Origin: Chrysiogenes arsenatis DSM 11915
Lineage (GTDB): Bacteria > Chrysiogenota > Chrysiogenetes > Chrysiogenales > Chrysiogenaceae
Assembly: GCF_000469585.1 (NCBI RefSeq)
Contig: NZ_AWNK01000005.1
Coordinates: 1-64,000 of the forward strand
Length of the DNA: 64,000 nucleotides
Direction of reading: 5' to 3'
Made by a program: the position numbers and the translations under genes
Notes under the pieces: model-generated
Seen by the model: the letters and a program-made list of their open reading frames with translations, nothing else
Database searches by the model: none
What the model was told of the DNA's origin: nothing
Shown: positions 1 through 64,000 of the stretch, one piece after another
Position numbering within the stretch: position 1 is the first letter of the stretch
How the letters are laid out: each line of letters opens with the position of its first letter

Positions 1-735
1 TTTGTAGTCCGTTAAGAATACTAAGCCAGAACTTTGCCCTTCATTTCGGCGATCCACATGCCAAGAACTTCCTTTTGTCCCTCCATGGTGACAGCCAACG
101 CGAGATACACTGCTTTGTTGATAATGTGTCCGCCTTGTCTCCCTTTCACCCTGATAGCATCCAGATAAACAATGGGGTAAACTTCATCAAGGGGACGGTT
201 TTGCCATGATTTCACATCGTCAATCACAGCATCGGTTACTTGGGATATTAAGGTGGGGGAAACCTCCACTCCATACATCTCTTCTAAGTGAACTTGAATG
301 TCCCGTGTACTCATGCCCAGCGCGTACATAGAGAGGATTTTATCGTCAAAACCATGAAAGCGGCTTTGACCTTTGGGGATAATTTTTGGCTCAAAACTGG
401 CGTCGCGGTCACGGGGAACATTGATCTGAAGCTCACCAAACTCACCACTAATGGTCTTTGGATATTTGCCGTTGCGTGAGTTTCCAGCCTGCTTGTCTGA
501 CTTTCCATGTTTGGCATAGCCAAGATGGTCAGTCATCTCTGTCTGCATTGCACGCTCTACAAGTCGCTTCGTTAACTCTTTGAGTAGACCGCCTTCGCCT
601 ACAAGATCTTCAGGCTTTTTATAGTTGGCAAGAAGCTGGTCGAGAAGTTCATCGGAAATGGCCATAGGATACTCCTTGAGATATGATCAGAATGGTATCG
701 TAAATGGCCACTTACACAAAATATTTTACACACTC
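1..735 (-). mobile_element. IS256-family insertion sequence, 5' end (partial)
   Basis: The element holds a mutator-type (IS256-family) transposase on the minus strand and runs off the left window edge. Its upstream end is placed near 727-735, where the minus strand reads GAGTGTGTAAAATATTTTG, the kind of TGTGTAAA-containing terminus seen in this family. Beyond that point the plus strand becomes coding for a host sensor protein in an open frame, so the junction is fairly sharp. The other end and the target duplication lie outside the window, so the exact border is an estimate (plus or minus a few bases). Confidence 0.75.
21..665 (-). CDS. IS256-family transposase, N-terminal part, frameshifted
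   Basis: These 214 codons match the N-terminal half of mutator/IS256-type DDE transposases: the HLGY-type motif near residue 47, a GEFGELQINVPRDR stretch, the FDDKILSMYALGMSTRDI helix, and the first catalytic Asp in the segment VYLDAIRVKGR. The start ATG at 663-665 is preceded by AAGGAG. The family is normally about 400 residues, so the catalytic half is missing here. The stop at 21-23 is premature: reading the next frame from about position 37 gives AKFWLSILNGLQ, the expected continuation. A single base lost in the GGG run near 35-37 would explain this, so the copy may be inactive, or the base may be a sequencing error. Confidence 0.85.
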   Translation of the reverse strand: MAISDELLDQLLANYKKPEDLVGEGGLLKELTKRLVERAMQTEMTDHLGYAKHGKSDKQAGNSRNGKYPKTISGEFGELQINVPRDRDASFEPKIIPKGQSRFHGFDDKILSMYALGMSTRDIQVHLEEMYGVEVSPTLISQVTDAVIDDVKSWQNRPLDEVYPIVYLDAIRVKGRQGGHIINKAVYLALAVTMEGQKEVLGMWIAEMKGKVLA

Positions 736-3700
736 AGTTTTTTCTACAGCGAAAAACGGGATGAATTATTCGACTTTACCCAAACCATATTTGAAGTTCC
801 CGCATCCATATTTGTACGCACAGATCGACCAGATATTGCGAAATTAGCCGATTTGTCTGGAAAAAAAATCGCCATGCAACGTGGCGACTACGCCGCAGAG
901 TATTTGAAATCGCAAGGGATCACCGCCGAAATAGTACCAACCAGTACCTTTGCTGAAGCAACAAATATGGTTATTAACGGCCAAGCCGATGCCATTATTG
1001 GTGATGAGCAAATTGTCCTCTATCACCTCTACCGCTCGAATCTCAACCTTGAACTAAAAATTATCGGCGAACCCCTCTATATCGGATTGAATAGCATGGC
1101 GGTACTACAAGGCCATCACTTACTTCAATCAATAATAAATAAAGGGATTGAGCACGCTGACGCTTCCGGAATGCTTGATCGCCTCAGTCGCAAGTGGATT
1201 GGCACTACGTTGCCCGACCATGCGACCGAGTCTATAACCCTTTGGCCGTATATTCTTGTCGCCTGTGGAGGCATCGCTCTCGTTGCGCTGTGGAACCTTT
1301 CGTTACGCCATACAATCACGCGCCAAACAACTCAAATCAAAAAAAACCAACAACGGCTTACCTATATCATTGAGGGCTCGCAAGCTGGAACGTGGGAATG
1401 GAACGTTCAAACGGGAAGGACTGTTTATAATGAACGGTGGGCAGAAATGCTGGGTTACTCCTTACCGGAATTATCGCCCCTTGATATCACCCTTTGGCAG
1501 CGACTGTCACATCCTGATGACCTTGTTAAAGCGGAAAATGCACTGGAACAACATTTTGCAGGCGAAATCGACAGCTATCGCTGCGAAGTGCGCATGCGCC
1601 ATAAAGACGGCCATTGGGTATGGGTGCTTGACCGTGGGCGTGTTTACGAATGGGATGCCGATGGCGCACCACTTTTAATGGCCGGAACCCATTTGGATAT
1701 CACCGACTTAAAGCAAGCCGAAGCAGGCTATCAACTCTTATTTCAATCCATGCTGAACGGTTTTGCACTCCATGAAATTGTGTGTGATAGCGCAGGTAAC
1801 CCTATTGACTACCGTTTCCTTGCGGTCAATCCGAGTTTTGAGCAGATGACTGGCTTGCGCGCACACGATATTGTCGGTCGTACCGTCCTTGAAGTACTCC
1901 CCAATACCGAGCCGTATTGGATAGAAACCTACGGTAAAGTCGCGCTCGGCGGTGAACCTATTTTCTTTGAAAACTACTCCAGAGAAATTGGCAAACATTT
2001 TCAAATCACTGCCTTCAGCCCGTCGCCCCATCGTTTTGCATGTGTTTTTGCGGATATTACAGAACGCAAGCGGGCAGAAGATGCTCTTCAGGCGAGCGAA
2101 AAAAAGTTTCGCGAAGTCACAGAACTTTTGCCGCAAACCGTTTTTGAATCGAACCTACAAGGAATACTCACCTACGTCAACCAAGCTGGATATAAAGCTT
2201 TTGGGTATACAGAAGCCGACCTTGTTCGTGGCATGAATATTACCGCTACGATTATTCCCGAAGACCACGCCCGTCTTGCGGAAAACCTCAAACACATTAC
2301 GCTCACAGGAATCGCAAAAGGGAATAGCTATACCGCTTTGCGTAAAGATGGCAGCACATTCCCCATTCAAGTTTACACCAGTGTGTGCTACGAACATGGC
2401 AAGCCTACCGGCTTCCGTGGCGTTCTTATCGACATGACAGAACTCGCGCTCGCAGAAACGGAGCTGCGTATTGCCGCTGCGGCCTTCGAGTCACAAGAAG
2501 GGATGGTGGTGACAGATGCCAATGGCGTTATCCTTAAAGTGAATACGTCATTCACCGAAACCACAGGCTATCAACCCGAAGAAGTGATCGGTCAAAATCC
2601 ACGAATTTTACAGTCCGGCTATCATGATGAAAAGTTTTACCGCGATATGTGGGAATCGATCAATGCTTCGGGTGTCTGGCAGGGTGAAATCTGGGATCAG
2701 CGCAAAAACGGAGAAGTGTACCCTAAATGGCTCACTATTTCGGCAGTCAAAAATGCCGCGGGGCGTGTTACCCATTATGTCGGCAGCCATTTTGACATTA
2801 CCGAACGCAAACGAGCCGAAGAACGGATTGCCGAACTGGCCTACTTCGACCAACTTACCGGGTTACCGAACAGAACGCTTTTCAATGATCGCCTGAAGCA
2901 GGCTATGACCGCAGCTGGTCGTCGTGGCGTCTATGGAGCACTCTTTTTCATTGATCTTGACAACTTTAAAACCCTGAACGATACCCTCGGGCATGATATG
3001 GGTGACTCCCTGTTAAGGCAAGTTGCCCAACGCCTTACCAGTTGCGTGCGCGGCGAAGATACCGTGGCGCGTCTTGGCGGCGACGAATTTCTGGTTATGA
3101 TTTCTAGTCTGCATAGCGATAAGACCGAAGCGGCACAAATTGCGGAAACAATTGGCGAGAAAATTCTTACCACACTCAATCAGCCGTATACACTCGCAGG
3201 ATTACTGCATCACAGCACGCAGAGCATTGGCGTAACCCTTTTCCTCGGCGAAGATACATCCATTGATGAGATGATGAAACAAGCAGATCTTGCCATGTAT
3301 AAAGCCAAAGCCTCCGGACGCGATGCTATCCGTTTCTTTGACCCTGCAATGGAAATAGCGGTTACCTATCGGACAGCTTTGGAAAAAGATCTCCGCAACG
3401 CAATCCGAGAAGGGCAACTGATACTTCACTATCAAGCACAAATTGGTGAAAATGGCACTGTCACCGGCGCTGAAGCTCTTGTGCGCTGGCAACATCCCAC
3501 ACGTGGCATGGTATCACCAGCCGATTTTATCCCTTTAGCCGAAGAAACTGGCTTAATTCTTTCCTTAGGCCAATGGGTTCTTGAAACGGCTTGCACGAAC
3601 CTTGCCTGCTGGGCATCAGAACCAAAACTGGCTGACCTGACACTGGCGATCAACGTCAGCACGCGGCAATTCCGCGAACTAAATTTCGTTGCCACCGTTC

Positions 3701-4137
3701 TCGACTCAGTTCAGAAAACAGGTGCCAATCCCGCACTTTTGAAGCTGGAACTTACAGAAAGCCTATTGGTAGAAAAGGTTGATGATGTCGTTGATAAAAT
3801 GGCTACGCTGAAAACCCATGGGATTGGCTTTTCACTGGACGATTTTGGCACCGGATACTCCTCGCTGGCGTATCTGAAACGTCTACCACTTGATCAATTA
3901 AAGATCGACCAATCCTTTGTGCGCGATGTTCTGGATGACCCAAACGATGCCACCATTGCAAAAACAGTCGTAGCGCTTGGGAAAAGTTTTGGGCTGAGTG
4001 TCATCGCCGAAGGGGTGGAAACGGAAGCGCAGCGGGAGTTTCTTGCAAGCGTCGGCTGTTACGCCTGCCAAGGCTACCTCTTTAGCCGACCACTGCCGAT
4101 TGAACAATTTGAAGCGTATGTGAAAAACAACTTTTAA
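625..4137 (+). CDS. SBP/PAS/GGDEF/EAL sensor, 5' end replaced by an IS element
   Basis: A c-di-GMP turnover protein with a periplasmic sensor. Host-derived residues begin near 736 with the tail of a bacterial solute-binding (SBP_bac_3) domain (to about residue 200), then one membrane segment (about 205-228), four PAS domains (about 245-365, 366-487, 490-613, 614-733), a GGDEF domain with intact GGDEF and an RGED inhibitory site five residues before it (about residue 817), and an EAL domain with EALVRW and DDFGTGYSSL (about 917-1165). Both catalytic domains look active. The first ~37 codons lie inside the IS element, so the native signal peptide and the start of the binding domain are lost. 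The gene is probably a pseudogene or, if transcribed from the IS, an internal-start cytoplasmic enzyme. The first in-frame ATG in host DNA is near 871. Confidence 0.85.
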   Translation: MARSWSRSSSEMAIGYSLRYDQNGIVNGHLHKIFYTLSFFYSEKRDELFDFTQTIFEVPASIFVRTDRPDIAKLADLSGKKIAMQRGDYAAEYLKSQGITAEIVPTSTFAEATNMVINGQADAIIGDEQIVLYHLYRSNLNLELKIIGEPLYIGLNSMAVLQGHHLLQSIINKGIEHADASGMLDRLSRKWIGTTLPDHATESITLWPYILVACGGIALVALWNLSLRHTITRQTTQIKKNQQRLTYIIEGSQAGTWEWNVQTGRTVYNERWAEMLGYSLPELSPLDITLWQRLSHPDDLVKAENALEQHFAGEIDSYRCEVRMRHKDGHWVWVLDRGRVYEWDADGAPLLMAGTHLDITDLKQAEAGYQLLFQSMLNGFALHEIVCDSAGNPIDYRFLAVNPSFEQMTGLRAHDIVGRTVLEVLPNTEPYWIETYGKVALGGEPIFFENYSREIGKHFQITAFSPSPHRFACVFADITERKRAEDALQASEKKFREVTELLPQTVFESNLQGILTYVNQAGYKAFGYTEADLVRGMNITATIIPEDHARLAENLKHITLTGIAKGNSYTALRKDGSTFPIQVYTSVCYEHGKPTGFRGVLIDMTELALAETELRIAAAAFESQEGMVVTDANGVILKVNTSFTETTGYQPEEVIGQNPRILQSGYHDEKFYRDMWESINASGVWQGEIWDQRKNGEVYPKWLTISAVKNAAGRVTHYVGSHFDITERKRAEERIAELAYFDQLTGLPNRTLFNDRLKQAMTAAGRRGVYGALFFIDLDNFKTLNDTLGHDMGDSLLRQVAQRLTSCVRGEDTVARLGGDEFLVMISSLHSDKTEAAQIAETIGEKILTTLNQPYTLAGLLHHSTQSIGVTLFLGEDTSIDEMMKQADLAMYKAKASGRDAIRFFDPAMEIAVTYRTALEKDLRNAIREGQLILHYQAQIGENGTVTGAEALVRWQHPTRGMVSPADFIPLAEETGLILSLGQWVLETACTNLACWASEPKLADLTLAINVSTRQFRELNFVATVLDSVQKTGANPALLKLELTESLLVEKVDDVVDKMATLKTHGIGFSLDDFGTGYSSLAYLKRLPLDQLKIDQSFVRDVLDDPNDATIAKTVVALGKSFGLSVIAEGVETEAQREFLASVGCYACQGYLFSRPLPIEQFEAYVKNNF

Positions 4138-4144
4138 TTGACGC

Positions 4145-4182
4145 AAAAAAACCCCTCGACCGACTGGCCGAGGGGTTTTATG
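4145..4182. terminator. Bidirectional rho-independent terminator
   Basis: The stem ACCCCTCG/CGAGGGGT closes a short loop and is flanked by an A-run on the left and TTTT on the right, so it can serve both the sensor gene ending at 4137 and the convergent citrate synthase ending at 4202. Confidence 0.85.
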
Positions 4183-4201
4183 TATTGGAATGAGTGCGAA
4201 A

Positions 4202-5515
4202 TTACTTCGCTTCTTCTGCCCACTTTTCGAGCATAGCAGTCGTAACAGACTTCGGACGCTCGATAGCATAGCCAAGGCCGCGATCCCAAGTGATGTTAGC
4301 AAGTACGCCGATGGCGCGGCCAATGCCGAACAGAACGGTGTAGAAGTCATACTCGGTAACACCGTAGTACCACTGGATAACGCCAGACTGTGAGTCAACG
4401 TTTGGCCATGGGTTCTTCGCTTTTCCTTGCTTCGTAAGAACGCCAGGAGCCACTTTGTAGATCATGCTGACAACTTTAAAGAGCGGATAATCCTTCAGCC
4501 CTTCAGTGTTCAAGCAGAACTCGCGCTGTGAAGTGTAACGTGGGTCAGTCTTACGCAATACTGCGTGACCGTACCCAGGAACAACTTGACCGCTGTTCAG
4601 TGTATCCCACAGAGCTTTTTCGATCAGCTCTTCGGTTGGCTCTTGGCCGCCGAGTTTTTCCATGAACTGTTGTGTCCAACGGAGAACTTCTTCGTTCGCA
4701 AGACCGTGAAGTGGGCCGGCAAGACCGTTAATACCAGCAGAAAGTGAGTAGTACGCATCAGAAAGAGCCGACGCAACAAGGTGAGTTGTGTGTGCAGAAA
4801 CGTTCCCTGATTCGTGGTCAGAGTGGAGGATGAAGTACATACGAGAAACGTCGTCATAAGGAGCAGGAACGCCCATCATGTGTGCGAAGTTTCCGCCAAA
4901 GTCGAGGTTTGGATCAGCAGGGATATGGACGTCCCCTTTGTACTTCATACGGTAGATGTACGCGCCGATAGCTGGGAGTTTGGCGAGCAGGTCAGTACAC
5001 TCTTCGTACATGTACTCCCAAGCATCCATTTTGTTGAATTTTCCGCTCTTATAGTAGGCAGAAAACTTTGATTCGCGTTGCATAGAAACGATCGCAGCCG
5101 AGAACATTGCCATTGGATGCGAGTCGCGCGGCAGCGCGCGGAGCACGTCATACACGTACTGTGGAACTTGTGAGCGTGCTTTGAAGTCAGCAACTAACTC
5201 AGCAACTTCAGCTTCTGTTGGCGCTTCGCCAGTCAATAGAAAATACCAGAAAGATTCTACAGTAGGGTAGTTTTTCCCAGCAACTTTTGGCAAACAAGCA
5301 AATGTTTCGTCAATTGTTTTACCACGGAAACGAATCCCTTCTTGTGGATCAAGGTAAGAAATGTCGGTTACCAGACACTTCACATCACGAGCGCCACCGA
5401 TACACTGTTCGATGGTCACTTCGCCAATCTTCACGTTACCGTGTTCTTTCATGAGTTTTGTGGTACGCGGACGGTGCTCAACAATCTTTTGGCGCAGTTT
5501 CTCTTTAAGTCCCAT
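4202..5515 (-). CDS. gltA: Citrate synthase, mitochondrial-like type
   Basis: Condenses acetyl-CoA and oxaloacetate to citrate in the TCA cycle. The 437-residue chain carries LHSDHESGNVSAHT (231-243), NGLAGPLHGLANEE with catalytic His270, GYGHAVLR with His317, and PNVDSQSGV with Asp374. These fall at almost the same spacing as His274, His320 and Asp375 of pig mitochondrial citrate synthase. Ordinary bacterial GltA proteins do not have this HSDHE...NVSAHT block; the type is known from Geobacter and a few other bacteria. The start ATG at 5513-5515 follows AAGGAGG. It is a single gene, convergent with the upstream sensor and divergent from hsp20, with a shared 160-bp control region. Confidence 0.97.
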   Translation of the reverse strand: MGLKEKLRQKIVEHRPRTTKLMKEHGNVKIGEVTIEQCIGGARDVKCLVTDISYLDPQEGIRFRGKTIDETFACLPKVAGKNYPTVESFWYFLLTGEAPTEAEVAELVADFKARSQVPQYVYDVLRALPRDSHPMAMFSAAIVSMQRESKFSAYYKSGKFNKMDAWEYMYEECTDLLAKLPAIGAYIYRMKYKGDVHIPADPNLDFGGNFAHMMGVPAPYDDVSRMYFILHSDHESGNVSAHTTHLVASALSDAYYSLSAGINGLAGPLHGLANEEVLRWTQQFMEKLGGQEPTEELIEKALWDTLNSGQVVPGYGHAVLRKTDPRYTSQREFCLNTEGLKDYPLFKVVSMIYKVAPGVLTKQGKAKNPWPNVDSQSGVIQWYYGVTEYDFYTVLFGIGRAIGVLANITWDRGLGYAIERPKSVTTAMLEKWAEEAK

Positions 5516-5543
5516 ACTGATGCCTCCTTAAAATCACTTTCTA

Positions 5544-5571
5544 TTGACTTAGCACAAACGTGCTATAACGA
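5544..5571 (+). promoter_or_regulatory. Promoter-like element with operator-like palindrome in the spacer
   Basis: TTGACT (5544-5549) is followed by the perfect inverted repeat TAGCAC-AAAC-GTGCTA (5550-5565) and then TAACGA (5566-5571), so the palindrome exactly fills a 16-bp spacer. It points toward hsp20 but also lies in the leader of the divergent citrate synthase gene. The arms resemble those of CIRCE but the spacing (4 rather than 13 bp between TTAGCAC and GTGCTA) is wrong for it. Confidence 0.35.
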
Positions 5572-5604
5572 CCAGCAGCCTTTACTTAGGCCAAATTTCT
5601 GTAT

Positions 5605-5633
5605 ACAATATACCAAGATTCTAGTGATGGCAA
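5605..5633 (-). promoter_or_regulatory. Putative sigma-70 promoter for citrate synthase
   Basis: On the minus strand TTGCCA (5633-5628) is separated by exactly 17 bp from TATTGT (5610-5605), about 90 bp before the citrate synthase start. This is a fair match to the sigma-70 consensus; no experimental support. Confidence 0.4.
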
Positions 5634-5676
5634 GTATTTTTCGAAATGATGTTTGATTCCTATCGGGGGTATAGAA

Positions 5677-6105
5677 ATGGCCAAAATACCGCAAGAACCA
5701 TTATTTGAGATGGTCTTTCTCTACAATAAAATGACGTCTTTTTATGATGAAACATGTGCTTTAAGCGATATTTCTCGTGGCGAACGACGCTCTGAATGGC
5801 TCCCAGATGTCGATATCAGCGTGAGCCCAAAAGAGTATCGTGTAGAAGTCGCCCTCCCCGGAGTGGACAACGAAGATGTAGAACTCGAAATTCGCGGCAA
5901 ACACCTCGTCATCTCTGGAGTACGGCGTTTGCGCAAGCAATCAGAAGGGTGCACGTACGTGCGAATGGAACAAAACCACGGTGCCTTTCGCAAGCGCGTG
6001 TATCTGGAAAATGACATTGACGAAAAAAATGTTTGTGTTGAACTGCGCGATGGCCTCTTACGAATCCATCTTCCACTACAGACGACAACCGGTGCCAGCG
6101 CATGA
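5677..6105 (+). CDS. Small heat shock protein, Hsp20/alpha-crystallin family
   Basis: A 142-residue ATP-independent holdase chaperone. An N-terminal arm of about 45 residues is followed by an alpha-crystallin domain: LPDVDISVSPKEYRVEVALPG, then VELEIRGKHLVISGVRR, then a GAFRKRVYL segment and a C-terminal RIHLPL carrying the I/L-x-L-type tail motif. The ATG at 5677 is chosen because GGGGGT lies just upstream; a TTG eight codons earlier is less likely. Its last codons overlap the start of tcdA (ATGATGA), so the two are probably translationally coupled, an unusual partner for a chaperone. Confidence 0.92.
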   Translation: MAKIPQEPLFEMVFLYNKMTSFYDETCALSDISRGERRSEWLPDVDISVSPKEYRVEVALPGVDNEDVELEIRGKHLVISGVRRLRKQSEGCTYVRMEQNHGAFRKRVYLENDIDEKNVCVELRDGLLRIHLPLQTTTGASA

Positions 6106-6824
6106 TGCACGAACGAAGCGCATTACTGATTGGCGAAGCCGGAATCCAAACACTCGCTCGATCAAGCATGGCGGTTATTGGCCTTGGTGGAGTGGGTTCA
6201 TTTGTGGCCGAAGCACTGGCTCGTTCAGGAGTTGGCACGCTCTATTTGCTTGATGCCGATGTGGTCAGCACTGGCAACCTTAACCGCCAACTCGTTGCCC
6301 TCCATTCTACAATCGGCCATTCAAAAGCCGAAGTCGCACAACAACGTGTGCTTGATATATCGCCCACCACAACCGTACACATTAATACCGACTTCTATAC
6401 CGAAGGGGAACTATTTGGCGGCGCGACGGTTGATCTCGTCTTTGACTGCATCGATTCGCTCAACCCCAAACTACGCCTTTTGCGCCGCTTGCTCGATGCC
6501 GGACAACCGTTCATCAGCTCGATGGGCGCTGGCGGCAAACTTGATCCGCAACAAGTGCAAATTGCCAAATTAAGCCAAACCGACATTTGCCCCTTAGCCG
6601 CGCGTGTGCGCAAATTCATCCGCCGCACCGGCCACACCCTTGACTTCCCTGTCGTCTATTCGCGGGAAAAACCAATCACACCACACACTCCGCTCATCAG
6701 TAAAACCGCCCATGGACGCGACCGCGTGGCACAGGGAAGCATGATCTTTGTCCCCGCCACCTTCGGTCTTTCTATGGCATCATGGGGCTGCCGATGGTTG
6801 TTATCTGGCGGAAAAACTGTGTAA
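6102..6824 (+). CDS. tcdA: tRNA threonylcarbamoyladenosine dehydratase
   Basis: An E1-like (ThiF/MoeB superfamily) enzyme of the TcdA/CsdL (YgdL) group, which cyclises t6A37 in tRNA to ct6A using ATP. The 240 residues show the nucleotide-binding IGLGGVGSFVAEALARSG (about 25-42), the ATP/Mg motif DADVVSTGNLNRQ and the TcdA-type DICPLAARVRKFIRR segment (about 168-182). The CxxC zinc pairs of MoeB and ThiF are absent, which favours TcdA. A second ATG directly overlaps the hsp20 stop codon. Other E1-like roles cannot be wholly excluded. Confidence 0.88.
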   Translation: MMHERSALLIGEAGIQTLARSSMAVIGLGGVGSFVAEALARSGVGTLYLLDADVVSTGNLNRQLVALHSTIGHSKAEVAQQRVLDISPTTTVHINTDFYTEGELFGGATVDLVFDCIDSLNPKLRLLRRLLDAGQPFISSMGAGGKLDPQQVQIAKLSQTDICPLAARVRKFIRRTGHTLDFPVVYSREKPITPHTPLISKTAHGRDRVAQGSMIFVPATFGLSMASWGCRWLLSGGKTV

Positions 6825-6883
6825 AATGGTGACCCTTGTGTTCATCGCTATTTTAGAAGTACCAAACAATAAAGGATGTATGT

Positions 6884-7066
6884 ATGCCACTTCCCCCCGA
6901 ACTTCAGTCCATTTTAGTGTGCCCACAGTGCAAAGGGACACTGGAATACGCAACCACTCCGCGCGAAGAACTCCACTGCCATGCCTGCGCACTGGCATAT
7001 CCCATCACTGATGACATCCCCATCATGCTGATAGAAAAAGCAAGGAGCCTTGCATGTCAAAAGTAA
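6884..7066 (+). CDS. Trm112/YcaR-family zinc-ribbon protein
   Basis: A 60-residue protein with the UPF0434/Trm112 signature: LVCPQCKG near residue 12, [19 protein letters not shown] near residue 30. Four cysteines in two CxxC pairs probably bind zinc. Relatives in bacteria partner with methyltransferases or flank kdsB. The start follows AAAGGA. The last 13 bp overlap the start of pyrF, so the two are likely co-transcribed. Confidence 0.88.
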
Positions 7067-7755
7067 TTGTTGCGCTTGATACCTCAGATCGGATGATTGC
7101 CCGCAGCACCGTCGATGAGCTCGCCTCTTTTCGTCCGTGGTTCAAAATCGGTAAGGAACTGTTTGTTTCCCATGGACAAAAAATAGTCGAAGATGTTGTT
7201 TCTGCTGGCGCACACGTTTTTCTCGACCTCAAGTTCCATGACATCCCCAATACCGCTGCCCAAGCCACCCGTGCCGCTGCCGAACTCGGTGTGCGGATGG
7301 TGAACGTTCATGCCAGTGGCGGTCGCACCATGATGGAAGCCGCCGCGAACGCGCTGAAGGATATCAGCAATCCGCCGCTCCTGATTGCCGTTACCGTCCT
7401 GACCAGCATGGGAGCCGATGAATTGCGCGAAGTCGGCATTGAAGCACCCCTAGAGCAACACGTTTTACGGCTCGCCACGCTCGCGAAAGAAAGCGGACTC
7501 AATGGAGTGGTCTGTTCCGCGCGTGAAGTGCGCCTGATCAAAGAACACCTTGGCGAAGATTTCCTGACGATCACACCGGGCATTCGCCCCGCGTGGTCAA
7601 CCACTGACGATCAAACCCGCATCACCACACCAGCCGATGCCGTGAAGCTGGGGACAGATTTTATGGTAATCGGTCGCCCAATTACCAAACATAAGCGCCC
7701 GCAAGAAGGGTATGCCCTGATTCAAGAGGAGATCGACGCTGCTCTACGCGGATAA
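7054..7755 (+). CDS. pyrF: Orotidine 5'-phosphate decarboxylase
   Basis: Last step of de novo UMP synthesis: decarboxylates OMP. The 233-residue TIM-barrel protein has the catalytic array Lys31 (FKIG), Asp58, Lys60 and Asp63 in [10 protein letters not shown], plus the phosphate-binding segments TPGIRP and VIGRPIT near the C-terminus. Length is normal for the bacterial short form. The start overlaps the Trm112-like gene by 13 bp, and AAGGAG within that gene provides its ribosome site. Confidence 0.97.
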
Positions 7756-8131
7756 TCAACTGCAAATTTTTGCTACCCCGCAAAGGCTAGGACTCAACCA
7801 CCGCGCGAGCCAAAAGCTCCTCTATCAGCTTGGATATTTAGTGCGCGGAGAAAGCGGATTTGGCTATCTGCCAAATATTGCTGCCCGAAAAAAATATTAC
7901 GTCCGGCCACTGGTTCCGATGGAGCTGATGACCACAACAACTGTGCCAACAAACCATTGCGAGCACTGTGATGGCTGCTTAAACCATTGCCCAGCCAAAG
8001 TCATTGGCCATGGCCATACCGCCAACCAATCATTGAAGTGCCTCGTTCATCAGTGGTTACTTACATGCAATACCTGCATTACAGAATGTAATCGAAGACA
8101 AATTTCAAAGGCTTGCCACCCGACTACCTGA
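7739..8131 (+). CDS. Small 4Fe-4S double-cluster protein with non-canonical start
   Basis: The clear part is an eight-cysteine ferredoxin-like region: CEHCDGCLNHCP (about 7959-7994) and then C...TCNTCITEC, resembling the 4Fe-4S double-cluster domain of epoxyqueuosine reductase-like proteins but far shorter. The frame is open back to 7721 and reads sensibly (LGLNHRASQKLLYQLGYLVRG, resembling the region before the clusters in QueG-like proteins). No ATG lies upstream. A GTG at 7841 would give 96 residues but cuts through the conserved-looking part and has a weak ribosome site; a CTG at 7739 sits 7 bases after AGGAG inside the end of pyrF and would give 130 residues. I prefer the longer form. 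It could also be a remnant of a larger redox protein. Confidence 0.55.
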   Translation: MLYADNQLQIFATPQRLGLNHRASQKLLYQLGYLVRGESGFGYLPNIAARKKYYVRPLVPMELMTTTTVPTNHCEHCDGCLNHCPAKVIGHGHTANQSLKCLVHQWLLTCNTCITECNRRQISKACHPTT

Positions 8132-8170
8132 AAGGGTATAAGCTCCCCAAGAGATGAAAAGAGGTAGAAT

Positions 8171-9271
8171 ATGTCATTGACCGTTGAAAAAGTTCGGGAG
8201 GCACTTGCCCCCGTCAAAGACCCCGAAATCGGCAAAACCCTGCTCGAACTCGGAATGATTAAAGATATCCAGGTCGATGGCGGAGATGTTCTGGTGGTCG
8301 TCGAACTAACCACCGCCGGATGCCCGCTCAAAACACAGATTGAACGCGAATGCCGCGAAGCGGTAGAAACTGTCGCTGGCGTCAAAAGCGTCGCCATCCG
8401 GCTGACCGCACCTGAAACAACTGCCGTCGAAAATCCCCTCCCTGGCATTAAACACATTGTGGCTATTGGCAGTGGCAAAGGTGGCGTCGGCAAATCGACG
8501 GTCACTTGCAATATGGCCGTCGCTCTCGCACGTATGGGTTATAAAGTTGGCTTAATGGATGCCGATATCTACGGCCCATCGGTGCCGAAAATGTTCGGTG
8601 TGACTGAGCGCCCGACCGTGCGTGGCGAAGATATTGTTCCGCCGCAAACCGCCGACGGCATCAAGATTATGAGCATGGGATTTTTTCTCGATGAAAACGA
8701 CCCTGTCATCTGGCGCGGCCCCGTTATTCACAGTGCAATTAAACAGTTTATGTGCGAAGTGGCATGGGAAGAACTCGACTTTCTGCTGCTCGACCTTCCC
8801 CCAGGAACTGGCGATGTGCAGCTGAGCCTCGTACAAACCGTGCCGATTACTGGCGCGGTAGTCGTTTCGACGCCGCAAGACGTTGCCCTGCTCGATGCCC
8901 GTAAAGCGGTAGCTATGTTTGAAAAAACCGGCGTGGAGATCCTTGGTATTGTCGAAAATATGAGCTACCACATCTGCCCCAACTGCAACCACGAAAGCCA
9001 TATTTTTGGCACCGAAGGGGCACGCAAATACGCAGCTGAAAAGAAACTCCCTTTCTTAGGCGATCTCCCGCTCAGCATTGCCGTGCGCGAAACCGGCGAC
9101 GCTGGCACACCGTTCTACGCCGCACTGGAAAGCGAAAGCGACCTCGCCAAGAAGTTCACGAAAATTGCGAAAAACCTTGTCGCCAGTGTTAGCGTGCGGA
9201 TGCAAACCAAACCAGCACCGCAGAAAATCGGCGTATCTAAAGGTGGCAAGTCGGCGTGTAGCGGAGGATAA
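8171..9271 (+). CDS. mrp: Mrp/NBP35-family Fe-S cluster carrier ATPase
   Basis: A cytoplasmic P-loop ATPase that assembles and passes 4Fe-4S clusters to apoproteins (ApbC/Mrp family). Domains: an N-terminal MIP18/DUF59 domain (about 1-80, with Cys51 in TTAGCPL), then the deviant Walker A GSGKGGVGKST (100-110), switch DADIYGPS, DLPPGTGD, and the cluster-binding CPNC pair at about residues 268 and 271. The C-terminal tail ends SACSGG. The start follows AGAGGT. The preceding small 4Fe-4S protein is a plausible client. Confidence 0.95.
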   Translation: MSLTVEKVREALAPVKDPEIGKTLLELGMIKDIQVDGGDVLVVVELTTAGCPLKTQIERECREAVETVAGVKSVAIRLTAPETTAVENPLPGIKHIVAIGSGKGGVGKSTVTCNMAVALARMGYKVGLMDADIYGPSVPKMFGVTERPTVRGEDIVPPQTADGIKIMSMGFFLDENDPVIWRGPVIHSAIKQFMCEVAWEELDFLLLDLPPGTGDVQLSLVQTVPITGAVVVSTPQDVALLDARKAVAMFEKTGVEILGIVENMSYHICPNCNHESHIFGTEGARKYAAEKKLPFLGDLPLSIAVRETGDAGTPFYAALESESDLAKKFTKIAKNLVASVSVRMQTKPAPQKIGVSKGGKSACSGG

Positions 9272-9277
9272 TGTTCT

Positions 9278-9297
9278 TTCTTTTCACGTGAAAAGAA
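9278..9297. repeat. Perfect 20-bp palindrome after mrp
   Basis: TTCTTTTCAC/GTGAAAAGAA is a perfect gapless palindrome starting six bases after the mrp stop. It lacks a following T-run, so it may be a weak terminator or a protein-binding site. Confidence 0.6.
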
Positions 9298-9346
9298 TGG
9301 CAACTCTTACACACAGACGCATATAGACATCCATTAACTACATGGT

Positions 9347-9418
9347 GTCATTTCGAACGAGCGTAGCGAGGAGAAGTCTCAGAAAAAACAAGAGATCTCT
9401 CACTGCGTTCGAGATGAC
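9347..9418. repeat. Dispersed palindromic repeat, copy A (72 bp, expanded loop)
   Basis: Begins GTCATTTCGAACGAG and ends CGTTCGAGATGAC, as do copies C1, D and E. The middle is longer and A-rich. It lies in the mrp-leuB gap. Confidence 0.8.
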
Positions 9419-9481
9419 AAGGGAGATCGTAAATGGTTACAAAATTTTCAGCATATACGGCAAATCAACCGCCAAAAATAA

Positions 9482-10576
<1,095 letters not shown>

Positions 10577-10586
10577 CTATGAACAA

Positions 10587-10612
10587 GGGCAGGAGCAATC
10601 CTGCCCGTTTTC
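10587..10612 (+). terminator. Rho-independent terminator after leuB
   Basis: An 8-bp perfect stem GGGCAGGA/TCCTGCCC with a GCAA tetraloop, followed by GTTTT. It lies in the leader of the next gene, which argues against starting that gene at the ATG at 10579. Confidence 0.85.
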
Positions 10613-10644
10613 CGCATCAACTTCCCCCACACAAGGACACCCCA

Positions 10645-10989
10645 TTGAACCCGAAACATTTTATTGACTTGCTTCCCGAACATGAACAAAACGCCCTCGC
10701 CGCACTGAGCGAACGCCTCGCCGACCTAGAATGCGTCCAGTACGCCACCCTCTACGGCGGCCGCATGGAAGATGGAGAATCGCCACTGAACGTGATCTTT
10801 CTCGTTCCCGAACGGACAGAAGCTGCGCTTGCCCAAATCACCACGCTGCTCGATGCCATTGAAGCCGAATACACGTGCCATATCAAACCCGATATTTTTG
10901 CTGTCGTTCCCTTTCTGACGTTACTGGAGCAACGTCCCTCGTGGCTGAAGAACTTTGAGCAGGATGGAATCGTCCTGTTCCGCCGTTAA
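10645..10989 (+). CDS. Small degenerate nucleotidyltransferase-like protein
   Basis: A 114-residue protein of unknown role. The segment TLYGGRMEDGESPLNVIFLV resembles the GSxARG...D-x-D strand-turn of minimal (MNT) nucleotidyltransferases, followed by a domain ending IKPDIFAVVPF and a DGIVLF C-terminus that also recur in that fold. The paired catalytic acidic residues are replaced (PLN), so activity is doubtful. The TTG at 10645 is chosen because AAGGA lies 7 bases upstream and an earlier ATG at 10579 would place the leuB terminator inside the gene. No HEPN partner is adjacent. Confidence 0.6.
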   Translation: MNPKHFIDLLPEHEQNALAALSERLADLECVQYATLYGGRMEDGESPLNVIFLVPERTEAALAQITTLLDAIEAEYTCHIKPDIFAVVPFLTLLEQRPSWLKNFEQDGIVLFRR

Positions 10990-10995
10990 GCCCAC

Positions 10996-12861
10996 ATGCA
11001 CAGGCGCGCCCGGTCACTCTTTTCCTTTGTCATGCTGGTACTGCTTCTCGTATCTATTCGCCCTCTCACCAGCACCGCTACGACCGTGGCCGACCTTGAA
11101 CACTACGTCTACCTCTCTCAACCGCAACTCACCGATACCGTGGCTGCCGTTGTGGTCAACTCGAAACGGATCGACCTCTATGACCATGACGGGACGCGCA
11201 TTGACTCGCTGGAGTCGCCACGCGGTTCCATCACACAATTGACCGCTCACGCGACGCAACCGGAGCTTTTCTTTCTTGCGAGTGACACGAACAACCGCCG
11301 CCAAGTCTTTCGCTGGAACCACGCGCACGCGACCGTGCAACAACTCACTTCGTTTGATGCTGGCGTACTGCTCTTTTCCCTCGGTCATGACGCCCTTTAC
11401 CTTGCCGTCAATAGCGGACGATTGAATGCAAAAACACACGATCCCATCCAGTTTCACGACCTCTATCAACAGACAATTGCTACCCGTGAAACCACCCCGT
11501 TACTGCAAAACCAACCACTCCGCATCACATCGCTTGACGTCGCTCCCGACGAACAATCGCTCCTTTTCGCCGCGCATCGTGACGAACCAATCTGGTATCC
11601 CGTCGATTACGATATTTTCCTGTTCGACACAACCAACCGATCACTTACCACACTGGTTGAACGCCCTGCTATGGACGCCGCACCGCGCTTTTCCCCAGAT
11701 GGCAGCCGCTTTCTGTACCTCAGCGCCAACGGTGTTCCCGGATGGGGCTACCAATTACAACCGCGCATCTACGATTTCGCTACCGGTAGCGACACACCAC
11801 TGGCCATCCGTCCACCAGACGACTGCCGCATCGCAACGTGGGTCAACAACCACACCGTACAGTACCTCAGTGTCGCGGGAATGCAACAACGGCTCATCAC
11901 CCAAACCACTGGTGCCACCCCACAAGAAACCCAGTTCCCCTCGCCCCACTATATAGAAAACTACGCGTCCCGCGGCGCTACCACACTCCTCTTGAGTGTC
12001 CATATCGACGAACCAGAAGAGTTGTCATTCTTCATGGGCAACACGCTTCGCTGGCGAACACACTACAACAAACAGACACGTGATCTCCCGCGCGGAGCAA
12101 CAGTACCCATCGCCTGGCAATCGGGTGAGCAAACCATCCACGGCCTCCTTACCTTTCCGGTACACTACGACGCCAACAAACGCTATCCACTTATCTTGAA
12201 CTTGCACGGCGGCCCAGCCGATGTCTACACCGAACGATTTAGCGGCTACCCATATTTCCTGCCGGTTCAAGTTATGGCTCATCGGGGTGCATTTGTGCTA
12301 CGGCCAAATCCCCGTGGCAGCGCTGGTTGGGGACTCCAATTCCGCCGTGCCAATATCGGCGATTGGGGCGGCGGCGATGTAGATGATGTCATCGCAGGGG
12401 TCGATTTTGCCATCGCACACTACGCGGTAGATACCAACGAACTCAGCGTCGCTGGCTGGAGCTATGGTGGCTACCTCAGCGCAATGGCCATCAGTCGTTA
12501 CCCCGAACGCTTCCGTCGCGCCATCATTGGAGCCGGCATCACCAACCTTACCAGCTATATCAATTCTACGCTCTACACTGGCTTTGCCGAATCATATATG
12601 GGCGACCTTGACCAACTTCCACTGCTCATTGAGCGCTCGCCGCTTTTTTATACAAAATCCGTGCAGGCCGAAGTGCTGCTGATACATGGCACCCGTGATC
12701 GCATCGTTCCTTACGCGCAAGGAATAGAATATTATAACGCACTGCTCAAACACGGCGTGCGTGTCCACTTCGACAGCTACCCGTTTGCCCACTCGTACCG
12801 TCACTCAGGGGACACGGCCAAACTTCAGCAGCGTGTGGTTGACTTCCTCCTGCCAGAGTAA
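10996..12861 (+). CDS. Secreted S9-family prolyl oligopeptidase-like peptidase
   Basis: A 621-residue exported serine peptidase or acyl-peptidase. A signal peptide (basic MHRRAR, then a hydrophobic stretch to about residue 28) precedes a beta-propeller-like region (about 30-370, including the WD40-like DAAPRFSPDGSRFLYLS) and a C-terminal alpha/beta-hydrolase domain. The triad is probably Ser489 in GWSYGGY, Asp568 in HGTRDRIVP and His599 or His603 in the AHSYRH segment. The HGGP oxyanion motif is at about 408. It starts six bases after the nucleotidyltransferase-like gene and is followed by murE 27 bp later, so these may be one transcript. Substrate cannot be told from sequence. Confidence 0.9.
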   Translation: MHRRARSLFSFVMLVLLLVSIRPLTSTATTVADLEHYVYLSQPQLTDTVAAVVVNSKRIDLYDHDGTRIDSLESPRGSITQLTAHATQPELFFLASDTNNRRQVFRWNHAHATVQQLTSFDAGVLLFSLGHDALYLAVNSGRLNAKTHDPIQFHDLYQQTIATRETTPLLQNQPLRITSLDVAPDEQSLLFAAHRDEPIWYPVDYDIFLFDTTNRSLTTLVERPAMDAAPRFSPDGSRFLYLSANGVPGWGYQLQPRIYDFATGSDTPLAIRPPDDCRIATWVNNHTVQYLSVAGMQQRLITQTTGATPQETQFPSPHYIENYASRGATTLLLSVHIDEPEELSFFMGNTLRWRTHYNKQTRDLPRGATVPIAWQSGEQTIHGLLTFPVHYDANKRYPLILNLHGGPADVYTERFSGYPYFLPVQVMAHRGAFVLRPNPRGSAGWGLQFRRANIGDWGGGDVDDVIAGVDFAIAHYAVDTNELSVAGWSYGGYLSAMAISRYPERFRRAIIGAGITNLTSYINSTLYTGFAESYMGDLDQLPLLIERSPLFYTKSVQAEVLLIHGTRDRIVPYAQGIEYYNALLKHGVRVHFDSYPFAHSYRHSGDTAKLQQRVVDFLLPE

Positions 12862-12888
12862 ACATCCATCAAAGGAGAACTTTTTCAG

Positions 12889-14328
12889 ATGAAAACACTG
12901 CACGACATCGCTACCGCGCTCGATATCGAACCACTCCCACACTACGCCACGCTCACCCCAACCGCGCTTGCGTGGGATAGTCGCACCATCCCTGACAATT
13001 CACTCTTTATCGCCGTTGCCGGTCTAAATTACGATCCGCATGATGATCTACCGTCGCTTGCGGCCAGCGGAAAAATTCTGGCAGCGCTCGTCGAGCGAGA
13101 AATCTCGCTGAGCATCCCGACACTGGTTATTCCTGATCTCGCCGAACGCGAAGGGGAAATTGCTGCACTCTGCTACGACTATCCTGCGCGCCAGATGCGC
13201 GTTGTTGGCGTTACCGGCACCAACGGCAAAAGTTCTACCGTTACCTATCTTGCCCAGATCTATCATGCGCTCGGTAAACGTGCTGCGGTGCTGGGAACAC
13301 TCGGCTACGCCGTGTGGCCAGAGCCGCTAACGCCGCTTTCTAATACCACACCACGCGGCGCCGAGCTCCAAACCCTGTTCAACACCAGCATCGCCGAGGG
13401 TGTCGACTATCTCTTTATGGAAGTCTCTTCCCATTCACTGGAACTTGGCCGCGTACAGGGAACTCAGTTTTTCGGTGCGCTGTTTACAAACCTTACTCCG
13501 GATCACCTCGATTTCCACGGCACCATGGAAAACTATCTCGCCGCAAAGTGGCGCCTGTTTACCGAATATTCCCCCGCCATCGCGCTGGTCAATCGTGAAC
13601 GCGTTCCACTGAGCGCTACACAGTGGCATACCGTCGCAAGTTATGGAACAAATGGCTCTTGGCGCGTAGAAAACCAAATCATGGATGAACAAGGGATTGC
13701 TTTCCAGATGCAAGGGCACCATTTCCGCGCACCGCTCTATGGCCCCTTTAACCTCGAAAACATCCAGGCAGCTGTCGCATTTGCGCTGGCAGACGGCTAC
13801 GCTCCAGCCGAAATAGCGGAGGCACTTACTACCCTGCAACCCCCAGCCGGACGCTTTCAGGTTGTGGCCGTCAACAGCATCCGTGCCATCATTGATTACG
13901 CCCATACTCCAGATGCTTTGGAACGCTTACTCCACGGTGCGCGCGCCCTCTGCACCGGTCGATTGATTGTTGTGTTTGGCTGTGGTGGCGACCGCGATAC
14001 CACGAAACGCCCTAAAATGGGAGCACTGGCATCGCAGTTGGCAGATATCGCTCTTGTCACCGACGACAACCCACGTACCGAAAATCCAGATCAGATTATC
14101 GCGCAAATCATAGCACCGATGGATCCTGCCAAAACCGAAACCATCCGTGACCGTACCACCGCTATTCAGCGCGCCTGCGAACTTGCAGGCGAGGATGATT
14201 TGCTGGTAATTGCTGGTAAAGGGCATGAAGAATACCAAATCTACGGAAGAGAACGGATTCACTTTAGCGACCTAGAGACCTTCCAAAAAACAGCGCAAAT
14301 GGCGAAAATAACATCAAGCAAACCGTAA
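12889..14328 (+). CDS. murE: UDP-MurNAc-tripeptide synthetase (MurE, meso-DAP type)
   Basis: Adds meso-diaminopimelate to UDP-MurNAc-L-Ala-D-Glu in peptidoglycan synthesis. The 479 residues show the ATP loop VTGTNGKSS (about 107-115), the carbamylated-Lys region FHGTMENYLAAKWRLF, the HTPDALE segment and the DNPRTENPDQI motif (from about 393). DNPR is the diagnostic motif for diaminopimelate rather than lysine. AAAGGAG precedes the ATG. It stands alone rather than in a dcw cluster. Confidence 0.97.
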   Translation: MKTLHDIATALDIEPLPHYATLTPTALAWDSRTIPDNSLFIAVAGLNYDPHDDLPSLAASGKILAALVEREISLSIPTLVIPDLAEREGEIAALCYDYPARQMRVVGVTGTNGKSSTVTYLAQIYHALGKRAAVLGTLGYAVWPEPLTPLSNTTPRGAELQTLFNTSIAEGVDYLFMEVSSHSLELGRVQGTQFFGALFTNLTPDHLDFHGTMENYLAAKWRLFTEYSPAIALVNRERVPLSATQWHTVASYGTNGSWRVENQIMDEQGIAFQMQGHHFRAPLYGPFNLENIQAAVAFALADGYAPAEIAEALTTLQPPAGRFQVVAVNSIRAIIDYAHTPDALERLLHGARALCTGRLIVVFGCGGDRDTTKRPKMGALASQLADIALVTDDNPRTENPDQIIAQIIAPMDPAKTETIRDRTTAIQRACELAGEDDLLVIAGKGHEEYQIYGRERIHFSDLETFQKTAQMAKITSSKP

Positions 14329-14421
14329 AACTGACGAAGAGTTATCCTAATGAGGTCGATTTCCCTTGTAGAAAGAGGGGAAAACCCCTAACAATACTGA
14401 AAAACAGACACGAGGTGCCCT

Positions 14422-14556
14422 ATAAACAAGAATGTCATCAAACTTATTATTGGTCTTGGCGTTGTCGGCCTATTACTCGGCGGGTTGGTTATTTGGGAAG
14501 CAAATACTGAAAAAAATTACGGTTACGTAAAAACCGTCAGCCCATCTGGCCGCTAG
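14422..14556 (+). CDS. 44-residue single-span membrane peptide with ATA (or other rare) start
   Basis: The frame reads NKNVIKLIIGLGVVGLLLGG and continues LVIWEANTEKNYGYVKTVSPSGR, a typical tiny inner-membrane protein with one helix (about residues 5-24). A GAGGTG ribosome site (14412-14417) sits just before ATA at 14422, where an ATG would be expected. The frame is closed by a stop at 14398 and has no ATG, GTG or TTG before the helix. A strong terminator follows 20 bp after the stop. It is either a gene using ATA, a gene freshly inactivated by an ATG-to-ATA change, or an error. Confidence 0.55.
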   Translation: MNKNVIKLIIGLGVVGLLLGGLVIWEANTEKNYGYVKTVSPSGR

Positions 14557-14574
14557 GGTAACGCTACCGTTCAC

Positions 14575-14602
14575 GCCCCAAGGAGTTTGGGGCTTTTTTT
14601 TT
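14575..14602 (+). terminator. Rho-independent terminator
   Basis: GCCCCAA-GGAG-TTTGGGGC followed by nine T residues; ends the murE/small membrane peptide unit before the convergent defence island. Confidence 0.92.
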
Positions 14603-14739
14603 GTGCTTTTCAGCAGACCGCCCCTTTCAATTCAGGTCGGGAGGGTTTGCGGAGTTGGCCTGTTCGTTACTCATAGATTATCTCGATTGCTGGTTTTCAA
14701 TCTTTTCACACGCCACCACACCACGTTATCTTGCCAACA

Positions 14740-15915
14740 TCATTTGAGTTCGACACCGTTAGCTAATCGACTTGCCGCGGCTAATAGCCGATCAAATTCT
14801 GGTGGATAACTGTTGTCGCCTGAGCTTTCAATGAATGCATAAGGGAGCCGTAACACAAATTGCCATTGAGTTCCGTCGCAAACCCCAGGGTTTACATATC
14901 TACTATTCCAGTCCCAAACATTTATTTCGTGACACACTTGCAGAAACTTTGACCAAGCACCTTTCTTTACGCTAAGAACGGTGGTTGGCACTACATGCCC
15001 ATCACTGAGATGCCAAATTTCGTAGTCAATCGTTTCATCTTTTAAGGTAAGCGCATACGATGAGCCAAAGTAGCCGCCGACGGAGAAGTGAAACTCTACT
15101 GGGATCAGATCAGTGTCACCGATATCGGCAACCTGAAGTTTCTCAATCTCTCGGTGTGCCTTCAAAATTATTTCAAAATGTGACAGTGGTACGTCAATGC
15201 CCTGCTCGAAAAAGTCAATAAGGTACTTCTCCGAACAAGGGCGAAATCCTTTGCGATAGCAGAATAGATATGCCACCGCCTCGGCTTCCAGCTCTTCTAT
15301 TTCGTGAGAAAGACGTTTTGTCCGTTCAGATAAATGATCACAAAAAATATGTGCCAGTTCGTGAACTAGCGTGGGGAACTGTTGAGCAATACCGTGATTT
15401 GAGTTGATTGTGAGAGAATAATGTATTTGTGGCGAGTTTTTCTCGTCCGGTTGCGTATAGCAAGTCACGTATCCCGCTTGAAAAACTGAAAGTGGTTTGA
15501 ACTCTACGTGAATATTCTTTTTATCGCAGTTGTAGACAAGACGCCGGAATGCTAATTCCAAGTCAGCGCCAACAGACCCTTCAAATGGGAACAGGCGATC
15601 GCATAACGCGCCTAGCGGAATATCACTCTCATACCCTTCTATAGGCCGCCCATCCGTATCCCGAATATCATAGACAAATGCAACCGGACCAAAAGGGATA
15701 AGCGTTACAATTGGCGCTGCGCCTGGCAGCACGTAGCGATCATACACCTTCCATTTTGATTCAGAAAAAACCAATTGCGCATCGGGCCGCTGCTGCGCAA
15801 TCAAAAAGGCATTGTAAGGAGCAAGATAACGACTTTGTTTGAGGAAATCTAACCGCAAAAAGAACGCTGGTGGCTGTTCAGACATGCGCCGCATACGCTC
15901 TATCAAATCTTCCAA
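14740..15915 (-). CDS. ArdC-like/ImmA-like zinc metallopeptidase
   Basis: A 391-residue protein with a zinc-peptidase centre HELAH (185-189) and a downstream ELEAEAVAYL helix (about 208-217) supplying the third ligand, as in ImmA/IrrE (DUF955) proteins. The N-terminal part (about 25-85: YNAFLIAQQRP, a conserved W, then GAAPIVTLIPFGPV) resembles the ArdC antirestriction N-terminal domain. The C-terminal ~130 residues are unrecognised. The TTG at 15915 has no good ribosome site. A well-placed ATG at 15947-15949 (after AAAGGGA) is in another frame and stops after 23 codons, so the true start is uncertain. It is the last gene of the restriction island. Its target could be a repressor or phage protein; that is inference. 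Confidence 0.75.
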   Translation of the reverse strand: MEDLIERMRRMSEQPPAFFLRLDFLKQSRYLAPYNAFLIAQQRPDAQLVFSESKWKVYDRYVLPGAAPIVTLIPFGPVAFVYDIRDTDGRPIEGYESDIPLGALCDRLFPFEGSVGADLELAFRRLVYNCDKKNIHVEFKPLSVFQAGYVTCYTQPDEKNSPQIHYSLTINSNHGIAQQFPTLVHELAHIFCDHLSERTKRLSHEIEELEAEAVAYLFCYRKGFRPCSEKYLIDFFEQGIDVPLSHFEIILKAHREIEKLQVADIGDTDLIPVEFHFSVGGYFGSSYALTLKDETIDYEIWHLSDGHVVPTTVLSVKKGAWSKFLQVCHEINVWDWNSRYVNPGVCDGTQWQFVLRLPYAFIESSGDNSYPPEFDRLLAAASRLANGVELK

Positions 15916-16002
15916 TTGCGTACGAAGGTGCTGTACCTTCAGCTCGCATGGTAATCCCTTTCTGTGTTATTCCGCGAACGGCTACGAAATAGTGAGGCTA
16001 CT

Positions 16003-16185
16003 CTAGCCAGAGACCTTAAGCTTGTTTAGTAATTCTAAAGATAAAGATTCATCAATGTGATTGTTAAGCCCAAGCTCATGATATATTGCCACAGCAACAT
16101 CCTCTACCAGACGGTCTTTATTGCAAGTATCATTGTAATTTGCTATTGCATTTCGAATTTTCTTTTCAAATGAATCTAATTTCAT
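16003..16185 (-). CDS. Small unknown protein of the restriction island
   Basis: Sixty residues starting KLDSFEKKIRNAIANYND, mostly helical, charged, no membrane segment. The ATG at 16185 has AAGGAG 8 bases upstream, better placed than the GTG three codons before. AT-rich like its neighbours. I do not recognise the family. It lies between the metallopeptidase and the 106-residue protein, all on the same strand, which suggests a shared transcript. Confidence 0.6.
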   Translation of the reverse strand: MKLDSFEKKIRNAIANYNDTCNKDRLVEDVAVAIYHELGLNNHIDESLSLELLNKLKVSG

Positions 16186-16274
16186 CTTACACACTCCTTA
16201 ATCAATCAAGATTTATAAATGACCCGCATACAAGACGAAATTTCGTACTATCTTGAACCGTTCATTGCGCCGAA

Positions 16275-16595
16275 TTATAAATAACTATTTAAGTGACGCA
16301 TTAGTGTTTTAAACCGTTCATCGCTAATTTCATCTGAATTCGCTTCCTGTGCAATGGAGTAGGGATCACCACCTGATCCCGCTAACTGTGACCACTTATA
16401 TTTAACGTCTTCCGGTGATACTTTTGGCGCAGTCTTTTCTATCGCTGTTAACCCTAATATAGCTTTTCGTAATCTAGTAGTCTTATTGCACATGTTCTTA
16501 TAATCCTTTTTGAGAACTAAACTCGAATAAAAGGCTATCTGCAAATTGAATATGTACGTTACAAGTGGGGTTATGTGCGTCACTAAAGTTGCCAT
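16275..16595 (-). CDS. Unknown protein overlapping the restriction enzyme gene
   Basis: A 106-residue protein whose ATG lies 13 bases inside the 3' end of the restriction-modification gene, an arrangement typical of translational coupling. An N-terminal hydrophobic stretch (about residues 8-28) may be a membrane anchor or part of a core. The rest is basic, then acidic (KVSPEDVKYKWSQLAG, DEISDERFKTLMRHL). No recognised domain. By position it may be an accessory or control subunit of the restriction enzyme, which is inference. Confidence 0.5.
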   Translation of the reverse strand: MATLVTHITPLVTYIFNLQIAFYSSLVLKKDYKNMCNKTTRLRKAILGLTAIEKTAPKVSPEDVKYKWSQLAGSGGDPYSIAQEANSDEISDERFKTLMRHLNSYL

Positions 16596-19500
16596 GTATC
16601 ATCAATTTCCCCCATGATTCGATGTGTTTCATTGAGTGCAACAATAATCCGCTGATAATGCCGCACATCGTCATAACTCAACGTTCGACCATGGCGATCT
16701 TTCAGCCATTTTTGTGCTGGTTGATAGCCACCGATAAAAAACTCCCAAGCAATAAGCGGGACTTCATCGAAATACTGTTCATCATTGATCCAGATTCGAC
16801 CAATTCCGCCAGCTTCGTCGTAGAGTTCCCAATCTTTTTTGGTAATTTTACGGGTGATAGTGTTATTGCCAGCAACAGGGTACGAAGTAACAAAGCGGTC
16901 AATCTCTTGATGCTCCAGTAGGTGATACTGGCGCAGTTCACTCCCTTTTTGTACTAAATCCCAAAACATATTTGCATCAGTGGGATAAGGGATGCGGGGG
17001 AAATCGGTTTTTAAAAACTCTTGATATTTTGTGCGATAGCTTGGCGAATGGAGGACGGCATAAATGTAATCTATGATATTAACTGGAGACATGCTGCATG
17101 TGCCATTCGCATCATTAACATTAAAAACGAGGCCTATAGCTTGTGAAATATTATCAACAATAGTTAAATTTAAGTTATATCCTTCAGTAGTAGTTGAAAG
17201 ATCGTCACTACCATATAGTCGCAGAGGAAAAACCTGATTTGCCTCCCTGCTAGAGGTAGAAATGACGCAGTCATTTGCAATAAGTTTTGTGATAAAACAA
17301 TGCCTAAACCCTACGGTTGCTTGTTGTTTTGAGACCAGTAAACAATAGTTTTCTCTGCCAGCGACATGCAGAATTAGTTCTTTTCTAGGCCTATCACATA
17401 TAGCTGGGTGCATTATTGCAAAGCGATCATCAAAAGCCCTATAGGTAGTTTTGCATACGAATTGGCCATAATTAATATGTATTCCTATTTTATTTCTTTG
17501 TTCTTTGAGTTTCCAACTGCTGGATTCATTAATATTATACCTAGACAGCAGCTCATGTTCATCAATGTTGTCATCAACAAAATCAGCCAGCCTCTTGATG
17601 AGTTCGTGCTTACAATGGGCAACAGCAAAAGAATCTCTGTGCGATTGATAACCAACAACGCTAACGGGCATCAACTCGTCAAGGCCGAATCCTGACTTAT
17701 ACACATTTAATCTTGCAATATCTTTTAAAATAAAAGAATAGCTAGGGGATATGTTAGATACAAGCTTATAGTTGATCCGGCCATTCGAGTTGTTACTAAG
17801 GAATGAATACTTGTGAGTACGCTTTCCATAAACATCAAAGTGATAAACCTTACCTAATTGACCAATTTTTCTTTTTTCTTTTTTGATAAAGATACTTATA
17901 GAAACACCTTGCTGGATATCAAAGACATTTTCATCCTTTGAGCCATCTGGAGCAGTTTCTTTTTTATTGCTGTTGCCATGTAAATCAATAACGTATATTT
18001 TGTCATATGTATTGAGTAAGCTCCAGCGCATACCACGAAATGTTGGGTTATCAAGAAAGCCGTGTGGGTTAATGAACGCCATTATCCCTTCGCCTTTCTT
18101 TTCAATAAAATGCTGGGCGTAACGAATGAATTTCACATAGTCGTCGTTAATCCACTTGGGATTTTTTTCATTTAGCTTTACAGCCCCACCAGGTTCTTTT
18201 TTGTAGTCTTCCATCAAAGACATAATCCACTCGCCTTTGTTAGCGCTTTCGCCGCTGTATGGTGGGTTGCCTAACACTACCATCACTGGCGTGTCGCGTT
18301 TTACAAGATCAGCCTCTTGCGCCTCTTGGCTTATCCATCGTGCAAACAGGGTTCCGGTTGCAGGGTGATGCTCTTCTAAGCTATTGGTGAGAAACACACG
18401 GAAACGCTGGCTTTTATTTGGCACATACCCCGTTTCTTGTAAAAGCAAGTCGAGCTTTAAGTGTGCCATTGCATAAGATGCCATAAGGAGTTCAAAGCCG
18501 TTTAATCGCGGAATGAGGTCGTTTTCAACGTAGCCACTCCACATGCCTTTCATGTTAGCAAACCGGGTTTTGTAGATGTACTTGATAATCTCGGCCAGAA
18601 AGGTGCCTGTTCCTGTTGCAGGGTCAAGTATTTGTACTTTATGAACTTCCTTTTCTTGCATTATGGGTTTGCCGCGCTTATCAGTGCCAACACCTTCGAC
18701 TTTAATGGCTATCTTGCTGTTGTCGGCAATGCCATCTTTGATACCAAACTCACTTTTTAAGATGTCATCAACGGCACGGACGATAAAGCTGACTACGGGT
18801 TCTGGTGTATACCAGACTCCTCGAGCCTTGCGGAGCTTGGGGTCATATTCAGAGAGGAATGTTTCGTAAAAATGAATAATGGGGTCGTTTTGAGCCGTAG
18901 CGGAATTGCCAAAATTATTTAACAGTGATTTTACGTCAGTAGCACGAAATACATCGGCTAAGTTGTCAACATTCGTAATTAGCCGTTCATCAATAGTTGT
19001 TCCAGCTATGTACGAAAAAAGGTTACGCAAAAAAGGATTTGATTTTGGGATAAGTTCGGCTGCTTCATGGCGGCTGAAATTCTCAAGTGTGGTATCATGC
19101 AGTCTCGCGGCAAACATGCCATACGCTATGGTTTGGGCATAAATATCAGCAAATTGCTTTTCGTCGATATCATGGATGAGGCTTTCTTGAAACGCAGTTA
19201 ACTGATCGCGAAGGCTGTTATTTTCATAGGTATCATCTTGTGACGTCAATGCGTATTCAATAGTATTTTGCAGAAGTCGTGCTTTGGCGGCCATCATTTT
19301 GGCAAGCACATTTGGTGATTTTATGGTTTGTCCAACAAATATGCCAAAATCTTTAATCTGATTTTCAAATTGTTGAAATGCATCTGTGTTGGCGATGATA
19401 GTGGTGCCTTGGAGTTCTGCTAGCCGAACTTCTTCTGTAAACTGTCCATAACGGTAGAAACGAAATATCAGATAATCGGTAATGATAAGGTTATCGAACC

Positions 19501-19768
19501 CTTTTTTATATCGCTCGAACTGTTCATTTTTTCCATCCAGTTTAATCCCGATGACTTTGGCTTCTATGTACCCGATGGGGATTGTTTTACGCGAAAGGAT
19601 ATAGTCGGGATTGCCAATGTTCTGGACGCGTCCCGGTTCGTTAGTGACGTGAACATCCGGCAGAAGTGTGCGCAAAAGCTGTTCAAGATCACCACGAAAG
19701 GTGTGCTCAGTGGTTTTACCTGCTCTGAGGCGTTTTTGAATCATGTCTAGATATGCGGCCACATCCAT
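16583..19768 (-). CDS. Single-chain type IIG/ISP-like restriction-modification enzyme
   Basis: A 1061-residue fused nuclease and N6-adenine methyltransferase. The N-terminal PD-(D/E)xK nuclease is visible as NPDYI (Asp55) and GYIEAK (Glu69, Lys71). The methylase core has YTPEPVVSFIVRAVDD, motif I DPATGTGTFL (about 378) and motif IV NPPYSGES (about 498). The C-terminal ~450 residues would be the target-recognition domain, as in type ISP enzymes, but the helicase domain of true ISP enzymes is missing, which fits type IIG. It needs no separate methylase or specificity subunit. AT-richer than its neighbours and flanked by repeats, hence probably acquired. Confidence 0.9.
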   Translation of the reverse strand: MDVAAYLDMIQKRLRAGKTTEHTFRGDLEQLLRTLLPDVHVTNEPGRVQNIGNPDYILSRKTIPIGYIEAKVIGIKLDGKNEQFERYKKGFDNLIITDYLIFRFYRYGQFTEEVRLAELQGTTIIANTDAFQQFENQIKDFGIFVGQTIKSPNVLAKMMAAKARLLQNTIEYALTSQDDTYENNSLRDQLTAFQESLIHDIDEKQFADIYAQTIAYGMFAARLHDTTLENFSRHEAAELIPKSNPFLRNLFSYIAGTTIDERLITNVDNLADVFRATDVKSLLNNFGNSATAQNDPIIHFYETFLSEYDPKLRKARGVWYTPEPVVSFIVRAVDDILKSEFGIKDGIADNSKIAIKVEGVGTDKRGKPIMQEKEVHKVQILDPATGTGTFLAEIIKYIYKTRFANMKGMWSGYVENDLIPRLNGFELLMASYAMAHLKLDLLLQETGYVPNKSQRFRVFLTNSLEEHHPATGTLFARWISQEAQEADLVKRDTPVMVVLGNPPYSGESANKGEWIMSLMEDYKKEPGGAVKLNEKNPKWINDDYVKFIRYAQHFIEKKGEGIMAFINPHGFLDNPTFRGMRWSLLNTYDKIYVIDLHGNSNKKETAPDGSKDENVFDIQQGVSISIFIKKEKRKIGQLGKVYHFDVYGKRTHKYSFLSNNSNGRINYKLVSNISPSYSFILKDIARLNVYKSGFGLDELMPVSVVGYQSHRDSFAVAHCKHELIKRLADFVDDNIDEHELLSRYNINESSSWKLKEQRNKIGIHINYGQFVCKTTYRAFDDRFAIMHPAICDRPRKELILHVAGRENYCLLVSKQQATVGFRHCFITKLIANDCVISTSSREANQVFPLRLYGSDDLSTTTEGYNLNLTIVDNISQAIGLVFNVNDANGTCSMSPVNIIDYIYAVLHSPSYRTKYQEFLKTDFPRIPYPTDANMFWDLVQKGSELRQYHLLEHQEIDRFVTSYPVAGNNTITRKITKKDWELYDEAGGIGRIWINDEQYFDEVPLIAWEFFIGGYQPAQKWLKDRHGRTLSYDDVRHYQRIIVALNETHRIMGEIDDTWQL

Positions 19769-19833
19769 TTTTTCTCCATCATGCTTATTTGTAATATGTT
19801 AAACGTGACGTAAACTATTCAGCACTGTTGCCA

Positions 19834-19942
19834 GTCATCTCGAACGCATGTGAGAGATCCAGATTTCTCGCTTCGCTCGAAATGACATTTGCTCTTGCTT
19901 GCGGAGGTCAGATTTCTCCTCGCCAAGATCGTTTGAAATGAC
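19834..19942. repeat. Dispersed palindromic repeat, copy B (one full unit, one degenerate)
   Basis: 19834-19886 begins GTCATCTCGAACGCATGTGAG and ends CTCGAAATGAC. A second, decayed unit (about 19907-19942) carries CAGATTTCTCCTCG and ends GTTTGAAATGAC. It marks the right edge of the restriction island. Confidence 0.75.
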
Positions 19943-19982
19943 ACAGAATCCCTCATAACACGAAGCGAAATAGTGACTTACT

Positions 19983-20006
19983 TTAGAATAATTATGATTA
20001 TTCTAA
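19983..20006. repeat. AT-rich perfect inverted repeat
   Basis: TTAGAATAAT-TATG-ATTATTCTAA is a perfect 10-bp inverted repeat just beyond the end of the RND pump gene. There is no T-run on either side long enough for a standard terminator. It may be a binding site or a weak terminator. Confidence 0.55.
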
Positions 20007-20053
20007 AACCAATTTAAAAATTATCCTATATCCACCCAACGCAACCATCGTTA

Positions 20054-23000
20054 TTACGTTGCCTCCCCAGCCGCCCCTTCAATCTCCGCTTCTTTCTGGA
20101 ACAGGTGCACCACATCGTAGGTAATCAAATATAGGCTTGGGATCAGCACTAGAATAATGGCGGTGGCAAAGATAATGCCGAAGCCAAGGCTGATCGCCAT
20201 CGGGATTAAAAACCGCGCCTGCACCGAGGTTTCAAATATCATCGGCCACAGGCCAAGGAAGGTTGTGAGCGATGTCAGCAGTATCGGGCGAAAGCGGCGC
20301 TGCCCCGACTGGCATACTGCCTCCCACAGCGGCATCCCTTCACGGCGGCGCGAGTTGATAAAATCAATCATGATCAGTGAATCATTCACGACGACTCCAG
20401 AAAGTGCCACCATGCCAAACAGCGACAGCATGCTTAAATCATATCCCATAATGATGTGCCCCAGCAGCCCACCGATGATGCCAAAAGGGATGGCGCACAT
20501 CACGATAACTGGCTGAAAGTAACTGCGAAAGAGCACGGCCAACAGGGCATAGATCAGAAACAGTGCGACAGCAAACCCTTTCCCAAGGCTGGCAAACGAC
20601 TCGCGCCGTTCTTTTGATTCCCCTTCCAGACTGACGGATAAGCCGGGAAACTGGCTCACGAGTGCCGGAACAATGGTTTCACGCAAGGCGACCGCAATTT
20701 CGGCACTGTTCCCTTCCGGTTCACGCACATCAGCGGTAACGCTGAGTACGCGGCGGCGATCTATGCGGTCAATGGCGTAATAGCCCGTCCCATCATCCAT
20801 ACGGGCAGCCTGATACAACGGAATCTCCACCCCTGCACTGTTGCGGATCATCAACTGTTCCAAGGCATGCGGCGAACGTCGTACGGCTTCGGGATAGCGT
20901 ACCATCACTTTGACTTCATCACGTCCGCGCTGAATGGAAAGCGCTTCGGCACCGTAAAAAGCGGCACGCAGTTGCCGTGCCAAGTCGTGCGCGGTAATTC
21001 CCAGCGAACGGGCGGCGGGCTCAAGGGTAAATGCCAATTCGCGCTTGCCAAGCTGGAGCGTATCGGCAATGTCGGTCACGCCGGGAAGTGTTTCCAAGGT
21101 TTGTTTCAGGTGGCGCGTAGCCTGCTCCAGCACGGCATGGTCGCGGTGCGACAACGCCACATCAACAGGAGCGCCAAAGCTGGCGAGATTGGCACTGAAA
21201 TTCAGGGAGCGGACGCCGGCAATTTCGCCGACAGCTTCGCGCCACGCGTCAAGAAACTCCTGCGAACCGAACATTCGTTCATCACTGGGAACCAGATGAA
21301 CCTGCACTTCAGCCAGATGACCTCCCGATGGTGCGGCTCCCCCCTGCGGCGAACTACTCAGGCCATACGACCCCACCACCGTGTACAGCGCACGGGATAC
21401 TGGCGTTCCGGCTTCCGCATCCAGCCGTGCCAAGACTCGCAACGCCCCTTGTTCCAGCCGCTCGGCAGCACTCAGCGTACTTTCAAACGGGCTTCCATAC
21501 GGGAGCATAAGCTGCACTTTGGCAATATCGGCATCTACTTTTGGCATAAACGTAAACTTGATGACGCCACCGATCACCAGCGACAAAACCAGCGCCAGCA
21601 AAACAACCGCACTGGCAACGGTGGCATAGCGCCATTCCAAGCAGAAGTTAAGCGCCTTGGCGTATGGCACGGCGACAAACCACTCCAGCCCAGCAGAAGT
21701 TTTTTGACGCACCCGCTCCAGTAAGGCCATTGGACCTCTATACGGTTGATTAGCATGTTTGCCTGAAAGATGGGCGGGGAGGATAAGCAGCGCTTCTACC
21801 AGCGAAATCAGCAGCACCGAAATCACCACCACGGGAATCACTATGATGAATTTCCCCATCATACCCGTTACCAGCAGCATTGGCGCGAAGGCCGCCACGC
21901 TGGTGAGAATTGAAAATATTACCGGCCCAGCTACTTCCAGCGTCCCATCGATAGCGGCATCGTAGAGTTTTTTCCCCATTTGTCGGTGCGTGTAAATATT
22001 TTCCCCAACCACAATGGCATCATCAACAACAATCCCCAACGCCAGGATAAACGCAAATAACGAAACCATATTGATCGACACATCGGCCATCGGCAACACC
22101 ATAAGTGCCCCCAGAAAGGAAATGGGTATTCCCATGGTTGTCCAGAATGCCAGCCGCAGATCGAGAAACAATCCCAGCGTCACAAGCACCAGAATCAACC
22201 CAATCGCGCCATTGCGCAGCAAAAGATTCATGCGGCTTTTTAAGATTTCCGCGCGATCGTCCAGCACAGCGAGTTGTACCGTTGGCGGCAGTTCCTGTTG
22301 TTTGCGTTCCACGTACTCTTTGACGGTATCCGCTATGGCGATAGGCTTTTGATTGCCGACGCGGTACACCGCCACGGTGACAGCAGACTGGCCGCCTAAC
22401 CGCGAACGCAGATCAACATCCACAAACGATTCGCGCACGGTTGCAATGTCTCCGAGGAGCACTTGCTCGCCTGCCGCACCAGCAAGTATCGGCAGGTTTT
22501 CGTACGCACTGGCCTGCAAGCGTTTTTCTGCCGTCCGCACCAGAATATCTCCCCCAGCGGCACGAATGCTCCCGCCGGGCAAGTCAAGCGATAAGGAACC
22601 GATAGATTTTGCTACCCCTTCGAGCGTCAACGCATACTGACGCAGCGTGGCTTCTTCTATTTCAACCGCAATTTCCGGTGCACGCGTGCCACCGATTTCC
22701 ACGAGGGTAATATCTGGCAATGCCAGCAGCTCGTCGCGAATCAACTCCGCCTGAGCGCGTAACTGCGACTCGGCGAGCGCCCCAGAAAGGGCAATCGAAA
22801 TAACCTGCTGGCGGTTATCGACCTTTACCACCATCGGCTGCAACGCTTCTTCGGGAAAGGAATCAATCCGATCCACTTCGCCCTTAATCTCCTGCAACAT
22901 GAGATCGACATCGACCCCTTCACGGATTTCGGCGTTGACGACGCCCAACCCTTCCGCCGCCTGCGAACGAACGCGTTTAATGCCACTGAGTGATCCGATC

Positions 23001-23212
23001 GCCTCTTCAATCTTGATCACCAGCGAATCTTCCACTTCGCCCGGCGCGGCTCCGGGATAGGCAACACTGACGCGCACAGTATCCAGCACAATTTCGGGAA
23101 AAATTTCTTGTTTTAAGCCGCTACCGACAATGGCACCAACGATCAAGAGCGTGACCATCAAAAGATTGGCAGCGACACGGTTGGAGGTCATCCAACGGAT
23201 CAGGCTATTCAT
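20054..23212 (-). CDS. RND efflux transporter, AcrB/HAE1-like (pump 1)
   Basis: A 1052-residue inner-membrane proton-driven pump. It begins MNSLIRWMTSNRVAANLLMV (first membrane helix) and shows the RND layout: a large periplasmic loop, a helix bundle containing the proton-relay pattern ALGIVVDDAIVVGENIY (near residue 400), a second periplasmic loop and GVVVNDSLIMIDFIN in the second bundle. The ATG at 23212 overlaps the end of the adaptor gene by 8 bp; an upstream start would run back through that gene. No outer-membrane channel gene is nearby. Confidence 0.93.
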   Translation of the reverse strand: MNSLIRWMTSNRVAANLLMVTLLIVGAIVGSGLKQEIFPEIVLDTVRVSVAYPGAAPGEVEDSLVIKIEEAIGSLSGIKRVRSQAAEGLGVVNAEIREGVDVDLMLQEIKGEVDRIDSFPEEALQPMVVKVDNRQQVISIALSGALAESQLRAQAELIRDELLALPDITLVEIGGTRAPEIAVEIEEATLRQYALTLEGVAKSIGSLSLDLPGGSIRAAGGDILVRTAEKRLQASAYENLPILAGAAGEQVLLGDIATVRESFVDVDLRSRLGGQSAVTVAVYRVGNQKPIAIADTVKEYVERKQQELPPTVQLAVLDDRAEILKSRMNLLLRNGAIGLILVLVTLGLFLDLRLAFWTTMGIPISFLGALMVLPMADVSINMVSLFAFILALGIVVDDAIVVGENIYTHRQMGKKLYDAAIDGTLEVAGPVIFSILTSVAAFAPMLLVTGMMGKFIIVIPVVVISVLLISLVEALLILPAHLSGKHANQPYRGPMALLERVRQKTSAGLEWFVAVPYAKALNFCLEWRYATVASAVVLLALVLSLVIGGVIKFTFMPKVDADIAKVQLMLPYGSPFESTLSAAERLEQGALRVLARLDAEAGTPVSRALYTVVGSYGLSSSPQGGAAPSGGHLAEVQVHLVPSDERMFGSQEFLDAWREAVGEIAGVRSLNFSANLASFGAPVDVALSHRDHAVLEQATRHLKQTLETLPGVTDIADTLQLGKRELAFTLEPAARSLGITAHDLARQLRAAFYGAEALSIQRGRDEVKVMVRYPEAVRRSPHALEQLMIRNSAGVEIPLYQAARMDDGTGYYAIDRIDRRRVLSVTADVREPEGNSAEIAVALRETIVPALVSQFPGLSVSLEGESKERRESFASLGKGFAVALFLIYALLAVLFRSYFQPVIVMCAIPFGIIGGLLGHIIMGYDLSMLSLFGMVALSGVVVNDSLIMIDFINSRRREGMPLWEAVCQSGQRRFRPILLTSLTTFLGLWPMIFETSVQARFLIPMAISLGFGIIFATAIILVLIPSLYLITYDVVHLFQKEAEIEGAAGEAT

Positions 23213-24374
23213 GGAGCGTTGTCCCGTGAACGGTGCCGACACGCACACGCATTCCCGCCAGCGGTGCACTGAGCGGCGACGTCACAACGGTTTCCCCTTC
23301 GGCAAACGTTTCACGAATGTAGACCGAATCTGGTTCTGACCACACCACACTCACCGGGCGGATCGCTAAGGTTTGCGTATTTTCGACCACCCAGAGCGTG
23401 TTCTGTTCGCGCAATGCGCGGTGCGGCAGGCGCGTAAGTCCTTGTAATGACTTTCCGGCAATCACCACATTGACAAACGTGCCAAACTCTAGTGGAGTGT
23501 TCTGCCCCTTGTTTGAATAGGGATTCGACACACGACCAATCACCATCACCGTACGGCGCGCGGCATCAACGGTTCCGCGACTGCGATGCAGCACTCCGTG
23601 CCACTGCGGTGCGTTCTGGCTGGGTCGCGTCACGGTAAACATGGGTGGCTGCTTCCAGTCGATCTGTTCAAAGTCACGCTGCGCCAGTGGAATTTCCACC
23701 TCGGCAACGTCAATAGCCGCGACAGTGGCAAGCTTGGCGCCGACGGTGACGAACTGCCCTTCATCAATCAACTTTTCCGTTACGAGGGCGTCATACGGCG
23801 CGACGACGGTGGAACGTGCCACATTTAACGCGGCATTTTCTACCGAGGCCTGAGCCGAAGCGAGCGCGGCTTTGGCATTGCGCACCTGCGGTTCATACAG
23901 CACCAATGACGTTGGTTGCAGCGCGGCAGCGTCCGCGCGGTGCGAAGTAAACTGCTCCCATTCAGTACGTGCCAGATCGCGCTTGGCTTCAATGACTTCC
24001 AGTTCATAGATCGCGGCACTCAGCGCGGCTTCAGCCTGCTTCAGGCGAAATACCATATCGGCACTGTCAAAGACAATCAACTCAGTACCCGCCGTAACAA
24101 CACCGCCTACCAATAAGGCCGGGTGAATCCGCTCCACCCGTGCTGCAACTTGCGCGGCCAGCACCGTTTGGCGCAATGGTGTCACCGTACCCGACGCGGC
24201 AATGCGCGATGCCCCTTGGGCTGGTTCCGGTACGATTACATCCACAAGCACCGCAACTTCAGCGGGTGGGGTTGGTTGCGGAAGAGTTTTGCGGGCAATA
24301 ATCTGGCGAGCTATCAACAGGCCAACAGCAAGGATCAAAAGCGGAACGAATATCTTGAGTACAGTGCGGGTCAT
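23205..24374 (-). CDS. RND periplasmic adaptor (membrane fusion protein)
   Basis: A 389-residue adaptor of the HlyD/AcrA type linking pump 1 to an outer-membrane channel. An N-terminal membrane anchor (about residues 7-28) is followed by a lipoyl half-motif (VAARVERIHPALLVGGVV), a helical hairpin (about 105-175), the second lipoyl half (VVAPYDALVTEKLIDEGQFV) and a beta-barrel domain. The TGA/ATG-type 8-bp overlap with the pump gene shows they are co-translated. Confidence 0.9.
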   Translation of the reverse strand: MTRTVLKIFVPLLILAVGLLIARQIIARKTLPQPTPPAEVAVLVDVIVPEPAQGASRIAASGTVTPLRQTVLAAQVAARVERIHPALLVGGVVTAGTELIVFDSADMVFRLKQAEAALSAAIYELEVIEAKRDLARTEWEQFTSHRADAAALQPTSLVLYEPQVRNAKAALASAQASVENAALNVARSTVVAPYDALVTEKLIDEGQFVTVGAKLATVAAIDVAEVEIPLAQRDFEQIDWKQPPMFTVTRPSQNAPQWHGVLHRSRGTVDAARRTVMVIGRVSNPYSNKGQNTPLEFGTFVNVVIAGKSLQGLTRLPHRALREQNTLWVVENTQTLAIRPVSVVWSEPDSVYIRETFAEGETVVTSPLSAPLAGMRVRVGTVHGTTLHE

Positions 24375-24433
24375 AGTGAGTGCCTCGGAAAACAGAGTTG
24401 AGGTGATCAGCGTGCAATATCATACCAAGATCC

Positions 24434-25528
24434 TCATCGCCTGCCGCGGTACGCTCCCATAACCATCTGGCAGATTTTTTCCAGCGGGGCGATATCGTTC
24501 ACCGCTCCAATCTGAATGGCCACTTTGGGCATACCAAAAACAACCGAGGTCGCTTCGTCCTGCGCTATCGTGTAAGCACCAGCCTCTTTCATTTCCAGCA
24601 TCCCTTTGGCACCATCATCGCCCATACCGGTCATAATAACCCCAATGGCATTGGCACCAACATAGCGCGCCCCGGAACGAAAGAGAACATCAACGGATGG
24701 GCGGTGGCGACTGACCAATGGCCCGTCTTTAATTTCTACATAGTACCGCGCACCGCTCCGTTTGATCAGCATATGCTTATTGCCAGGGGCGATAATGGCA
24801 CGCCCCGGTAGAACGGTATCGCCATTTTCCCCTTCTTTCACGGTAATGCGACAGAGCGAATCGAGCCGCTCGGCAAACGATTTGGTGAAATTTTCCGGCA
24901 TGTGTTGTACGACGACAATCCCCGGCGAATCTTCGGGAAACATCTCCAAGAACACCCGCAGCGCTTCAGTGCCTCCGGTTGAAGCGCCGACCAGCACCAC
25001 TTTTTCCGTTGTTTTCGCCATCGCTTTATTTGATTCATTCCCTTTGGCGAGGATAACATCAGCGGTTAGCTTTGGCGCTACCTGCATTGGCTTAAAACGG
25101 GCGCGATGCGTCTTCATGTTCACACTGGCTGCAGCTTTTACCGTGTCACAAATACGGGTTTTCGCTTCTTCAAGGAATTGCTTCGTACCGAGTGACGGTT
25201 TTTGAATAATATCAACGGCACCATATTCGAGTGCTTTCATGAAGGTTTCGGAATTATCAATCGTCAAACTGGAACACATCACCACCGGAATCGGGTGCTG
25301 CGACATCAGCTTTTTCAGAAAGGTCAACCCGTCCATGCGCGGCATTTCGACATCCAGCGTAATCACGTCGGGCACAAATGATTCAAGTTTTTCTGTTGCC
25401 GCATACGGATCACCAGCCGTTACCACCTCGCCAATTTGCGAATCGGATTGCAGGATTTGTTGCAATGTTTGACGTACCACCGCCGAGTCATCGACCACCA
25501 GTACGTTAATTTTCCCTTTGAGCGCCAT
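24434..25528 (-). CDS. cheB: Chemotaxis methylesterase/glutamine deamidase CheB
   Basis: Removes methyl groups from chemoreceptors when phosphorylated by CheA. An N-terminal receiver (Asp59 in [12 protein letters not shown], with VVDDSAVVR) is joined by a linker to the methylesterase domain with the triad Ser in [10 protein letters not shown] (about 179), His in [10 protein letters not shown] and Asp in [11 protein letters not shown]. The ATG at 25528 follows GAGGAG and lies 2 bases after the cheD stop, so the two are coupled; a GTG two codons upstream is less likely. Confidence 0.96.
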
Positions 25529-25530
25529 GC

Positions 25531-26031
25531 TCACTCCTCCGCATGCAGACGTTGTATCCGTTTCAGGAATATCGCGCCGGTGTCGGTCGAAAAGTACAGT
25601 TTTCGTCCCAACGACCCACCAATATCCTGAGCAGAAATCCGATACCCAAGCTCATCTAACACACGCAGCGACACTTCCACATTCTGGTGACCAATAGTTT
25701 TTACGCCACGCCCAGAATCGGCGGTTTGAAACATGTCAGAGCCACCGAAAAGTTTGACTTCAACTTCCGTTCGATTGATCCCATACGATTGAAACTTTGC
25801 ATGGAGAAATTTAACGCAGCAATCAGCATACTTGTGACATTGTACACACTTATGGGTTGTTTCCTCTGTCGCTGATGGCAACATCGCATGCGTAATCCCC
25901 CCAATTTTCAGGCGGGCATTAAACATCGTCACCGCCACGCAGGAACCAAGGATGGTATGCACCACATGCGGAGTGTCAAAAACAACTCCTTGCGCTGGCT
26001 TCAAATAATATGCGTTTGAAAAATTGATCAC
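25531..26031 (-). CDS. cheD: Chemoreceptor glutamine deamidase CheD
   Basis: Deamidates receptor glutamines and tunes adaptation. The catalytic Cys31 ([10 protein letters not shown]) and His48 (GGITHAML) are present, as is the [10 protein letters not shown] segment. The GTG at 26031, giving [10 protein letters not shown], is chosen because AGAGGGGG lies 4 bases upstream; a GTG seven codons earlier is possible. Odd feature: between the catalytic loop and the next helix are five cysteines, [12 protein letters not shown] (61-72), including a CxxCH, where CheD proteins usually have a plain helix. Without a signal peptide this is not a c-type haem site; metal or redox sensing is a guess. Confidence 0.9.
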
Positions 26032-26078
26032 AGCACCCCCTCTCTGCCACACACGATGGCATCAATCACATCCCCATT

Positions 26079-26945
26079 TTATATTTTTTTATACACTGTC
26101 GGGTAACACCCGCGAAGGGGTAAATTCATTCCATTGAGCGTCTCAGAATGGCCAAGAAAAAGGTAGCCATCATCGCTCAGATGCGCAATTTGCTTGCGTA
26201 AGATAGCTTCCTGTGTTTTTTTATCAAAGTAAATAAGCACGTTACGGCAGAAAATCACGTCGAATTTTTCTTTCAAACCATACGTAGCATCCATGAAATT
26301 GAGCCGCTTAAACGATAAACGCGAACGGACTTCTGGCGCAAAACGCATTAGTTTGCGACTGCGATCTTTACTGCGCAGCATAAATTTGCGCTGGAGACTT
26401 GATGGAATTTGACTTTCTACTTTTGCCTGATCATAAATGCCTTGATGGGCTTTTTCGAGCACTTGCGTCGATATATCGGTCGCTAAAATAGAAAAATCGA
26501 TCGACGATCCATAACTGGCAAGCGCATCAAACAGCACCATCGCCAAAGTATACGGTTCTTCACCAGTGGAACATCCCGCTGACCAAACTTTAAAGATTCG
26601 TCGATTATCCCGTCGCAGCAACGGAATAATTTCTGGAATAGCGTGGCCAACGAGAAAGTCAAAATGGGCCGGTTCGCGAAAAAAGTCTGTTTTATTGGTA
26701 GTTAACACATCGATAAGTGAAATGATTTCATCTTCACCTTGTGGGGTATGAAAAACAAAATCGAGATATTCGCGATAACTGGCAAATCCGTGTTCGCGCA
26801 GCCGTTTGCGCAGCCGACCTTCAACCATTTGCCGTTTTGTGTCGCCAAGTTTAATACCACAATGCGATTCAATATACTCTTTGAGCCGTTTGAAATCTGC
26901 ATCGCTGATGTTTTCTCGAAATATTGCAAGATCGACCTCGGCCAT
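26079..26945 (-). CDS. cheR: Chemoreceptor methyltransferase CheR
   Basis: Uses S-adenosylmethionine to methylate receptor glutamates. The 288-residue protein has the N-terminal helical domain (FKRLKEYIESHCGIKLGD), then KTDFFREPAHFDFL, the SAM loop VWSAGCSTGEEPYTLAM (about 120-136), LATDIS and the FDVIFCRNVLIYFDKK segment. No TPR extension. It lies 27 bp before the next gene of the cluster in a minus-strand array, so it is probably co-transcribed with cheD and cheB. Confidence 0.96.
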   Translation of the reverse strand: MAEVDLAIFRENISDADFKRLKEYIESHCGIKLGDTKRQMVEGRLRKRLREHGFASYREYLDFVFHTPQGEDEIISLIDVLTTNKTDFFREPAHFDFLVGHAIPEIIPLLRRDNRRIFKVWSAGCSTGEEPYTLAMVLFDALASYGSSIDFSILATDISTQVLEKAHQGIYDQAKVESQIPSSLQRKFMLRSKDRSRKLMRFAPEVRSRLSFKRLNFMDATYGLKEKFDVIFCRNVLIYFDKKTQEAILRKQIAHLSDDGYLFLGHSETLNGMNLPLRGCYPTVYKKI

Positions 26946-27023
26946 TCTTACCCCTCACTCATTCGAATCTACTTAATAACTTTTACCATAAATTGCTATT
27001 TCTCCATACGCAAATTAGCCAAA

Positions 27024-27057
27024 AAGCCAAAAAAAAGAGGGGCGATATACCCCTCTA
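27024..27057 (-). terminator. Rho-independent terminator after the first chemoreceptor
   Basis: On the minus strand AGAGGGG-TATATCG-CCCCTCT is followed by a run of T residues. It lies between the receptor ending at 27078 and cheR, so cheR-cheD-cheB may be a separate transcript or depend on read-through. Confidence 0.85.
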
Positions 27058-27077
27058 TCTAATTGAAAATTTTGACA

Positions 27078-29015
27078 CTATCTGCGTGTGGCGCCCGACG
27101 CAGCCAACTGTAATTTTGTGCTTTGGTGCTCATCTCCAACCTTAAAGAAAGCAATGGTATCCTGAAGCGATTCCGCCTGACTCGAAAGTTGCTCGGATGT
27201 CGAAGCCATCTCTTCAGACGCGCCAGCATTTTGCTGAATAACCTGATCAAGTTGCTGAATCGCCTGATTGATCTGCTCCGCCCCGGTCCGCTGTTCGTTG
27301 CTGGAAGCCGTAATTTCCTGAACCAATTCCGCTGTGCGCTGAATATCAGGAATAATTTGATTCAGCAAGCTACCAGCTTTTTCGGCAATATTCACGCTGG
27401 AAGTAGAAAGCTTGATAATTTCTCCCGCCGCCTCTTGTGAACGCTCCGCCAACTTCCGTACTTCAGATGCCACCACCGCAAACCCTTTGCCGTGCTCTCC
27501 GGCACGTGCCGCTTCGATAGCCGCATTCAGTGCGAGCAGATTGGTTTGACGGGCAATCTCTTCAATAATAGAAATCTTGCTGGCAATCTCTTTCATCGCA
27601 CGCACCGTCTGCTGTACCGCTTCGCCACCATCACGAGCATCACTGGCCGCTTTCAGGGCAATTTTTTCGGTCTGCAATGCGTTATCGGCATTTTGATTGA
27701 TATTTGAAGCCATCTGCTCCATAGCCGACGAAGCCTCTTCTGCCGAAGCCGCCTGTTCAGTTGCCCCTTGGGAAAGCTGCTGCGCCGAAGAACTTAACTC
27801 CTGCGAACCTGCGGAAACATTATCCGAAGCACTCTTGACGTCGACAACGACTTGCCGCAACTTGGCAACCATTGTATTGAGGGCTGCCGCCAGCTGGCCA
27901 ATTTCATCTTTTTGATCAATATCAAGCTGCTGCGAAACGTCACCAGCAGCGATGGTTTCTGCAAAGATCACTCCTTTAGCCACTGGACGAGAAATAGCGC
28001 GGGAAAGAATAATCCCAAGCGTAATAGCCAACGCCACACCAATGAGTGAAGAGATAATAGCAATTATTTCCGCCTGCAACGCCATTGCATGCGCGTTCGC
28101 AACGGCATTTGTTGCTTGATTTTGGTTCAAATTCACTAAACGATCCATGATAGTGAGCATTTCACGCTGCTTTTCCACAACCGTAACCATAGCTTGGTGT
28201 TCCATGGCTTGATACAGGCGTGCGGCCTTTGTCGCTTCTTCAATCAACACATCGAAGGTAGCAAACGTCTGTTGTGCCGCCGGGTTAATGACGTTGCGAA
28301 ACACCTGTTGTGCTTCAACCGTTTTTCCCGCCGCAACCAGATTTTTTAACTCAGCAATGCCGTGGTGAAACGGATCGTGGCTTTGCTTCATCCCATCGAT
28401 CATGGCATTCAGTTCCTGATTCGTGGAACGGTACGTTGGCATCCACCGTCCAAAATTACATCCCGTAGGATCGGTACCACCATCAAAACTTCTGCCGGAA
28501 TACAGCAACAATAATGCATTTTCCATCACTACATGGTGATCGCCACGGAATCGCTGGAGCTGCATTGAAAGCTCAACTGGGTTGAGAATGCCATTCTTTT
28601 CTAACTCGCGCGTTAAGCGGAAAAACTCATCCACTTCTTTTACAAAAGCATTCCAAGCGGGAAGGTACTGCTGCACAAGTGCTTCCCCTTCAGCGGAGCG
28701 AGATACTTCGTTGTAACGCGCCCACGCCGCTTGATAGTCATTCATAGCGCGTTCGTAGTTTGCAAACTGCCGCTTGCGGTCTTCTTCTTTTAGGCTTGGG
28801 TTGAGGAGCGTGCGTTGTACTACGCGGATGGATTCAATCGCAGTGTCCATTTGCATGAGGTTCACAACACTCGGCATGCGTTGTTCGCCAATATAGGTCA
28901 TCTGGTTATCCATCGTATTGAGGCTGTAGAGTCCAACCATCCCAACGATGAGCGTAATCAACGCTATTACCAGAAACCCAGCGATTAACTTTACTCCAAT
29001 CCTGACATTCTTCAT
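27078..29015 (-). CDS. Methyl-accepting chemotaxis protein with CZB-like periplasmic domain
   Basis: A 645-residue transmembrane receptor: TM1 (about 11-31), a helical periplasmic region, TM2 (about 310-335), HAMP and a signalling hairpin with the tip [31 protein letters not shown]. In the periplasmic part [15 protein letters not shown], then GCNFGRWM and SHDPFHHG recall the His/Cys zinc-binding pattern of CZB domains (H...C..G.W...H..fH), so it may sense zinc or an oxidant. The signalling half is nearly identical to that of the receptor at 29557-31623. No C-terminal tethering peptide; it ends ASGATRR. Confidence 0.93.
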
Positions 29016-29036
29016 CGCACCCTCCTCAAGAGAAAA

Positions 29037-29546
29037 CTATGTTCCAGCTGCCGCCGCTTGTTCGATCGTCGTTAACTCGTTCGCCGAAAAAATCCGATTG
29101 GTATCAAGGATGATGACAAACTTCTCTTCTTGCTTCGCCATCCCTTTGATGAATTCCGTGTTCATGTTGGTGCCGATGCGCGGGGCATCTTCGATGTTTT
29201 TCCCTTCAAAATCGACCACTTCTTGTACCGAATCAGCCAGACAACCCAAGACGAGGAGTTCCCCGTCTTGCGTCACTTCCATGATGATAATGCACGAATT
29301 GACCGTTTGCTCCGTCCGCCCCATGCCAAGTTTCATTTTCAAATCGATCACCGGCACCACGTTCCCACGCAGGTTAATCACACCGCGCATAAACTCTGGC
29401 GTCCGTGGCACTTTTGTGATGACGGTGTAATCAAGTACTTCGCGCACCGACATAATTTCGACACCGAACACTTCGTCGCCCAGCCGATATGTCAACACTT
29501 GCAGCGGGACACTACTTCCTTTGGTTTCAACACTATTGGTTTGCAT
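29037..29546 (-). CDS. cheW: Chemotaxis adaptor CheW
   Basis: Couples receptors to CheA. The 169-residue single CheW domain has LTYRLGDEVFGVEI, VREVLDY, the FMRGVINLRGNVVPVIDL core and the LGCLADSVQEVVDF segment. The ATG at 29546 with AAAGGGGG upstream is preferred to an in-frame start 21 codons earlier that overlaps the preceding receptor. It sits between the two receptors and ends with an Ala-rich tail. Confidence 0.95.
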   Translation of the reverse strand: MQTNSVETKGSSVPLQVLTYRLGDEVFGVEIMSVREVLDYTVITKVPRTPEFMRGVINLRGNVVPVIDLKMKLGMGRTEQTVNSCIIIMEVTQDGELLVLGCLADSVQEVVDFEGKNIEDAPRIGTNMNTEFIKGMAKQEEKFVIILDTNRIFSANELTTIEQAAAAGT

Positions 29547-29556
29547 GGTGCCCCCT

Positions 29557-31623
29557 TTAGAACTTCTCAAATTCATCGTCAAGCTTGTCGTGCTTTCCTT
29601 TTTCATCAAGATTGATTTTCACGCCACCTTTACTGATATGCGGATTGGCAGAGCTGCTCTTTTTTGGTTCTACACGATGGACATCAAAATGGCGCCCTGA
29701 TTTTGACTTGCCATGCGAGGTACTGAGGCGCATTTTTGTACTTTGCCCTTCGTCACCCACTTTAAAGAACGCCATCGTGTCTTGCAGAGTTTCTGCTTGG
29801 CTAGATAGCTCTTCGGCGGTCGAAGCCATCTCTTCCGAAGCCCCCGCGTTCTGCTGAATAACTTGGTCAAGCTGCTGAATCGCTTGGTTGATTTGCTCCG
29901 CTCCCGTTCTTTGCTCGTTGCTGCCGGCCGAAATTTCCTGCACCAACTCCGCGTTGCGCTGAATGTCTGGGATAATCCGTTCCAGCAAGCTCCCAGCCTG
30001 CTCCGCTACTTCCACACTGCTGGTCGAAAGTTTGATGATTTCTCCCGCCGCTTCCTGCGAACGTTCGGCGAGTTTGCGGACTTCGGAAGCAACGACGGCG
30101 AACCCTTTGCCATGCTCACCAGCACGAGCCGCTTCAATCGCAGCGTTCAAGGCGAGAAGATTCGTTTGACGAGCAATTTCTTCGATAATCGAAATTTTGC
30201 TGGCGATTTCTTTCATAGCTCTGACCGTTTGTTGTACCGCTTCGCCGCCTTCACGCGCGTCGGCAGCGGCTTTCAATGCGATTTTTTCGGTTTGCAGGGC
30301 ATTATCGGCATTCTGATTGATATTAGATGCCATTTGCTCCATTGCGGACGATGCCTCTTCGGCAGAAGCGGCCTGCTCGGTCGCCCCTTGTGAAAGCTGC
30401 TGTGCCGACGAACTGAGTTCTTGCGATCCTGCTGACACGTTATCCGACGCACTCTTAACGTCAATAACCACCTGTTTCAGCTTCGCTACCATCACATTCA
30501 GCGCCGTTGCGAGTTGGCCGATTTCGTCTTTTTGATCAATATCGAGTTGCTTGGAAACGTCGCCATTGGCAATTTGCTCGGCAAATATCACACCCATCGT
30601 AACAGGGCGGACGATGCCACGAGTGATCACGATAGCGATAATCACACCAATGACCAAACCGATAGAGAGGCCGATGATCATGATCATTGAAGCACGGTTC
30701 AGGTTGACTACCGCTTCGTTCGCAATATTTTGTGTTTCATCCATCCCGACCTGGGCTGTTTTTTGTGCCGCTTCCAGTACCTTGTCGGCTACTATCTGAC
30801 GTTGTCCGCCAAGCTGCTGTAGGTCAGTCCAGTTTTTAAGGAAGGTATTCATGGCATCGCGGTAGCCATGCGCCGCAGTACGTACTGCCTGCAACTGTTG
30901 CTTATTGGCTTCAACGCGGCTCGCAGCAATCAATTCTTCGATAATTTTATCCATTTCCGGAAACAGCTTCATAGCCGCCAGCATTACTTCGGGATTACGT
31001 GTGGCCTGTGCTTGGAAATTCATACGGCGCACATCGTTGCCCAAATCAAGGATATGGTTCCCTTCTGTCACGCGGTGCTGACGGCGCAAGAGGTTATCCG
31101 CATTGTCGCCATCGGTTATTTGTTTTTTCAGCGTTTCTTCTTGGCTTTCAATAAAGGCGATTAGCTGCTCAGCAAACGTACGTGCCGTATCGTTCATCAT
31201 AATACGGTCGCGCGCCATCGCACGGATATATTCCTGAGTCTGTGCAGCAAGTCGTTCATACTCACTGACCTGAATCTGTGCTAAACGCGCGTTCTCAATC
31301 AGCCCTGGGAGTTGAAATTTTTCCCCGTGGCTTTTGGCATCAGCCAAGTACTTGTTGACTTGCGTGAGATAGTCCTGTGCCAGCTTATAATGGGCATCAT
31401 CCTCACTTACTCCATACGCACGCATATAGCCCATCGTTTGCAAAGAATACCGCTCCACGTTCGTTGCGACCGCCACTTCCGGCACATACGCCTCGGCAAG
31501 TTTTTCGGCACCATTTTGCACATCATTCATGTTGTACACAGCAATGCCACCAAGTAAAAAGGCAATCAGAATCAACGCTCCAAAACCAAAACCAATCTTT
31601 TGTCCGAGTTTCATGTTCTTCAT
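29557..31623 (-). CDS. Methyl-accepting chemotaxis protein with C-terminal tether
   Basis: A 688-residue receptor with TM1 (about 11-30), a helical periplasmic domain (to about 310), TM2 (about 311-337), HAMP, and a signalling domain almost identical to that of the receptor at 27078-29015. After the hairpin a flexible basic/polar linker of about 50 residues ends in EFEKF. This fits the aromatic-x-x-aromatic pentapeptide by which some receptors recruit CheR and CheB. The periplasmic domain has no Cys/His zinc pattern and differs from that of its twin, so the ligands probably differ. Confidence 0.94.
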
Positions 31624-31695
31624 AGTGAACTCCTTTGTCTCTTCAAAAATACATAGTGTTCTTTTGCAAAAAGCAAATATTCAGCAAGTCAACCG

Positions 31696-31855
31696 GTCAT
31701 CTCGAACGAAGTGAGAGATCTAGATTTCTTCTCGCGCTGCTCGTTCGAAATGACACCGAGTAATACACTAAAGTTATCAGATTTCTCGCCAACGCTCGAA
31801 ATGACTCAAGTGCCATGTTCAGGGATGTCAGATTTCTCGCTGACGCTCGAAGTGA
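31696..31855. repeat. Dispersed palindromic repeat, copy C (one full unit, two partial)
   Basis: 31696-31754 is a full 59-bp unit (GTCATCTCGAACGAAGTGAG ... TCGTTCGAAATGAC). As a reverse complement it differs from copy E at only one position. Two half units follow (about 31777-31804 and 31826-31855), each carrying CAGATTTCTCGC and ending CTCGAA(A/G)TGAC. They fill the gap between cheA and the receptor; no gene is seen in 31624-31885. Confidence 0.85.
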
Positions 31856-31885
31856 CACCAGCGCGAAAACAAGCGGCAGTAGCAT

Positions 31886-34012
31886 TTACTGACTTGCCAT
31901 AGGCATCTCCTCTTGGTAGCTGGCCGTCACCAGTCCCTCATATACCTTGCCAATATCGACAATCAGAGCGATGGAGCCGTCGCCAAGGATCGTTGCTCCA
32001 GAAACGCCCTGAATATGCTTAAACGATTTCCCGAGTGATTTAATAACAGTCTGGTGATCGCCGATCACGGTATCAACGACAAAGCCGGTTTTATGTCCAT
32101 CGAGTTCGGTAATCACTATCTGCTGAAACTCGGGCGCTTCGCCGCTGAGTCCGAAAAAGTCGCGCAGGCTGATGTAGGCCACGATTTCGTCTCGCACGCG
32201 AATTACGTTGCGCCCGTGGGTATTGGCAACATCGTGGCGTGTGAGTTCAATACATTCACGGACATTGGAGAGCGGGATAATGAATGACTGATCGGCGATT
32301 TTGACGAGCAGGCCGTCGATGATGGCTAATGTCAGCGGTAGGCGCAGTGACATGGTCGACCCTTTGCCTACTTCACTGGTAATTTCCACCGTGCCGCGCA
32401 TGGCGTCGATGTTTCGTTTTACAACGTCCATGCCGACGCCCCGCCCCGAAACGCTGGATACTTTTTCGCTGGTCGAAAATCCGGGTGCGAGGATGAGGTC
32501 AAAGATTTCTTTGCGGCTGAGTTCGGCATGTTCGCCAATCATCCCTTTTTGAATCGCTTTGGCGCGGATCACGTCGGGATCAATCCCTTTGCCATCATCG
32601 ATAATCTGTATCAGGACGCTATCGCCGGAGTGTTTGGCAGAAAGGAGGATTTTTCCGGCGCGCGGCTTGCCAGCGGCTTCGCGCACCGCGGGCATTTCGA
32701 TGCCGTGATCAAGGCTGTTGCGGATGAGGTGAACCAATGGGTCGTTCAGTTTTTCTATAACGGTTTTATCGAGTTCGGTCTCTTCGCCTTCGGTAACAAG
32801 GTCGATTTCTTTGCCAAGATCACGCGATAGGTCGCGCACTAAGCGGCGGAATTTATTGAAGATGGTGCCGATTGGCAGCATGCGAATGCTGATGGTGTTA
32901 TCGCGCAGTGCCCAGACGAGTCGTTCGACTTCTTCGGCGAGTTTGGTCATTTCGGGATCATTTTCCTGCACGGCGGTTTGTGTCAAGCGTGCTTGCACGG
33001 TGACGAGTTCGCCGACGAGGTCAACCAGAATGTCGAGTTTATCGGAAGGGACGCGGATCGAAGCAATTGCTTCGGCTTCGCCTTTTTTCTCGCGCGCTTC
33101 TTGGATGTGTTTTTGCTCTTGCACGGCTGCTTCGACCACCGAAGGTTGCACGAGTCCTTTTTCGATCAGCATTTCGCCGATGAGTTTGCGCGACTGCATG
33201 ACGGCGTCAAGCTCTTCGCGCGAGATGTCCCCTTTTTCAACGAGAATATCGCCAATCCGCTTGATGTGGACTTCGCCATCGTCATCGCTCATGCGGTCGA
33301 TGACGTCGATATGCAAATCGCAATCGTCTTCGACAAAGATAAACACATCGCGCAGGGCGTTGATGTCTTTTTCTGTCGAAAGGAGAATATCCCAATAGAT
33401 GTAGCACTTATCGGTATCGATTGTTGCAAGGTCAGGAATAGCATTGCTGTGGGCAATCACCTTGGCGTACCCCATAGCATTGAGTTCATCGAGTAAAAGG
33501 ACAGGATTGACGCCGTGCAGGAAAATATCAGCATGCGGCTTAAAGCGGATGCGGTACGTGGTGAGGTCTTCCGAGGTGGGCTTTTGCTCTTTTTTGGTGG
33601 GGCTTTGTGGTTTGGGCGCTGCTTCGGCATGTTCCGTTTTCGCTCGCGTAAAACCACGAAAGAAGCGGAGGATTCCCGCCGCGGCGGGATCATCGAGTGT
33701 AATAGAGTCGTCTTCCAACATCCGCTTAATCACGTCTGTTGAAGTCAACGATTGGTCAATAATCGCCTGACTTACCTGCAGTTTTCCCCCACGCACCAAG
33801 TCGTATGCCGTTTCAATGTCGTGCACAAATTCAGAAAGGGTCTTGAAGCCAAACATGGCTCCCGACCCTTTAATGGTGTGCATGGCACGAAATATTTTGC
33901 CGACCACTTCCATGTCGTCGGGCGTGTTTTCGAGTTCGAGCAGTGAACTTTCAAGGACTTCCAGCAGTTCGTAGGCTTCTTGCTTGAATACCTCTTGCGG
34001 ATTTTCCATCAT
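31886..34012 (-). CDS. cheA: Chemotaxis histidine kinase CheA
   Basis: The central kinase, phosphorylating CheY and CheB. The 708 residues comprise an Hpt domain (His45 in MHTIKGSG), a P2-like region (about 135-235, YRIRFKPHADIFLHGVNP), two short repeats (IGDILVEKGDI.. and IGEMLIEKGLV.., about 252-296) like the LGeiLve.G repeats of MshE-type N-domains, then the dimerisation helices, an ATPase domain (NSLDHGIE, DDGKGID, GRGVGMDVV) and a C-terminal CheW-like domain. The ATG at 34012 follows GGGGTAG, 4 bases after the cheY stop. Confidence 0.96.
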   Translation of the reverse strand: MMENPQEVFKQEAYELLEVLESSLLELENTPDDMEVVGKIFRAMHTIKGSGAMFGFKTLSEFVHDIETAYDLVRGGKLQVSQAIIDQSLTSTDVIKRMLEDDSITLDDPAAAGILRFFRGFTRAKTEHAEAAPKPQSPTKKEQKPTSEDLTTYRIRFKPHADIFLHGVNPVLLLDELNAMGYAKVIAHSNAIPDLATIDTDKCYIYWDILLSTEKDINALRDVFIFVEDDCDLHIDVIDRMSDDDGEVHIKRIGDILVEKGDISREELDAVMQSRKLIGEMLIEKGLVQPSVVEAAVQEQKHIQEAREKKGEAEAIASIRVPSDKLDILVDLVGELVTVQARLTQTAVQENDPEMTKLAEEVERLVWALRDNTISIRMLPIGTIFNKFRRLVRDLSRDLGKEIDLVTEGEETELDKTVIEKLNDPLVHLIRNSLDHGIEMPAVREAAGKPRAGKILLSAKHSGDSVLIQIIDDGKGIDPDVIRAKAIQKGMIGEHAELSRKEIFDLILAPGFSTSEKVSSVSGRGVGMDVVKRNIDAMRGTVEITSEVGKGSTMSLRLPLTLAIIDGLLVKIADQSFIIPLSNVRECIELTRHDVANTHGRNVIRVRDEIVAYISLRDFFGLSGEAPEFQQIVITELDGHKTGFVVDTVIGDHQTVIKSLGKSFKHIQGVSGATILGDGSIALIVDIGKVYEGLVTASYQEEMPMASQ

Positions 34013-34016
34013 GGCA

Positions 34017-34382
34017 CTACCCCAGTACTTTTTTGACAACTGCTAGTAATTGCTCCGGTTGAAATGGTTTCACAATCCAGCCGGTCGCTCCGGCGGCTTT
34101 GCCCTCTTGTTTTTTGCCATCTTGTGATTCTGTTGTCAGCATTACCATCGGGACAAATTTGTAATTCGGCAACGCCCGCAGCGAGCGAATTAACGCTATA
34201 CCATCCATATTCGGCATGTTCAGGTCGGTAATCACCATATCAAACTTCTTGGCAGAAGCTTTGGCAAGGCCATCTTTACCATCCACCGCTTCTTCGACGT
34301 TATAGCCCGCTTGCTTGAGAGTGAATTTTACCATCTGACGAATGCTGGCAGAGTCGTCGACACTTAAAATTGTTTTTGACAT
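34017..34382 (-). CDS. cheY: Chemotaxis response regulator CheY
   Basis: A 121-residue single receiver domain: acidic pair Asp9/Asp10, phospho-acceptor Asp53 in MVITDLNMPNMDG, conserved Thr/Ser in VMLTTES and the Lys-Pro pair in IVKPFQPE. Phosphorylated by CheA and expected to act at the flagellar motor. It lies directly upstream of cheA. Confidence 0.95.
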   Translation of the reverse strand: MSKTILSVDDSASIRQMVKFTLKQAGYNVEEAVDGKDGLAKASAKKFDMVITDLNMPNMDGIALIRSLRALPNYKFVPMVMLTTESQDGKKQEGKAAGATGWIVKPFQPEQLLAVVKKVLG

Positions 34383-34751
34383 CTATAAACCTCCTTCAAC
34401 GCTCTCTATATATTTCCATAAACATGTTTTATCAATCTGGGCAGTACAACCGGCGCAACTCGCAAAGCCAGAACGGGACGCCAAGTCGTTCAGCGCTGGT
34501 AGGAGCGGTGCTTTCATGGTAATCCGCTTATTGAGTTCTTCGGCACTGCGGTGCGACGCGCACAAAAGCTGAATGAGGCTGATATCCACCTGCGATTCCG
34601 GCACAAAGTCGACTGTTACACTGTGCAAACTGGCCTGCACCGCCTCAAGCAGTGCTTCGCGAGCTTGGCCAATATTTTCTATGGTAATTTCCCCACCGAG
34701 GCTGACAGTGGTGTTCCCATCGTTTTCATGGATCACTTGCGCATGGATCAT
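34383..34751 (-). CDS. STAS-domain protein in the chemotaxis cluster
   Basis: A 122-residue STAS (SpoIIAA-like) protein, VIHENDGNTTVSLGGEITIEN then DISLIQLLCASHRSAEEL. In sigma-factor antagonists the loop holds a phosphorylatable Ser in DSSG; here DIS keeps one Ser but not the motif. A C-terminal cluster SCAGCTAQIDKTC could bind metal or form disulphides. The ATG at 34751 is chosen for the GGAGGA site 8 bases upstream. It is first in an array with cheY and cheA. STAS proteins of this sort recur in che operons but the role is unclear. Confidence 0.85.
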   Translation of the reverse strand: MIHAQVIHENDGNTTVSLGGEITIENIGQAREALLEAVQASLHSVTVDFVPESQVDISLIQLLCASHRSAEELNKRITMKAPLLPALNDLASRSGFASCAGCTAQIDKTCLWKYIESVEGGL

Positions 34752-34818
34752 GGTCGTCTCCTCCATATTTTCTCGCCACTGACTTTTCCTTTGCCATGAG
34801 GCGTTGCAGTATCCACCT

Positions 34819-34877
34819 GTCATCGCGAACGGAGTGAGAGATCAAGATTTCTCCTCGCGATGCTCGTTCGAAATGAC
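34819..34877. repeat. Dispersed palindromic repeat, copy D
   Basis: A full 59-bp unit, GTCATCGCGAACGGAGTGAG ... TCGTTCGAAATGAC, with a few changes from copies C1 and E. It lies between the receptor-like gene and the STAS gene. Confidence 0.85.
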
Positions 34878-34914
34878 ATACGGACAGCAGAACACTGCCC
34901 TTCACAGAATGCGG

Positions 34915-36249
34915 TTAAAACAGTTCCACATTGTCGCCGAGATCTGCCGCTTTCGGCTCAGGCTTCGGCTTCTGCGGTTTTGGTTGCGCTGCTGGGGCTT
35001 TCGCAGGTTTTGCTGGCTCGTCACCCCAAAGGTCTGGTTCTGGATGGTGCGTAGCAGCGACTGGTGCAGCAGCTTGATGTCCAGCGTGCTTCTTTTCGAG
35101 TAAGACCCGTTCTGATTCCATGGTGTAAATTTCTTTCAGCCACTGGTTCAAATCTTCTTCGTCTATATCGCTTTTTAGTTCTTCAATATGCTTCAGGTTC
35201 GCAGCAATTTTCACCAGCTCGCCCTGAATCTTTTCTAGTGGCTGCATGACGTGTTCCAGCCGTTGGCGATTGATATCTTGGAACTGCATAGAAACAACGA
35301 TCATGCCAATATCGTTGGCAAGTTCGTTGGTTTCGCTGGCAAGTTCGGTCATCATCATGCCGGAAACTTTAATCCCGACATCAATTTTTTCCAGTGATCC
35401 TATCACCGCTTCTTCGGCATCTTTTGTGGCGTGCTCAACTTTTTCAGATTCGGATATTGCCAGCGTATACACGCCGCGCATTTCGTCGGTTATTTGATTG
35501 ATGGCGGTTTTAATATCGAGCGCAAAGCGGTTGGATTGCTCCGATAACTTTCGCACTTCATCAGCTACTACAGCGAATCCGCGACCATGTTCTCCGGCGC
35601 GCGCCGCTTCGATAGCGGCATTGAGCGCAAGTAAATTTGTTTGGTCGGCAATTTCACCAACCTGTCCCACAATGGAATTGATTTTTTCCGACCGCTTCAT
35701 AAGAACATCAAGGTTCGAGCATATTTTTGTCGTGAAAAGTCCCGACTGTTTCAAGTCTTCAATGATGCGGTGCATGGAACCTTTGACGTTATCCATGATC
35801 CCTTCCATCAGACCATCATCATCTGTATTATTGGAGGTAATCAATTCAGAAAAGGCACTTTCTGCCTTTTTTGATTGCGATTGCGCCCGATCAATAATAT
35901 CCCCAAAGCGAGTCCCTATGGACTCAATCGCCGATCCGCTATCATCGATAACTTCTTGGATTTGCGCGTTAATGACGGGAACCAATTCTGCCCGTTGATG
36001 GAGGATATTATAGATAGGGGTGAGCACTTCGTGTATACGCTCGAAGATCCCTGCTTCCGCCTGTTCTTTCTCTTGCACCACCTTTTTGCGATAGTCGCGC
36101 ATGAGGAGGAAAAGCACAAGAATAGTAGCAACTAGCACCACCAAACTACACGACACGCGAAGTGCCATATCAGATAAAAACATGAGCCCGAATTGGCTTA
36201 TCCCAAGGATAATAAGTAGCGCTATCTTAACTGGACTGGCATACAGCAT
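34915..36249 (-). CDS. Receptor-like signalling protein with CheZ-like motif
   Basis: A 444-residue membrane protein: two close membrane helices (about 5-27 and 30-52) with almost no periplasmic loop and no HAMP, a coiled coil, then a chemoreceptor hairpin tip [31 protein letters not shown] (about 198-228). Downstream comes [19 protein letters not shown] (about 318-336), where FQDINRQ matches the FQD(L/I)TGQ active-site helix of CheZ phosphatases. An Ala/Pro/Lys linker of about 40 residues then leads to a terminal GDNVELF, reminiscent of CheZ's linker plus C-terminal CheY-binding tail. No CheZ, CheC or CheX gene is in the cluster, so this protein may dephosphorylate CheY-P. Receptor identity is clear; phosphatase function is inference. 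Confidence 0.85.
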
Positions 36250-36368
36250 AAGCCCCTCCGGATATATTGTTGTATCTATTTCTCTCTCTTAAACACATGA
36301 GTAATTCCGCACAAAACATACTCACTTTTCCCCAAGATAACAAGAAAAATGGTGCTTCTATTTTGATC

Positions 36369-36382
36369 TTGACATATATCAA
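36369..36382. promoter_or_regulatory. FNR/CRP-family binding site
   Basis: TTGACATATATCAA differs from the FNR consensus TTGAT-N4-ATCAA at one base. It lies 120 bp upstream of the receptor/CheZ-like gene start on the minus strand. The TTGACA within it may also be a -35 element on the plus strand. Confidence 0.45.
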
Positions 36383-36447
36383 TTTTATTTACTGAGAGAA
36401 GGGGTATAAGGGCATTAATGGTGCATGCAACTGCACATACACCGAAA

Positions 36448-36657
36448 CTATATGTCACAAAAAATTTTACATAAGGGGTCAATATGCACAGTGGATGTAG
36501 CGGTTCTTTTGCCAGCGGCACGCAAGTAGTCGATAAGTTGCGCATGATGGGTTTCAACCATCAGTTTTTTTCCAATTCCGGTCGATTTCACCTGTACCAA
36601 CTGCCAGACAGAGTTTGTGATGGAAACATTGGAGTCAAGCTGCCCTTCGTGCAACAT
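36448..36657 (-). other. Open frame of unclear status (possible decayed gene)
   Basis: Between the receptor-like gene and moeA (36250-36758) no clear gene is visible. The best frame encodes about 69 residues from an ATG at 36657 (MLHEGQLDSNVSITNSVWQL ... VETHHAQLIDYLRAAGKR), and stays open a further 20 codons upstream without a start. The HHAQLIDYLRAAGK stretch faintly recalls the HEAQLLxYLKxTG segment of GxxExxY proteins, but the flanking motifs are missing. It may be a remnant of a lost gene. A plus-strand frame at 36484-36690 overlaps it and is no more convincing. Confidence 0.25.
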
Positions 36658-36758
36658 GACGTACGGTGTAACCCCATGCCACGCCCATGATATCGGATCA
36701 ATTCAAGCGGCTGGTATCGGCTATTAGGCGCGAAGGGTAGCTTTTACTCCGAAACGCG

Positions 36759-37979
36759 CTAAATTCCTCCGAGCAACCCCGCCGCATTATGGACGTATGC
36801 GGCGACAATATCGCCCTGGCGATATTCGCTTTGTGGCTCCAAAACGAGAAACGCATTCGATTCAACCATCGAATCTATCACATGCGAATCTTGATTTGCC
36901 GCGGGATACGCTATCAGCTTCCCATTTTCAATTTGCAAGCGGGCGCGATCAAATTGCGTCCGCTTTTTTGTCTTTTTCGTACCGGCACCAAGTTCCACGT
37001 TCACAGCAACATTGGCGAATGACGCATATCCCGCCATTTTGCGCATGGCAGGCAAAAGGTAAAAATAGGCACAAAACATTGAGCTAATAGGGTTTCCAGG
37101 GAGGGCAAAAAGTAGTGTTGTGCCATGGAGCACTCCGAACGAAATTGGCTTGCCGGGTTTTTGACTCACGCTTTGGAAGTGCCAGCGGATGCCAAGATTC
37201 TTCGCGACGCGATTCATCATATCAAAATCGCCAGCCGATATCCCTGCCGAAGTAATAACGGCATCGAAACCGCTCAAATCGCTGAACATTGCTTGCAAGC
37301 TCGCCTCATCATCACGACTGACGCCAAGGTAAACCACTTCGCACCCAATGTTACGCAAAAGTGCCGCCACCGCCGGTCCATTCGAGTCGTACGTTTTCGT
37401 TGAATCATCAAGCGTCCCAGGATCGACAATTTCATTGCCCGACGATATCACCGCCACGCGAGGACGGCGATAGACCGAGAAATAGAAAACCCCCGCCGAA
37501 ATGTACCGCGCAATATGCCATGGGCGGACAGGTTCCCCCTGACAGCGAATCGTGGCACCACGAGCAATATCTTCGCCTGCGCGGCGGATATTCGCTGCCA
37601 GTTTTTTCGGTTCAAGTACGGTAACCTGCTCACCTTCAGAACGGGTAATTTCATATTCCACCACGGTATCCGCCCCCGCTGGAATGAATGCTCCCGTCAT
37701 AATGCGGTAGCAATGACCAGGTAAAAGCTTCAGTGCAGTGACATCATCACCCGCGGCAATCGTCCCTTGTACGGTCAATCGTGCCGGAAGCTCCGCAATA
37801 TCTGCAGCACGCACCGCAAATCCATCCATAGCGGCATTGTCGCAAGGTGGTAACGAACGCTGCGACGTAAGATCCCGTGCGACAACACGGTTCTGGGCTT
37901 CGAAAAGGCTTATCCGTTCGGTGCCAATGGTGCGAATGTGTTCTAAAACAGTATCGAGCGCTTGAGCGGGAGTGAGCAT
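36759..37979 (-). CDS. moeA: Molybdopterin molybdenumtransferase MoeA
   Basis: Inserts molybdenum (or tungsten) into adenylated molybdopterin, the last step of basic cofactor synthesis. The 406 residues show PPCDNAAMDGFAV, AGDDVTALKLLPGHCYRIMTGA, SSGNEIVDPG, DSNGPAVAALL, ITSAGISAGDFD and KPGKPISFG..ALPGNPIS, the standard MoeA series. The ATG at 37979 with AAAGGA is preferred to a TTG six codons earlier. It overlaps or abuts the CoA-binding gene, and implies that the host makes molybdenum or tungsten enzymes. Confidence 0.96.
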   Translation of the reverse strand: MLTPAQALDTVLEHIRTIGTERISLFEAQNRVVARDLTSQRSLPPCDNAAMDGFAVRAADIAELPARLTVQGTIAAGDDVTALKLLPGHCYRIMTGAFIPAGADTVVEYEITRSEGEQVTVLEPKKLAANIRRAGEDIARGATIRCQGEPVRPWHIARYISAGVFYFSVYRRPRVAVISSGNEIVDPGTLDDSTKTYDSNGPAVAALLRNIGCEVVYLGVSRDDEASLQAMFSDLSGFDAVITSAGISAGDFDMMNRVAKNLGIRWHFQSVSQKPGKPISFGVLHGTTLLFALPGNPISSMFCAYFYLLPAMRKMAGYASFANVAVNVELGAGTKKTKKRTQFDRARLQIENGKLIAYPAANQDSHVIDSMVESNAFLVLEPQSEYRQGDIVAAYVHNAAGLLGGI

Positions 37980-37993
37980 ATAAAAATCCTTTA

Positions 37994-38416
37994 TCAATGA
38001 ATTGGTTGTTTCCCGAAAATTCTAGCATGCTCCACCATCAAGCAGGCATCCATTACAACGGTTATGTCGTGTGTGCGCGCTTTGTTGGCGGATTCTTCGT
38101 GGGCAATACCAAGTTGCATCCAAATAGATTTTGCCCGACCGGAAATCGCCTGATCGACAAAGGGTGGTACGTTTTCAGATCGTTGAAAAATATTGACCAT
38201 ATCGACCGGCTCACTCAGTTCATCAAGCGAAGCAAGGCAGGTAGCGCCGAAAAACGTTTGTCCGGCATACGCTGGATTCACGGGGATGATGTGATATCCC
38301 TCGCGGTGGAGGTAAGCAGTGACCGAGTTTGCCGCCCGCCCTTCTTTTGGGGTATAGCCAACGACGGCGATGGTTTTTGTGCGCGTCAGTAATTCACGAA
38401 GTTGAACATCTGTCAT
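37994..38416 (-). CDS. CoA-binding domain protein (YccU-like)
   Basis: A 140-residue Rossmann-type protein of the CoA_binding_2 group: KTIAVVGYTPKEGRAANSVTAYLHREGYHIIPVNPAY near the N-terminus, then VDMVNIFQRSENVPPFVDQAI and SIWMQLGI, ending VVMDACLMVEHAR. Homologues bind CoA in crystal structures, but the cell role is unknown. It ends 15 bp before the moeA start. Confidence 0.9.
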   Translation of the reverse strand: MTDVQLRELLTRTKTIAVVGYTPKEGRAANSVTAYLHREGYHIIPVNPAYAGQTFFGATCLASLDELSEPVDMVNIFQRSENVPPFVDQAISGRAKSIWMQLGIAHEESANKARTHDITVVMDACLMVEHARIFGKQPIH

Positions 38417-38471
38417 ATCGTTCTCCTTTTCGATAATTTCTCTGTTTCAGTATCTGTGGCTGCCACAATCC

Positions 38472-38530
38472 GTCATTTCGAACGAGCAGCGCGAGGAGAA
38501 ATCTAGATCTCTCACTTCGTTCGAGATGAC
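38472..38530. repeat. Dispersed palindromic repeat, copy E
   Basis: A full 59-bp unit, GTCATTTCGAACGAGCAGCG ... CACTTCGTTCGAGATGAC, in the opposite orientation to C1 and D. The centre is AGATCTAGAT-like. It lies between rsmE and the CoA-binding gene. Confidence 0.85.
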
Positions 38531-38569
38531 TGGCAAACTCCCCAAACGGCTACGGGTATTCTTGCCACA

Positions 38570-39295
38570 TTACATATCACCAAACACATGCTGGGCAAGT
38601 GTCACGCCTGCAATCTGAGCCGTCTGAGCTTTGAGAATGCGCGGGCCGAGCGTGGCGAAATGGGTACCTTTGTGCTGCGCAAAGGCAATTTCATCACGAT
38701 GAAATCCACCTTCTGGCCCAAAAATGAGCATCAATGATGGCATGGCTGACAACGAAATATCGCTTAGATTCTGCCCATCTTTTTCGTAAAAAAGCACCTT
38801 CGGAATTTCGCCGTATGTCCCCTGAAAAAGGTCTTTGAAGGAACACACATCGCTCACCTGTACTGGCGCTGTACGTTGATTCTGTTTTTGCGACTCTTCC
38901 GATATACGCTGCAGTTTCTGCCGTTTGGCAGCAAAGCTCTGTGAAGTATACTGGACAACCGTGTGTTGCGAATGGAAAAGGATCAACTCGCTTGCGCCAA
39001 GTTCGGTGAACATCCGCATCGTGTCGAAGATGTGGTTCCCTTTCGTAAGGGCGCACGCCACGATAATCCGTACCGGCGATTCAATATTATGCTGCTGGGG
39101 GTCAAGAAGCGTAATCGTAGCGCTGGAATCATCGACCGCACTGACCAATCCGCGATAGCGAATATTCTGGTCGGTGATAATAGGGATAACAGAGCCCTCT
39201 TTGGCGCGCAACACTCGCACGAGATGGTGAAAATCGTCGCCACTCAGAACGCACTGATCGTCAGTAATCGTGTGCTGCGCAACCAAAAACGCCAC
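38570..39295 (-). CDS. rsmE: 16S rRNA m3U1498 methyltransferase
   Basis: Methylates N3 of U1498 in 16S rRNA. A 241-residue SPOUT enzyme: an N-terminal PUA-like part (HHLVRVLRAKEGSVI), then ACALTKGNHIFDTMRMFTELGASELILF, RISEESQKQNQRTAPVQV, and the knot LIFGPEGGFHRDEI with TLGPRILKAQTA near the C-terminus. The GTG at 39295 overlaps the prmA stop (TAGTG) and has AAGGAG upstream, so it is preferred to an ATG nine codons earlier inside prmA. The prmA-rsmE pair is common in bacteria. Confidence 0.95.
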   Translation of the reverse strand: MAFLVAQHTITDDQCVLSGDDFHHLVRVLRAKEGSVIPIITDQNIRYRGLVSAVDDSSATITLLDPQQHNIESPVRIIVACALTKGNHIFDTMRMFTELGASELILFHSQHTVVQYTSQSFAAKRQKLQRISEESQKQNQRTAPVQVSDVCSFKDLFQGTYGEIPKVLFYEKDGQNLSDISLSAMPSLMLIFGPEGGFHRDEIAFAQHKGTHFATLGPRILKAQTAQIAGVTLAQHVFGDM

Positions 39296-40200
39296 TAAAA
39301 CTCTCCTTGAATGGAACACCATTGACCAGCCACATCGACAACCGTTTGCAGATTGCGCAACCCTTTCTGGCGGAGGATAGTGGTAATTTCTGCTTCACGC
39401 GTGCAGAGGATACCGGAAAGGACAAGATATTTTTTTCCCAGGCGGAAGTAGTCATCGATCAATAAGAGGTGAACATCAGCCGTGATATTCGCCAACACAA
39501 TATCAAATACCCCTTGCATCTGATCGCTGGTACCCGTTTGCACGGTGATATCAGAAGGATTGACGTCATTCAGCTCCATATTCTTCAGTGCCACTCGTTC
39601 GCAGTCGGAGTCATTATCAATCGCAACAATCGGCTTGGCTCCGAGTTTTTGGGCACAGATGGCAAGAATTCCCGAACCCGTTCCAATATCAAGTACCGAC
39701 ATACCTGCCACTGGCAGCCCACCAAGTGCTTCAATACACAGTGCGGTGGTCGGATGTTGCCCAGTACCAAACGCCATACCGGGATCGATAAAGATTACCG
39801 CACGATAGCTGGCTGCTTTTTCCGGAGTAATCGGAATCCATGCCGGATTGATAAGTATGCCACCGCGCAACTCGAGTGGAGAAAAAAATTCTTTCCAACA
39901 ATTTTCCCAATCAGCGGGCAAGACTGTCGTCGCCGAAAATGGTGTAAAAGTTTTTTCTTCAAGGTACTGCGCTACCGCGACGCGATTGGATTCGTACACA
40001 TCAGGCGGGAAGTAAGCCTTCATCGTTTGTCGTTCCTGACCCTCTTCGTCTTCTAACTCTTTCGTCACAAATCCTTCTGCACCGAAATAGGTGAGCCATG
40101 CTTCGGCCTCTTCAATAGCAGCGGCAGGGAGTGAGACTTTTAACTCAATTGATGGTGCTGGTTGGTACTTCAAATTCAAAGCGGTTTCTTGGTGCGTCAT
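39295..40200 (-). CDS. prmA: Ribosomal protein L11 methyltransferase
   Basis: Trimethylates ribosomal protein L11. The 301-residue protein has an N-terminal recognition domain and a SAM domain: FGTGQHPTTALC (about 145-156), MSVLDIGTGSGILAI (about 165-179), AIDNDSDCERVALKNME and VLANITADVHL. The ATG at 40200 follows AGAGGAGGG, a strong site, even though it starts 56 bp inside the upstream lipoprotein gene. RsmE follows with an overlapping stop/start. Confidence 0.95.
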   Translation of the reverse strand: MTHQETALNLKYQPAPSIELKVSLPAAAIEEAEAWLTYFGAEGFVTKELEDEEGQERQTMKAYFPPDVYESNRVAVAQYLEEKTFTPFSATTVLPADWENCWKEFFSPLELRGGILINPAWIPITPEKAASYRAVIFIDPGMAFGTGQHPTTALCIEALGGLPVAGMSVLDIGTGSGILAICAQKLGAKPIVAIDNDSDCERVALKNMELNDVNPSDITVQTGTSDQMQGVFDIVLANITADVHLLLIDDYFRLGKKYLVLSGILCTREAEITTILRQKGLRNLQTVVDVAGQWCSIQGEF

Positions 40201-41617
40201 AGAGACGGAACCCTCCTCTGGTAACTTCTACAATAAAAGGAAATTTTACGTGACGCCCTGCTTCGCGACACATCAGGCCGGTTACACCAAGAAAACACGC
40301 ATTGTTAAGCGTCTCAATGCCGTGAGTAAGCACCTGCTTTGCCAGTATCCCGGCGTCGTATCCTTGGGCTTGGAGCGTGCTTGGCAGTTGATCGGTGACG
40401 CTCGCAAGGTGGTGCCGGAACGATACGTCTGGCAACCAGTTTTGGTTGGAAAGGTAGGTGGTGGGAAATTTTGCCCCGTAGATATGCGGAGCCGCTTCTA
40501 ACAGTTTCGGCGTTTGCCAAAAACTCGTCCCGTACAAGCGGATTATGTTCATATTGAAATTATAAAAAGGGAACTGTGGCACAACGACAAGCGCATCCAG
40601 AGGCCCGCCAGGGAGAAACGCCCCGTCAAAGTCCGTCGAATAGGTGGCAAACTTTTCGCGATCACTGCTTTGACCAATTACACGGCCGCGAAACTCACGA
40701 ATCAACGCTGACTGATTATTCTGTGATGGAGAGTACGTCCGCTCGCGATAGAGACGAATTGGTGTTTGCGCCAGTTCATTTTTCAGTCGCAACGCAATGC
40801 TTTGGGAGATAGTATCATCGGGCGCAAAGGAGATATACCGCTGCACATTATCGGCCAGCATCTGGCGTTTGATGGCACGGATTTCGTCAGCAATGCTCAA
40901 TCCGACCGAATACTGATTCGGATGAGCTGGGTTATTCGCAATGGTCGGGAAAATAAAGACACGATTCGGATCGTTCAAAAATGGCTCAAGCACAGCAAGA
41001 CGATCTGGGCGTAAGGGGCCGATCACGACGCGGTACGACGCTATTAGATCAACCAATGCTTCGGGGGTAATGGTAGCCGTGTTAATCAACCGGAAGGAGA
41101 ATTTTTCGGCTTCGGCAGCGGCCAGTATCCCTTGCAATATATCTCGCGAAAACGGGAAGTACTGCCCTGTCATATCAAGCAAAACGGCAACTAGCGGAAT
41201 TTGTCCAAGAAAGAGCGTCGTAAATTCATCCGTCGCCTGGGTGAGCGGGACAAATTCATGCGAGTCAGCCGCTGCTTCAGCGGTATCGACACCAGAAGTC
41301 AACGCAAGCTGAAGTTCAAGCCGTTGCTGAATTTCGGCGAGTTGGGTAATCCGATGTGCCGGCGGTTCAAAGGTCTGGCGGTAGAGTTGGAGTCGATCAT
41401 AAGCCAGTTGGAAATCATCCTGCACCATGGCCAAGAGGATATTACCATACGCTTCGGTTTCCGCTTCGCGCTGTTCTTCGGTTTGGTAGGTTCCTGCGCT
41501 GGTATAGGTAGAGGATTGAATACCATCAAATTCACTTTCCGGTATTTTCCGCGCACAGCCAACCAGCAATACAAGAAGCGTCAGGCATACCCAAAAGCGC
41601 ACCATATATACCTTCAT
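40145..41617 (-). CDS. LppC/LpoA-like lipoprotein (penicillin-binding protein activator family)
   Basis: A 490-residue outer-envelope lipoprotein with lipobox LLVLLVGCARK (Cys about 21). After a helical N-terminal region comes a periplasmic-binding-like domain (VPLVAVLLDMTGQYFPFSRDILQGI, VIGPLRPDRLAVLEP, VFIFPTIANNPAHPNQYSVG), as in LpoA-type activators of peptidoglycan synthase. A second ATG at 41605 (after AAGG) is an equal start candidate. It lies between the SPOR gene and prmA, which also suggests a cell-envelope role. An alternative is a solute-binding protein of the Leu/Ile/Val family. Confidence 0.78.
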   Translation of the reverse strand: MKVYMVRFWVCLTLLVLLVGCARKIPESEFDGIQSSTYTSAGTYQTEEQREAETEAYGNILLAMVQDDFQLAYDRLQLYRQTFEPPAHRITQLAEIQQRLELQLALTSGVDTAEAAADSHEFVPLTQATDEFTTLFLGQIPLVAVLLDMTGQYFPFSRDILQGILAAAEAEKFSFRLINTATITPEALVDLIASYRVVIGPLRPDRLAVLEPFLNDPNRVFIFPTIANNPAHPNQYSVGLSIADEIRAIKRQMLADNVQRYISFAPDDTISQSIALRLKNELAQTPIRLYRERTYSPSQNNQSALIREFRGRVIGQSSDREKFATYSTDFDGAFLPGGPLDALVVVPQFPFYNFNMNIIRLYGTSFWQTPKLLEAAPHIYGAKFPTTYLSNQNWLPDVSFRHHLASVTDQLPSTLQAQGYDAGILAKQVLTHGIETLNNACFLGVTGLMCREAGRHVKFPFIVEVTRGGFRLYDAPRNRFEFEVPTSTIN

Positions 41618-42412
41618 TTACTCTTTCACTTCTACAGCATACGGAAAAAGTTTTTCTTTCTCTTTAATCTCGTCGGCAACTTGGCGAGCTTTGGCCATAT
41701 CATCATATTTACCAACGCGAACGCGGTACCACATCCCTTTGTCACCCAGATCGGCAATGGTGTAATAGGCATCATAGCGTTTTTTAAGCAGGTCTTGAAC
41801 CCGCTCTAAAGCGCGATCTTCTGTTTTAAACGCTCCTATTTGAATCGTAAAAGATCCCGTAGGCAACGTACGACGGTAACGTGCGTTCGGGTCAGTGGCG
41901 GCAGGCGTAGCGGCGGTTGATGTGGTGGCTGGTGCTTGCGTTGCAGCCGGACGTGCTGGTGTGGCGGGCGCAGGTGTCGGCGCAACTACCGCCACTTGTT
42001 TTTTTGCGTTGTCTAATACTTCTTTTTTCTGCTGTTGCACTTCCTGAGCGCGAATAGCTGAGTCTTCAGCAGCCTCAACACGTTGTTCTTCGGGAAGTTT
42101 CGGCACATCAGAGTAGCGAAGTTCCGGCGGAGTTGCAGGGAGGGTGGCATCGCTACGGCTTGGTTGCAGTTTCAGCACCTCGTCACGACTTAACGGAGTG
42201 TTTGCACTCCCAGTATTTTCCGCAATGGTGGGTGGGGTTTGCAAGGTAGCGACTTCTTGCGCAGCGGGTTCTTTTGGACCCAGCACAATACGTCCGACAA
42301 AGATGCCAAGGCCAAAGACGAGTGTCACCCCGACGATGAAAACCAAAAGCATAATAAAAGTTTGTCGATTACTTTTATGTTCAACTCTGCCACTTCCAAA
42401 TTGCTGATCCAC
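41618..42412 (-). CDS. SPOR-domain membrane protein
   Basis: A 264-residue protein with a short cytoplasmic N-terminus, one membrane segment (about 18-42, FIMLLVFIVGVTLVFGLGIF), a long Ala/Pro/Thr-rich linker and a C-terminal SPOR domain (about 185-264, SFTIQIGAFKTEDRALERVQ). SPOR domains bind denuded septal glycan, so it probably localises to the division site. It follows argS by 36 bp and abuts the LppC-like lipoprotein, a neighbourhood that fits a role in wall synthesis. Confidence 0.9.
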   Translation of the reverse strand: MDQQFGSGRVEHKSNRQTFIMLLVFIVGVTLVFGLGIFVGRIVLGPKEPAAQEVATLQTPPTIAENTGSANTPLSRDEVLKLQPSRSDATLPATPPELRYSDVPKLPEEQRVEAAEDSAIRAQEVQQQKKEVLDNAKKQVAVVAPTPAPATPARPAATQAPATTSTAATPAATDPNARYRRTLPTGSFTIQIGAFKTEDRALERVQDLLKKRYDAYYTIADLGDKGMWYRVRVGKYDDMAKARQVADEIKEKEKLFPYAVEVKE

Positions 42413-42448
42413 AATAACCTCCTTAACTGCGTTCTGAAGTTTCCCGCG

Positions 42449-44119
42449 TTACATTTTCTGCGGCGCACTCACCCCGAGCAAATGTAATCCATTGGCGACA
42501 ACTTGTCGCGTGGCTTCTACGAGTGTGGTCCGCGCGGCCGTCAACTCATCTGTTTCGGCACCGATCACGCGGCAGGTATTGTAAAAGCTATGGAAGTTAG
42601 AAGCGAGTTCATTCAAATAATGGGGAATGCGATGCCCTTCTCGCGCCAAAGCTGCGCCAGCGACAACTTCGGGAAATTTAACAAGCGTTTTAATCAGTTC
42701 GCGTTCCTGAGGTGATGTGACAGCTGCGAGCGAAATGTTTTCGAGCGGCAGTGCCGGATACTGCTGATTCGCTTTCAACTGTTCGACAATACTACAGCAG
42801 CGAGCGTGTGAATACTGCACATAGAAAACGGGATTTTCGTTGGTCTGTTTTTTGGCCAATTCAAGATCAAAGTCTAGTTGCGAATCGCTACGACGCATGA
42901 GGAAAAAGTAGCGTGCAGCATCGGTGCCGACTTCATTCAATACGTCAATTAACGCATCAAATTCGCCGCTCCGCGTGCTCATGGCCACTGGCTTCCCATC
43001 ACGCAACAGGTTAACCAGTTGAATCAAGATCACTTCGAGTGTATTTTCTGGAGCGCCGAGCAGTTGCATCGCCGCGTTCATCCGTCCGACATATCCGTGG
43101 TGATCGGCACCCCAGATATCAATGATCGTCGTAAACTCTCTGTCAAGCTTGTTTTTATGGTAGGCAATATCGGCTGCAAAGTAAGTCGTTTCGCCATTGG
43201 AGCGACGCACAACGCGATCTTTATCGTCGGTATAATTTGTAGTTTTCACCCAGAGCGCTCCGTCTTCTTCATACGCCCCTTTCGTTTCTAGCAGTTGATC
43301 AAGCACACGGGCAACATGTCCGCCCTCGTGCAGTGACTTTTCTGAAAAATAGGTATCAAACGTGACTTCAAAGGTTTTAAGGTCGTCGATAATCCCCTGA
43401 AGAATAATATCACCGGTCAATTTCGTAAAAAACGGCAACGCAGCATCGTCATGCTCAAACTTCGGGCCATACTTCGCAACCACATCACGCGCAATACCGA
43501 TAATGTAGTCGCCTTGATAACAGTTTTCATCGAGTTGAAATGACTCGTGACCAAGGAGCTGCATATAGCGGATGTACGTGGAACGACCAAGATTATTCAT
43601 TTGGTTGCCAGCATCATTAATATAGTACTCGCGGGTGACATCGTATCCGGCAAAAGCGAGTAGCCGCGCGAGCGTATCACCCACAGCAGCTCCGCGCCCA
43701 TGACCGATATGCAGTGGGCCGGTTGGGTTCGCGCTGACAAATTCAACCATAACTTTATGCTTCTTGCCGACGTTCGAAGCACCGTACTGCTCTTGCTGCA
43801 CAAAAACTTCGCGAAGTTTATCGTGATACGCGGCATCGGCAATCGTGAAGTTAATAAATCCAGGGCCGGCAATTTCACACTTGGCCATATAGGGATGCTC
43901 TGCAGAATGTGTTACGATAATTTCAGCAATACGGCGCGGCGACAACCGTGTTGGCCGAGCAAGCTGCATCGCAACATTACAGGCATAATCACCAAAACTC
44001 TTGTCTTTTGGAATTTCAATGATAATATCCGGAACTTGTGATGGGGGAATAGGAAATTCGCCGGTGGTGATGGCTTTTGTTATACTTTGGCGAATAATTG
44101 TGCTCAAAACCTGTTTCAT
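42449..44119 (-). CDS. argS: Arginyl-tRNA synthetase
   Basis: Charges tRNA-Arg. The 556-residue class I enzyme has the N-terminal Add-1 domain (IEIPKDKSFGDYACNVAM), the HIGH motif as HIGHGRGAAVGD (about 135), the KMSK-type loop KPVAMSTRSGEF and the DALR anticodon domain at the C-terminus. Length is standard. It heads a minus-strand array with the SPOR, lipoprotein, prmA and rsmE genes. Confidence 0.97.
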   Translation of the reverse strand: MKQVLSTIIRQSITKAITTGEFPIPPSQVPDIIIEIPKDKSFGDYACNVAMQLARPTRLSPRRIAEIIVTHSAEHPYMAKCEIAGPGFINFTIADAAYHDKLREVFVQQEQYGASNVGKKHKVMVEFVSANPTGPLHIGHGRGAAVGDTLARLLAFAGYDVTREYYINDAGNQMNNLGRSTYIRYMQLLGHESFQLDENCYQGDYIIGIARDVVAKYGPKFEHDDAALPFFTKLTGDIILQGIIDDLKTFEVTFDTYFSEKSLHEGGHVARVLDQLLETKGAYEEDGALWVKTTNYTDDKDRVVRRSNGETTYFAADIAYHKNKLDREFTTIIDIWGADHHGYVGRMNAAMQLLGAPENTLEVILIQLVNLLRDGKPVAMSTRSGEFDALIDVLNEVGTDAARYFFLMRRSDSQLDFDLELAKKQTNENPVFYVQYSHARCCSIVEQLKANQQYPALPLENISLAAVTSPQERELIKTLVKFPEVVAGAALAREGHRIPHYLNELASNFHSFYNTCRVIGAETDELTAARTTLVEATRQVVANGLHLLGVSAPQKM

Positions 44120-44281
44120 AATTGGAGCGACCTCTTGGAGTACGTTTCACTGAATACGTGCCGAATATAGTGTCTGTCGGTTCAGAGTGCAAGGCATTCT
44201 GATTTTTCGATGCAAAATAGTTCGTATCCCGTTTGCGTTTACTCTCGTTCATGTGTATTATCTCGATCTTATTTTTTCATT

Positions 44282-44301
44282 CTTATAAGTGAGCTTATAA
44301 G
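44282..44301. promoter_or_regulatory. Double CTTATAAG element
   Basis: CTTATAAG-TGAG-CTTATAAG: two 8-bp units, each itself a palindrome, 12 bp apart centre to centre, about 67 bp before the STAS gene start. This looks like a tandem or dimeric operator in the control region of the signalling module. Confidence 0.4.
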
Positions 44302-44367
44302 GGGCATTCAGGTGCTCTGCTTTGTAATAAGATACTAATTTGATTTTCTACCGCAAAGGAGTTTGCC

Positions 44368-44679
44368 ATGGAACTGTACAAGAAGAATCAGTCGACCATT
44401 GTGATTACGGGGCACATTAAAAGCATTATTGATGCGCAAACTATTCGCAAGTCTATCGAGGACAGTATCACGCAGGGGAGCCGTTCGATTCATCTGATTA
44501 TCGAAGATTCTTTCTCTATGACCTCCGCTGTTATCGGGTTTCTTTTAAAAGTAGTCAACGATGGCGTGCAGATCTCCATTACCCTCTCCGATCACCGCTT
44601 ATGGAAACTTTTGAATGATTTCCAACTCATCAACGTTTTAAATGTTCAGGAAAAACCAGCGATCGAAAAACACCACTGA
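44368..44679 (+). CDS. STAS-domain protein (anti-sigma antagonist-like)
   Basis: A 103-residue stand-alone STAS-like protein: VITGHIKSIIDAQTIRKSIEDSI, then HLIIEDSFSMTSAVIGFLLKV, where the SMTS loop takes the place of the phospho-Ser DSSG of SpoIIAA. The start follows AAAGGAG. It is the first gene of a plus-strand series with a histidine kinase and a diguanylate cyclase, so it probably acts as their switch partner, by analogy with other STAS proteins. Confidence 0.78.
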   Translation: MELYKKNQSTIVITGHIKSIIDAQTIRKSIEDSITQGSRSIHLIIEDSFSMTSAVIGFLLKVVNDGVQISITLSDHRLWKLLNDFQLINVLNVQEKPAIEKHH

Positions 44680-44730
44680 TTCACGAGATGGCTCGCGTCA
44701 CCAATAACAAGCACGAGGGTTAACCATTCT

Positions 44731-46833
44731 ATGCAACAAACGTGGGAGCGCTTGGGTATCCGTGGTCGTACTGTATTTTTTGGTACCGTTCTTTTTGTAA
44801 TCGCCAGCGCGGCCTACTTTATGGCCTCACTGTTTTTCTTTGGCCCTAGGGGGCTCGGGTTATTTGAAAGCACTTTCCATCGGGGGAGTTTCTTTACTTT
44901 ACTCTTTTTTGGTTTCACCTCTTTATTTCTTATAATTTTGGCGTTTGTCATTTTTATGAATGCCATAATCCTTAAACCCATACGGCAACTCTCATCCCAG
45001 GCGTTAAAAATTGCTGCCGGTGATTTTGATAGGCGCATTGCGCCAAAATCAGCTGATGAAATTGGTGGTTTAGCGATGGCGCTCGACACCATGGCCTGCA
45101 ACGTCAGCACAAAAACTCGTACGCTCACTTCGCTTATGGCCAAGCATATCGATGACCTACACCGTCACGGCGTTATTCTGGAACTTGTCAGCCAAGGAGA
45201 TACGCTCGCGGGAATTCTTGATCCGCTGGCATCATATATCGAACAAGAGTTCCCTGATATCAGCTGTGCGATTATGCTCGCCGATTCCAAAAAGAAACGT
45301 TTATTTCACGGTGCGGCACCAAGTTTACTACCGTTTTACTGTGCCGCTATTGATGGCATGCTGATTGCTGATAAGAGTGGCTCGTGCGGAACTGCGGCAT
45401 GGCGCAAAGAACGGGTGGTAGTAGAAGATATTGTATCGCACCCGTACTGGGAAGCGTACCACGCGCACATTATAAAAACCTCGCTTCGCGCCTGTTGGGC
45501 GGAACCGATCCTTGATCGTCACGGAGATCTTTTTGGCGTCTTTGCGCTGTACTATCGTGAACCGAAGGGACCGAGCCCTCAGGAAATTGCCTTTATCGAA
45601 ACCTGCGCGCGTCTGGTTGCGTTATCTATTGAACGACTGAATTACGAAGAAAAAATGCGTACGCTGTCGCGTGCCGTAGAACAAAGCCCAGTTTCGATTG
45701 TTATCACCGACGCTTTGGGAAATATAGAATACGTGAACCCTCGATTTGAAAAAATTACTGGCATCAGCGCAGCGTCTTTGGTGGGGAAAAACCCGCGCGT
45801 GTTAAAATCAGGGCGACAATCAGCAGAATTCTACCAAGATCTCTGGAAAACCATCAGCAGTGGTCAGGAGTGGAGTGGTGAATTTGAAAACATCAATAGC
45901 CTCGGCCAACCATACTGGGAACAGGCTGTTATTTCACCCATCCGCGACGAACAAGGGAGAATCACCCACTATGTTGGCGTAAAAGAAGACATCACCGAAC
46001 GCAAAGCGCACGAAGCCATGCTGCTCGAATTCAACCAGCGGTTGCAAGAGCAGGTAGAGTTGGAGGTGTGCAATCGCATGGAAAATGAAAAGCGTTTCCA
46101 GCAGGAACGTGAACTGCAACAAGCATTGCTCATTCAACAAACCAAGCTCGCTGAACTTGGCGGAATGATTGGCGCCATCGTGCACCAGTGGAAGCAGCCA
46201 CTCAACATCATTTCCCTTTTGACGCAAACACTGCAAAACGATTTTGAAGATAAACTCTTTGACGCATCTACGCTAGAAACACATATCGAAGAAGTGATGA
46301 ATCAAATACGCTTTATGAGCGAAACGGTCGATAATTTTCGCGACTTTTATAAGCCATCACAACAAAAAAAGTACTTTGCTGTTGTCGAGGCCATTCAGGG
46401 CGTGCTGGATTTACTCAGCCACCAGCTCACCCCTTGTAATATTGATGTTGTGCTGACAGGCAATAAAAGTTTAGTCGCTTTTGGTTTCCCAAGCGATTTT
46501 AAACAAGTCATTTTCAATCTGATAAATAACTCACACGATGCCATCATTGAACGGGGCGTTGAGACAGGGAAAATAACGATTACCGTGGAACCGACCGATC
46601 CCTTTGTTACGATTATTCTCTGTGACAATGGGGGCGGTATTCCTGAGTCACTTTTACCAGACAAACTTTTTGAACCGTTTAGTACGACAAAAGGGGAAAA
46701 AGGAACTGGGATTGGTTTATCGCTCGGACGAACCATTATCGAAGAAAAAATGGGTGGCCGCCTCCAAGCAAGGAATAGCGAAGCTGGAGCCTGCTTCACT
46801 ATTGCCCTCCCGACAGAGGAATCAAAAACGTGA
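44731..46833 (+). CDS. HAMP-GAF-PAS sensor histidine kinase
   Basis: A 700-residue membrane kinase. Two membrane helices (about 13-35 and 52-78) with a short loop, HAMP (LKPIRQLSSQALKIAAGDFDRRI), GAF (about 145-305), PAS (SRAVEQSPVSIVITDALGNIEYV, to about 430), coiled coil, the phosphoacceptor helix with VHQWKQPLN (His about 489) and an ATPase domain with NLINNSHDAI, DNGGGIP and GTGIGLSL. The HQWKQPLN H-box is of the type often paired with orphan response regulators. The response regulator-diguanylate cyclase 67 bp downstream is the likely partner. Confidence 0.93.
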   Translation: MQQTWERLGIRGRTVFFGTVLFVIASAAYFMASLFFFGPRGLGLFESTFHRGSFFTLLFFGFTSLFLIILAFVIFMNAIILKPIRQLSSQALKIAAGDFDRRIAPKSADEIGGLAMALDTMACNVSTKTRTLTSLMAKHIDDLHRHGVILELVSQGDTLAGILDPLASYIEQEFPDISCAIMLADSKKKRLFHGAAPSLLPFYCAAIDGMLIADKSGSCGTAAWRKERVVVEDIVSHPYWEAYHAHIIKTSLRACWAEPILDRHGDLFGVFALYYREPKGPSPQEIAFIETCARLVALSIERLNYEEKMRTLSRAVEQSPVSIVITDALGNIEYVNPRFEKITGISAASLVGKNPRVLKSGRQSAEFYQDLWKTISSGQEWSGEFENINSLGQPYWEQAVISPIRDEQGRITHYVGVKEDITERKAHEAMLLEFNQRLQEQVELEVCNRMENEKRFQQERELQQALLIQQTKLAELGGMIGAIVHQWKQPLNIISLLTQTLQNDFEDKLFDASTLETHIEEVMNQIRFMSETVDNFRDFYKPSQQKKYFAVVEAIQGVLDLLSHQLTPCNIDVVLTGNKSLVAFGFPSDFKQVIFNLINNSHDAIIERGVETGKITITVEPTDPFVTIILCDNGGGIPESLLPDKLFEPFSTTKGEKGTGIGLSLGRTIIEEKMGGRLQARNSEAGACFTIALPTEESKT

Positions 46834-46899
46834 ATTATCTATTACACTGTAAACTGAAAGATGATATAAACCGATCCTACTTTACGACGAGGGCAGCCA

Positions 46900-47919
46900 A
46901 TGAAACTTGACGAATTTACTATTTTAATCGTCGATGATGAGCCGACAAATATTGAGGTGTTAACGCGAACACTTTCGCAGGATTACCACATAATCAGTGC
47001 GACTGATGGACGAAAAGCGCTGCAAATTGCCCTTTCTGATGAACAACCAGACCTCATTCTGCTCGATGTTATGATGCCGGGAATGAGTGGATATGATATC
47101 TGCCGCAGACTCAAAAGCGATAACCGCACCATGAATATTCCGATCATTTTCGTCACGGCGTGCGACGACCGCGAATCGGAGGAGACTGGCTTAGAACTCG
47201 GAGCCGTCGATTACATCACTCGGCCATTCCATGTGCCGGTTGTCCGTGCCCGCGTCCGCAATCATGTGAATATGCAACGCAAAACTATGCTGCTCGAAAA
47301 ACTCTCCTTGATTGACGGACTGACCCATATCCCGAATCGACGCCGTTTTGACAACTCTTATGAACAGGAATGGCGTCGCGCCATGCGCTACAACAAACCC
47401 GTATCATTGGTGATGATAGACATTGACAACTTCAAAGCATATAACGATATACGTGGCCATAGTGATGGCGATGAATGTTTACGCCGTGTCGCCGAAGCTC
47501 TGAGCAATGTGCTCTTACGCGGTTCTGACATGGTGGCTCGTTATGGGGGTGAAGAGTTTATCGCGCTGCTCCCCGACACACAGATCAATGGGGCGGTACA
47601 GGTTTCAGAAAAACTCCGAGCTGCTGTAGAAGCGATGGAAATTCCCCATCCTGACTCATCGGTTTCACCGTTCGTTACCGTCAGCATTGGTCACGCTACC
47701 TGTTTGCCGAATTTCCGTATCTCTCGTTTGGAATTCCTGCAAGCAGCCGACCAAGCGCTGTATAGCGCCAAAGAAGCGGGGCGCAATCAGGTGTACGGCA
47801 TGACAACCTTGTGGGGCAACAGCGATGCAAATCGCGCAACCACAGCAATGCATGACACTGATTCAATAGACGATTTTTCAGAGAGAGCACAAAGAAGAAA
47901 TATAACCACAAACCCTTAG
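46900..47919 (+). CDS. Response regulator with diguanylate cyclase (REC-GGDEF)
   Basis: A 339-residue output protein. The receiver has VDDEPTNIEVL and the phospho-acceptor Asp in LILLDVMMPGMSGYD. The GGDEF domain has DIDNFKAYND, the active-site ARYGGEEF and an intact RGSD inhibitory site five residues before it, so it should make c-di-GMP under product control. The upstream kinase is the likely phospho-donor. It ends 10 bp before the DHH phosphoesterase gene. Confidence 0.95.
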   Translation: MKLDEFTILIVDDEPTNIEVLTRTLSQDYHIISATDGRKALQIALSDEQPDLILLDVMMPGMSGYDICRRLKSDNRTMNIPIIFVTACDDRESEETGLELGAVDYITRPFHVPVVRARVRNHVNMQRKTMLLEKLSLIDGLTHIPNRRRFDNSYEQEWRRAMRYNKPVSLVMIDIDNFKAYNDIRGHSDGDECLRRVAEALSNVLLRGSDMVARYGGEEFIALLPDTQINGAVQVSEKLRAAVEAMEIPHPDSSVSPFVTVSIGHATCLPNFRISRLEFLQAADQALYSAKEAGRNQVYGMTTLWGNSDANRATTAMHDTDSIDDFSERAQRRNITTNP

Positions 47920-47929
47920 GAGGTTCCCC

Positions 47930-48862
47930 ATGGATAAAAAGTATCGACTTATTACACGTAGCGATTTCGATGGTTTAGCATGTGCTGTGATCTTAACGGA
48001 ACTGGGCATGATAGATGATATCCAATTTGTCCACCCGAAGGATATGCAAGACGGTAAAATCGCCGTAACCTCACGTGATATCACCACAAACCTTCCATAC
48101 GTGCCGGGTTGCTATATGGCGTTCGACCACCACGCCAGCGAAGTGCAGCGTGCCGACGGGAAAGATTATCCAAACCATATTATCGACCCTAATGCCCCTT
48201 CTGCCGCGCGGGTTGTCTATAACTACTACGGTGGCAACAGTCGTTTTGGAGGTGTCATTAACCCCGAAATGATGATCGCCGTCGACAAAGCCGATTCGGC
48301 TCAATTTACCCTTGCCGAAATACTGAAACCTGATGGCTGGGTTCTGCTCAATTATCTTATGGACGCACGTACCGGACTCGGACGCTTCCGCGAGTTCCGC
48401 ATTTCCAATTACGCACTGATGATGGATCTTATCGAATATTGCAAAACACTCACCATAGAACAAATCCTTGAAACTCCAGACGTGAAAGAACGGGTCGAGC
48501 TGTACCGCGAGCATGCTCCAAAGTTCGAAGAGCAACTACGCCGCTGCGCAACCATTCACGGAAAACTCATTGTGCTTGACCTGCGCAACGAAGAGGTCAT
48601 CTACGCGGGAAATCGCTTTATGATTTATGCCCTCTACCCACACTGCAATATGTCGATCCATGTTCTTTGGGGTTTCCAGAAACAGAATGTCGTTTTTGCC
48701 GTCGGAAAATCGATTGTGAACCGTTCGTCAAAAGCCCATGTCGGGGAGACGATGCTGCAGTACGGAGGTGGTGGACACGCCGCAGCCGGCACCTGCCAGC
48801 TTTCGCACGAAAGTGCGCCCGAAGTATTACAGAAGCTGATAGACGCATTTCAAGAAAGTTAA
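47930..48862 (+). CDS. DHH/DHHA1-family phosphoesterase
   Basis: A 310-residue enzyme with the DHH-superfamily motifs: ITRSDFDGLACAVIL at the N-terminus, MAFDHHASEVQ (motif III), DKADSAQF and the DHHA1 signature YGGGGHAAAGTC near the C-terminus. The family includes nanoRNases/pAp phosphatases, c-di-NMP phosphodiesterases and exopolyphosphatase-related enzymes. Its coupling (10 bp, AGGAGG start) to a diguanylate cyclase suggests a nucleotide-signal role such as pGpG hydrolysis, but substrate cannot be decided here. Confidence 0.85.
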   Translation: MDKKYRLITRSDFDGLACAVILTELGMIDDIQFVHPKDMQDGKIAVTSRDITTNLPYVPGCYMAFDHHASEVQRADGKDYPNHIIDPNAPSAARVVYNYYGGNSRFGGVINPEMMIAVDKADSAQFTLAEILKPDGWVLLNYLMDARTGLGRFREFRISNYALMMDLIEYCKTLTIEQILETPDVKERVELYREHAPKFEEQLRRCATIHGKLIVLDLRNEEVIYAGNRFMIYALYPHCNMSIHVLWGFQKQNVVFAVGKSIVNRSSKAHVGETMLQYGGGGHAAAGTCQLSHESAPEVLQKLIDAFQES

Positions 48863-48878
48863 CGTATCTCACTCCTTC

Positions 48879-48906
48879 AAAAGGCGACCTTTCGGTCGCC
48901 TTTTTT
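48879..48906. terminator. Bidirectional rho-independent terminator
   Basis: AAAAGGCGACC-TTTC-GGTCGCCTTTTTT, perfect stem with an A-run on one side and a T-run on the other. It separates the DHH gene from the convergent AEC carrier. Confidence 0.93.
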
Positions 48907-49819
48907 ACGTTGCAAGCGCAAGAAAAACAGGGATGGTCACCGCCGCAAAAATGACCTGCCACGTAATAATACTCGCCATCAGCGTCGTGTCGCCACCCAT
49001 TTGACGCGCAAGAATGTATGATGAAACCGACGTTGGAACAGCAGTAAAAAGTACCGCTATCGCCGTAGCTGTGGCATCAAGCGCAAAGAACTGGCAGGCG
49101 AGAAGCGTTATCCCCGGATAGACTATCAACTTGACAGAGCTGCTCATACCAAGTTCTTTCCAAGATCTGATCGATGCGCCAAAACTCAACCCCGCACCCA
49201 CGCTCAGCAGACCTAATGGCAATGAGACTCGACCCAGTATTTCTGCTGTGTTGAGGAGAAAGAGCGGCAGTGGAATATGCGCCAAATTAACGACAATCCC
49301 CGCCGCACAGGCCAGAATAAGGGGATTGCGGAAAAGCGCATGAAACACCTTGAGCAGTCCCTCTTTGCGTTCCGAAGCATAGCGCAACATAACCCAGACG
49401 CAGTAGATATTGACCAGTGGTATCAATGTCGCCATGGCAATCGCCGAAAGCGTCAGGCCGATTTCGCCAAATATCGCTGCAGCGGCAGCAATACCGACAT
49501 AGGTATTCATGCGGATTCCCCCCTGAAATACCGACGTAAACGCCGGGCCGCCAGAACGGATTCCTGCCCGCAGCGCCAACAGCAAAAGCGACGCCAGCGT
49601 GGTGGTTCCAAACAAGATAATTGCCATAGAAGCCGCGGGTAACCCCTCAAGCGGAGCCTTCGCCAAGTTGGAAAACAACAGTGCCGGGAAAAAAACATAA
49701 TAGGTGACTCGTTCAGCCATCGGCCAAAAAGCATCACCTGGAAAATGCTTCACTTTACACGCATAACCAAACAAGATAAGTAAGAAAATCGGAGCTAATC
49801 CCTGAAAGATAATCGTCAT
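48905..49819 (-). CDS. AEC-family (auxin efflux carrier-like) transporter
   Basis: A 304-residue integral membrane protein with about ten hydrophobic helices, starting IIFQGLAPIFLLILFGYACK and including TYYVFFPALLFSNLAKAP and the mid-protein GRVSLPLGLLSVGAGLSFG. Bacterial members export or import carboxylates such as malate or malonate; the substrate is not evident. Single gene facing the terminator. Confidence 0.9.
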   Translation of the reverse strand: MTIIFQGLAPIFLLILFGYACKVKHFPGDAFWPMAERVTYYVFFPALLFSNLAKAPLEGLPAASMAIILFGTTTLASLLLLALRAGIRSGGPAFTSVFQGGIRMNTYVGIAAAAAIFGEIGLTLSAIAMATLIPLVNIYCVWVMLRYASERKEGLLKVFHALFRNPLILACAAGIVVNLAHIPLPLFLLNTAEILGRVSLPLGLLSVGAGLSFGASIRSWKELGMSSSVKLIVYPGITLLACQFFALDATATAIAVLFTAVPTSVSSYILARQMGGDTTLMASIITWQVIFAAVTIPVFLALAT

Positions 49820-49952
49820 GCCAAAACAGCCTTCCTTGTAAATTTCCCGACAGCATCTGCAACATTATGCTGTTATTACCGAATTATCTGCTATATATAC
49901 ACTGAAAAACACGCACAATAAAAAATACCTTTCAACAAAGGGTGATTGTACC

Positions 49953-51605
49953 ATGGCGAACGACCTGACACGTTTTTTTCAAAAAGCGACAACGCCAGCT
50001 GAGTTCCGACGCATTATCCTCGCTTCTGTCATTGCCGGAACCGCCAACGCGGGAGTAGTTGTTATCATCAACAATGCGTCAGAAGATTTTTCGGACTTTC
50101 AGTGGCGCTATTTGGCCATGTTTGCCATAACAATTATCCTGTATATCACAACTCGCCGTTTTGCCTTGCAAAAAAGTATCGTTGGCGTCCAACGTTCGCT
50201 GATCGATCTGAATCAACGATTGGCCGACAAAACACGGCATATTGGACTCCGCTCCTACGAAAGAATCGGCCCAGAACGAATTATTGCTGACTTAACAGAA
50301 AACAGCTCCCTTATTCTCGAAGCCTCACGCATGGCAACAAGTGCCGCCGCGGCTGTCGTGATGCTGTTTGCCTCTTTTGTCTACATTGCCATACTCTCGC
50401 CAGCCGCTCTCTGGCTTAGTCTTTTTCTTGTTTCATGTGGCATTTATGCCTACTTGCACAATGAAAAAAAAATCAGCCTCGGTTTGCGGGAAACACGACG
50501 TGTCGAACAGGAGTATTCACAAACGCTCCACCACCTCACGTTGGGTTTCACAGAAGTAAAAATGAACCGCGCACGGAGCGATTCGCTCTTTCACCAGACT
50601 CTCGGCGACATTTTAACTCGCCTACGTGACCTGAAAAGTGACACCGAAAAACGTTTCGTTGATAACATGATTTTTACCCAGATTTTTTTCTACCTGCTGA
50701 TCGCCGCGATCATCTTTTTACTGCCACGCTTTGAGTCGCAACAACCGCACATCATTGTGCAATTGGTTACGATGATCCTCTTTATTGTGGGGCCGCTTGG
50801 AGCCGTTGTTGATGCCATGCCAACCTTTACGAAAGCCAATATTGCTCTCAGCCGCTTGGCGGAACTCGAAGCACAACTCGATGAAGCCCGCGAAGTAGAA
50901 CCTACCTATTCGCCCCTCGCGCATCAACCAACATTCACGACTCTTTCATTGCAACATATGTACTTTACCTACAACGGCAGCGAACCAAGTGATCACACCT
51001 TTCGACTTGGCCCCGTCAACCTTGACGTCCGTGCTGGTGAAATCCTTTTTATTGTGGGCGGCAATGGTAGCGGGAAAACCACCTTACTGAAATTACTCAC
51101 GGGACTCTATACACCTCAAGCCGGCGTGTTACAGATAGATGGTCGCCCGATAGCAGCCGGCGAATACGAGCAATTTCGACAGCTTTTTTCCGTTATTTTT
51201 ACCGACTTTCACCTCTTTGACCGTCTCTACGGCATGAATGAGGTCGAACCCAAACGGGTTTGGGAGCTTCTTGAACAGATGGATATTGCGAAGAAAGTCC
51301 GATTTGACGGCGACGTGTTTGAAACGCCGGGATTATCTACTGGACAACGGAAACGACTCGCCCTCGTGTGTGCGCTTCTGGAAGATCGCCCGATTTTACT
51401 ATTTGACGAAGTCGCTGCAGATCAAGATCCACAATTTCGTCGCTATTACTACGAAGTGTTTCTCCCATCACTACGCCAGCAAGGTAAGACCGTGATAGTG
51501 GTGAGTCATGATGACCGTTACTTTGGTGTTGCCGATCGGGTGCTAAAAATGGACTATGGTACGCTTGCCGTGCCACCGGAATCGGTTGAGCGAAACAATA
51601 TATAA
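49953..51605 (+). CDS. Cyclic-peptide-type ABC exporter
   Basis: A 550-residue fused permease-ATPase of the SyrD/PvdE/YojI group (cyclic peptide transporter). Six membrane helices span about 20-290, then an ATPase domain with Walker A VGGNGSGKTTLL (about 368-379), signature LSTGQRKRLAL, Walker B RPILLFDEVAADQDP and switch His VVSHDDRY. No peptide synthetase or precursor gene is adjacent, so the exported substrate is unknown. Single gene with weak spacing to the next. Confidence 0.9.
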   Translation: MANDLTRFFQKATTPAEFRRIILASVIAGTANAGVVVIINNASEDFSDFQWRYLAMFAITIILYITTRRFALQKSIVGVQRSLIDLNQRLADKTRHIGLRSYERIGPERIIADLTENSSLILEASRMATSAAAAVVMLFASFVYIAILSPAALWLSLFLVSCGIYAYLHNEKKISLGLRETRRVEQEYSQTLHHLTLGFTEVKMNRARSDSLFHQTLGDILTRLRDLKSDTEKRFVDNMIFTQIFFYLLIAAIIFLLPRFESQQPHIIVQLVTMILFIVGPLGAVVDAMPTFTKANIALSRLAELEAQLDEAREVEPTYSPLAHQPTFTTLSLQHMYFTYNGSEPSDHTFRLGPVNLDVRAGEILFIVGGNGSGKTTLLKLLTGLYTPQAGVLQIDGRPIAAGEYEQFRQLFSVIFTDFHLFDRLYGMNEVEPKRVWELLEQMDIAKKVRFDGDVFETPGLSTGQRKRLALVCALLEDRPILLFDEVAADQDPQFRRYYYEVFLPSLRQQGKTVIVVSHDDRYFGVADRVLKMDYGTLAVPPESVERNNI

Positions 51606-51699
51606 AAAAGGGATGCTTTTTCCGGCACACCATATTATTCTGTCGCAGGAGAGATTTCTTATAACCACTTAACGGGCTCTGAACTATCAGGAGGATTCC

Positions 51700-52257
51700 A
51701 TGGACGAAACACAAGCAACGACCGCTCAAGCAGAAATTGTTATTGAACCGTTAGCTGAAGCTAACACTACCGTTAACAACCACACCGCTATGGCGGCTGG
51801 AGTCGGTCTGATCCCTTTCCCGCTCCTCGACATGGTTGCTATTACTGGATTACAAATCAACATGCTGAGCCGTCTGTGTGCCATCTACGGTGTGCCGTTT
51901 TCACAAGATCGTGCCAAACACATTGTCGCTTCGCTTGTCGGAGGCGCTGGCACCTACTACCTTTCTCCACCCGTGATGAGTCTTGTAAAGTTCATCCCTT
52001 TGGTTGGTCAAGCCGCCGCCATGCTGACGATGCCTGCAATAGCCGGAGCATCAACCTACGCAGTCGGGAAAGTATTCATTCGTCATTTTGAGTCAGGCGG
52101 AACTTTCCTTACTTTTGACCCAGCCAAAACAAAAGAATATTTCTCAAAAATGTATGCCGAAGGGAAAGAGGTTGCCAACTCTCTCAAGCAATCGGTCAAA
52201 TCAAGCGGCAAAAAGAACACTACGACAGCTCCGGAAGAAGCAACCACAACCGTATAA
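51700..52257 (+). CDS. DUF697-family membrane protein
   Basis: A 185-residue protein with a hydrophobic core typical of DUF697/YcjF-related proteins: GVGLIPFPLLDMVAITGLQINML (about 33-55), then two Gly/Ala-rich helices (FIPLVGQAAAMLTMPAIAGAS). A polar Ala/Thr/Lys tail follows. The start follows AGGAGG. Family members are often found with GTPases, none of which is adjacent. A strong terminator follows. Confidence 0.82.
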   Translation: MDETQATTAQAEIVIEPLAEANTTVNNHTAMAAGVGLIPFPLLDMVAITGLQINMLSRLCAIYGVPFSQDRAKHIVASLVGGAGTYYLSPPVMSLVKFIPLVGQAAAMLTMPAIAGASTYAVGKVFIRHFESGGTFLTFDPAKTKEYFSKMYAEGKEVANSLKQSVKSSGKKNTTTAPEEATTTV

Positions 52258-52268
52258 TCCTGTGACGC

Positions 52269-52298
52269 AAAAACGGGGAGCAATCTCCCCGTTTTTTC
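52269..52298 (+). terminator. Rho-independent terminator after the DUF697 gene
   Basis: AAAACGGGGAG-CAAT-CTCCCCGTTTTTT, long GC stem with T-run. Confidence 0.93.
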
Positions 52299-52352
52299 TA
52301 TGCTCCTCTTTAGGTTTCCATCAGACTGTTCAGAGACATTGAGGTCGAAACA

Positions 52353-53189
52353 ATGAACCGCATTCGAGCGTACGTGCGACAACATCTTCCCCAGCTCATG
52401 ATAGCGAGCCTTTTGCTGGTATTTCTCGTGGTGTTTTTTTGGCCACGAATTTTTGTCGTTATTAATGCTGGGCATGCTGGAATATTGTACCGTCCGCTTT
52501 TCGGCGGTACGGTAACTGACCGCGTTTTCAGTGAAGGGCTACACATCATTCCGCCATGGAACACCATGCACATCTATAATATGCGTGTGCAGGAAGTAGC
52601 TCACGAAATTGATGTCTTAACTCAGAAAGGGTTAAAAATTCACCTGAGCCTCTCGGTTCGCTATCACCCTGAGTACGATGTTCTTGGCGTGTTGCACCAG
52701 AAAGTAGGTCCCGACTATGTGCAGAAAATCGTCATTCCAGAAGTGGAATCAACACTCCGTACTATCATTGGCGATTTTGACGCCGAAGAAGTCTACACCA
52801 CCAAACGAGCCATTCTGCATAAAGTCGTCAACCAATCGCTCGAACAAGTCACGCAAAAGTACATAAAAATCGACGACGTAATTATTCGGAAAGTCGATCT
52901 TCCGCCAATGATTCAGGACGCCATCGAAACCAAACTCGAACAACAGCAAATCGCCGAAGCGTATGTATTTCGCCTGCAACGCGAAGAGCAGGAAGCACAG
53001 CGCCGTCGCATAGAAGCATCGGGACTCAAAGACTATAATGACACCGTTCGCGAATCTTTAACGCCGCAAATCCTTCAATGGAAAGGGATCGAAGCGACCC
53101 GAGAACTGGCTAAATCTGACAATGCAAAGGTGGTTGTCATCGGAAATTCATCGAAAGAGTTGCCGATCATCCTCGGTTCAGATTGGTAG
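52353..53189 (+). CDS. SPFH/prohibitin-family membrane protein
   Basis: A 278-residue protein with an N-terminal membrane anchor (about 14-35, LMIASLLLVFLVVFFW) and an SPFH domain (about 38-220): AGHAGILYRPLFGGTVTD, GLHIIPPW, VLTQKGLKIHLSLSVRYHP, then a charged coiled coil with EQQQIAEAYVFRLQREEQEAQ. It is close to the HflK/prohibitin type. Such proteins form membrane-bound rings or microdomains. It heads a tightly spaced run of genes: the next gene starts 4 bp after its stop. Confidence 0.9.
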   Translation: MNRIRAYVRQHLPQLMIASLLLVFLVVFFWPRIFVVINAGHAGILYRPLFGGTVTDRVFSEGLHIIPPWNTMHIYNMRVQEVAHEIDVLTQKGLKIHLSLSVRYHPEYDVLGVLHQKVGPDYVQKIVIPEVESTLRTIIGDFDAEEVYTTKRAILHKVVNQSLEQVTQKYIKIDDVIIRKVDLPPMIQDAIETKLEQQQIAEAYVFRLQREEQEAQRRRIEASGLKDYNDTVRESLTPQILQWKGIEATRELAKSDNAKVVVIGNSSKELPIILGSDW

Positions 53190-53193
53190 AGAT

Positions 53194-54357
53194 ATGATCT
53201 TGCGTCGTGCATCCACCATCGTCCTCTCATTACTCCTGATGACCATTCTTGCAGGATGCGATTTCTATGAGATGAGCCGCCAAAAACGGGACGCACTGGC
53301 GCAAGCCAATACCGGCGATATTGAAATTGCCGTCGTCTGGCCACAACAACTGGAAGCCGGACTCTTTATGGAAGGGGTACAGCTTGCTGCCGAAGAGATC
53401 AACACGACAGGCGTGTATGCCAAACGCAGTATAACCCTGCGTATCTTTGACGAAACATCTGCCGAACAAAGCAAACGAGTCGCACAAAAGATAGCGGCTA
53501 ACCCCAAGATTGTGGCTGCCATTGGCCACTACGGTTCCAGCCGTTCGCTGCCTGCGGCAGTCACCTATGAATATAACGGCATTCTCTATATGTCTCCCGT
53601 GGCTACCAGCCCATCGCTGACCCGTTTCGGATTTAACTACCTTTTCCGTAATATCCCTACCGATGCCGAAATTTCTGCTGCGGTACTCACTTACTGCCAA
53701 AAACAGAATTGGAAAAATGCTGCTATTGTTTATGTTCGTGGCAATTACGGCCAGAGTTTTACTGAAATAATGCAAGAAGAGGCCTACCTACATGATATTA
53801 ACATTGCTACACTCAAGTCATATGCTGAAAATCAGGAGGATTTTCGCGCCATGATCGTTGAAATGCGCCGTTACCAGTATGATTTTGTGTTTATCGCAGA
53901 CGTCGTACCGCGCGCTGCTCATTTTATTCGGCAATACCGTGCCATGGGTGGCACCGAGCCCTTTATAGGAGGCGATGGGCTCGACTCTAATTTACTGTGG
54001 ACGATTGCGGGAAAAGCGGCCAATGAAACCGTTGTAGCTACAACCTTCGACGCCGCTGACAACCACCCGAACGTGAAAGGATTTGTCGAACGCTTTACCG
54101 CTCGCTATCCCGATAAGCAGCCCGACTTTTTGGCAGCACAAGGGTATGATGCACTGATGGTTATTGCCAATGCGATGCGCCACAGCCAATCGTCTGTCCC
54201 TATTGAGGTAGCTTCAGCACTCCGTTTTTCGCCACCATGGGAAGGTGTACTCGGTACATACGCCATGCAGCTAGATGGGAGTATTGCGGGCAAAAAGATT
54301 GCGTTTAAAAAGCTATCCGATGGGGTGTTTTATCTACAACAGGATTCAGAGGAGTAA
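53194..54357 (+). CDS. Periplasmic solute-binding lipoprotein (Leu/Ile/Val type)
   Basis: A 387-residue lipoprotein with lipobox TILAGC (Cys about 24) and the two-lobed type I periplasmic-binding fold: IEIAVVWPQQLEAGLFMEGVQLAAEEIN, VAAIGHYGSSRSLPAAVTYEYNGILYMSP, FIGGDGLDS and LAAQGYDALMVIANAM. The ATG at 53194 keeps the signal peptide at the N-terminus; an earlier in-frame start would overlap the SPFH gene. No ABC permease or ATPase gene is nearby, so it may act as a sensor or serve a distant transporter. Confidence 0.88.
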   Translation: MILRRASTIVLSLLLMTILAGCDFYEMSRQKRDALAQANTGDIEIAVVWPQQLEAGLFMEGVQLAAEEINTTGVYAKRSITLRIFDETSAEQSKRVAQKIAANPKIVAAIGHYGSSRSLPAAVTYEYNGILYMSPVATSPSLTRFGFNYLFRNIPTDAEISAAVLTYCQKQNWKNAAIVYVRGNYGQSFTEIMQEEAYLHDINIATLKSYAENQEDFRAMIVEMRRYQYDFVFIADVVPRAAHFIRQYRAMGGTEPFIGGDGLDSNLLWTIAGKAANETVVATTFDAADNHPNVKGFVERFTARYPDKQPDFLAAQGYDALMVIANAMRHSQSSVPIEVASALRFSPPWEGVLGTYAMQLDGSIAGKKIAFKKLSDGVFYLQQDSEE

Positions 54358-54360
54358 ACC

Positions 54361-54534
54361 ATGCCAGCACATTTAATGGCTCTCTACATCGTCGTCTGCC
54401 TCATGATTGCCCTTTTTGGAATGAATCGTAAATTTGGCTTTTGGGGGTATTTTTTTGCCAGCCTTTTCTTGACCCCTCTGGTTGGTGTTGTCTTAGTACT
54501 CGCATCAGATCCACGGAAATTAGAACAAGAATAG
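54361..54534 (+). CDS. 57-residue two-span membrane protein
   Basis: A short frame with a good ribosome site (GAGGAG at the end of the previous gene) and ATG 3 bp after its stop. It encodes PAHLMALYIVVCLMIALFG, then NRKFGFWGYFFASLFLTPL and a polar end SDPRKLEQE: two membrane helices around a basic/aromatic turn. No family recognised, although small proteins of this plan occur near transport and phage-type loci. It lies between two solute-binding proteins. Confidence 0.7.
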   Translation: MPAHLMALYIVVCLMIALFGMNRKFGFWGYFFASLFLTPLVGVVLVLASDPRKLEQE

Positions 54535-54567
54535 GATACACAATACATCGCAAATGAGGTGAATACC

Positions 54568-55377
54568 ATGCTTCGCGCTCTGATGGTTATACTTGCCATT
54601 ATAAGCTGCTTCTTCGGAACAAGCTTGGCATCGTCCCGTGATTTACCTCCCGACATGCAGCGCATCTTTGACCGCGGCACATTACGCGTGGGAATGTACC
54701 ATGCCGATATCGCCCCTTTTTTCATGCAAAGCAATAATGGCGAATTGACTGGTATTGATGTGGATCTCGCGCACCATGTCGCACAAGAGCTTGGCGTAGA
54801 ACTTGAACTGGTACGAACCGCAAAAACGTTTGATGCGCTCGTTGAAATGTTGGAAAAAAGAGAAGTTGACGTTGTTATCTCCGAACTATCACGAACCCTG
54901 AAACGGGCACGCACCGTACGCTTTACCCGTCCCTATATCGTTTTACGGCAAGGGTTACTCCTGAATCGTGTTGCCGCAGTACGCGCACAGTCGACCACTG
55001 GATTTGAGTGGATTTTTACCTCTGCAGGCCCGGTGGGTGTCAAAGCCGGAACTTCTTATGTGGGGTATGCTCAGGCGAATTTCCCCAACGCAGAAATCCG
55101 CACCTACCCTGAATGGGAAGAGGTGGTTGACGCCTGTGTCCGTGGCGAAGTGCTCTTTGCTTATCACGATGAAATTGAAGTAAAGAAAATCATCCGCGAC
55201 AATCCAGCGATAGCCATACAACTCCAAACAGCAATTATCAGCGATATGACCGACCCGATTGCTATGGCCGTTCCCTGGCAGAGCACACATCTTCTGGCAT
55301 GGCTAGAACAGTATATCGATGCATTTCCCGTGCGTATGGATATCGACACCTTACTGAGGAAATACTATGAACAGTAA
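54568..55377 (+). CDS. Periplasmic amino-acid-type binding protein (SBP_bac_3)
   Basis: A 269-residue secreted binding protein with a signal peptide (about 1-22, LMVILAIISCFFGTSLAS) and the SBP_bac_3 pattern: GTLRVGMYHADIAPFFM, TGIDVDLAHHVAQELGV, VEMLEKREVDVVISELSRT, RFTRPYIV, VGVKAGTSYVGYAQ. The ATG at 54568 follows GAGG; a GTG three codons earlier is less likely. It overlaps the DAACS-type carrier by 11 bp, suggesting it feeds or controls that carrier rather than an ABC permease. Confidence 0.88.
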   Translation: MLRALMVILAIISCFFGTSLASSRDLPPDMQRIFDRGTLRVGMYHADIAPFFMQSNNGELTGIDVDLAHHVAQELGVELELVRTAKTFDALVEMLEKREVDVVISELSRTLKRARTVRFTRPYIVLRQGLLLNRVAAVRAQSTTGFEWIFTSAGPVGVKAGTSYVGYAQANFPNAEIRTYPEWEEVVDACVRGEVLFAYHDEIEVKKIIRDNPAIAIQLQTAIISDMTDPIAMAVPWQSTHLLAWLEQYIDAFPVRMDIDTLLRKYYEQ

Positions 55378-56665
55378 GCTTCTTCTTTCGCCATGGGCCA
55401 TTGCCATCGGCCTCGCCAGTGGTGTTATCCTTGGGGTCTTTTATACGGATACCGCACTGGCATTCGCACCAGCAGGTCAACTCTATTTACTCCTCCTGCA
55501 AATGTGCGTCCTACCAATTATGACTTCTGCCGTTATCACCAGCTTAGGCCGTCTTGTTGCCTCAAAAGACCAAGGAATCAGCCCTCTGCGGGTTGCCGGC
55601 GTGTTTTTCATCGGCTTGTTGATTGCCAGTGTCGTCGGCGTTGCCGCCGCGTTGGTATTACAGCCGGGTAATGCTTTGGATAGTTCCGATCGTGAGATGG
55701 TCGGGCGGCTCATGAGTGCTGGTGGTGATACCGATACTCACACTATCGCTACTGACCTTGAGATCACCTTTTTCACTTCTCCTCCGCCTCCAGCAACCGT
55801 TAATCCGTTGGCGTACTTGGCCAATATGGTGCCAGAAAACGTCTTTCAATCCCTTAGTCAGGGGCACAGCATTCAGATTTTGGTTTTCTCTATTCTCTTT
55901 GGAATTGCTCTGGGTATCTTGCCACCTGCCCGTTCCGTAACGGCTTTTGACTTTTTCGATGCTGTGTTCGCCGCTTTCAGCAGGATTATCAGCGGTCTCA
56001 TGTACCTCCTCCCATTTGGTTTATGTGCTTTAGTGGCGGAACAAGCCACACGTGTCGGACGTGAAACACTGGAAGCACTCTTGGGCTTTATCATCGCCTT
56101 TGGTATTGCAGGAGTCCTCCTCCTGATAGTCAGTTTTGTCATTATTTGGGTGCGCGCTCGACAAGGTTTCAGTGATATACTTTTGGGGCTGAAAGATACT
56201 ATCGTGATTGCTCTTGGTACCCGTTCAGGATTAGCCGCTATCCCTTCGGCTATCGAAGCCCTTCATGAGCGGTTCGGTTTTGAACGCACAGGAACCAACC
56301 TTGTTATTCCACTGGGAATAACGATTTGCCGCCATGGCACGATTATGATTTTTGCGTTAACAGCTTTATTCTTATGCCAACTCTACCAAATCGAAATTGG
56401 TTTTCGCGAACTGGCTATTGTGATATTTGGCTCAGTCATCGCTGGTATGGCCAGCGCTGGTGCGCCAGGGATTGTCGCTATTTCAATGCTTTCACTTGTT
56501 CTCGAACCGCTTGGACTACCGATAGAATCAGCCTTTATTCTTTTACTAGCACTTGACCCAATCACCGATCCTCTCCTCACACTGGTGAACGTACAATCAA
56601 ATTGTGCCGCCAGCACCCTGATTACCCCGCGCGAAAACGGAGTGACATGCGATGAACCGACATAA
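55367..56665 (+). CDS. DAACS-type (GltP-like) carrier with altered cation motif
   Basis: A 432-residue multi-span protein of the dicarboxylate/amino acid:cation symporter family: QLYLLLLQMCVLPIMTSAVITSLG, NPLAYLANMVPENVFQSLSQG, GTRSGLAAIPSAIEAL (HP1 region), VIPLGIT, GMASAGAPGIVAISML (HP2), and DPITDPLLTLVNVQSN (TM8). The family's NMDGT motif, which coordinates sodium, reads CRHGT here (about 317-321), and the HP1 Ser-rich loop is GTRSG. The fold is clear but coupling ions or even transport may differ. It overlaps the binding-protein gene before it and the methyltransferase after it (14 bp). Confidence 0.9.
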   Translation: MNSKLLLSPWAIAIGLASGVILGVFYTDTALAFAPAGQLYLLLLQMCVLPIMTSAVITSLGRLVASKDQGISPLRVAGVFFIGLLIASVVGVAAALVLQPGNALDSSDREMVGRLMSAGGDTDTHTIATDLEITFFTSPPPPATVNPLAYLANMVPENVFQSLSQGHSIQILVFSILFGIALGILPPARSVTAFDFFDAVFAAFSRIISGLMYLLPFGLCALVAEQATRVGRETLEALLGFIIAFGIAGVLLLIVSFVIIWVRARQGFSDILLGLKDTIVIALGTRSGLAAIPSAIEALHERFGFERTGTNLVIPLGITICRHGTIMIFALTALFLCQLYQIEIGFRELAIVIFGSVIAGMASAGAPGIVAISMLSLVLEPLGLPIESAFILLLALDPITDPLLTLVNVQSNCAASTLITPRENGVTCDEPT

Positions 56666-57416
56666 TTCCCCTCGCCATTCCGATAGCGCGGTTCCCGAAC
56701 AAATCTTTTCGTGCCTTGAAGAGTCGGTATTCTACGCACTGTGCATTGAACATCTTTTATTACCGCACATCCCATCAGGAGCCGCACTGGTTGAATTTGG
56801 TTCGGGTGATGGCACTCCTGTTATCGAAGCGTTGCAGAAGGCACCTGATTTTGCGGGAACCATTACTGGCTATGAACTGAATTTGCGCGCATATGCTCTG
56901 TGCCAGGCAAATATTACCGCCGCCAATCTCGGCTCCAAGTACCACGTTCAAGCGGGTTCATTTTTCGAAAAGCCTTCTTTCGAAGCATTTGCGCTGCTAG
57001 CCAACCCCCCGTATATCCCATTTCCTGACGCTTCCATCCGTCTTCCTTACCTGCATGGCGGTCTCCACGGAAGCGAAGTGACGACACAGCTCCTACGTGA
57101 ACCATACCCAATGTCGCTGTTGCTCGTATCAAGTTACTCCAACCCGCTTGGCATTATCGACACCGCACACCATCACGGATTGTGTGTTGCAAATTTTTTA
57201 ATCATGCCGATCCGTTATGGAGATTACAGCCGCGAACCAAAAGTCTTTGCCCATATTATGACACTGCGCGAACAAGGATTCGCGTATGCTTCGGCTAATG
57301 GGTATTTGCTAGCAGGAGTGCTTTTTGCTCGCAAAGAGTATTGCCACACGGAACGGTGCAATGAACTCAAACGGATTATGCGTAGCGCGGACGACCATCA
57401 CATGGTTCGGGTATGA
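56652..57416 (+). CDS. HemK/small methyltransferase-like protein
   Basis: A 254-residue class I methyltransferase. Motif I VEFGSGDGTPVIEAL (about 47-61), an acidic residue in YELN, and motif IV LLANPPYIPFPD (about 115-126), the NPPY of N- or C-5 methylases including HemK/PrmC and RlmF-type enzymes. It has no obvious recognition domain and a His-rich tail. It overlaps the carrier by 14 bp and the cyclase by 4 bp (ATGA), so it is translated with them. Substrate unknown. Confidence 0.8.
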   Translation: MNRHNSPRHSDSAVPEQIFSCLEESVFYALCIEHLLLPHIPSGAALVEFGSGDGTPVIEALQKAPDFAGTITGYELNLRAYALCQANITAANLGSKYHVQAGSFFEKPSFEAFALLANPPYIPFPDASIRLPYLHGGLHGSEVTTQLLREPYPMSLLLVSSYSNPLGIIDTAHHHGLCVANFLIMPIRYGDYSREPKVFAHIMTLREQGFAYASANGYLLAGVLFARKEYCHTERCNELKRIMRSADDHHMVRV

Positions 57417-59266
57417 TCCCCAAAAGAATACCGCTTCGCATCAGCATTCTGATGCTTTTTTCTCTGCTCACCACCAGTGCCATACTGGCGCTCAGCACCT
57501 ATAATTATCACAAAGCGTCACAAGCCGCTGTCACCCTCTCCCGAACCATTGTAGAACACCTGCGCGAACGCGTCGTCCAAGAAGTGAGCGACTACTTGTG
57601 GTCACTGGAAACGGCCACACTCCTTGCTGGACAACAATTTCGCTCATACGACCTTGCTACCTCTGCCGAAACATGGTTTACCTTGACGGATCAACCTCTC
57701 TTTACCAGCCTGAATCTTTCCAATCTGTACATTGCCGATCATCAGGGAAACTTCCTTGCGACTGGCTATCGTGAAGGTCAGCGAGAAGAACGGCAACTCC
57801 GCGTCACGTATGACTCGACCGAAAAGAACGATATTCGCCGTTTGCGCGATGCAACGCATGTCAACAAAGAACAACGATATTCAGACTACGATCCCCGGCT
57901 TCGCCAATGGTTCATCAACACCAACGCATTTGAAAAACCGCAGTGGTCAGCCATGTACCATGATTTTGAAACAGGTCAGCTGAGTTCCACTTTTTCGGCT
58001 CCCGTCATCAACCCAACAACGGGTGCTGTCGAAAAAGTTGTAGCGGCTGATATCCTGCTCGAACGGGCAACCGCTCTGCTGCATACCCTTTCGCTCGGAT
58101 TTGACGGCGATATTGTTATCATGAATCACGATAATAGCGTTATTGGCGCGACAACGCTTCGCAACGACACTCACACTGGCGATACGCCATTTGCCACCGT
58201 TCAACTTCCAGCTCCCATTGCGCAAGCCGTGCAAGAGATATCCAACGAAAGCATGATAGCCCCTTTTACTGTCGGGGATGACACCTTCCTACGCGCTGTC
58301 GCACCACTACGACCAGGATTACATGCTAAATGGCGCGTCGTCGTTATCCTGCCGGAATCGGTTATTCTACGCGATGCAAAGCAAGCATTGATTGAAAGTA
58401 TACTCGGCAGCATCGTGGTGCTCGTGATTGCACTCATCCTCGTTCGTACCTTTGCCAACGCCATTGCTCGCCCTATTCTCCGCCTTGCGGGAAACGCAAC
58501 CGCCATTACGCAACTCAATTTTCACGAAACGAATCCTAACGGCTCCGTCATCAGCGAAATAGCCACTCTGCAACAATCGCTAGAAACCATGAAAAAAAGT
58601 TTAATCAACTTCAGCCGCTACCTTCCATTGTTAATGGTGCAACAACTGGTGAGCGCCGGAAAGCTGGCAACTATTGGTGGCGAACGGCGCACACTGACGC
58701 TTTTCTTTAGTGATATTGCCAACTTTACCACTATTTCAGAAACTACGCCGCCAGAGGAGTTACTGAAACAATTGTGTGAGTATTTTGCGTTGATAAGTGC
58801 CATCATCGAACGTCATGGTGGGCTGATCGACAAGTTTATCGGCGATAGCGTGATGGCATTCTGGGGAGCACCAAACACCTGCCCCAACGGAGCACAAAGC
58901 GCCAGCTTGGCCGCTTTGGAAATCCAAAAAGAACTGACGCAGCAGAATGCGGTATGGGAACACCAAGGATTGGCACCATTTATAACCCGTATTGGCATCC
59001 ATACGGGCGATTGCTTGGTAGGGAATATTGGCGCACCGGAACGGATGAACTACACCGTGCTCGGCGATGCGGTGAATATTGCCTCGCGCCTAGAAGGGCT
59101 CAATAAAGAGTTTGGCAGTGCTATTCTCATCAGCCAAGCGACGTATGATGCTTTGACTGCGAAACTACCTGTCATTGCCCACGGCTCACACTACGTCAAA
59201 GGGCGCAGTGAGCCCCTTGACATCTACGAACTCACCGTTCCTTCTTCGCCTGCCACCACGCCATAA
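57413..59266 (+). CDS. Cache-domain class III adenylate cyclase
   Basis: A 617-residue membrane cyclase. TM1 (about 9-30), a periplasmic double-Cache-like sensor (about 40-320, including YDPRLRQWFINT and VVAADILLE), TM2 (about 325-345), HAMP (AIARPILRLAGN) and a class III catalytic domain (about 425-600). Metal residues lie in FFSDIANFT and GDSVMAFWG; the base-selecting Lys in DKFIGDSV and Asp in VLGDAVNIASRLE fit adenylate rather than guanylate cyclase. Its last 35 bp overlap the convergent RND pump gene. Confidence 0.94.
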   Translation: MIPKRIPLRISILMLFSLLTTSAILALSTYNYHKASQAAVTLSRTIVEHLRERVVQEVSDYLWSLETATLLAGQQFRSYDLATSAETWFTLTDQPLFTSLNLSNLYIADHQGNFLATGYREGQREERQLRVTYDSTEKNDIRRLRDATHVNKEQRYSDYDPRLRQWFINTNAFEKPQWSAMYHDFETGQLSSTFSAPVINPTTGAVEKVVAADILLERATALLHTLSLGFDGDIVIMNHDNSVIGATTLRNDTHTGDTPFATVQLPAPIAQAVQEISNESMIAPFTVGDDTFLRAVAPLRPGLHAKWRVVVILPESVILRDAKQALIESILGSIVVLVIALILVRTFANAIARPILRLAGNATAITQLNFHETNPNGSVISEIATLQQSLETMKKSLINFSRYLPLLMVQQLVSAGKLATIGGERRTLTLFFSDIANFTTISETTPPEELLKQLCEYFALISAIIERHGGLIDKFIGDSVMAFWGAPNTCPNGAQSASLAALEIQKELTQQNAVWEHQGLAPFITRIGIHTGDCLVGNIGAPERMNYTVLGDAVNIASRLEGLNKEFGSAILISQATYDALTAKLPVIAHGSHYVKGRSEPLDIYELTVPSSPATTP

Positions 59267-62200
59267 CCCGCTGCTTAAGACAGTAGTAATCGTAGTACAT
59301 GGTCGGCACCAGTATCAGCGTCAAGAAGGTCGCAAAGAGTAATCCGGAAACCAAAGCAATCGCCATAGATTGCCACCACTGAGACGACTCAGTACCAAAA
59401 ACAATAGCGAATTCGCGGAAGTCGATACTCATTTTAATACACATCGGGAGCAACCCAACAATAGTCGTAATGGCGGTTAAAAACACGGGGCGGAGGCGTA
59501 TTTTTCCAGCATTGACTATGCTGCGGCGCATATCACCAGTTTTGTCATAACGCCGTTGAATATAATCAAACAGCACAATCGCATTATTGACGACAATTCC
59601 CGCAAGGCTTACAACGCCAATACCCGTCATAACAATACCAAAAGGCATCTGCAAAACCAGCAGCCCGATAAGCACGCCGATAATACTGAAGAGCACTGTT
59701 GTGCTGATAATAAGCGGGACCACAAATGAGTGAAATTGGAACACTAAAATAGCAAAAATCAAAAACACTGCGGTAAAGAACGCCCAGACTAAAAAGGCCT
59801 GCGTTTCTTGCTGGTCTTCCGCCTGCCCCGTAAAGACGACTCGCACGCCATCCGGCAAACGAAGTGCTTTGACACTGGCGTCCAAATCGCGCTGCACCGC
59901 GATACTATTCACCCCTTCGGCAACCTGAGCATTAATGGTAATTGTCCGCTTGTTATCCTTACGGTTTACCTGAAACAACATCGTATCGTACTCAATATCA
60001 ACCAATTCCGATAAAGGAACAGCAATACCGCGTGGACTCATCACCGGATATACCAAGGCCTGCGCTAATGTGGCCTGAGCATCATCGACTTTGGCAACCA
60101 AATCATATTCTTCGTTGGCAGCATCATAGAGCGTCATTACCTTCGTCCGCTTAAAAAACAAACTCAAGGCATTGGAAACATCAGTTGACGTCATCTCATG
60201 AAAACTTAACGCATCACGACGAGGCAACACGCGTAAATAGAAATTTTCTTTATTGTAATTATCGATGATCTCCGTGATACGCGTATCGTTTTCCATCACC
60301 CGCTTCACTTGGCGCAAAGCCTGTTCCAGTTCAGGGTAGGTTTCGCCGCTCACATCAATCGTCAGCGCATACGCCGATGTCGGCGAGTTATCGCGTCCCA
60401 TGATCTCAATTTTCGCACCTGGGTACGCTGGTATGGCCTTACGAATATCGTCAATAGTTTGGAAAGAACTTTGGGTACGCAACGCAATATCAAGAAATTC
60501 AATATTTACACGCCCTTCCGCCTGACTAATCGTAGCCGTGCGGCTTTCGACATCAGCAAATGAGGCTATCACTCGATCAACATCAAGCAACAAGCGTTCC
60601 GTAGCATCACGGTCAGCATTTTTCGCCATCGCAACTTTCACAACGGCATTTTTCGGTTCCACTTTCGGAAAAAACTCCATTCCGGCGTTCCATTTTCCGT
60701 AGGCCATAACAATGATCACTAAAAAGGCAAAAGAACCGAAAATTGTTACCTTACTGTGCCGCAACGTCCACTCTAAAATACGCTCATACACACCAAGCAC
60801 ATACGGGCGATGAAAAACTCTGCGGTGCGATTTCATACTCAGCCGCGCAATAAGTGGGCTGATAAAGAGCGCTGTCGCCAGCGATGCACTCAGGGTGATA
60901 ATTAACGTCAACGGAAGATACATCATAAAGTCACCGATCACTCCATCCCAGAACAACAACGGGATAAAAGCACACAACGTGGTCAACGTTGAAGTCGCAA
61001 TTGGAAACGCTACCTCGCGCACACCCGCAACAACCGCTTGTTTGACAGGCATCATCGACGACAATCGGTAAATATTTTCTACCACCACAATCGCATTGTC
61101 TACCAGCATGCCAAGGGCAAGAATCAAACTAAAGAGCACTATCATATTCAGCGTGATATCCATCGAATCGAGCACCAAAAACGACATCAACATCGAAAAT
61201 GGGATCACCAAGGCGACAAGAATAGTATTACGCCACCCCAGCATAAAGAATGAAACGAGAACGACGGAAAGGAGCGCCGTCAGAACCCCATTTTCCAAAT
61301 CGGCCAACATGCTTCGGGTTTCGACGGATTGATCTGTATTAATAACGATTTCACGCACACCATCCGGCTTATGCGCGTTGAAATACTCGGCTATAGCGTA
61401 CACCTGCTGCGAAATCGCCAATAAATTTTTCCCTGCTTGCTTTTTGATCCCGATACTAACAGAAGGTTCACCATTCAGCAGCGATAAGGTACTGTATTCT
61501 GCTTCAACAAACTCTACCCGCCCCAAATCACGTAAGTACACGAAATGCCCATCGGGCGTCGGTATTTTCAAGTTTAAAATAGGCTCAGGACTGCGGAACT
61601 CCCCATCGGTTTTGATATGCAACACCTGATCGTCAACGTACAGCTTGCCATTACCGACCGTGATACTTTCGCGCAAAATTTGATTCCCCACTACGTGAGG
61701 ATTGATTCCGGCAGCCGTAATTTTGTGAATATCAATTGAAATAAGGATATCAAGTTCGCGTTTGCCATAAATATCAACCTCCAGCACGCCGGGAATCGCT
61801 TTGAGTTCATCTTCTAAACGATCTGCCAATCGTTCCAGCGTCGCTTGGTCATCACCCGCAAGATTCAAAAACATGATGTGGAATTCGGAGAGGTTAATTT
61901 CGGAAATAATCGGGGCATCCGCATCAGCAGGAAGCTCCGACTGAACCTGATCGACTTTATCTTTTACTTTGGCGAGTGCACTATCGATCTCAATCGCCGT
62001 TTCAAACTCCACACTGATCGACGCTAGCCCTTCAGAAGAAGTAGACGTTATTTTTTTTACTCCCGAAATACTGCGCAGTTTGCTTTCGATTTTCTTCGTG
62101 ACATTTTTTTCCATATCAAGGGCATCAACACCCTTTTGCGTCACGACAATATTCACCACAGGAATAGTAATATCAGGCGTTGATTCTTTGGGAAGCGCTA

Positions 62201-62282
62201 TATAACTGGCGGCACCAGAGAGTACAATGGCCACAGCAACAAATAAAATCCCGAGTATTTTCCGTTGGCACCATTCAAACAT
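59232..62282 (-). CDS. RND efflux transporter (pump 2)
   Basis: A 1016-residue RND pump: N-terminal helix with FEWCQRKILGILFVAVAIVL, PKESTPDITIPVVNI, periplasmic loops, proton-relay ALGMLVDNAIVVVENIYRLS and GIVVNNAIVLFDYIQ, ending LKQRVMAWWQAKKER. More like the hydrophobe/heavy-metal or NolG/CzcA-related groups than AcrB; substrate unknown. It shares a base with the adaptor gene stop and overlaps the cyclase gene 3' end by 35 bp. Confidence 0.93.
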   Translation of the reverse strand: MFEWCQRKILGILFVAVAIVLSGAASYIALPKESTPDITIPVVNIVVTQKGVDALDMEKNVTKKIESKLRSISGVKKITSTSSEGLASISVEFETAIEIDSALAKVKDKVDQVQSELPADADAPIISEINLSEFHIMFLNLAGDDQATLERLADRLEDELKAIPGVLEVDIYGKRELDILISIDIHKITAAGINPHVVGNQILRESITVGNGKLYVDDQVLHIKTDGEFRSPEPILNLKIPTPDGHFVYLRDLGRVEFVEAEYSTLSLLNGEPSVSIGIKKQAGKNLLAISQQVYAIAEYFNAHKPDGVREIVINTDQSVETRSMLADLENGVLTALLSVVLVSFFMLGWRNTILVALVIPFSMLMSFLVLDSMDITLNMIVLFSLILALGMLVDNAIVVVENIYRLSSMMPVKQAVVAGVREVAFPIATSTLTTLCAFIPLLFWDGVIGDFMMYLPLTLIITLSASLATALFISPLIARLSMKSHRRVFHRPYVLGVYERILEWTLRHSKVTIFGSFAFLVIIVMAYGKWNAGMEFFPKVEPKNAVVKVAMAKNADRDATERLLLDVDRVIASFADVESRTATISQAEGRVNIEFLDIALRTQSSFQTIDDIRKAIPAYPGAKIEIMGRDNSPTSAYALTIDVSGETYPELEQALRQVKRVMENDTRITEIIDNYNKENFYLRVLPRRDALSFHEMTSTDVSNALSLFFKRTKVMTLYDAANEEYDLVAKVDDAQATLAQALVYPVMSPRGIAVPLSELVDIEYDTMLFQVNRKDNKRTITINAQVAEGVNSIAVQRDLDASVKALRLPDGVRVVFTGQAEDQQETQAFLVWAFFTAVFLIFAILVFQFHSFVVPLIISTTVLFSIIGVLIGLLVLQMPFGIVMTGIGVVSLAGIVVNNAIVLFDYIQRRYDKTGDMRRSIVNAGKIRLRPVFLTAITTIVGLLPMCIKMSIDFREFAIVFGTESSQWWQSMAIALVSGLLFATFLTLILVPTMYYDYYCLKQRVMAWWQAKKER

Positions 62283-63289
62283 TACGGACGTACCACTATT
62301 TCGAGGCTGTCACCTGATTCAGCAAGGATCGCTTCAGCCTCGCTATGGGAATTCACTCCTGTCACCCCAACCAGATAATTGCCGATTCCAGCAGTATTAC
62401 GAAAACTCATACGATCACTAAACACTTGCGGCTCAACCAGCACGACACGTTCAATACTTCCATCAGATCGCAGTGTGTAGACTGCGTATTGGCCACTACC
62501 ATCAGGAAAAACCGCCTGAAACGGGAGCGCAACGAGGCCTGAATGAAGATGCGCTTCGATGTGCACACTCTGGTTCAACACTAACTCCGTAAATTCCCCA
62601 GGGAAAATAAGCTGCAACGCTCCGGACGCAGCACGCATCGTCGCAAGGCGCGGTTCATGCAAAAGACGGAGCGATCCATCCGCTGCACGCAGATAGAAAT
62701 CCATCTGCGAAAAGAGATCCTGATATGAGCTCGGCAGCGCTATTGCCAGCTGGAAATCATGCAGCGCATACCCTTCGGCCAAAGCGCCATACGCGGGCAC
62801 ATGGTCACCCAGAGACACCAACACTCGCGTCACAAAAAAATCAACCCCTGCCGTCACTGTTGTTTTCGCCAACTGCCCTTCAACGTATTCCATCCGCTTG
62901 CGTGCCGAAGCATAGCGTGCCGAAATCTCATCGTACCGTTCGTCAGAAATCGCCCGCTGTGTACGGAGTTGTTCCACCCGCAACTGTTCCTTCGCAATGC
63001 GATCCAGTTCAATACGTGCCTGAGCCGCTTCGTGCTGCAACGTTGCATTCGTTAAACGAACCGCAACGTCACCACGCCCAAGCGTTTGATCGCGGCGAAG
63101 CGACAGTTGTGTCACTACTCCCGCCACCTCTGCACGCAACGTCTGCAGCTCGCCTGGCTCTTTACGCGCGACAAAGCTCAACCGCAGCGGTTCTGCAGTA
63201 TCAAGTTGTTGAAAGACCGCCACACGTGCTGCCGCAATGGCGGGAAAAAAAACCAGTATAATAAACACATATATCAATGGACGCATCAT
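62282..63289 (-). CDS. RND periplasmic adaptor (pump 2)
   Basis: A 335-residue adaptor with a signal peptide (RPLIYVFIILVFFPAIAAA), lipoyl half LRAEVAGVVTQLSLRRDQTLGRGD, a coiled-coil hairpin (about 75-125), and a second lipoyl half TVTAGVDFFVTRVLVSLGDHV, then a beta-barrel region. The ATG at 63289, one codon before a second ATG and after GGAGA, is preferred to an earlier in-frame start. Directly abuts pump 2. No TolC-like gene nearby. Confidence 0.88.
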   Translation of the reverse strand: MMRPLIYVFIILVFFPAIAAARVAVFQQLDTAEPLRLSFVARKEPGELQTLRAEVAGVVTQLSLRRDQTLGRGDVAVRLTNATLQHEAAQARIELDRIAKEQLRVEQLRTQRAISDERYDEISARYASARKRMEYVEGQLAKTTVTAGVDFFVTRVLVSLGDHVPAYGALAEGYALHDFQLAIALPSSYQDLFSQMDFYLRAADGSLRLLHEPRLATMRAASGALQLIFPGEFTELVLNQSVHIEAHLHSGLVALPFQAVFPDGSGQYAVYTLRSDGSIERVVLVEPQVFSDRMSFRNTAGIGNYLVGVTGVNSHSEAEAILAESGDSLEIVVRP

Positions 63290-63476
63290 ACATTCTCCAT
63301 TTTCAAACGATTGTCTCTGACCAAGCATAATTGCACTATACCGTACTCTTTATAAGATGTGAATGGTCATCAACATAATAAAACATCGCTCTGAGCAACA
63401 AAAAGCCATATAACCATTACTCAATACACAACCGCACTAAAACACAGTTTAATTCTATTGCGCATCTCAATTTTTA

Positions 63477-63492
63477 TGTGTTATTTATGACA
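63477..63492. promoter_or_regulatory. CRP-like site before the hydrogenase gene
   Basis: TGTGT-TATTTA-TGACA, one mismatch per half from TGTGA-N6-TCACA, centred about 70 bp before the hydrogenase ATG. The rest of 63290-63556 holds an inverted pair AGTGAAT (63496-63502) and ATTCACT (63527-63533) but no gene. Confidence 0.3.
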
Positions 63493-63556
63493 ACCAGTGA
63501 ATGTTGTTGAAAAAATACACACTGTTATTCACTTGTCATACAGCGGAGGAGGGATC

Positions 63557-64000
63557 ATGGCCGCAACTGCCGGACGAATTATTATCGATCCAGTTACACG
63601 AATAGAAGGTCACCTGCGGGTCGTCACACAAATGAACAATAACATTGTGGGATCTGCAAAGTGCTCAGGCGACATGTACCGTGGGCTTGAAAAAGCCCTC
63701 ATTGGCCATGATGCACGGGTTGCCCAACAAGTGACACAAAGGAGCTGCGGCGTCTGCCCGTACGCCCACGCCGAAACATCGGCGCTGGCACTGGAAAGTG
63801 CTATGGGGATTAAACCCAACCCGAACGGCCAACTCGTGCGCAACCTGATTATCGGTGCCTATCATGTAAAAGACTTTATGCTGCATTTTTACACACTCTG
63901 CGCGCTTGATTTTATCGATATAACTGCCGTCCTCAACTACAAAGGAAAAGACGGCGGATTGGTGCAAGTCAAGCAGTGGGTACAAAAGGAATTGGCCAGC
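63557..64000 (+). CDS. [NiFe] hydrogenase large subunit, N-terminal part (runs off window)
   Basis: The first 148 codons of the nickel-binding catalytic subunit. IDPVTRIEGHLRV (10-22) is the L1 signature, and RSCGVCPYAHAE (62-73) supplies the first two Ni-Fe cysteines (Cys64, Cys67). The start follows GGAGGAGG. The C-terminal DPCxxC end lies outside the window. The usual upstream small-subunit gene is absent, since the preceding gene is the divergent adaptor, so the operon either begins with the large subunit or has another order. Subgroup cannot be set from this part. Confidence 0.93.
   Translation, partial: MAATAGRIIIDPVTRIEGHLRVVTQMNNNIVGSAKCSGDMYRGLEKALIGHDARVAQQVTQRSCGVCPYAHAETSALALESAMGIKPNPNGQLVRNLIIGAYHVKDFMLHFYTLCALDFIDITAVLNYKGKDGGLVQVKQWVQKELAS

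Follow-up and report, generated by a model that had tools for sequence, protein, structure and literature searches.

The locus described here raises the question of why a metallopeptidase resembling the plasmid protein ArdC is encoded in one island with a restriction enzyme, and whether the two act together. Restriction-modification (RM) and BREX-like defences need restraint in their own host cell, and proteases that respond to single-stranded DNA (ssDNA) are one conceivable source of it. The window, i.e. the whole stretch of DNA that was analysed (64,000 nucleotides), corresponds to contig 3 in a genome of 2.83 Mb, and all features of it discussed below lie on the minus strand. Four open reading frames fill positions 14740-19768, with a MurE-like gene and an RND-type transporter as flanks, which agrees with the place and orientation given in a preliminary description of this DNA. 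The same description called the island AT-richer than its surroundings, and the gene-wise GC content bears this out: 0.41 for the enzyme, 0.38 for small protein A, 0.33 for small protein B and 0.46 for the peptidase, compared with 0.49 for the whole window and 0.53-0.58 for both flanks. If ATG 16493 is taken as the start of protein A and TTG 15915 as that of the peptidase, the intergenic gaps are 89, 89 and 87 bp.

The island had also been described as bounded by repeats, which does not hold, as the repeat search found no pair bracketing it. There is a single copy of a dispersed 25-mer element (TCATTTCGAGCGAAGCGAGAAATCT) upstream of the enzyme gene at 19861..19885; with 18 copies across its own genome at ≤2 mismatches, the element is an interspersed repeat that is present on one side of the island only. 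Neither the enzyme nor the peptidase was found in the two other genomes of the same taxonomic family, and these offer no clean empty site, as the MurE and RND genes are not adjacent in either of them. Searching other genomes for the same gene order, as had been suggested, returned no second occurrence of the exact four-gene set. Outside the window, contig C2 of the same genome has an open frame of 12,479 amino acids around a chance match near 113429-113569; the genome may therefore contain a giant gene.

The largest gene of the island (16583..19768) encodes a type IIG/ISP-like restriction-modification enzyme of 1061 amino acids, recognized by Pfam, by PADLOC and by its relatives. Pfam matches comprise Type_ISP_C (E 1.2e-75, 341 of 342 positions), N6_Mtase (E 1.7e-10) and Eco57I, and the PADLOC match is to REase_MTase_IIG with 1113 bits. 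The PD-(D/E)XK nuclease motif PD...EAK (residues 55-71, 19556..19606) is conserved in the aligned relatives, as are the methyltransferase motifs I, DPATGTG (residues 382-388, 18605..18625), and IV, NPPY (residues 501-504, 18257..18268), and Pfam places the Type_ISP_C specificity domain at residues 698-1053 (16610..17677). Nuclease, N6 methylase and specificity domain are thus combined in a single chain, as in type IIG enzymes, and all three motifs are intact, in keeping with the single-chain nuclease-methylase proposed initially.

LlaBIII-type ISP enzymes are defined by an SF2 helicase domain between the nuclease and the methylase. The window enzyme shares with the LlaBIII/LlaGI kind the Type_ISP_C specificity domain, the N6 methylase and the nuclease in a single chain, but at 1061 amino acids it has no helicase domain detectable by Pfam or PADLOC, and the methylase follows the nuclease part too closely to accommodate one. 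We therefore regard it as a compact IIG/ISP-like rather than a LlaBIII-type enzyme, nearer to compact type IIG enzymes such as those of Borrelia plasmids. Full-length relatives reach up to 57% identity and are widespread, occurring in 331 plasmid records, many of them Borrelia plasmids, and in 44 of 384 sampled genomes; taken alone, the enzyme adds one more ordinary example to a known class.

Two small genes lie between enzyme and peptidase. The first had been read as a 106-residue protein (16275-16595) overlapping the 3' end of the enzyme gene. An ATG at 16493, preceded by an AAGGA-type ribosome site, is the likelier start and gives a protein A of 72 amino acids (16275..16493); Shewanella plasmid proteins of 83-84 amino acids, 39-47% identical and with a common C-terminal LNSYL, align with it from residue 2. 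Protein A is therefore probably 72 rather than 106 amino acids long, and with this start it does not overlap the enzyme gene. Its relatives were found on Shewanella plasmids only, amid plasmid genes, one of them next to umuD and the gene for a Y-family polymerase; no restriction enzyme is near them in the plasmid stretches shown. Protein B (16003..16185, 60 amino acids) is an open reading frame that has no match in Pfam or PADLOC and for which no relatives were found. Neither protein gave a helix-turn-helix (HTH) match in these two databases, and neither turned up next to further enzymes or peptidases of the families represented here.

The last gene (14740..15915) encodes an ArdC-fold M78 (ImmA/IrrE-like) peptidase of 391 amino acids from the TTG start, in a frame that stays open upstream to 15966. 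It matches Pfam PF06114 (M78) with an E value of 4e-7 and 30.2 bits against a cut-off of 22, as do 73 of 73 family members at E ≤0.1. The HELAH zinc-binding and catalytic motif noted in the preliminary description (residues 185-189, 15349..15363) is confirmed and is accompanied by the glutamates E208 and E212. H185 and H189 are each kept in 72 of the 73 members and E186 in all of them; together with H194, E208, E210, E212 and R221, which are likewise kept in 72-73 of 73, these residues yield the family signature HExxHxxxxHL ... ExEAE ... R. As the zinc-site residues are nearly invariant, selection seems to act on the protease site.

The ArdC-like N-terminus, too, was correctly recognized, although here the evidence is the fold, as Pfam detects only M78 in the window peptidase and misses the N-terminal half. 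The Pfam ArdcN model has no match in the window peptidase and matches 1 of 73 family members (E 0.093), and a profile built from four family members matches ArdC by sequence with E 4.6e-4. In a predicted structural model based on 73 sequences, with pLDDT mostly near 90 for residues 15-262, residues 13-266 match ArdC of plasmid R388 (6sna) with a Z score of 12.3; the ArdC matches score 12.3 and 12.1. The next matches concern the protease half, with IrrE at Z 8.1 and the PprI-ssDNA complex at Z 7.5, and residues 48-89 of the N-terminal half match Rad4 at Z 4.5. Iyer and colleagues proposed that the ArdC N-terminal domain is akin to Rad4 (PMC5512222). In the predicted fold, the peptidase contains both a BHD-like N-terminal domain of the ssDNA-binding type and a C-terminal gluzincin domain.

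Two features set the window protein apart from its family, in whose tree it forms a long branch. At the N-terminus, the family profile extends to 15933, upstream of TTG 15915, the first standard start in frame, and the ATG at 15949, the only one preceded by a good ribosome site, opens a frame of 23 codons (15878..15949, read from the sequence) that is not that of the peptidase. The start is thus irregular, possibly owing to a non-standard start, an indel shift or a draft error. At the C-terminus, an extension of about 130 amino acids (14743..15129) is private to the window peptidase, as other family members match until about residue 260-285 and the tail was not found in them. Folded alone, the tail gave a pLDDT of 41.6. 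A PUR/PC4-like identity was considered on the basis of weak matches in a region with pLDDT near 45, and we do not claim it. A weak stand-alone relative of the tail is encoded close to MutS and HD-domain genes on a plasmid of Ruminococcus albus. Used as single queries, neither the window peptidase nor the tail returned viral relatives.

The peptidase family is associated with modification-based defence systems. Scanning 84,980 species genomes with the peptidase only, we retained 80 loci, the best 80 of 132, of which 74 were scorable; many contigs in this sample are short, neighbours were named by clustering plus PADLOC and Pfam on representatives, and the reference neighbours were picked from the same loci, with their identities checked independently. 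Within these best 80 of 132, a core restriction- or modification-type gene lies within 5 kb in 40 of the 74 scorable loci, in 21 of the 28 loci with complete flanks, and, by the looser criterion of five genes, in 47 of 74. For comparison, N6_Mtase genes occur about once per Mb in 99 sampled genomes, and we estimate that roughly 1 in 100 random 11 kb segments would contain one, the core defence set being somewhat wider than N6_Mtase. Wherever a core defence gene is present within 5 kb (best 80 of 132), the nearest one shares the strand of the peptidase (40/40), and at several junctions the two genes overlap by 3-7 bases or lie ≤25 bases apart. Some proximity is expected from the general clustering of defence genes in islands; a shared strand without exception and the overlapping junctions argue for an operonic linkage that goes beyond it.

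The neighbours are of many types. They include HsdM, HsdS and HsdR of type I and Mod of type III RM, PglX of BREX, DruE (Druantia-like helicases), HmaA, HmaB, GmrSD, IIG enzymes and HamB of Hachiman. In one type I system, the peptidase gene is placed between HsdM and an HsdS-like gene (locus L076, 373-3864). The order HmaA-peptidase-HmaB recurs in a genomic locus (L059, 818-8044) and an IMG/VR contig (L121, 898-8380), making the peptidase an extra component of some Hma operons; Hma was originally described as a three-gene operon, with the peptidase not mentioned (PMC8565338). The closest arrangement to the window (L086) combines an enzyme 32% identical to the window enzyme, a 455-amino-acid protein and the peptidase, and at a further locus (L063) the peptidase is accompanied by a type III system together with a split type-ISP-like gene. 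At least 28 changes of system type are needed on the peptidase tree, against a minimum of 5 and a shuffled mean of 37.7, so that system types are clustered while the module has also passed from one system to another. In the searchable literature we found no description of an ArdC-M78 protein as an RM, BREX or Hma accessory; subscription journals and preprints lie mostly outside this literature, and absence there counts for little.

Carriage on mobile elements was assessed with a central family member as the query, which matched 23 of 72,556 plasmids and 2 of 50,697 phages, mostly distantly. ArdC-M78 proteins of other genomes from the same phylum were also seen on apparent mobile elements (L003 and L004), with an SSB-like gene nearby in the former. 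The PADLOC model RT_III-A (PDLC02944), labelled as a reverse transcriptase, is matched by 72 of 73 family members, and in the ten viewed singly the match was to the C-terminal end of the model, suggesting that the ArdC-M78 module also occurs fused to reverse transcriptases.

We tentatively favour, at somewhat less than an even chance, the reading that the peptidase is a regulatory protease, responsive to ssDNA and interchangeable between modification-based defence operons, comparable to CapP and PprI. The Rad4/ArdC-like N-terminal domain would bind ssDNA arising from DNA damage, replication stress or the degradation of an invader; binding would activate the zinc protease, which would then cleave a protein of the defence operon, either a repressor or a subunit, and this cleavage would turn the defence on or off. 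We infer ssDNA binding, protease activity, the substrate and the direction of control from the near-total conservation of the protease site, the ArdC-type ssDNA-binding fold and the placement in defence operons, which together make this sensor-protease the best reading. ssDNA is the activator of PprI and likewise triggers CapP to cleave CapH, the CBASS repressor (PMC10904395). For plasmid ArdC, protection against HsdRMS does not require the protease (PMC7213743), so an antirestriction function as such fails to explain the conserved zinc site, and ssDNA-triggered cleavage as in PprI and CapP fits better than antirestriction of the ArdC type. Counted against the sensor-protease are the lack of a recurrent partner or HTH family among the immediate neighbours, the lack of an HTH repressor gene in the island, the irregular peptidase start, the GC difference between peptidase (0.456) and enzyme (0.412), which hints at separate origins, and the enzyme family itself, as none of 37 of its loci (30 genome loci with flanks of ~1.5 kb and 7 plasmid loci) has the peptidase beside it. 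With no repressor recurring next to it, the peptidase could cut a core subunit of the defence, a repressor encoded at a distance, or itself.

In the window itself, the peptidase may be functionally coupled to the enzyme, which is less certain than the coupling at the family level, owing to the unique gene set, the irregular start and the differing GC content. The expectation that the small genes and the peptidase accompany related restriction enzymes elsewhere was realized for the peptidase, through the RM linkage of its family and through L086 and L063, and failed for both small genes. It is unlikely, but deserves consideration, that the island is a coincidence of independent defence and mobile genes in a variable spot, with a peptidase in decay, a view that leaves the family linkage untouched. 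The irregular start and long branch of the peptidase would suit it, as would the enzyme relatives without a peptidase, the unshared four-gene set and the absence of the enzyme from the two family-level relatives; the complete conserved domain with its active site, the common strand, the 87-89 bp gaps and the strong linkage of the family to defence genes speak against it.

Other roles for the peptidase appear less probable still. An ArdC-like protein could protect the cell from its own defence, shielding exposed or unmodified self DNA or removing a restriction component upon DNA damage. We consider such self-protection improbable: the fold, the ability of plasmid ArdC to counter HsdRMS (PMC7213743), the sharing of operons with nucleases and the precedent of HsdR degradation by ClpXP, as cited in PMC12255303, are offset by the near-invariant zinc site, as ArdC antirestriction does not need the protease, and by the architecture of type IIG/ISP enzymes, in which one chain does both the methylation and the cleavage and no separate R subunit exists to be removed. 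A proteolytic effector arm, in which the peptidase, once activated by the defence complex or by DNA of the invader, cuts host or phage proteins and stops the infection, could account for immediate neighbours that are often defence genes and for the same module at the C-terminal end of RT_III-A. As no toxic or membrane domain was recognized, and the known M78 defence proteins are a regulator (CapP) or an antitoxin (RmrA), we judge this quite improbable. Very improbable, in our estimation, is a toxin-antitoxin pair like RosmerTA, with the peptidase as antitoxin, one of the small proteins as toxin and the restriction enzyme unrelated. RmrA is an ImmA-like protease antitoxin (PMC10440598), its model PDLC03954 weakly matches 15 of 73 family members and the small genes lie just upstream, but the window peptidase has no RmrA match, the small proteins were not found with other family members, and the relatives of protein A stand alone on Shewanella plasmids.

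Extended to the whole family, the sensor-protease would be a widespread, swappable, ssDNA-triggered control module of ArdC fold and M78 type, acting on type I, type III, IIG/ISP, BREX, Hma and Druantia- or DISARM-like systems across phyla and, in the window, on a one-protein RM enzyme; we regard this broader claim as possible, with a chance well short of even. The recurrence of peptidase relatives across DNA-modification defence operons suggests a shared regulatory or sensing part, and it is the place of the peptidase family in these defences, rather than the ordinary enzyme, that makes the locus of interest. If the proposal is true, ssDNA-triggered proteolysis would be a common switch for many otherwise unrelated modification-based defences, and the usual picture of ArdC as purely a plasmid counter-defence would be inverted. 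Experimentally easy family members exist, e.g. in type I systems.

The known systems resemble the island in different respects. RosmerTA also has an ImmA-like protease, RmrA (PMC10440598), beside defence genes, but its toxin partner has no proven counterpart here and its RmrA profile has no match in the window. The EPEC RptR-RMS-DarTG-M48 island (PMC12255303) likewise joins a restriction system to a terminal metallopeptidase gene; there, the system is of type I and the peptidase is M48, not ArdC/M78. ArdC of R388 (PDB 6i89, 6sna) combines an ssDNA-binding N-terminal half with an HExxH protease, as does the window peptidase over residues 13-266. Unlike ArdC, with which identity is 15%, the family has an additional invariant His194 and is found for the most part in defence operons of chromosomes rather than mainly on plasmids, the window peptidase bears its 130-residue tail, and the known function of ArdC dispenses with the protease. 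CapP-CapH as such was rejected for the window, where the PADLOC capP profile has no match, while 43 of 73 relatives match it weakly. The island differs from PprI/IrrE-DdrO and CapP-CapH in having no HTH repressor partner and an ArdC-like instead of a PprI-type ssDNA-binding part; it shares with them the M78 zinc site and the link to ssDNA, and CapP, like the protease proposed here, governs a defence operon.

Follow-up and report, generated by a model that had tools for sequence, protein, structure and literature searches.

A chemoreceptor-shaped candidate CheY-P phosphatase at the head of a cheZ-less che cluster in Chrysiogenes arsenatis

The che cluster and the architecture of McpZ

In this work, we have analysed a stretch of 64,000 nucleotides from Chrysiogenes arsenatis DSM 11915 (contig NZ_AWNK01000005.1, positions 1 to 64,000; hereafter the window), which carries a chemosensory cluster at 24434..36249. 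All genes of the cluster lie on the minus strand, in the order McpZ-STAS-CheY-CheA-MCP-CheW-MCP-CheR-CheD-CheB, and CheZ, CheC and CheX were not found within these limits. McpZ is the name used here for the product of the first gene. The features of the locus are the following:

34915..36249, minus strand: McpZ, an open reading frame of 444 aa (ORF list; Pfam MCPsignal and a weak CheZ match; relatives)
36100..36228, minus strand: two adjacent TM helices of McpZ, residues about 8-50 (read from the sequence)
35524..35643, minus strand: receptor hairpin tip of McpZ, residues 203-242, of canonical sequence
35263..35283, minus strand: CheZ-like active-site helix FQDINRQ of McpZ, residues 323-329 (alignment, profile comparison, heptad phase)
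35107..35127, minus strand: conserved YTMESER motif of McpZ, residues 375-381 (alignments of relatives)
34936..35082, minus strand: Pro/Ala/Lys-rich linker of McpZ, residues 390-438, predicted to be disordered (sequence; no secondary structure there in the structure model)
34918..34935, minus strand: C-terminal tail DNVELF of McpZ, proposed CheY-docking peptide (conserved across variable linkers; found together with QxxDxxxQ in the slot test)
34383..34823, minus strand: STAS-domain protein of the anti-sigma-factor-antagonist type, the next gene after McpZ (PF13466, E 2.5e-10)
34017..34382, minus strand: CheY, proposed substrate of McpZ (PF00072, E 1.4e-28; McpZ-CheY neighbourhood conserved)
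31886..34039, minus strand: CheA kinase of the cluster (Hpt, H-kinase_dim, HATPase_c and CheW domains)
29557..31623, minus strand: ordinary MCP with HAMP (Pfam)
29037..29609, minus strand: CheW
27078..29015, minus strand: ordinary MCP with HAMP (Pfam)
26079..26945, minus strand: CheR
25531..26052, minus strand: CheD
24434..25534, minus strand: CheB

Two neighbours of McpZ have features of their own. The MCP at 29557-31623 (minus strand) carries a long linker and the C-terminus LDDEFEKF, in which EFEKF fits the CheR-tether consensus x-[HFYW]-x2-[HFYW]. The CheA at 31886-34039 (minus strand) has at residues about 255-310 the tandem stretches RIGDILVEKGDISREELDAVMQ and IGEMLIEKGLVQPSVVEAAVQEQ, which we take to recall the c-di-GMP-binding motif of MshEN/GspE N-terminal domains; these stretches received no Pfam call.

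The sequence-only reading of this locus had described a chemoreceptor hairpin followed by FQDINRQ and a terminal GDNVELF, and our results agree with it: the coordinates of the ORF stand, the MCPsignal domain (PF00015) spans residues 174-318 with an E of 3.2e-34, the signalling hairpin with its conserved tip is present, and the C-terminus is GDNVELF. The TM helices occupy residues about 8-27 and 30-50 and are separated by a loop of a few residues, so that McpZ has no periplasmic sensor. Neither a ligand-binding domain nor HAMP was detected in the Pfam scan of the protein. The second Pfam match is CheZ (PF04344), a weak one that aligns residues 290-360 with CheZ 94-164, including the CheZ active site, and scores 12.0-14.1 bits (16.8 for the C-terminal half alone), below the curated cut-off of 30.7. 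The 17-residue stretch around FQDINRQ corresponds to residues 319-335, and the motif itself is located in the ascending helix of the receptor hairpin. Three features, each seen in McpZ only (1/22), set it apart from the other MCPs of this genome: an FQDINRQ-type motif, a PF04344 match at E<=10 and a cheY nearby. A search for related loci on the genome's own contigs retrieved one ordinary MCP (L037).

Likeness of the FQDINRQ helix to the CheZ active site

Our analyses show that the stretch FQDINRQ matches the catalytic helix of CheZ, as had been claimed before. In the numbering of E. coli CheZ, verified on the protein itself, the counterparts of D325 and Q329 of McpZ are D143 and Q147. In hhalign the profile of the C-terminal half matched the CheZ profile at 95.9% probability (E 6e-9), the D and Q positions coinciding; a control profile of the 21 ordinary MCPs that this genome also encodes gave 2.4%. 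Column-shuffled profiles scored at most 17.6 against CheZ versus 60.2 for the real profile, and the match stayed at 94.5% when McpZ itself and the phylum-mates of its family (f2) were left out; the six most distant relatives alone gave 31%. In the reverse direction, a CheZ-free profile (A1) run on other genomes retrieved short proteins, of which 9 of the 10 scanned were CheZ above the Pfam cut-off. The family members score individually about 10-23 bits against CheZ, all below the cut-off of 30.7, and CheZ is the Pfam family that matches most of them (10 of 13; the next family matches 5). NCBIfam Phos_CheZ matches one relative (L117), and a sequence search of the PDB with the family profile returned coiled coils only. 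A chance occurrence of the motif in a coiled coil was considered and is rejected by its conservation and by the column shuffles.

How much of CheZ is present in McpZ? Masking seven motif columns lowered the CheZ match to 25%, and masking twenty to 6%. Since masking removes the match, the likeness is confined to the active-site helix, about 20 residues, and does not extend to the whole CheZ domain; common descent with CheZ goes beyond what a match of this length can support. A full CheZ domain fused onto the receptor is thus rejected, as nothing is left once about 20 columns are masked. The earlier view of a CheZ part joined on behind a receptor has to be given up for the same reason, and the helix belongs to the receptor's own ascending helix.

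The two catalytic positions have the same helical phase in both proteins: in McpZ as in E. coli CheZ, D lies at +111 and Q at +163 degrees from the hydrophobic face. Judged by this phase, which equals that of D143 and Q147, D325 and Q329 should be exposed. The single-sequence AlphaFold model of McpZ (pLDDT 51) is too poor to judge their burial.

Conservation of the helix, the tail and the gene context

In the relatives from the same phylum (family f2), the helix is always YQDINRQ and the protein always ends in DNVELF, with linkers that differ. When 27 sequences, with relatives from several phyla among them, were aligned and weighted (effective number 16), Q322, D325 and Q329 were the only invariant columns outside the tip, and the same three columns are invariant in the 13-sequence alignment A1. 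D-x3-Q is present in 56/56 distinct relatives (variants FQD, YQD, FHD, FSD, FED and LQD) and a [VIL]-x-[LFY]-F tail ends 53 of them (52 by the V/I search pattern, plus L051 with DNLVFF), counts that are biased because the searches that found these proteins used the motif region. Two plasmid-borne relatives, in Aeromonas sp. BC14 and Pseudomonas sp. HR96, read FQDRVSQ...ADVTFF and FQDRVSQ...NDITFF, respectively. One genome with a fragment-only match (G093) was left out.

Most membrane-type relatives have two TM helices. In others the receptor tip has decayed and the helix is kept, as SLQFQDITRQ in G067 and G136 and as SIQFQDITRQ in G114; these three lack a DNVELF-type tail. In many clusters the McpZ slot is filled by soluble proteins of 520-1000 aa with no TM helix, built of degenerate MCP-like hairpins with FHDITRQ and GDNVELF. 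The feature common to the membrane, decayed-tip and soluble forms is the helix and not the receptor part. Three loci (L067, L101 and L100) have the CheZ-like helix intact, the receptor tip decayed and no GDNVELF tail, and P0002, L124 and L131 are weakly similar to the BB0569 family chemotaxis protein of NCBIfam, with E from 4e-8 to 6e-4.

Could the helix be a degenerate relic, descended from a CheZ active site and no longer acting? The presence of a canonical CheZ elsewhere in the genome would allow it, but D and Q are strictly invariant across phyla, together with the tail, and we consider this highly improbable.

The tail had been compared to the CheY-binding tail of CheZ, a likeness that we do not find. 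CheZ tails are of the DQNLVDELLKEFG type, with the pattern D/N-Q-x-L-V-D-E-L-L-K-E-F-G, whereas DNVELF has no amphipathic CheY-binding peptide of this kind; the sequences are dissimilar and GDNVELF is a separate conserved motif. Nor does NVELF fit the consensus x-[HFYW]-x(2)-[HFYW] for tethering of CheR/CheB (PMC7184735): it has Val at position 2, where an aromatic residue is needed, and this sets DNVELF outside the CheR/CheB pentapeptides. This point bears on the reading of McpZ as an ordinary McpA-like chemoreceptor, in which the helix would serve packing or adaptation and the tail would tether CheR/CheB as the NWETF pentapeptide does. The canonical tip, the long linker that ends in a short acidic/aromatic tail, an arrangement known from CheR-tethering receptors, and the co-purification of Shewanella McpA with CheA3 (PMC9855816) would fit with an ordinary receptor. 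However, McpZ has neither a periplasmic domain nor HAMP, its motif is absent from the 21 other MCPs of the genome, and the helix is kept in relatives with a decayed tip or no TM helix. Moreover, Val or Ile takes the place of the pentapeptide aromatic, and PMC7184735 describes a P. aeruginosa McpA that has Val there and does not bind CheR. We therefore hold an ordinary receptor to be quite unlikely.

The gene context was followed in 38 clusters with a McpZ gene, from two plasmids and from the phyla of the window, of G067 and of G073, the last being large and presumably Pseudomonadota to judge by UbiG. These clusters share descent, and counts over them are not independent. None of the 38 clusters contains cheZ, and the McpZ gene adjoins cheY or STAS-cheY in 37 of them; CheA intervenes in the remaining one. 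In a motif-blind test, clusters were located by the CheA of the window, and upstream of each cheA the first long ORF was taken regardless of its identity. This slot yielded 64 ORFs, 30 with the tail and 34 without, from clusters related by descent, so that the counts are not independent, and most of the proteins are of the soluble type, unlike the membrane type of the window. QxxDxxxQ is present in 29 of the 30 tail-bearing proteins, the thirtieth (L188) being cut by a contig end, and in one of the 34 tail-less ones, an ordinary MCP. In control clusters of other CheA classes, neither motif nor tail was found (0/17 for each). Some 'McpZ' labels given to control clusters belong to long CheZ proteins (FQDLTGQ) or to a regex false match. 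The putative active-site helix and the tail thus occur coupled.

McpZ is not a constant companion of cheY-STAS-cheA clusters: its presence in every one of them is rejected, as most of the sampled clusters with a CheA of only 35-46% identity lack it. Three clusters with a distant CheA (L215, L217 and L218) encode, upstream of cheY-cheA and with STAS between in 2/3, soluble proteins of 553-557 aa with QTHDIVNQ and tails of the GLTFF, LTFF or LTLF type, possibly a further, more distant form of the McpZ family. In one cluster (L062:5165-7279, G034) cheA is broken into three ORFs, through decay or a sequencing error.

Proposed role of McpZ and comparison with known systems

We propose that McpZ is probably a CheY-P phosphatase, anchored in the membrane, shaped like a receptor and dedicated to the CheY of its cluster, and that its relatives are probably the built-in off-switch of cheZ-less che clusters. 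The chemistry is proposed on the precedent of CheZ, and CheY as the substrate on gene order. McpZ would form the usual MCP dimer, in which two hairpins make a four-helix bundle, and the ascending helix would present D325 and Q329 on the outward face of the stalk. D325 would touch the lysine that is conserved in CheY, and Q329 would position a water molecule for attack within the active site of CheY, with loss of the phosphoryl group. CheY, encoded two genes away, would be captured by the mobile linker together with DNVELF, the latter as a docking peptide, and delivered to this site, so that McpZ would do the work of the cheZ that its chemosensory cluster lacks. The receptor tip may hold McpZ in the signalling array, and termination would then occur at the source. 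Were McpZ part of the array, the state of the receptors might modulate its activity, and one protein could couple array input to termination.

In the CheZ-like helix, [FY]QD-x3-Q, the catalytic Asp and Gln and their heptad phase are shared with CheZ, as are the flexible linker, the short C-terminal peptide and the location of the gene beside cheY; a hairpin dimer is expected in McpZ too. In contrast to CheZ, the helix lies within an MCP hairpin that is anchored in the membrane and has a receptor tip, the family has an additional invariant Gln, Q322, where CheZ varies, DNVELF replaces the CheZ tail and the score is below the Pfam cut-off. McpZ would thus represent CheZ chemistry on a receptor scaffold, a variant of the known CheZ. 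CheC, CheX and FliY are also CheY-P phosphatases; their fold differs from that of CheZ and they use ExxN chemistry.

The nearest published receptors are the McpA-like ones (PA0180/CttP, VCA1088 and SO_2117), which are described in PMC7184735, PMC7534058 and PMC9855816 as TM-anchored, of uncertain class and encoded in F7 clusters with cheY and no cheZ; the McpA proteins cluster with the F6 array. According to PMC7184735, their C-terminus is highly conserved with Val at pentapeptide position 2, its role is described as unclear and McpA does not bind CheR. Compared with these descriptions, McpZ is alike in its TM anchor, its odd or uncertain heptad class, its cluster with cheY and no cheZ and its Val-bearing C-terminus, whereas its cluster differs in having the gene order published for F8, with STAS and CheY before CheA (PMC9855816). 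By gene order only, McpZ also resembles the first F8 receptor, so_2317 of the S. oneidensis che2 cluster, which according to the same paper precedes CheY, STAS, CheA, MCP, CheW, CheR, CheD and CheB and is interrupted in MR-1. The excerpts of the three papers contain no mention of a CheZ motif in a receptor, and a report of such a motif in a chemoreceptor was not found among open-licence papers.

A broader proposal is that cheZ-less chemosensory systems have as their dedicated off-switch a widespread and unnamed second architecture of CheZ-type phosphatase, built on a chemoreceptor hairpin, either membrane-anchored or in the form of soluble tandem hairpins; we put this forward tentatively and rate it slightly below an even chance. 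Clusters of the McpZ type have CheY and no known way of switching it off. If true, the presence of a CheZ active site on a receptor would explain how CheY is shut off and would shift the termination of the signal to the array; it may also account for the C-terminal conservation seen in McpA-like receptors. In automated annotation the relatives of McpZ are labelled 'methyl-accepting chemotaxis protein', so a phosphatase of this kind would be missed in many genomes.

The sequence-only reading had also stated that no other CheY-P phosphatase was present. This is true of the cluster and fails for the genome: a search for cheZ, cheC and cheX found all of them outside the cluster, an outcome that the earlier reading had itself named as speaking against a phosphatase. 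A genome without phosphatase is accordingly rejected. The genome encodes a canonical CheZ (L003), in a CheY-CheZ-CheA cluster (L003/L069), the CheZ-like proteins L001 and L002, CheX (L030) and CheC (L034). These proteins could serve the CheY of the window as well; their presence is compatible with a dedicated phosphatase for it.

The other phosphatases would also suit a McpZ that acts as an anchor or sink, in which helix and tail hold CheY or CheY-P at the array as scaffold or insulation and do not accelerate dephosphorylation. The tail alone could dock CheY, and the gene context and the coupling of motif and tail are equally expected of an anchor. The Gln is invariant, however, while its neighbours vary (FQD, FHD, FSD, THD, MHD), and in CheZ this Gln is needed for catalysis, not for binding. 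We consider an anchor or sink unlikely and favour the phosphatase.

Two of the CheZ-like proteins of the genome have a character of their own. L002:1492-3303 (contig C3 near 165063) encodes more than 600 aa with acidic repeats, a C-terminal CheZ module with LEFQDITKQ and a CheZ-type tail, AIDALLREMGLD, and similar proteins of 550-700 aa are present in relatives. The protein at L001:1033-1992 (contig C5 near 178025) has 319 aa, matches NCBIfam Phos_CheZ with an E of 2e-27 and is encoded directly upstream of the gene for a J-domain-like protein.
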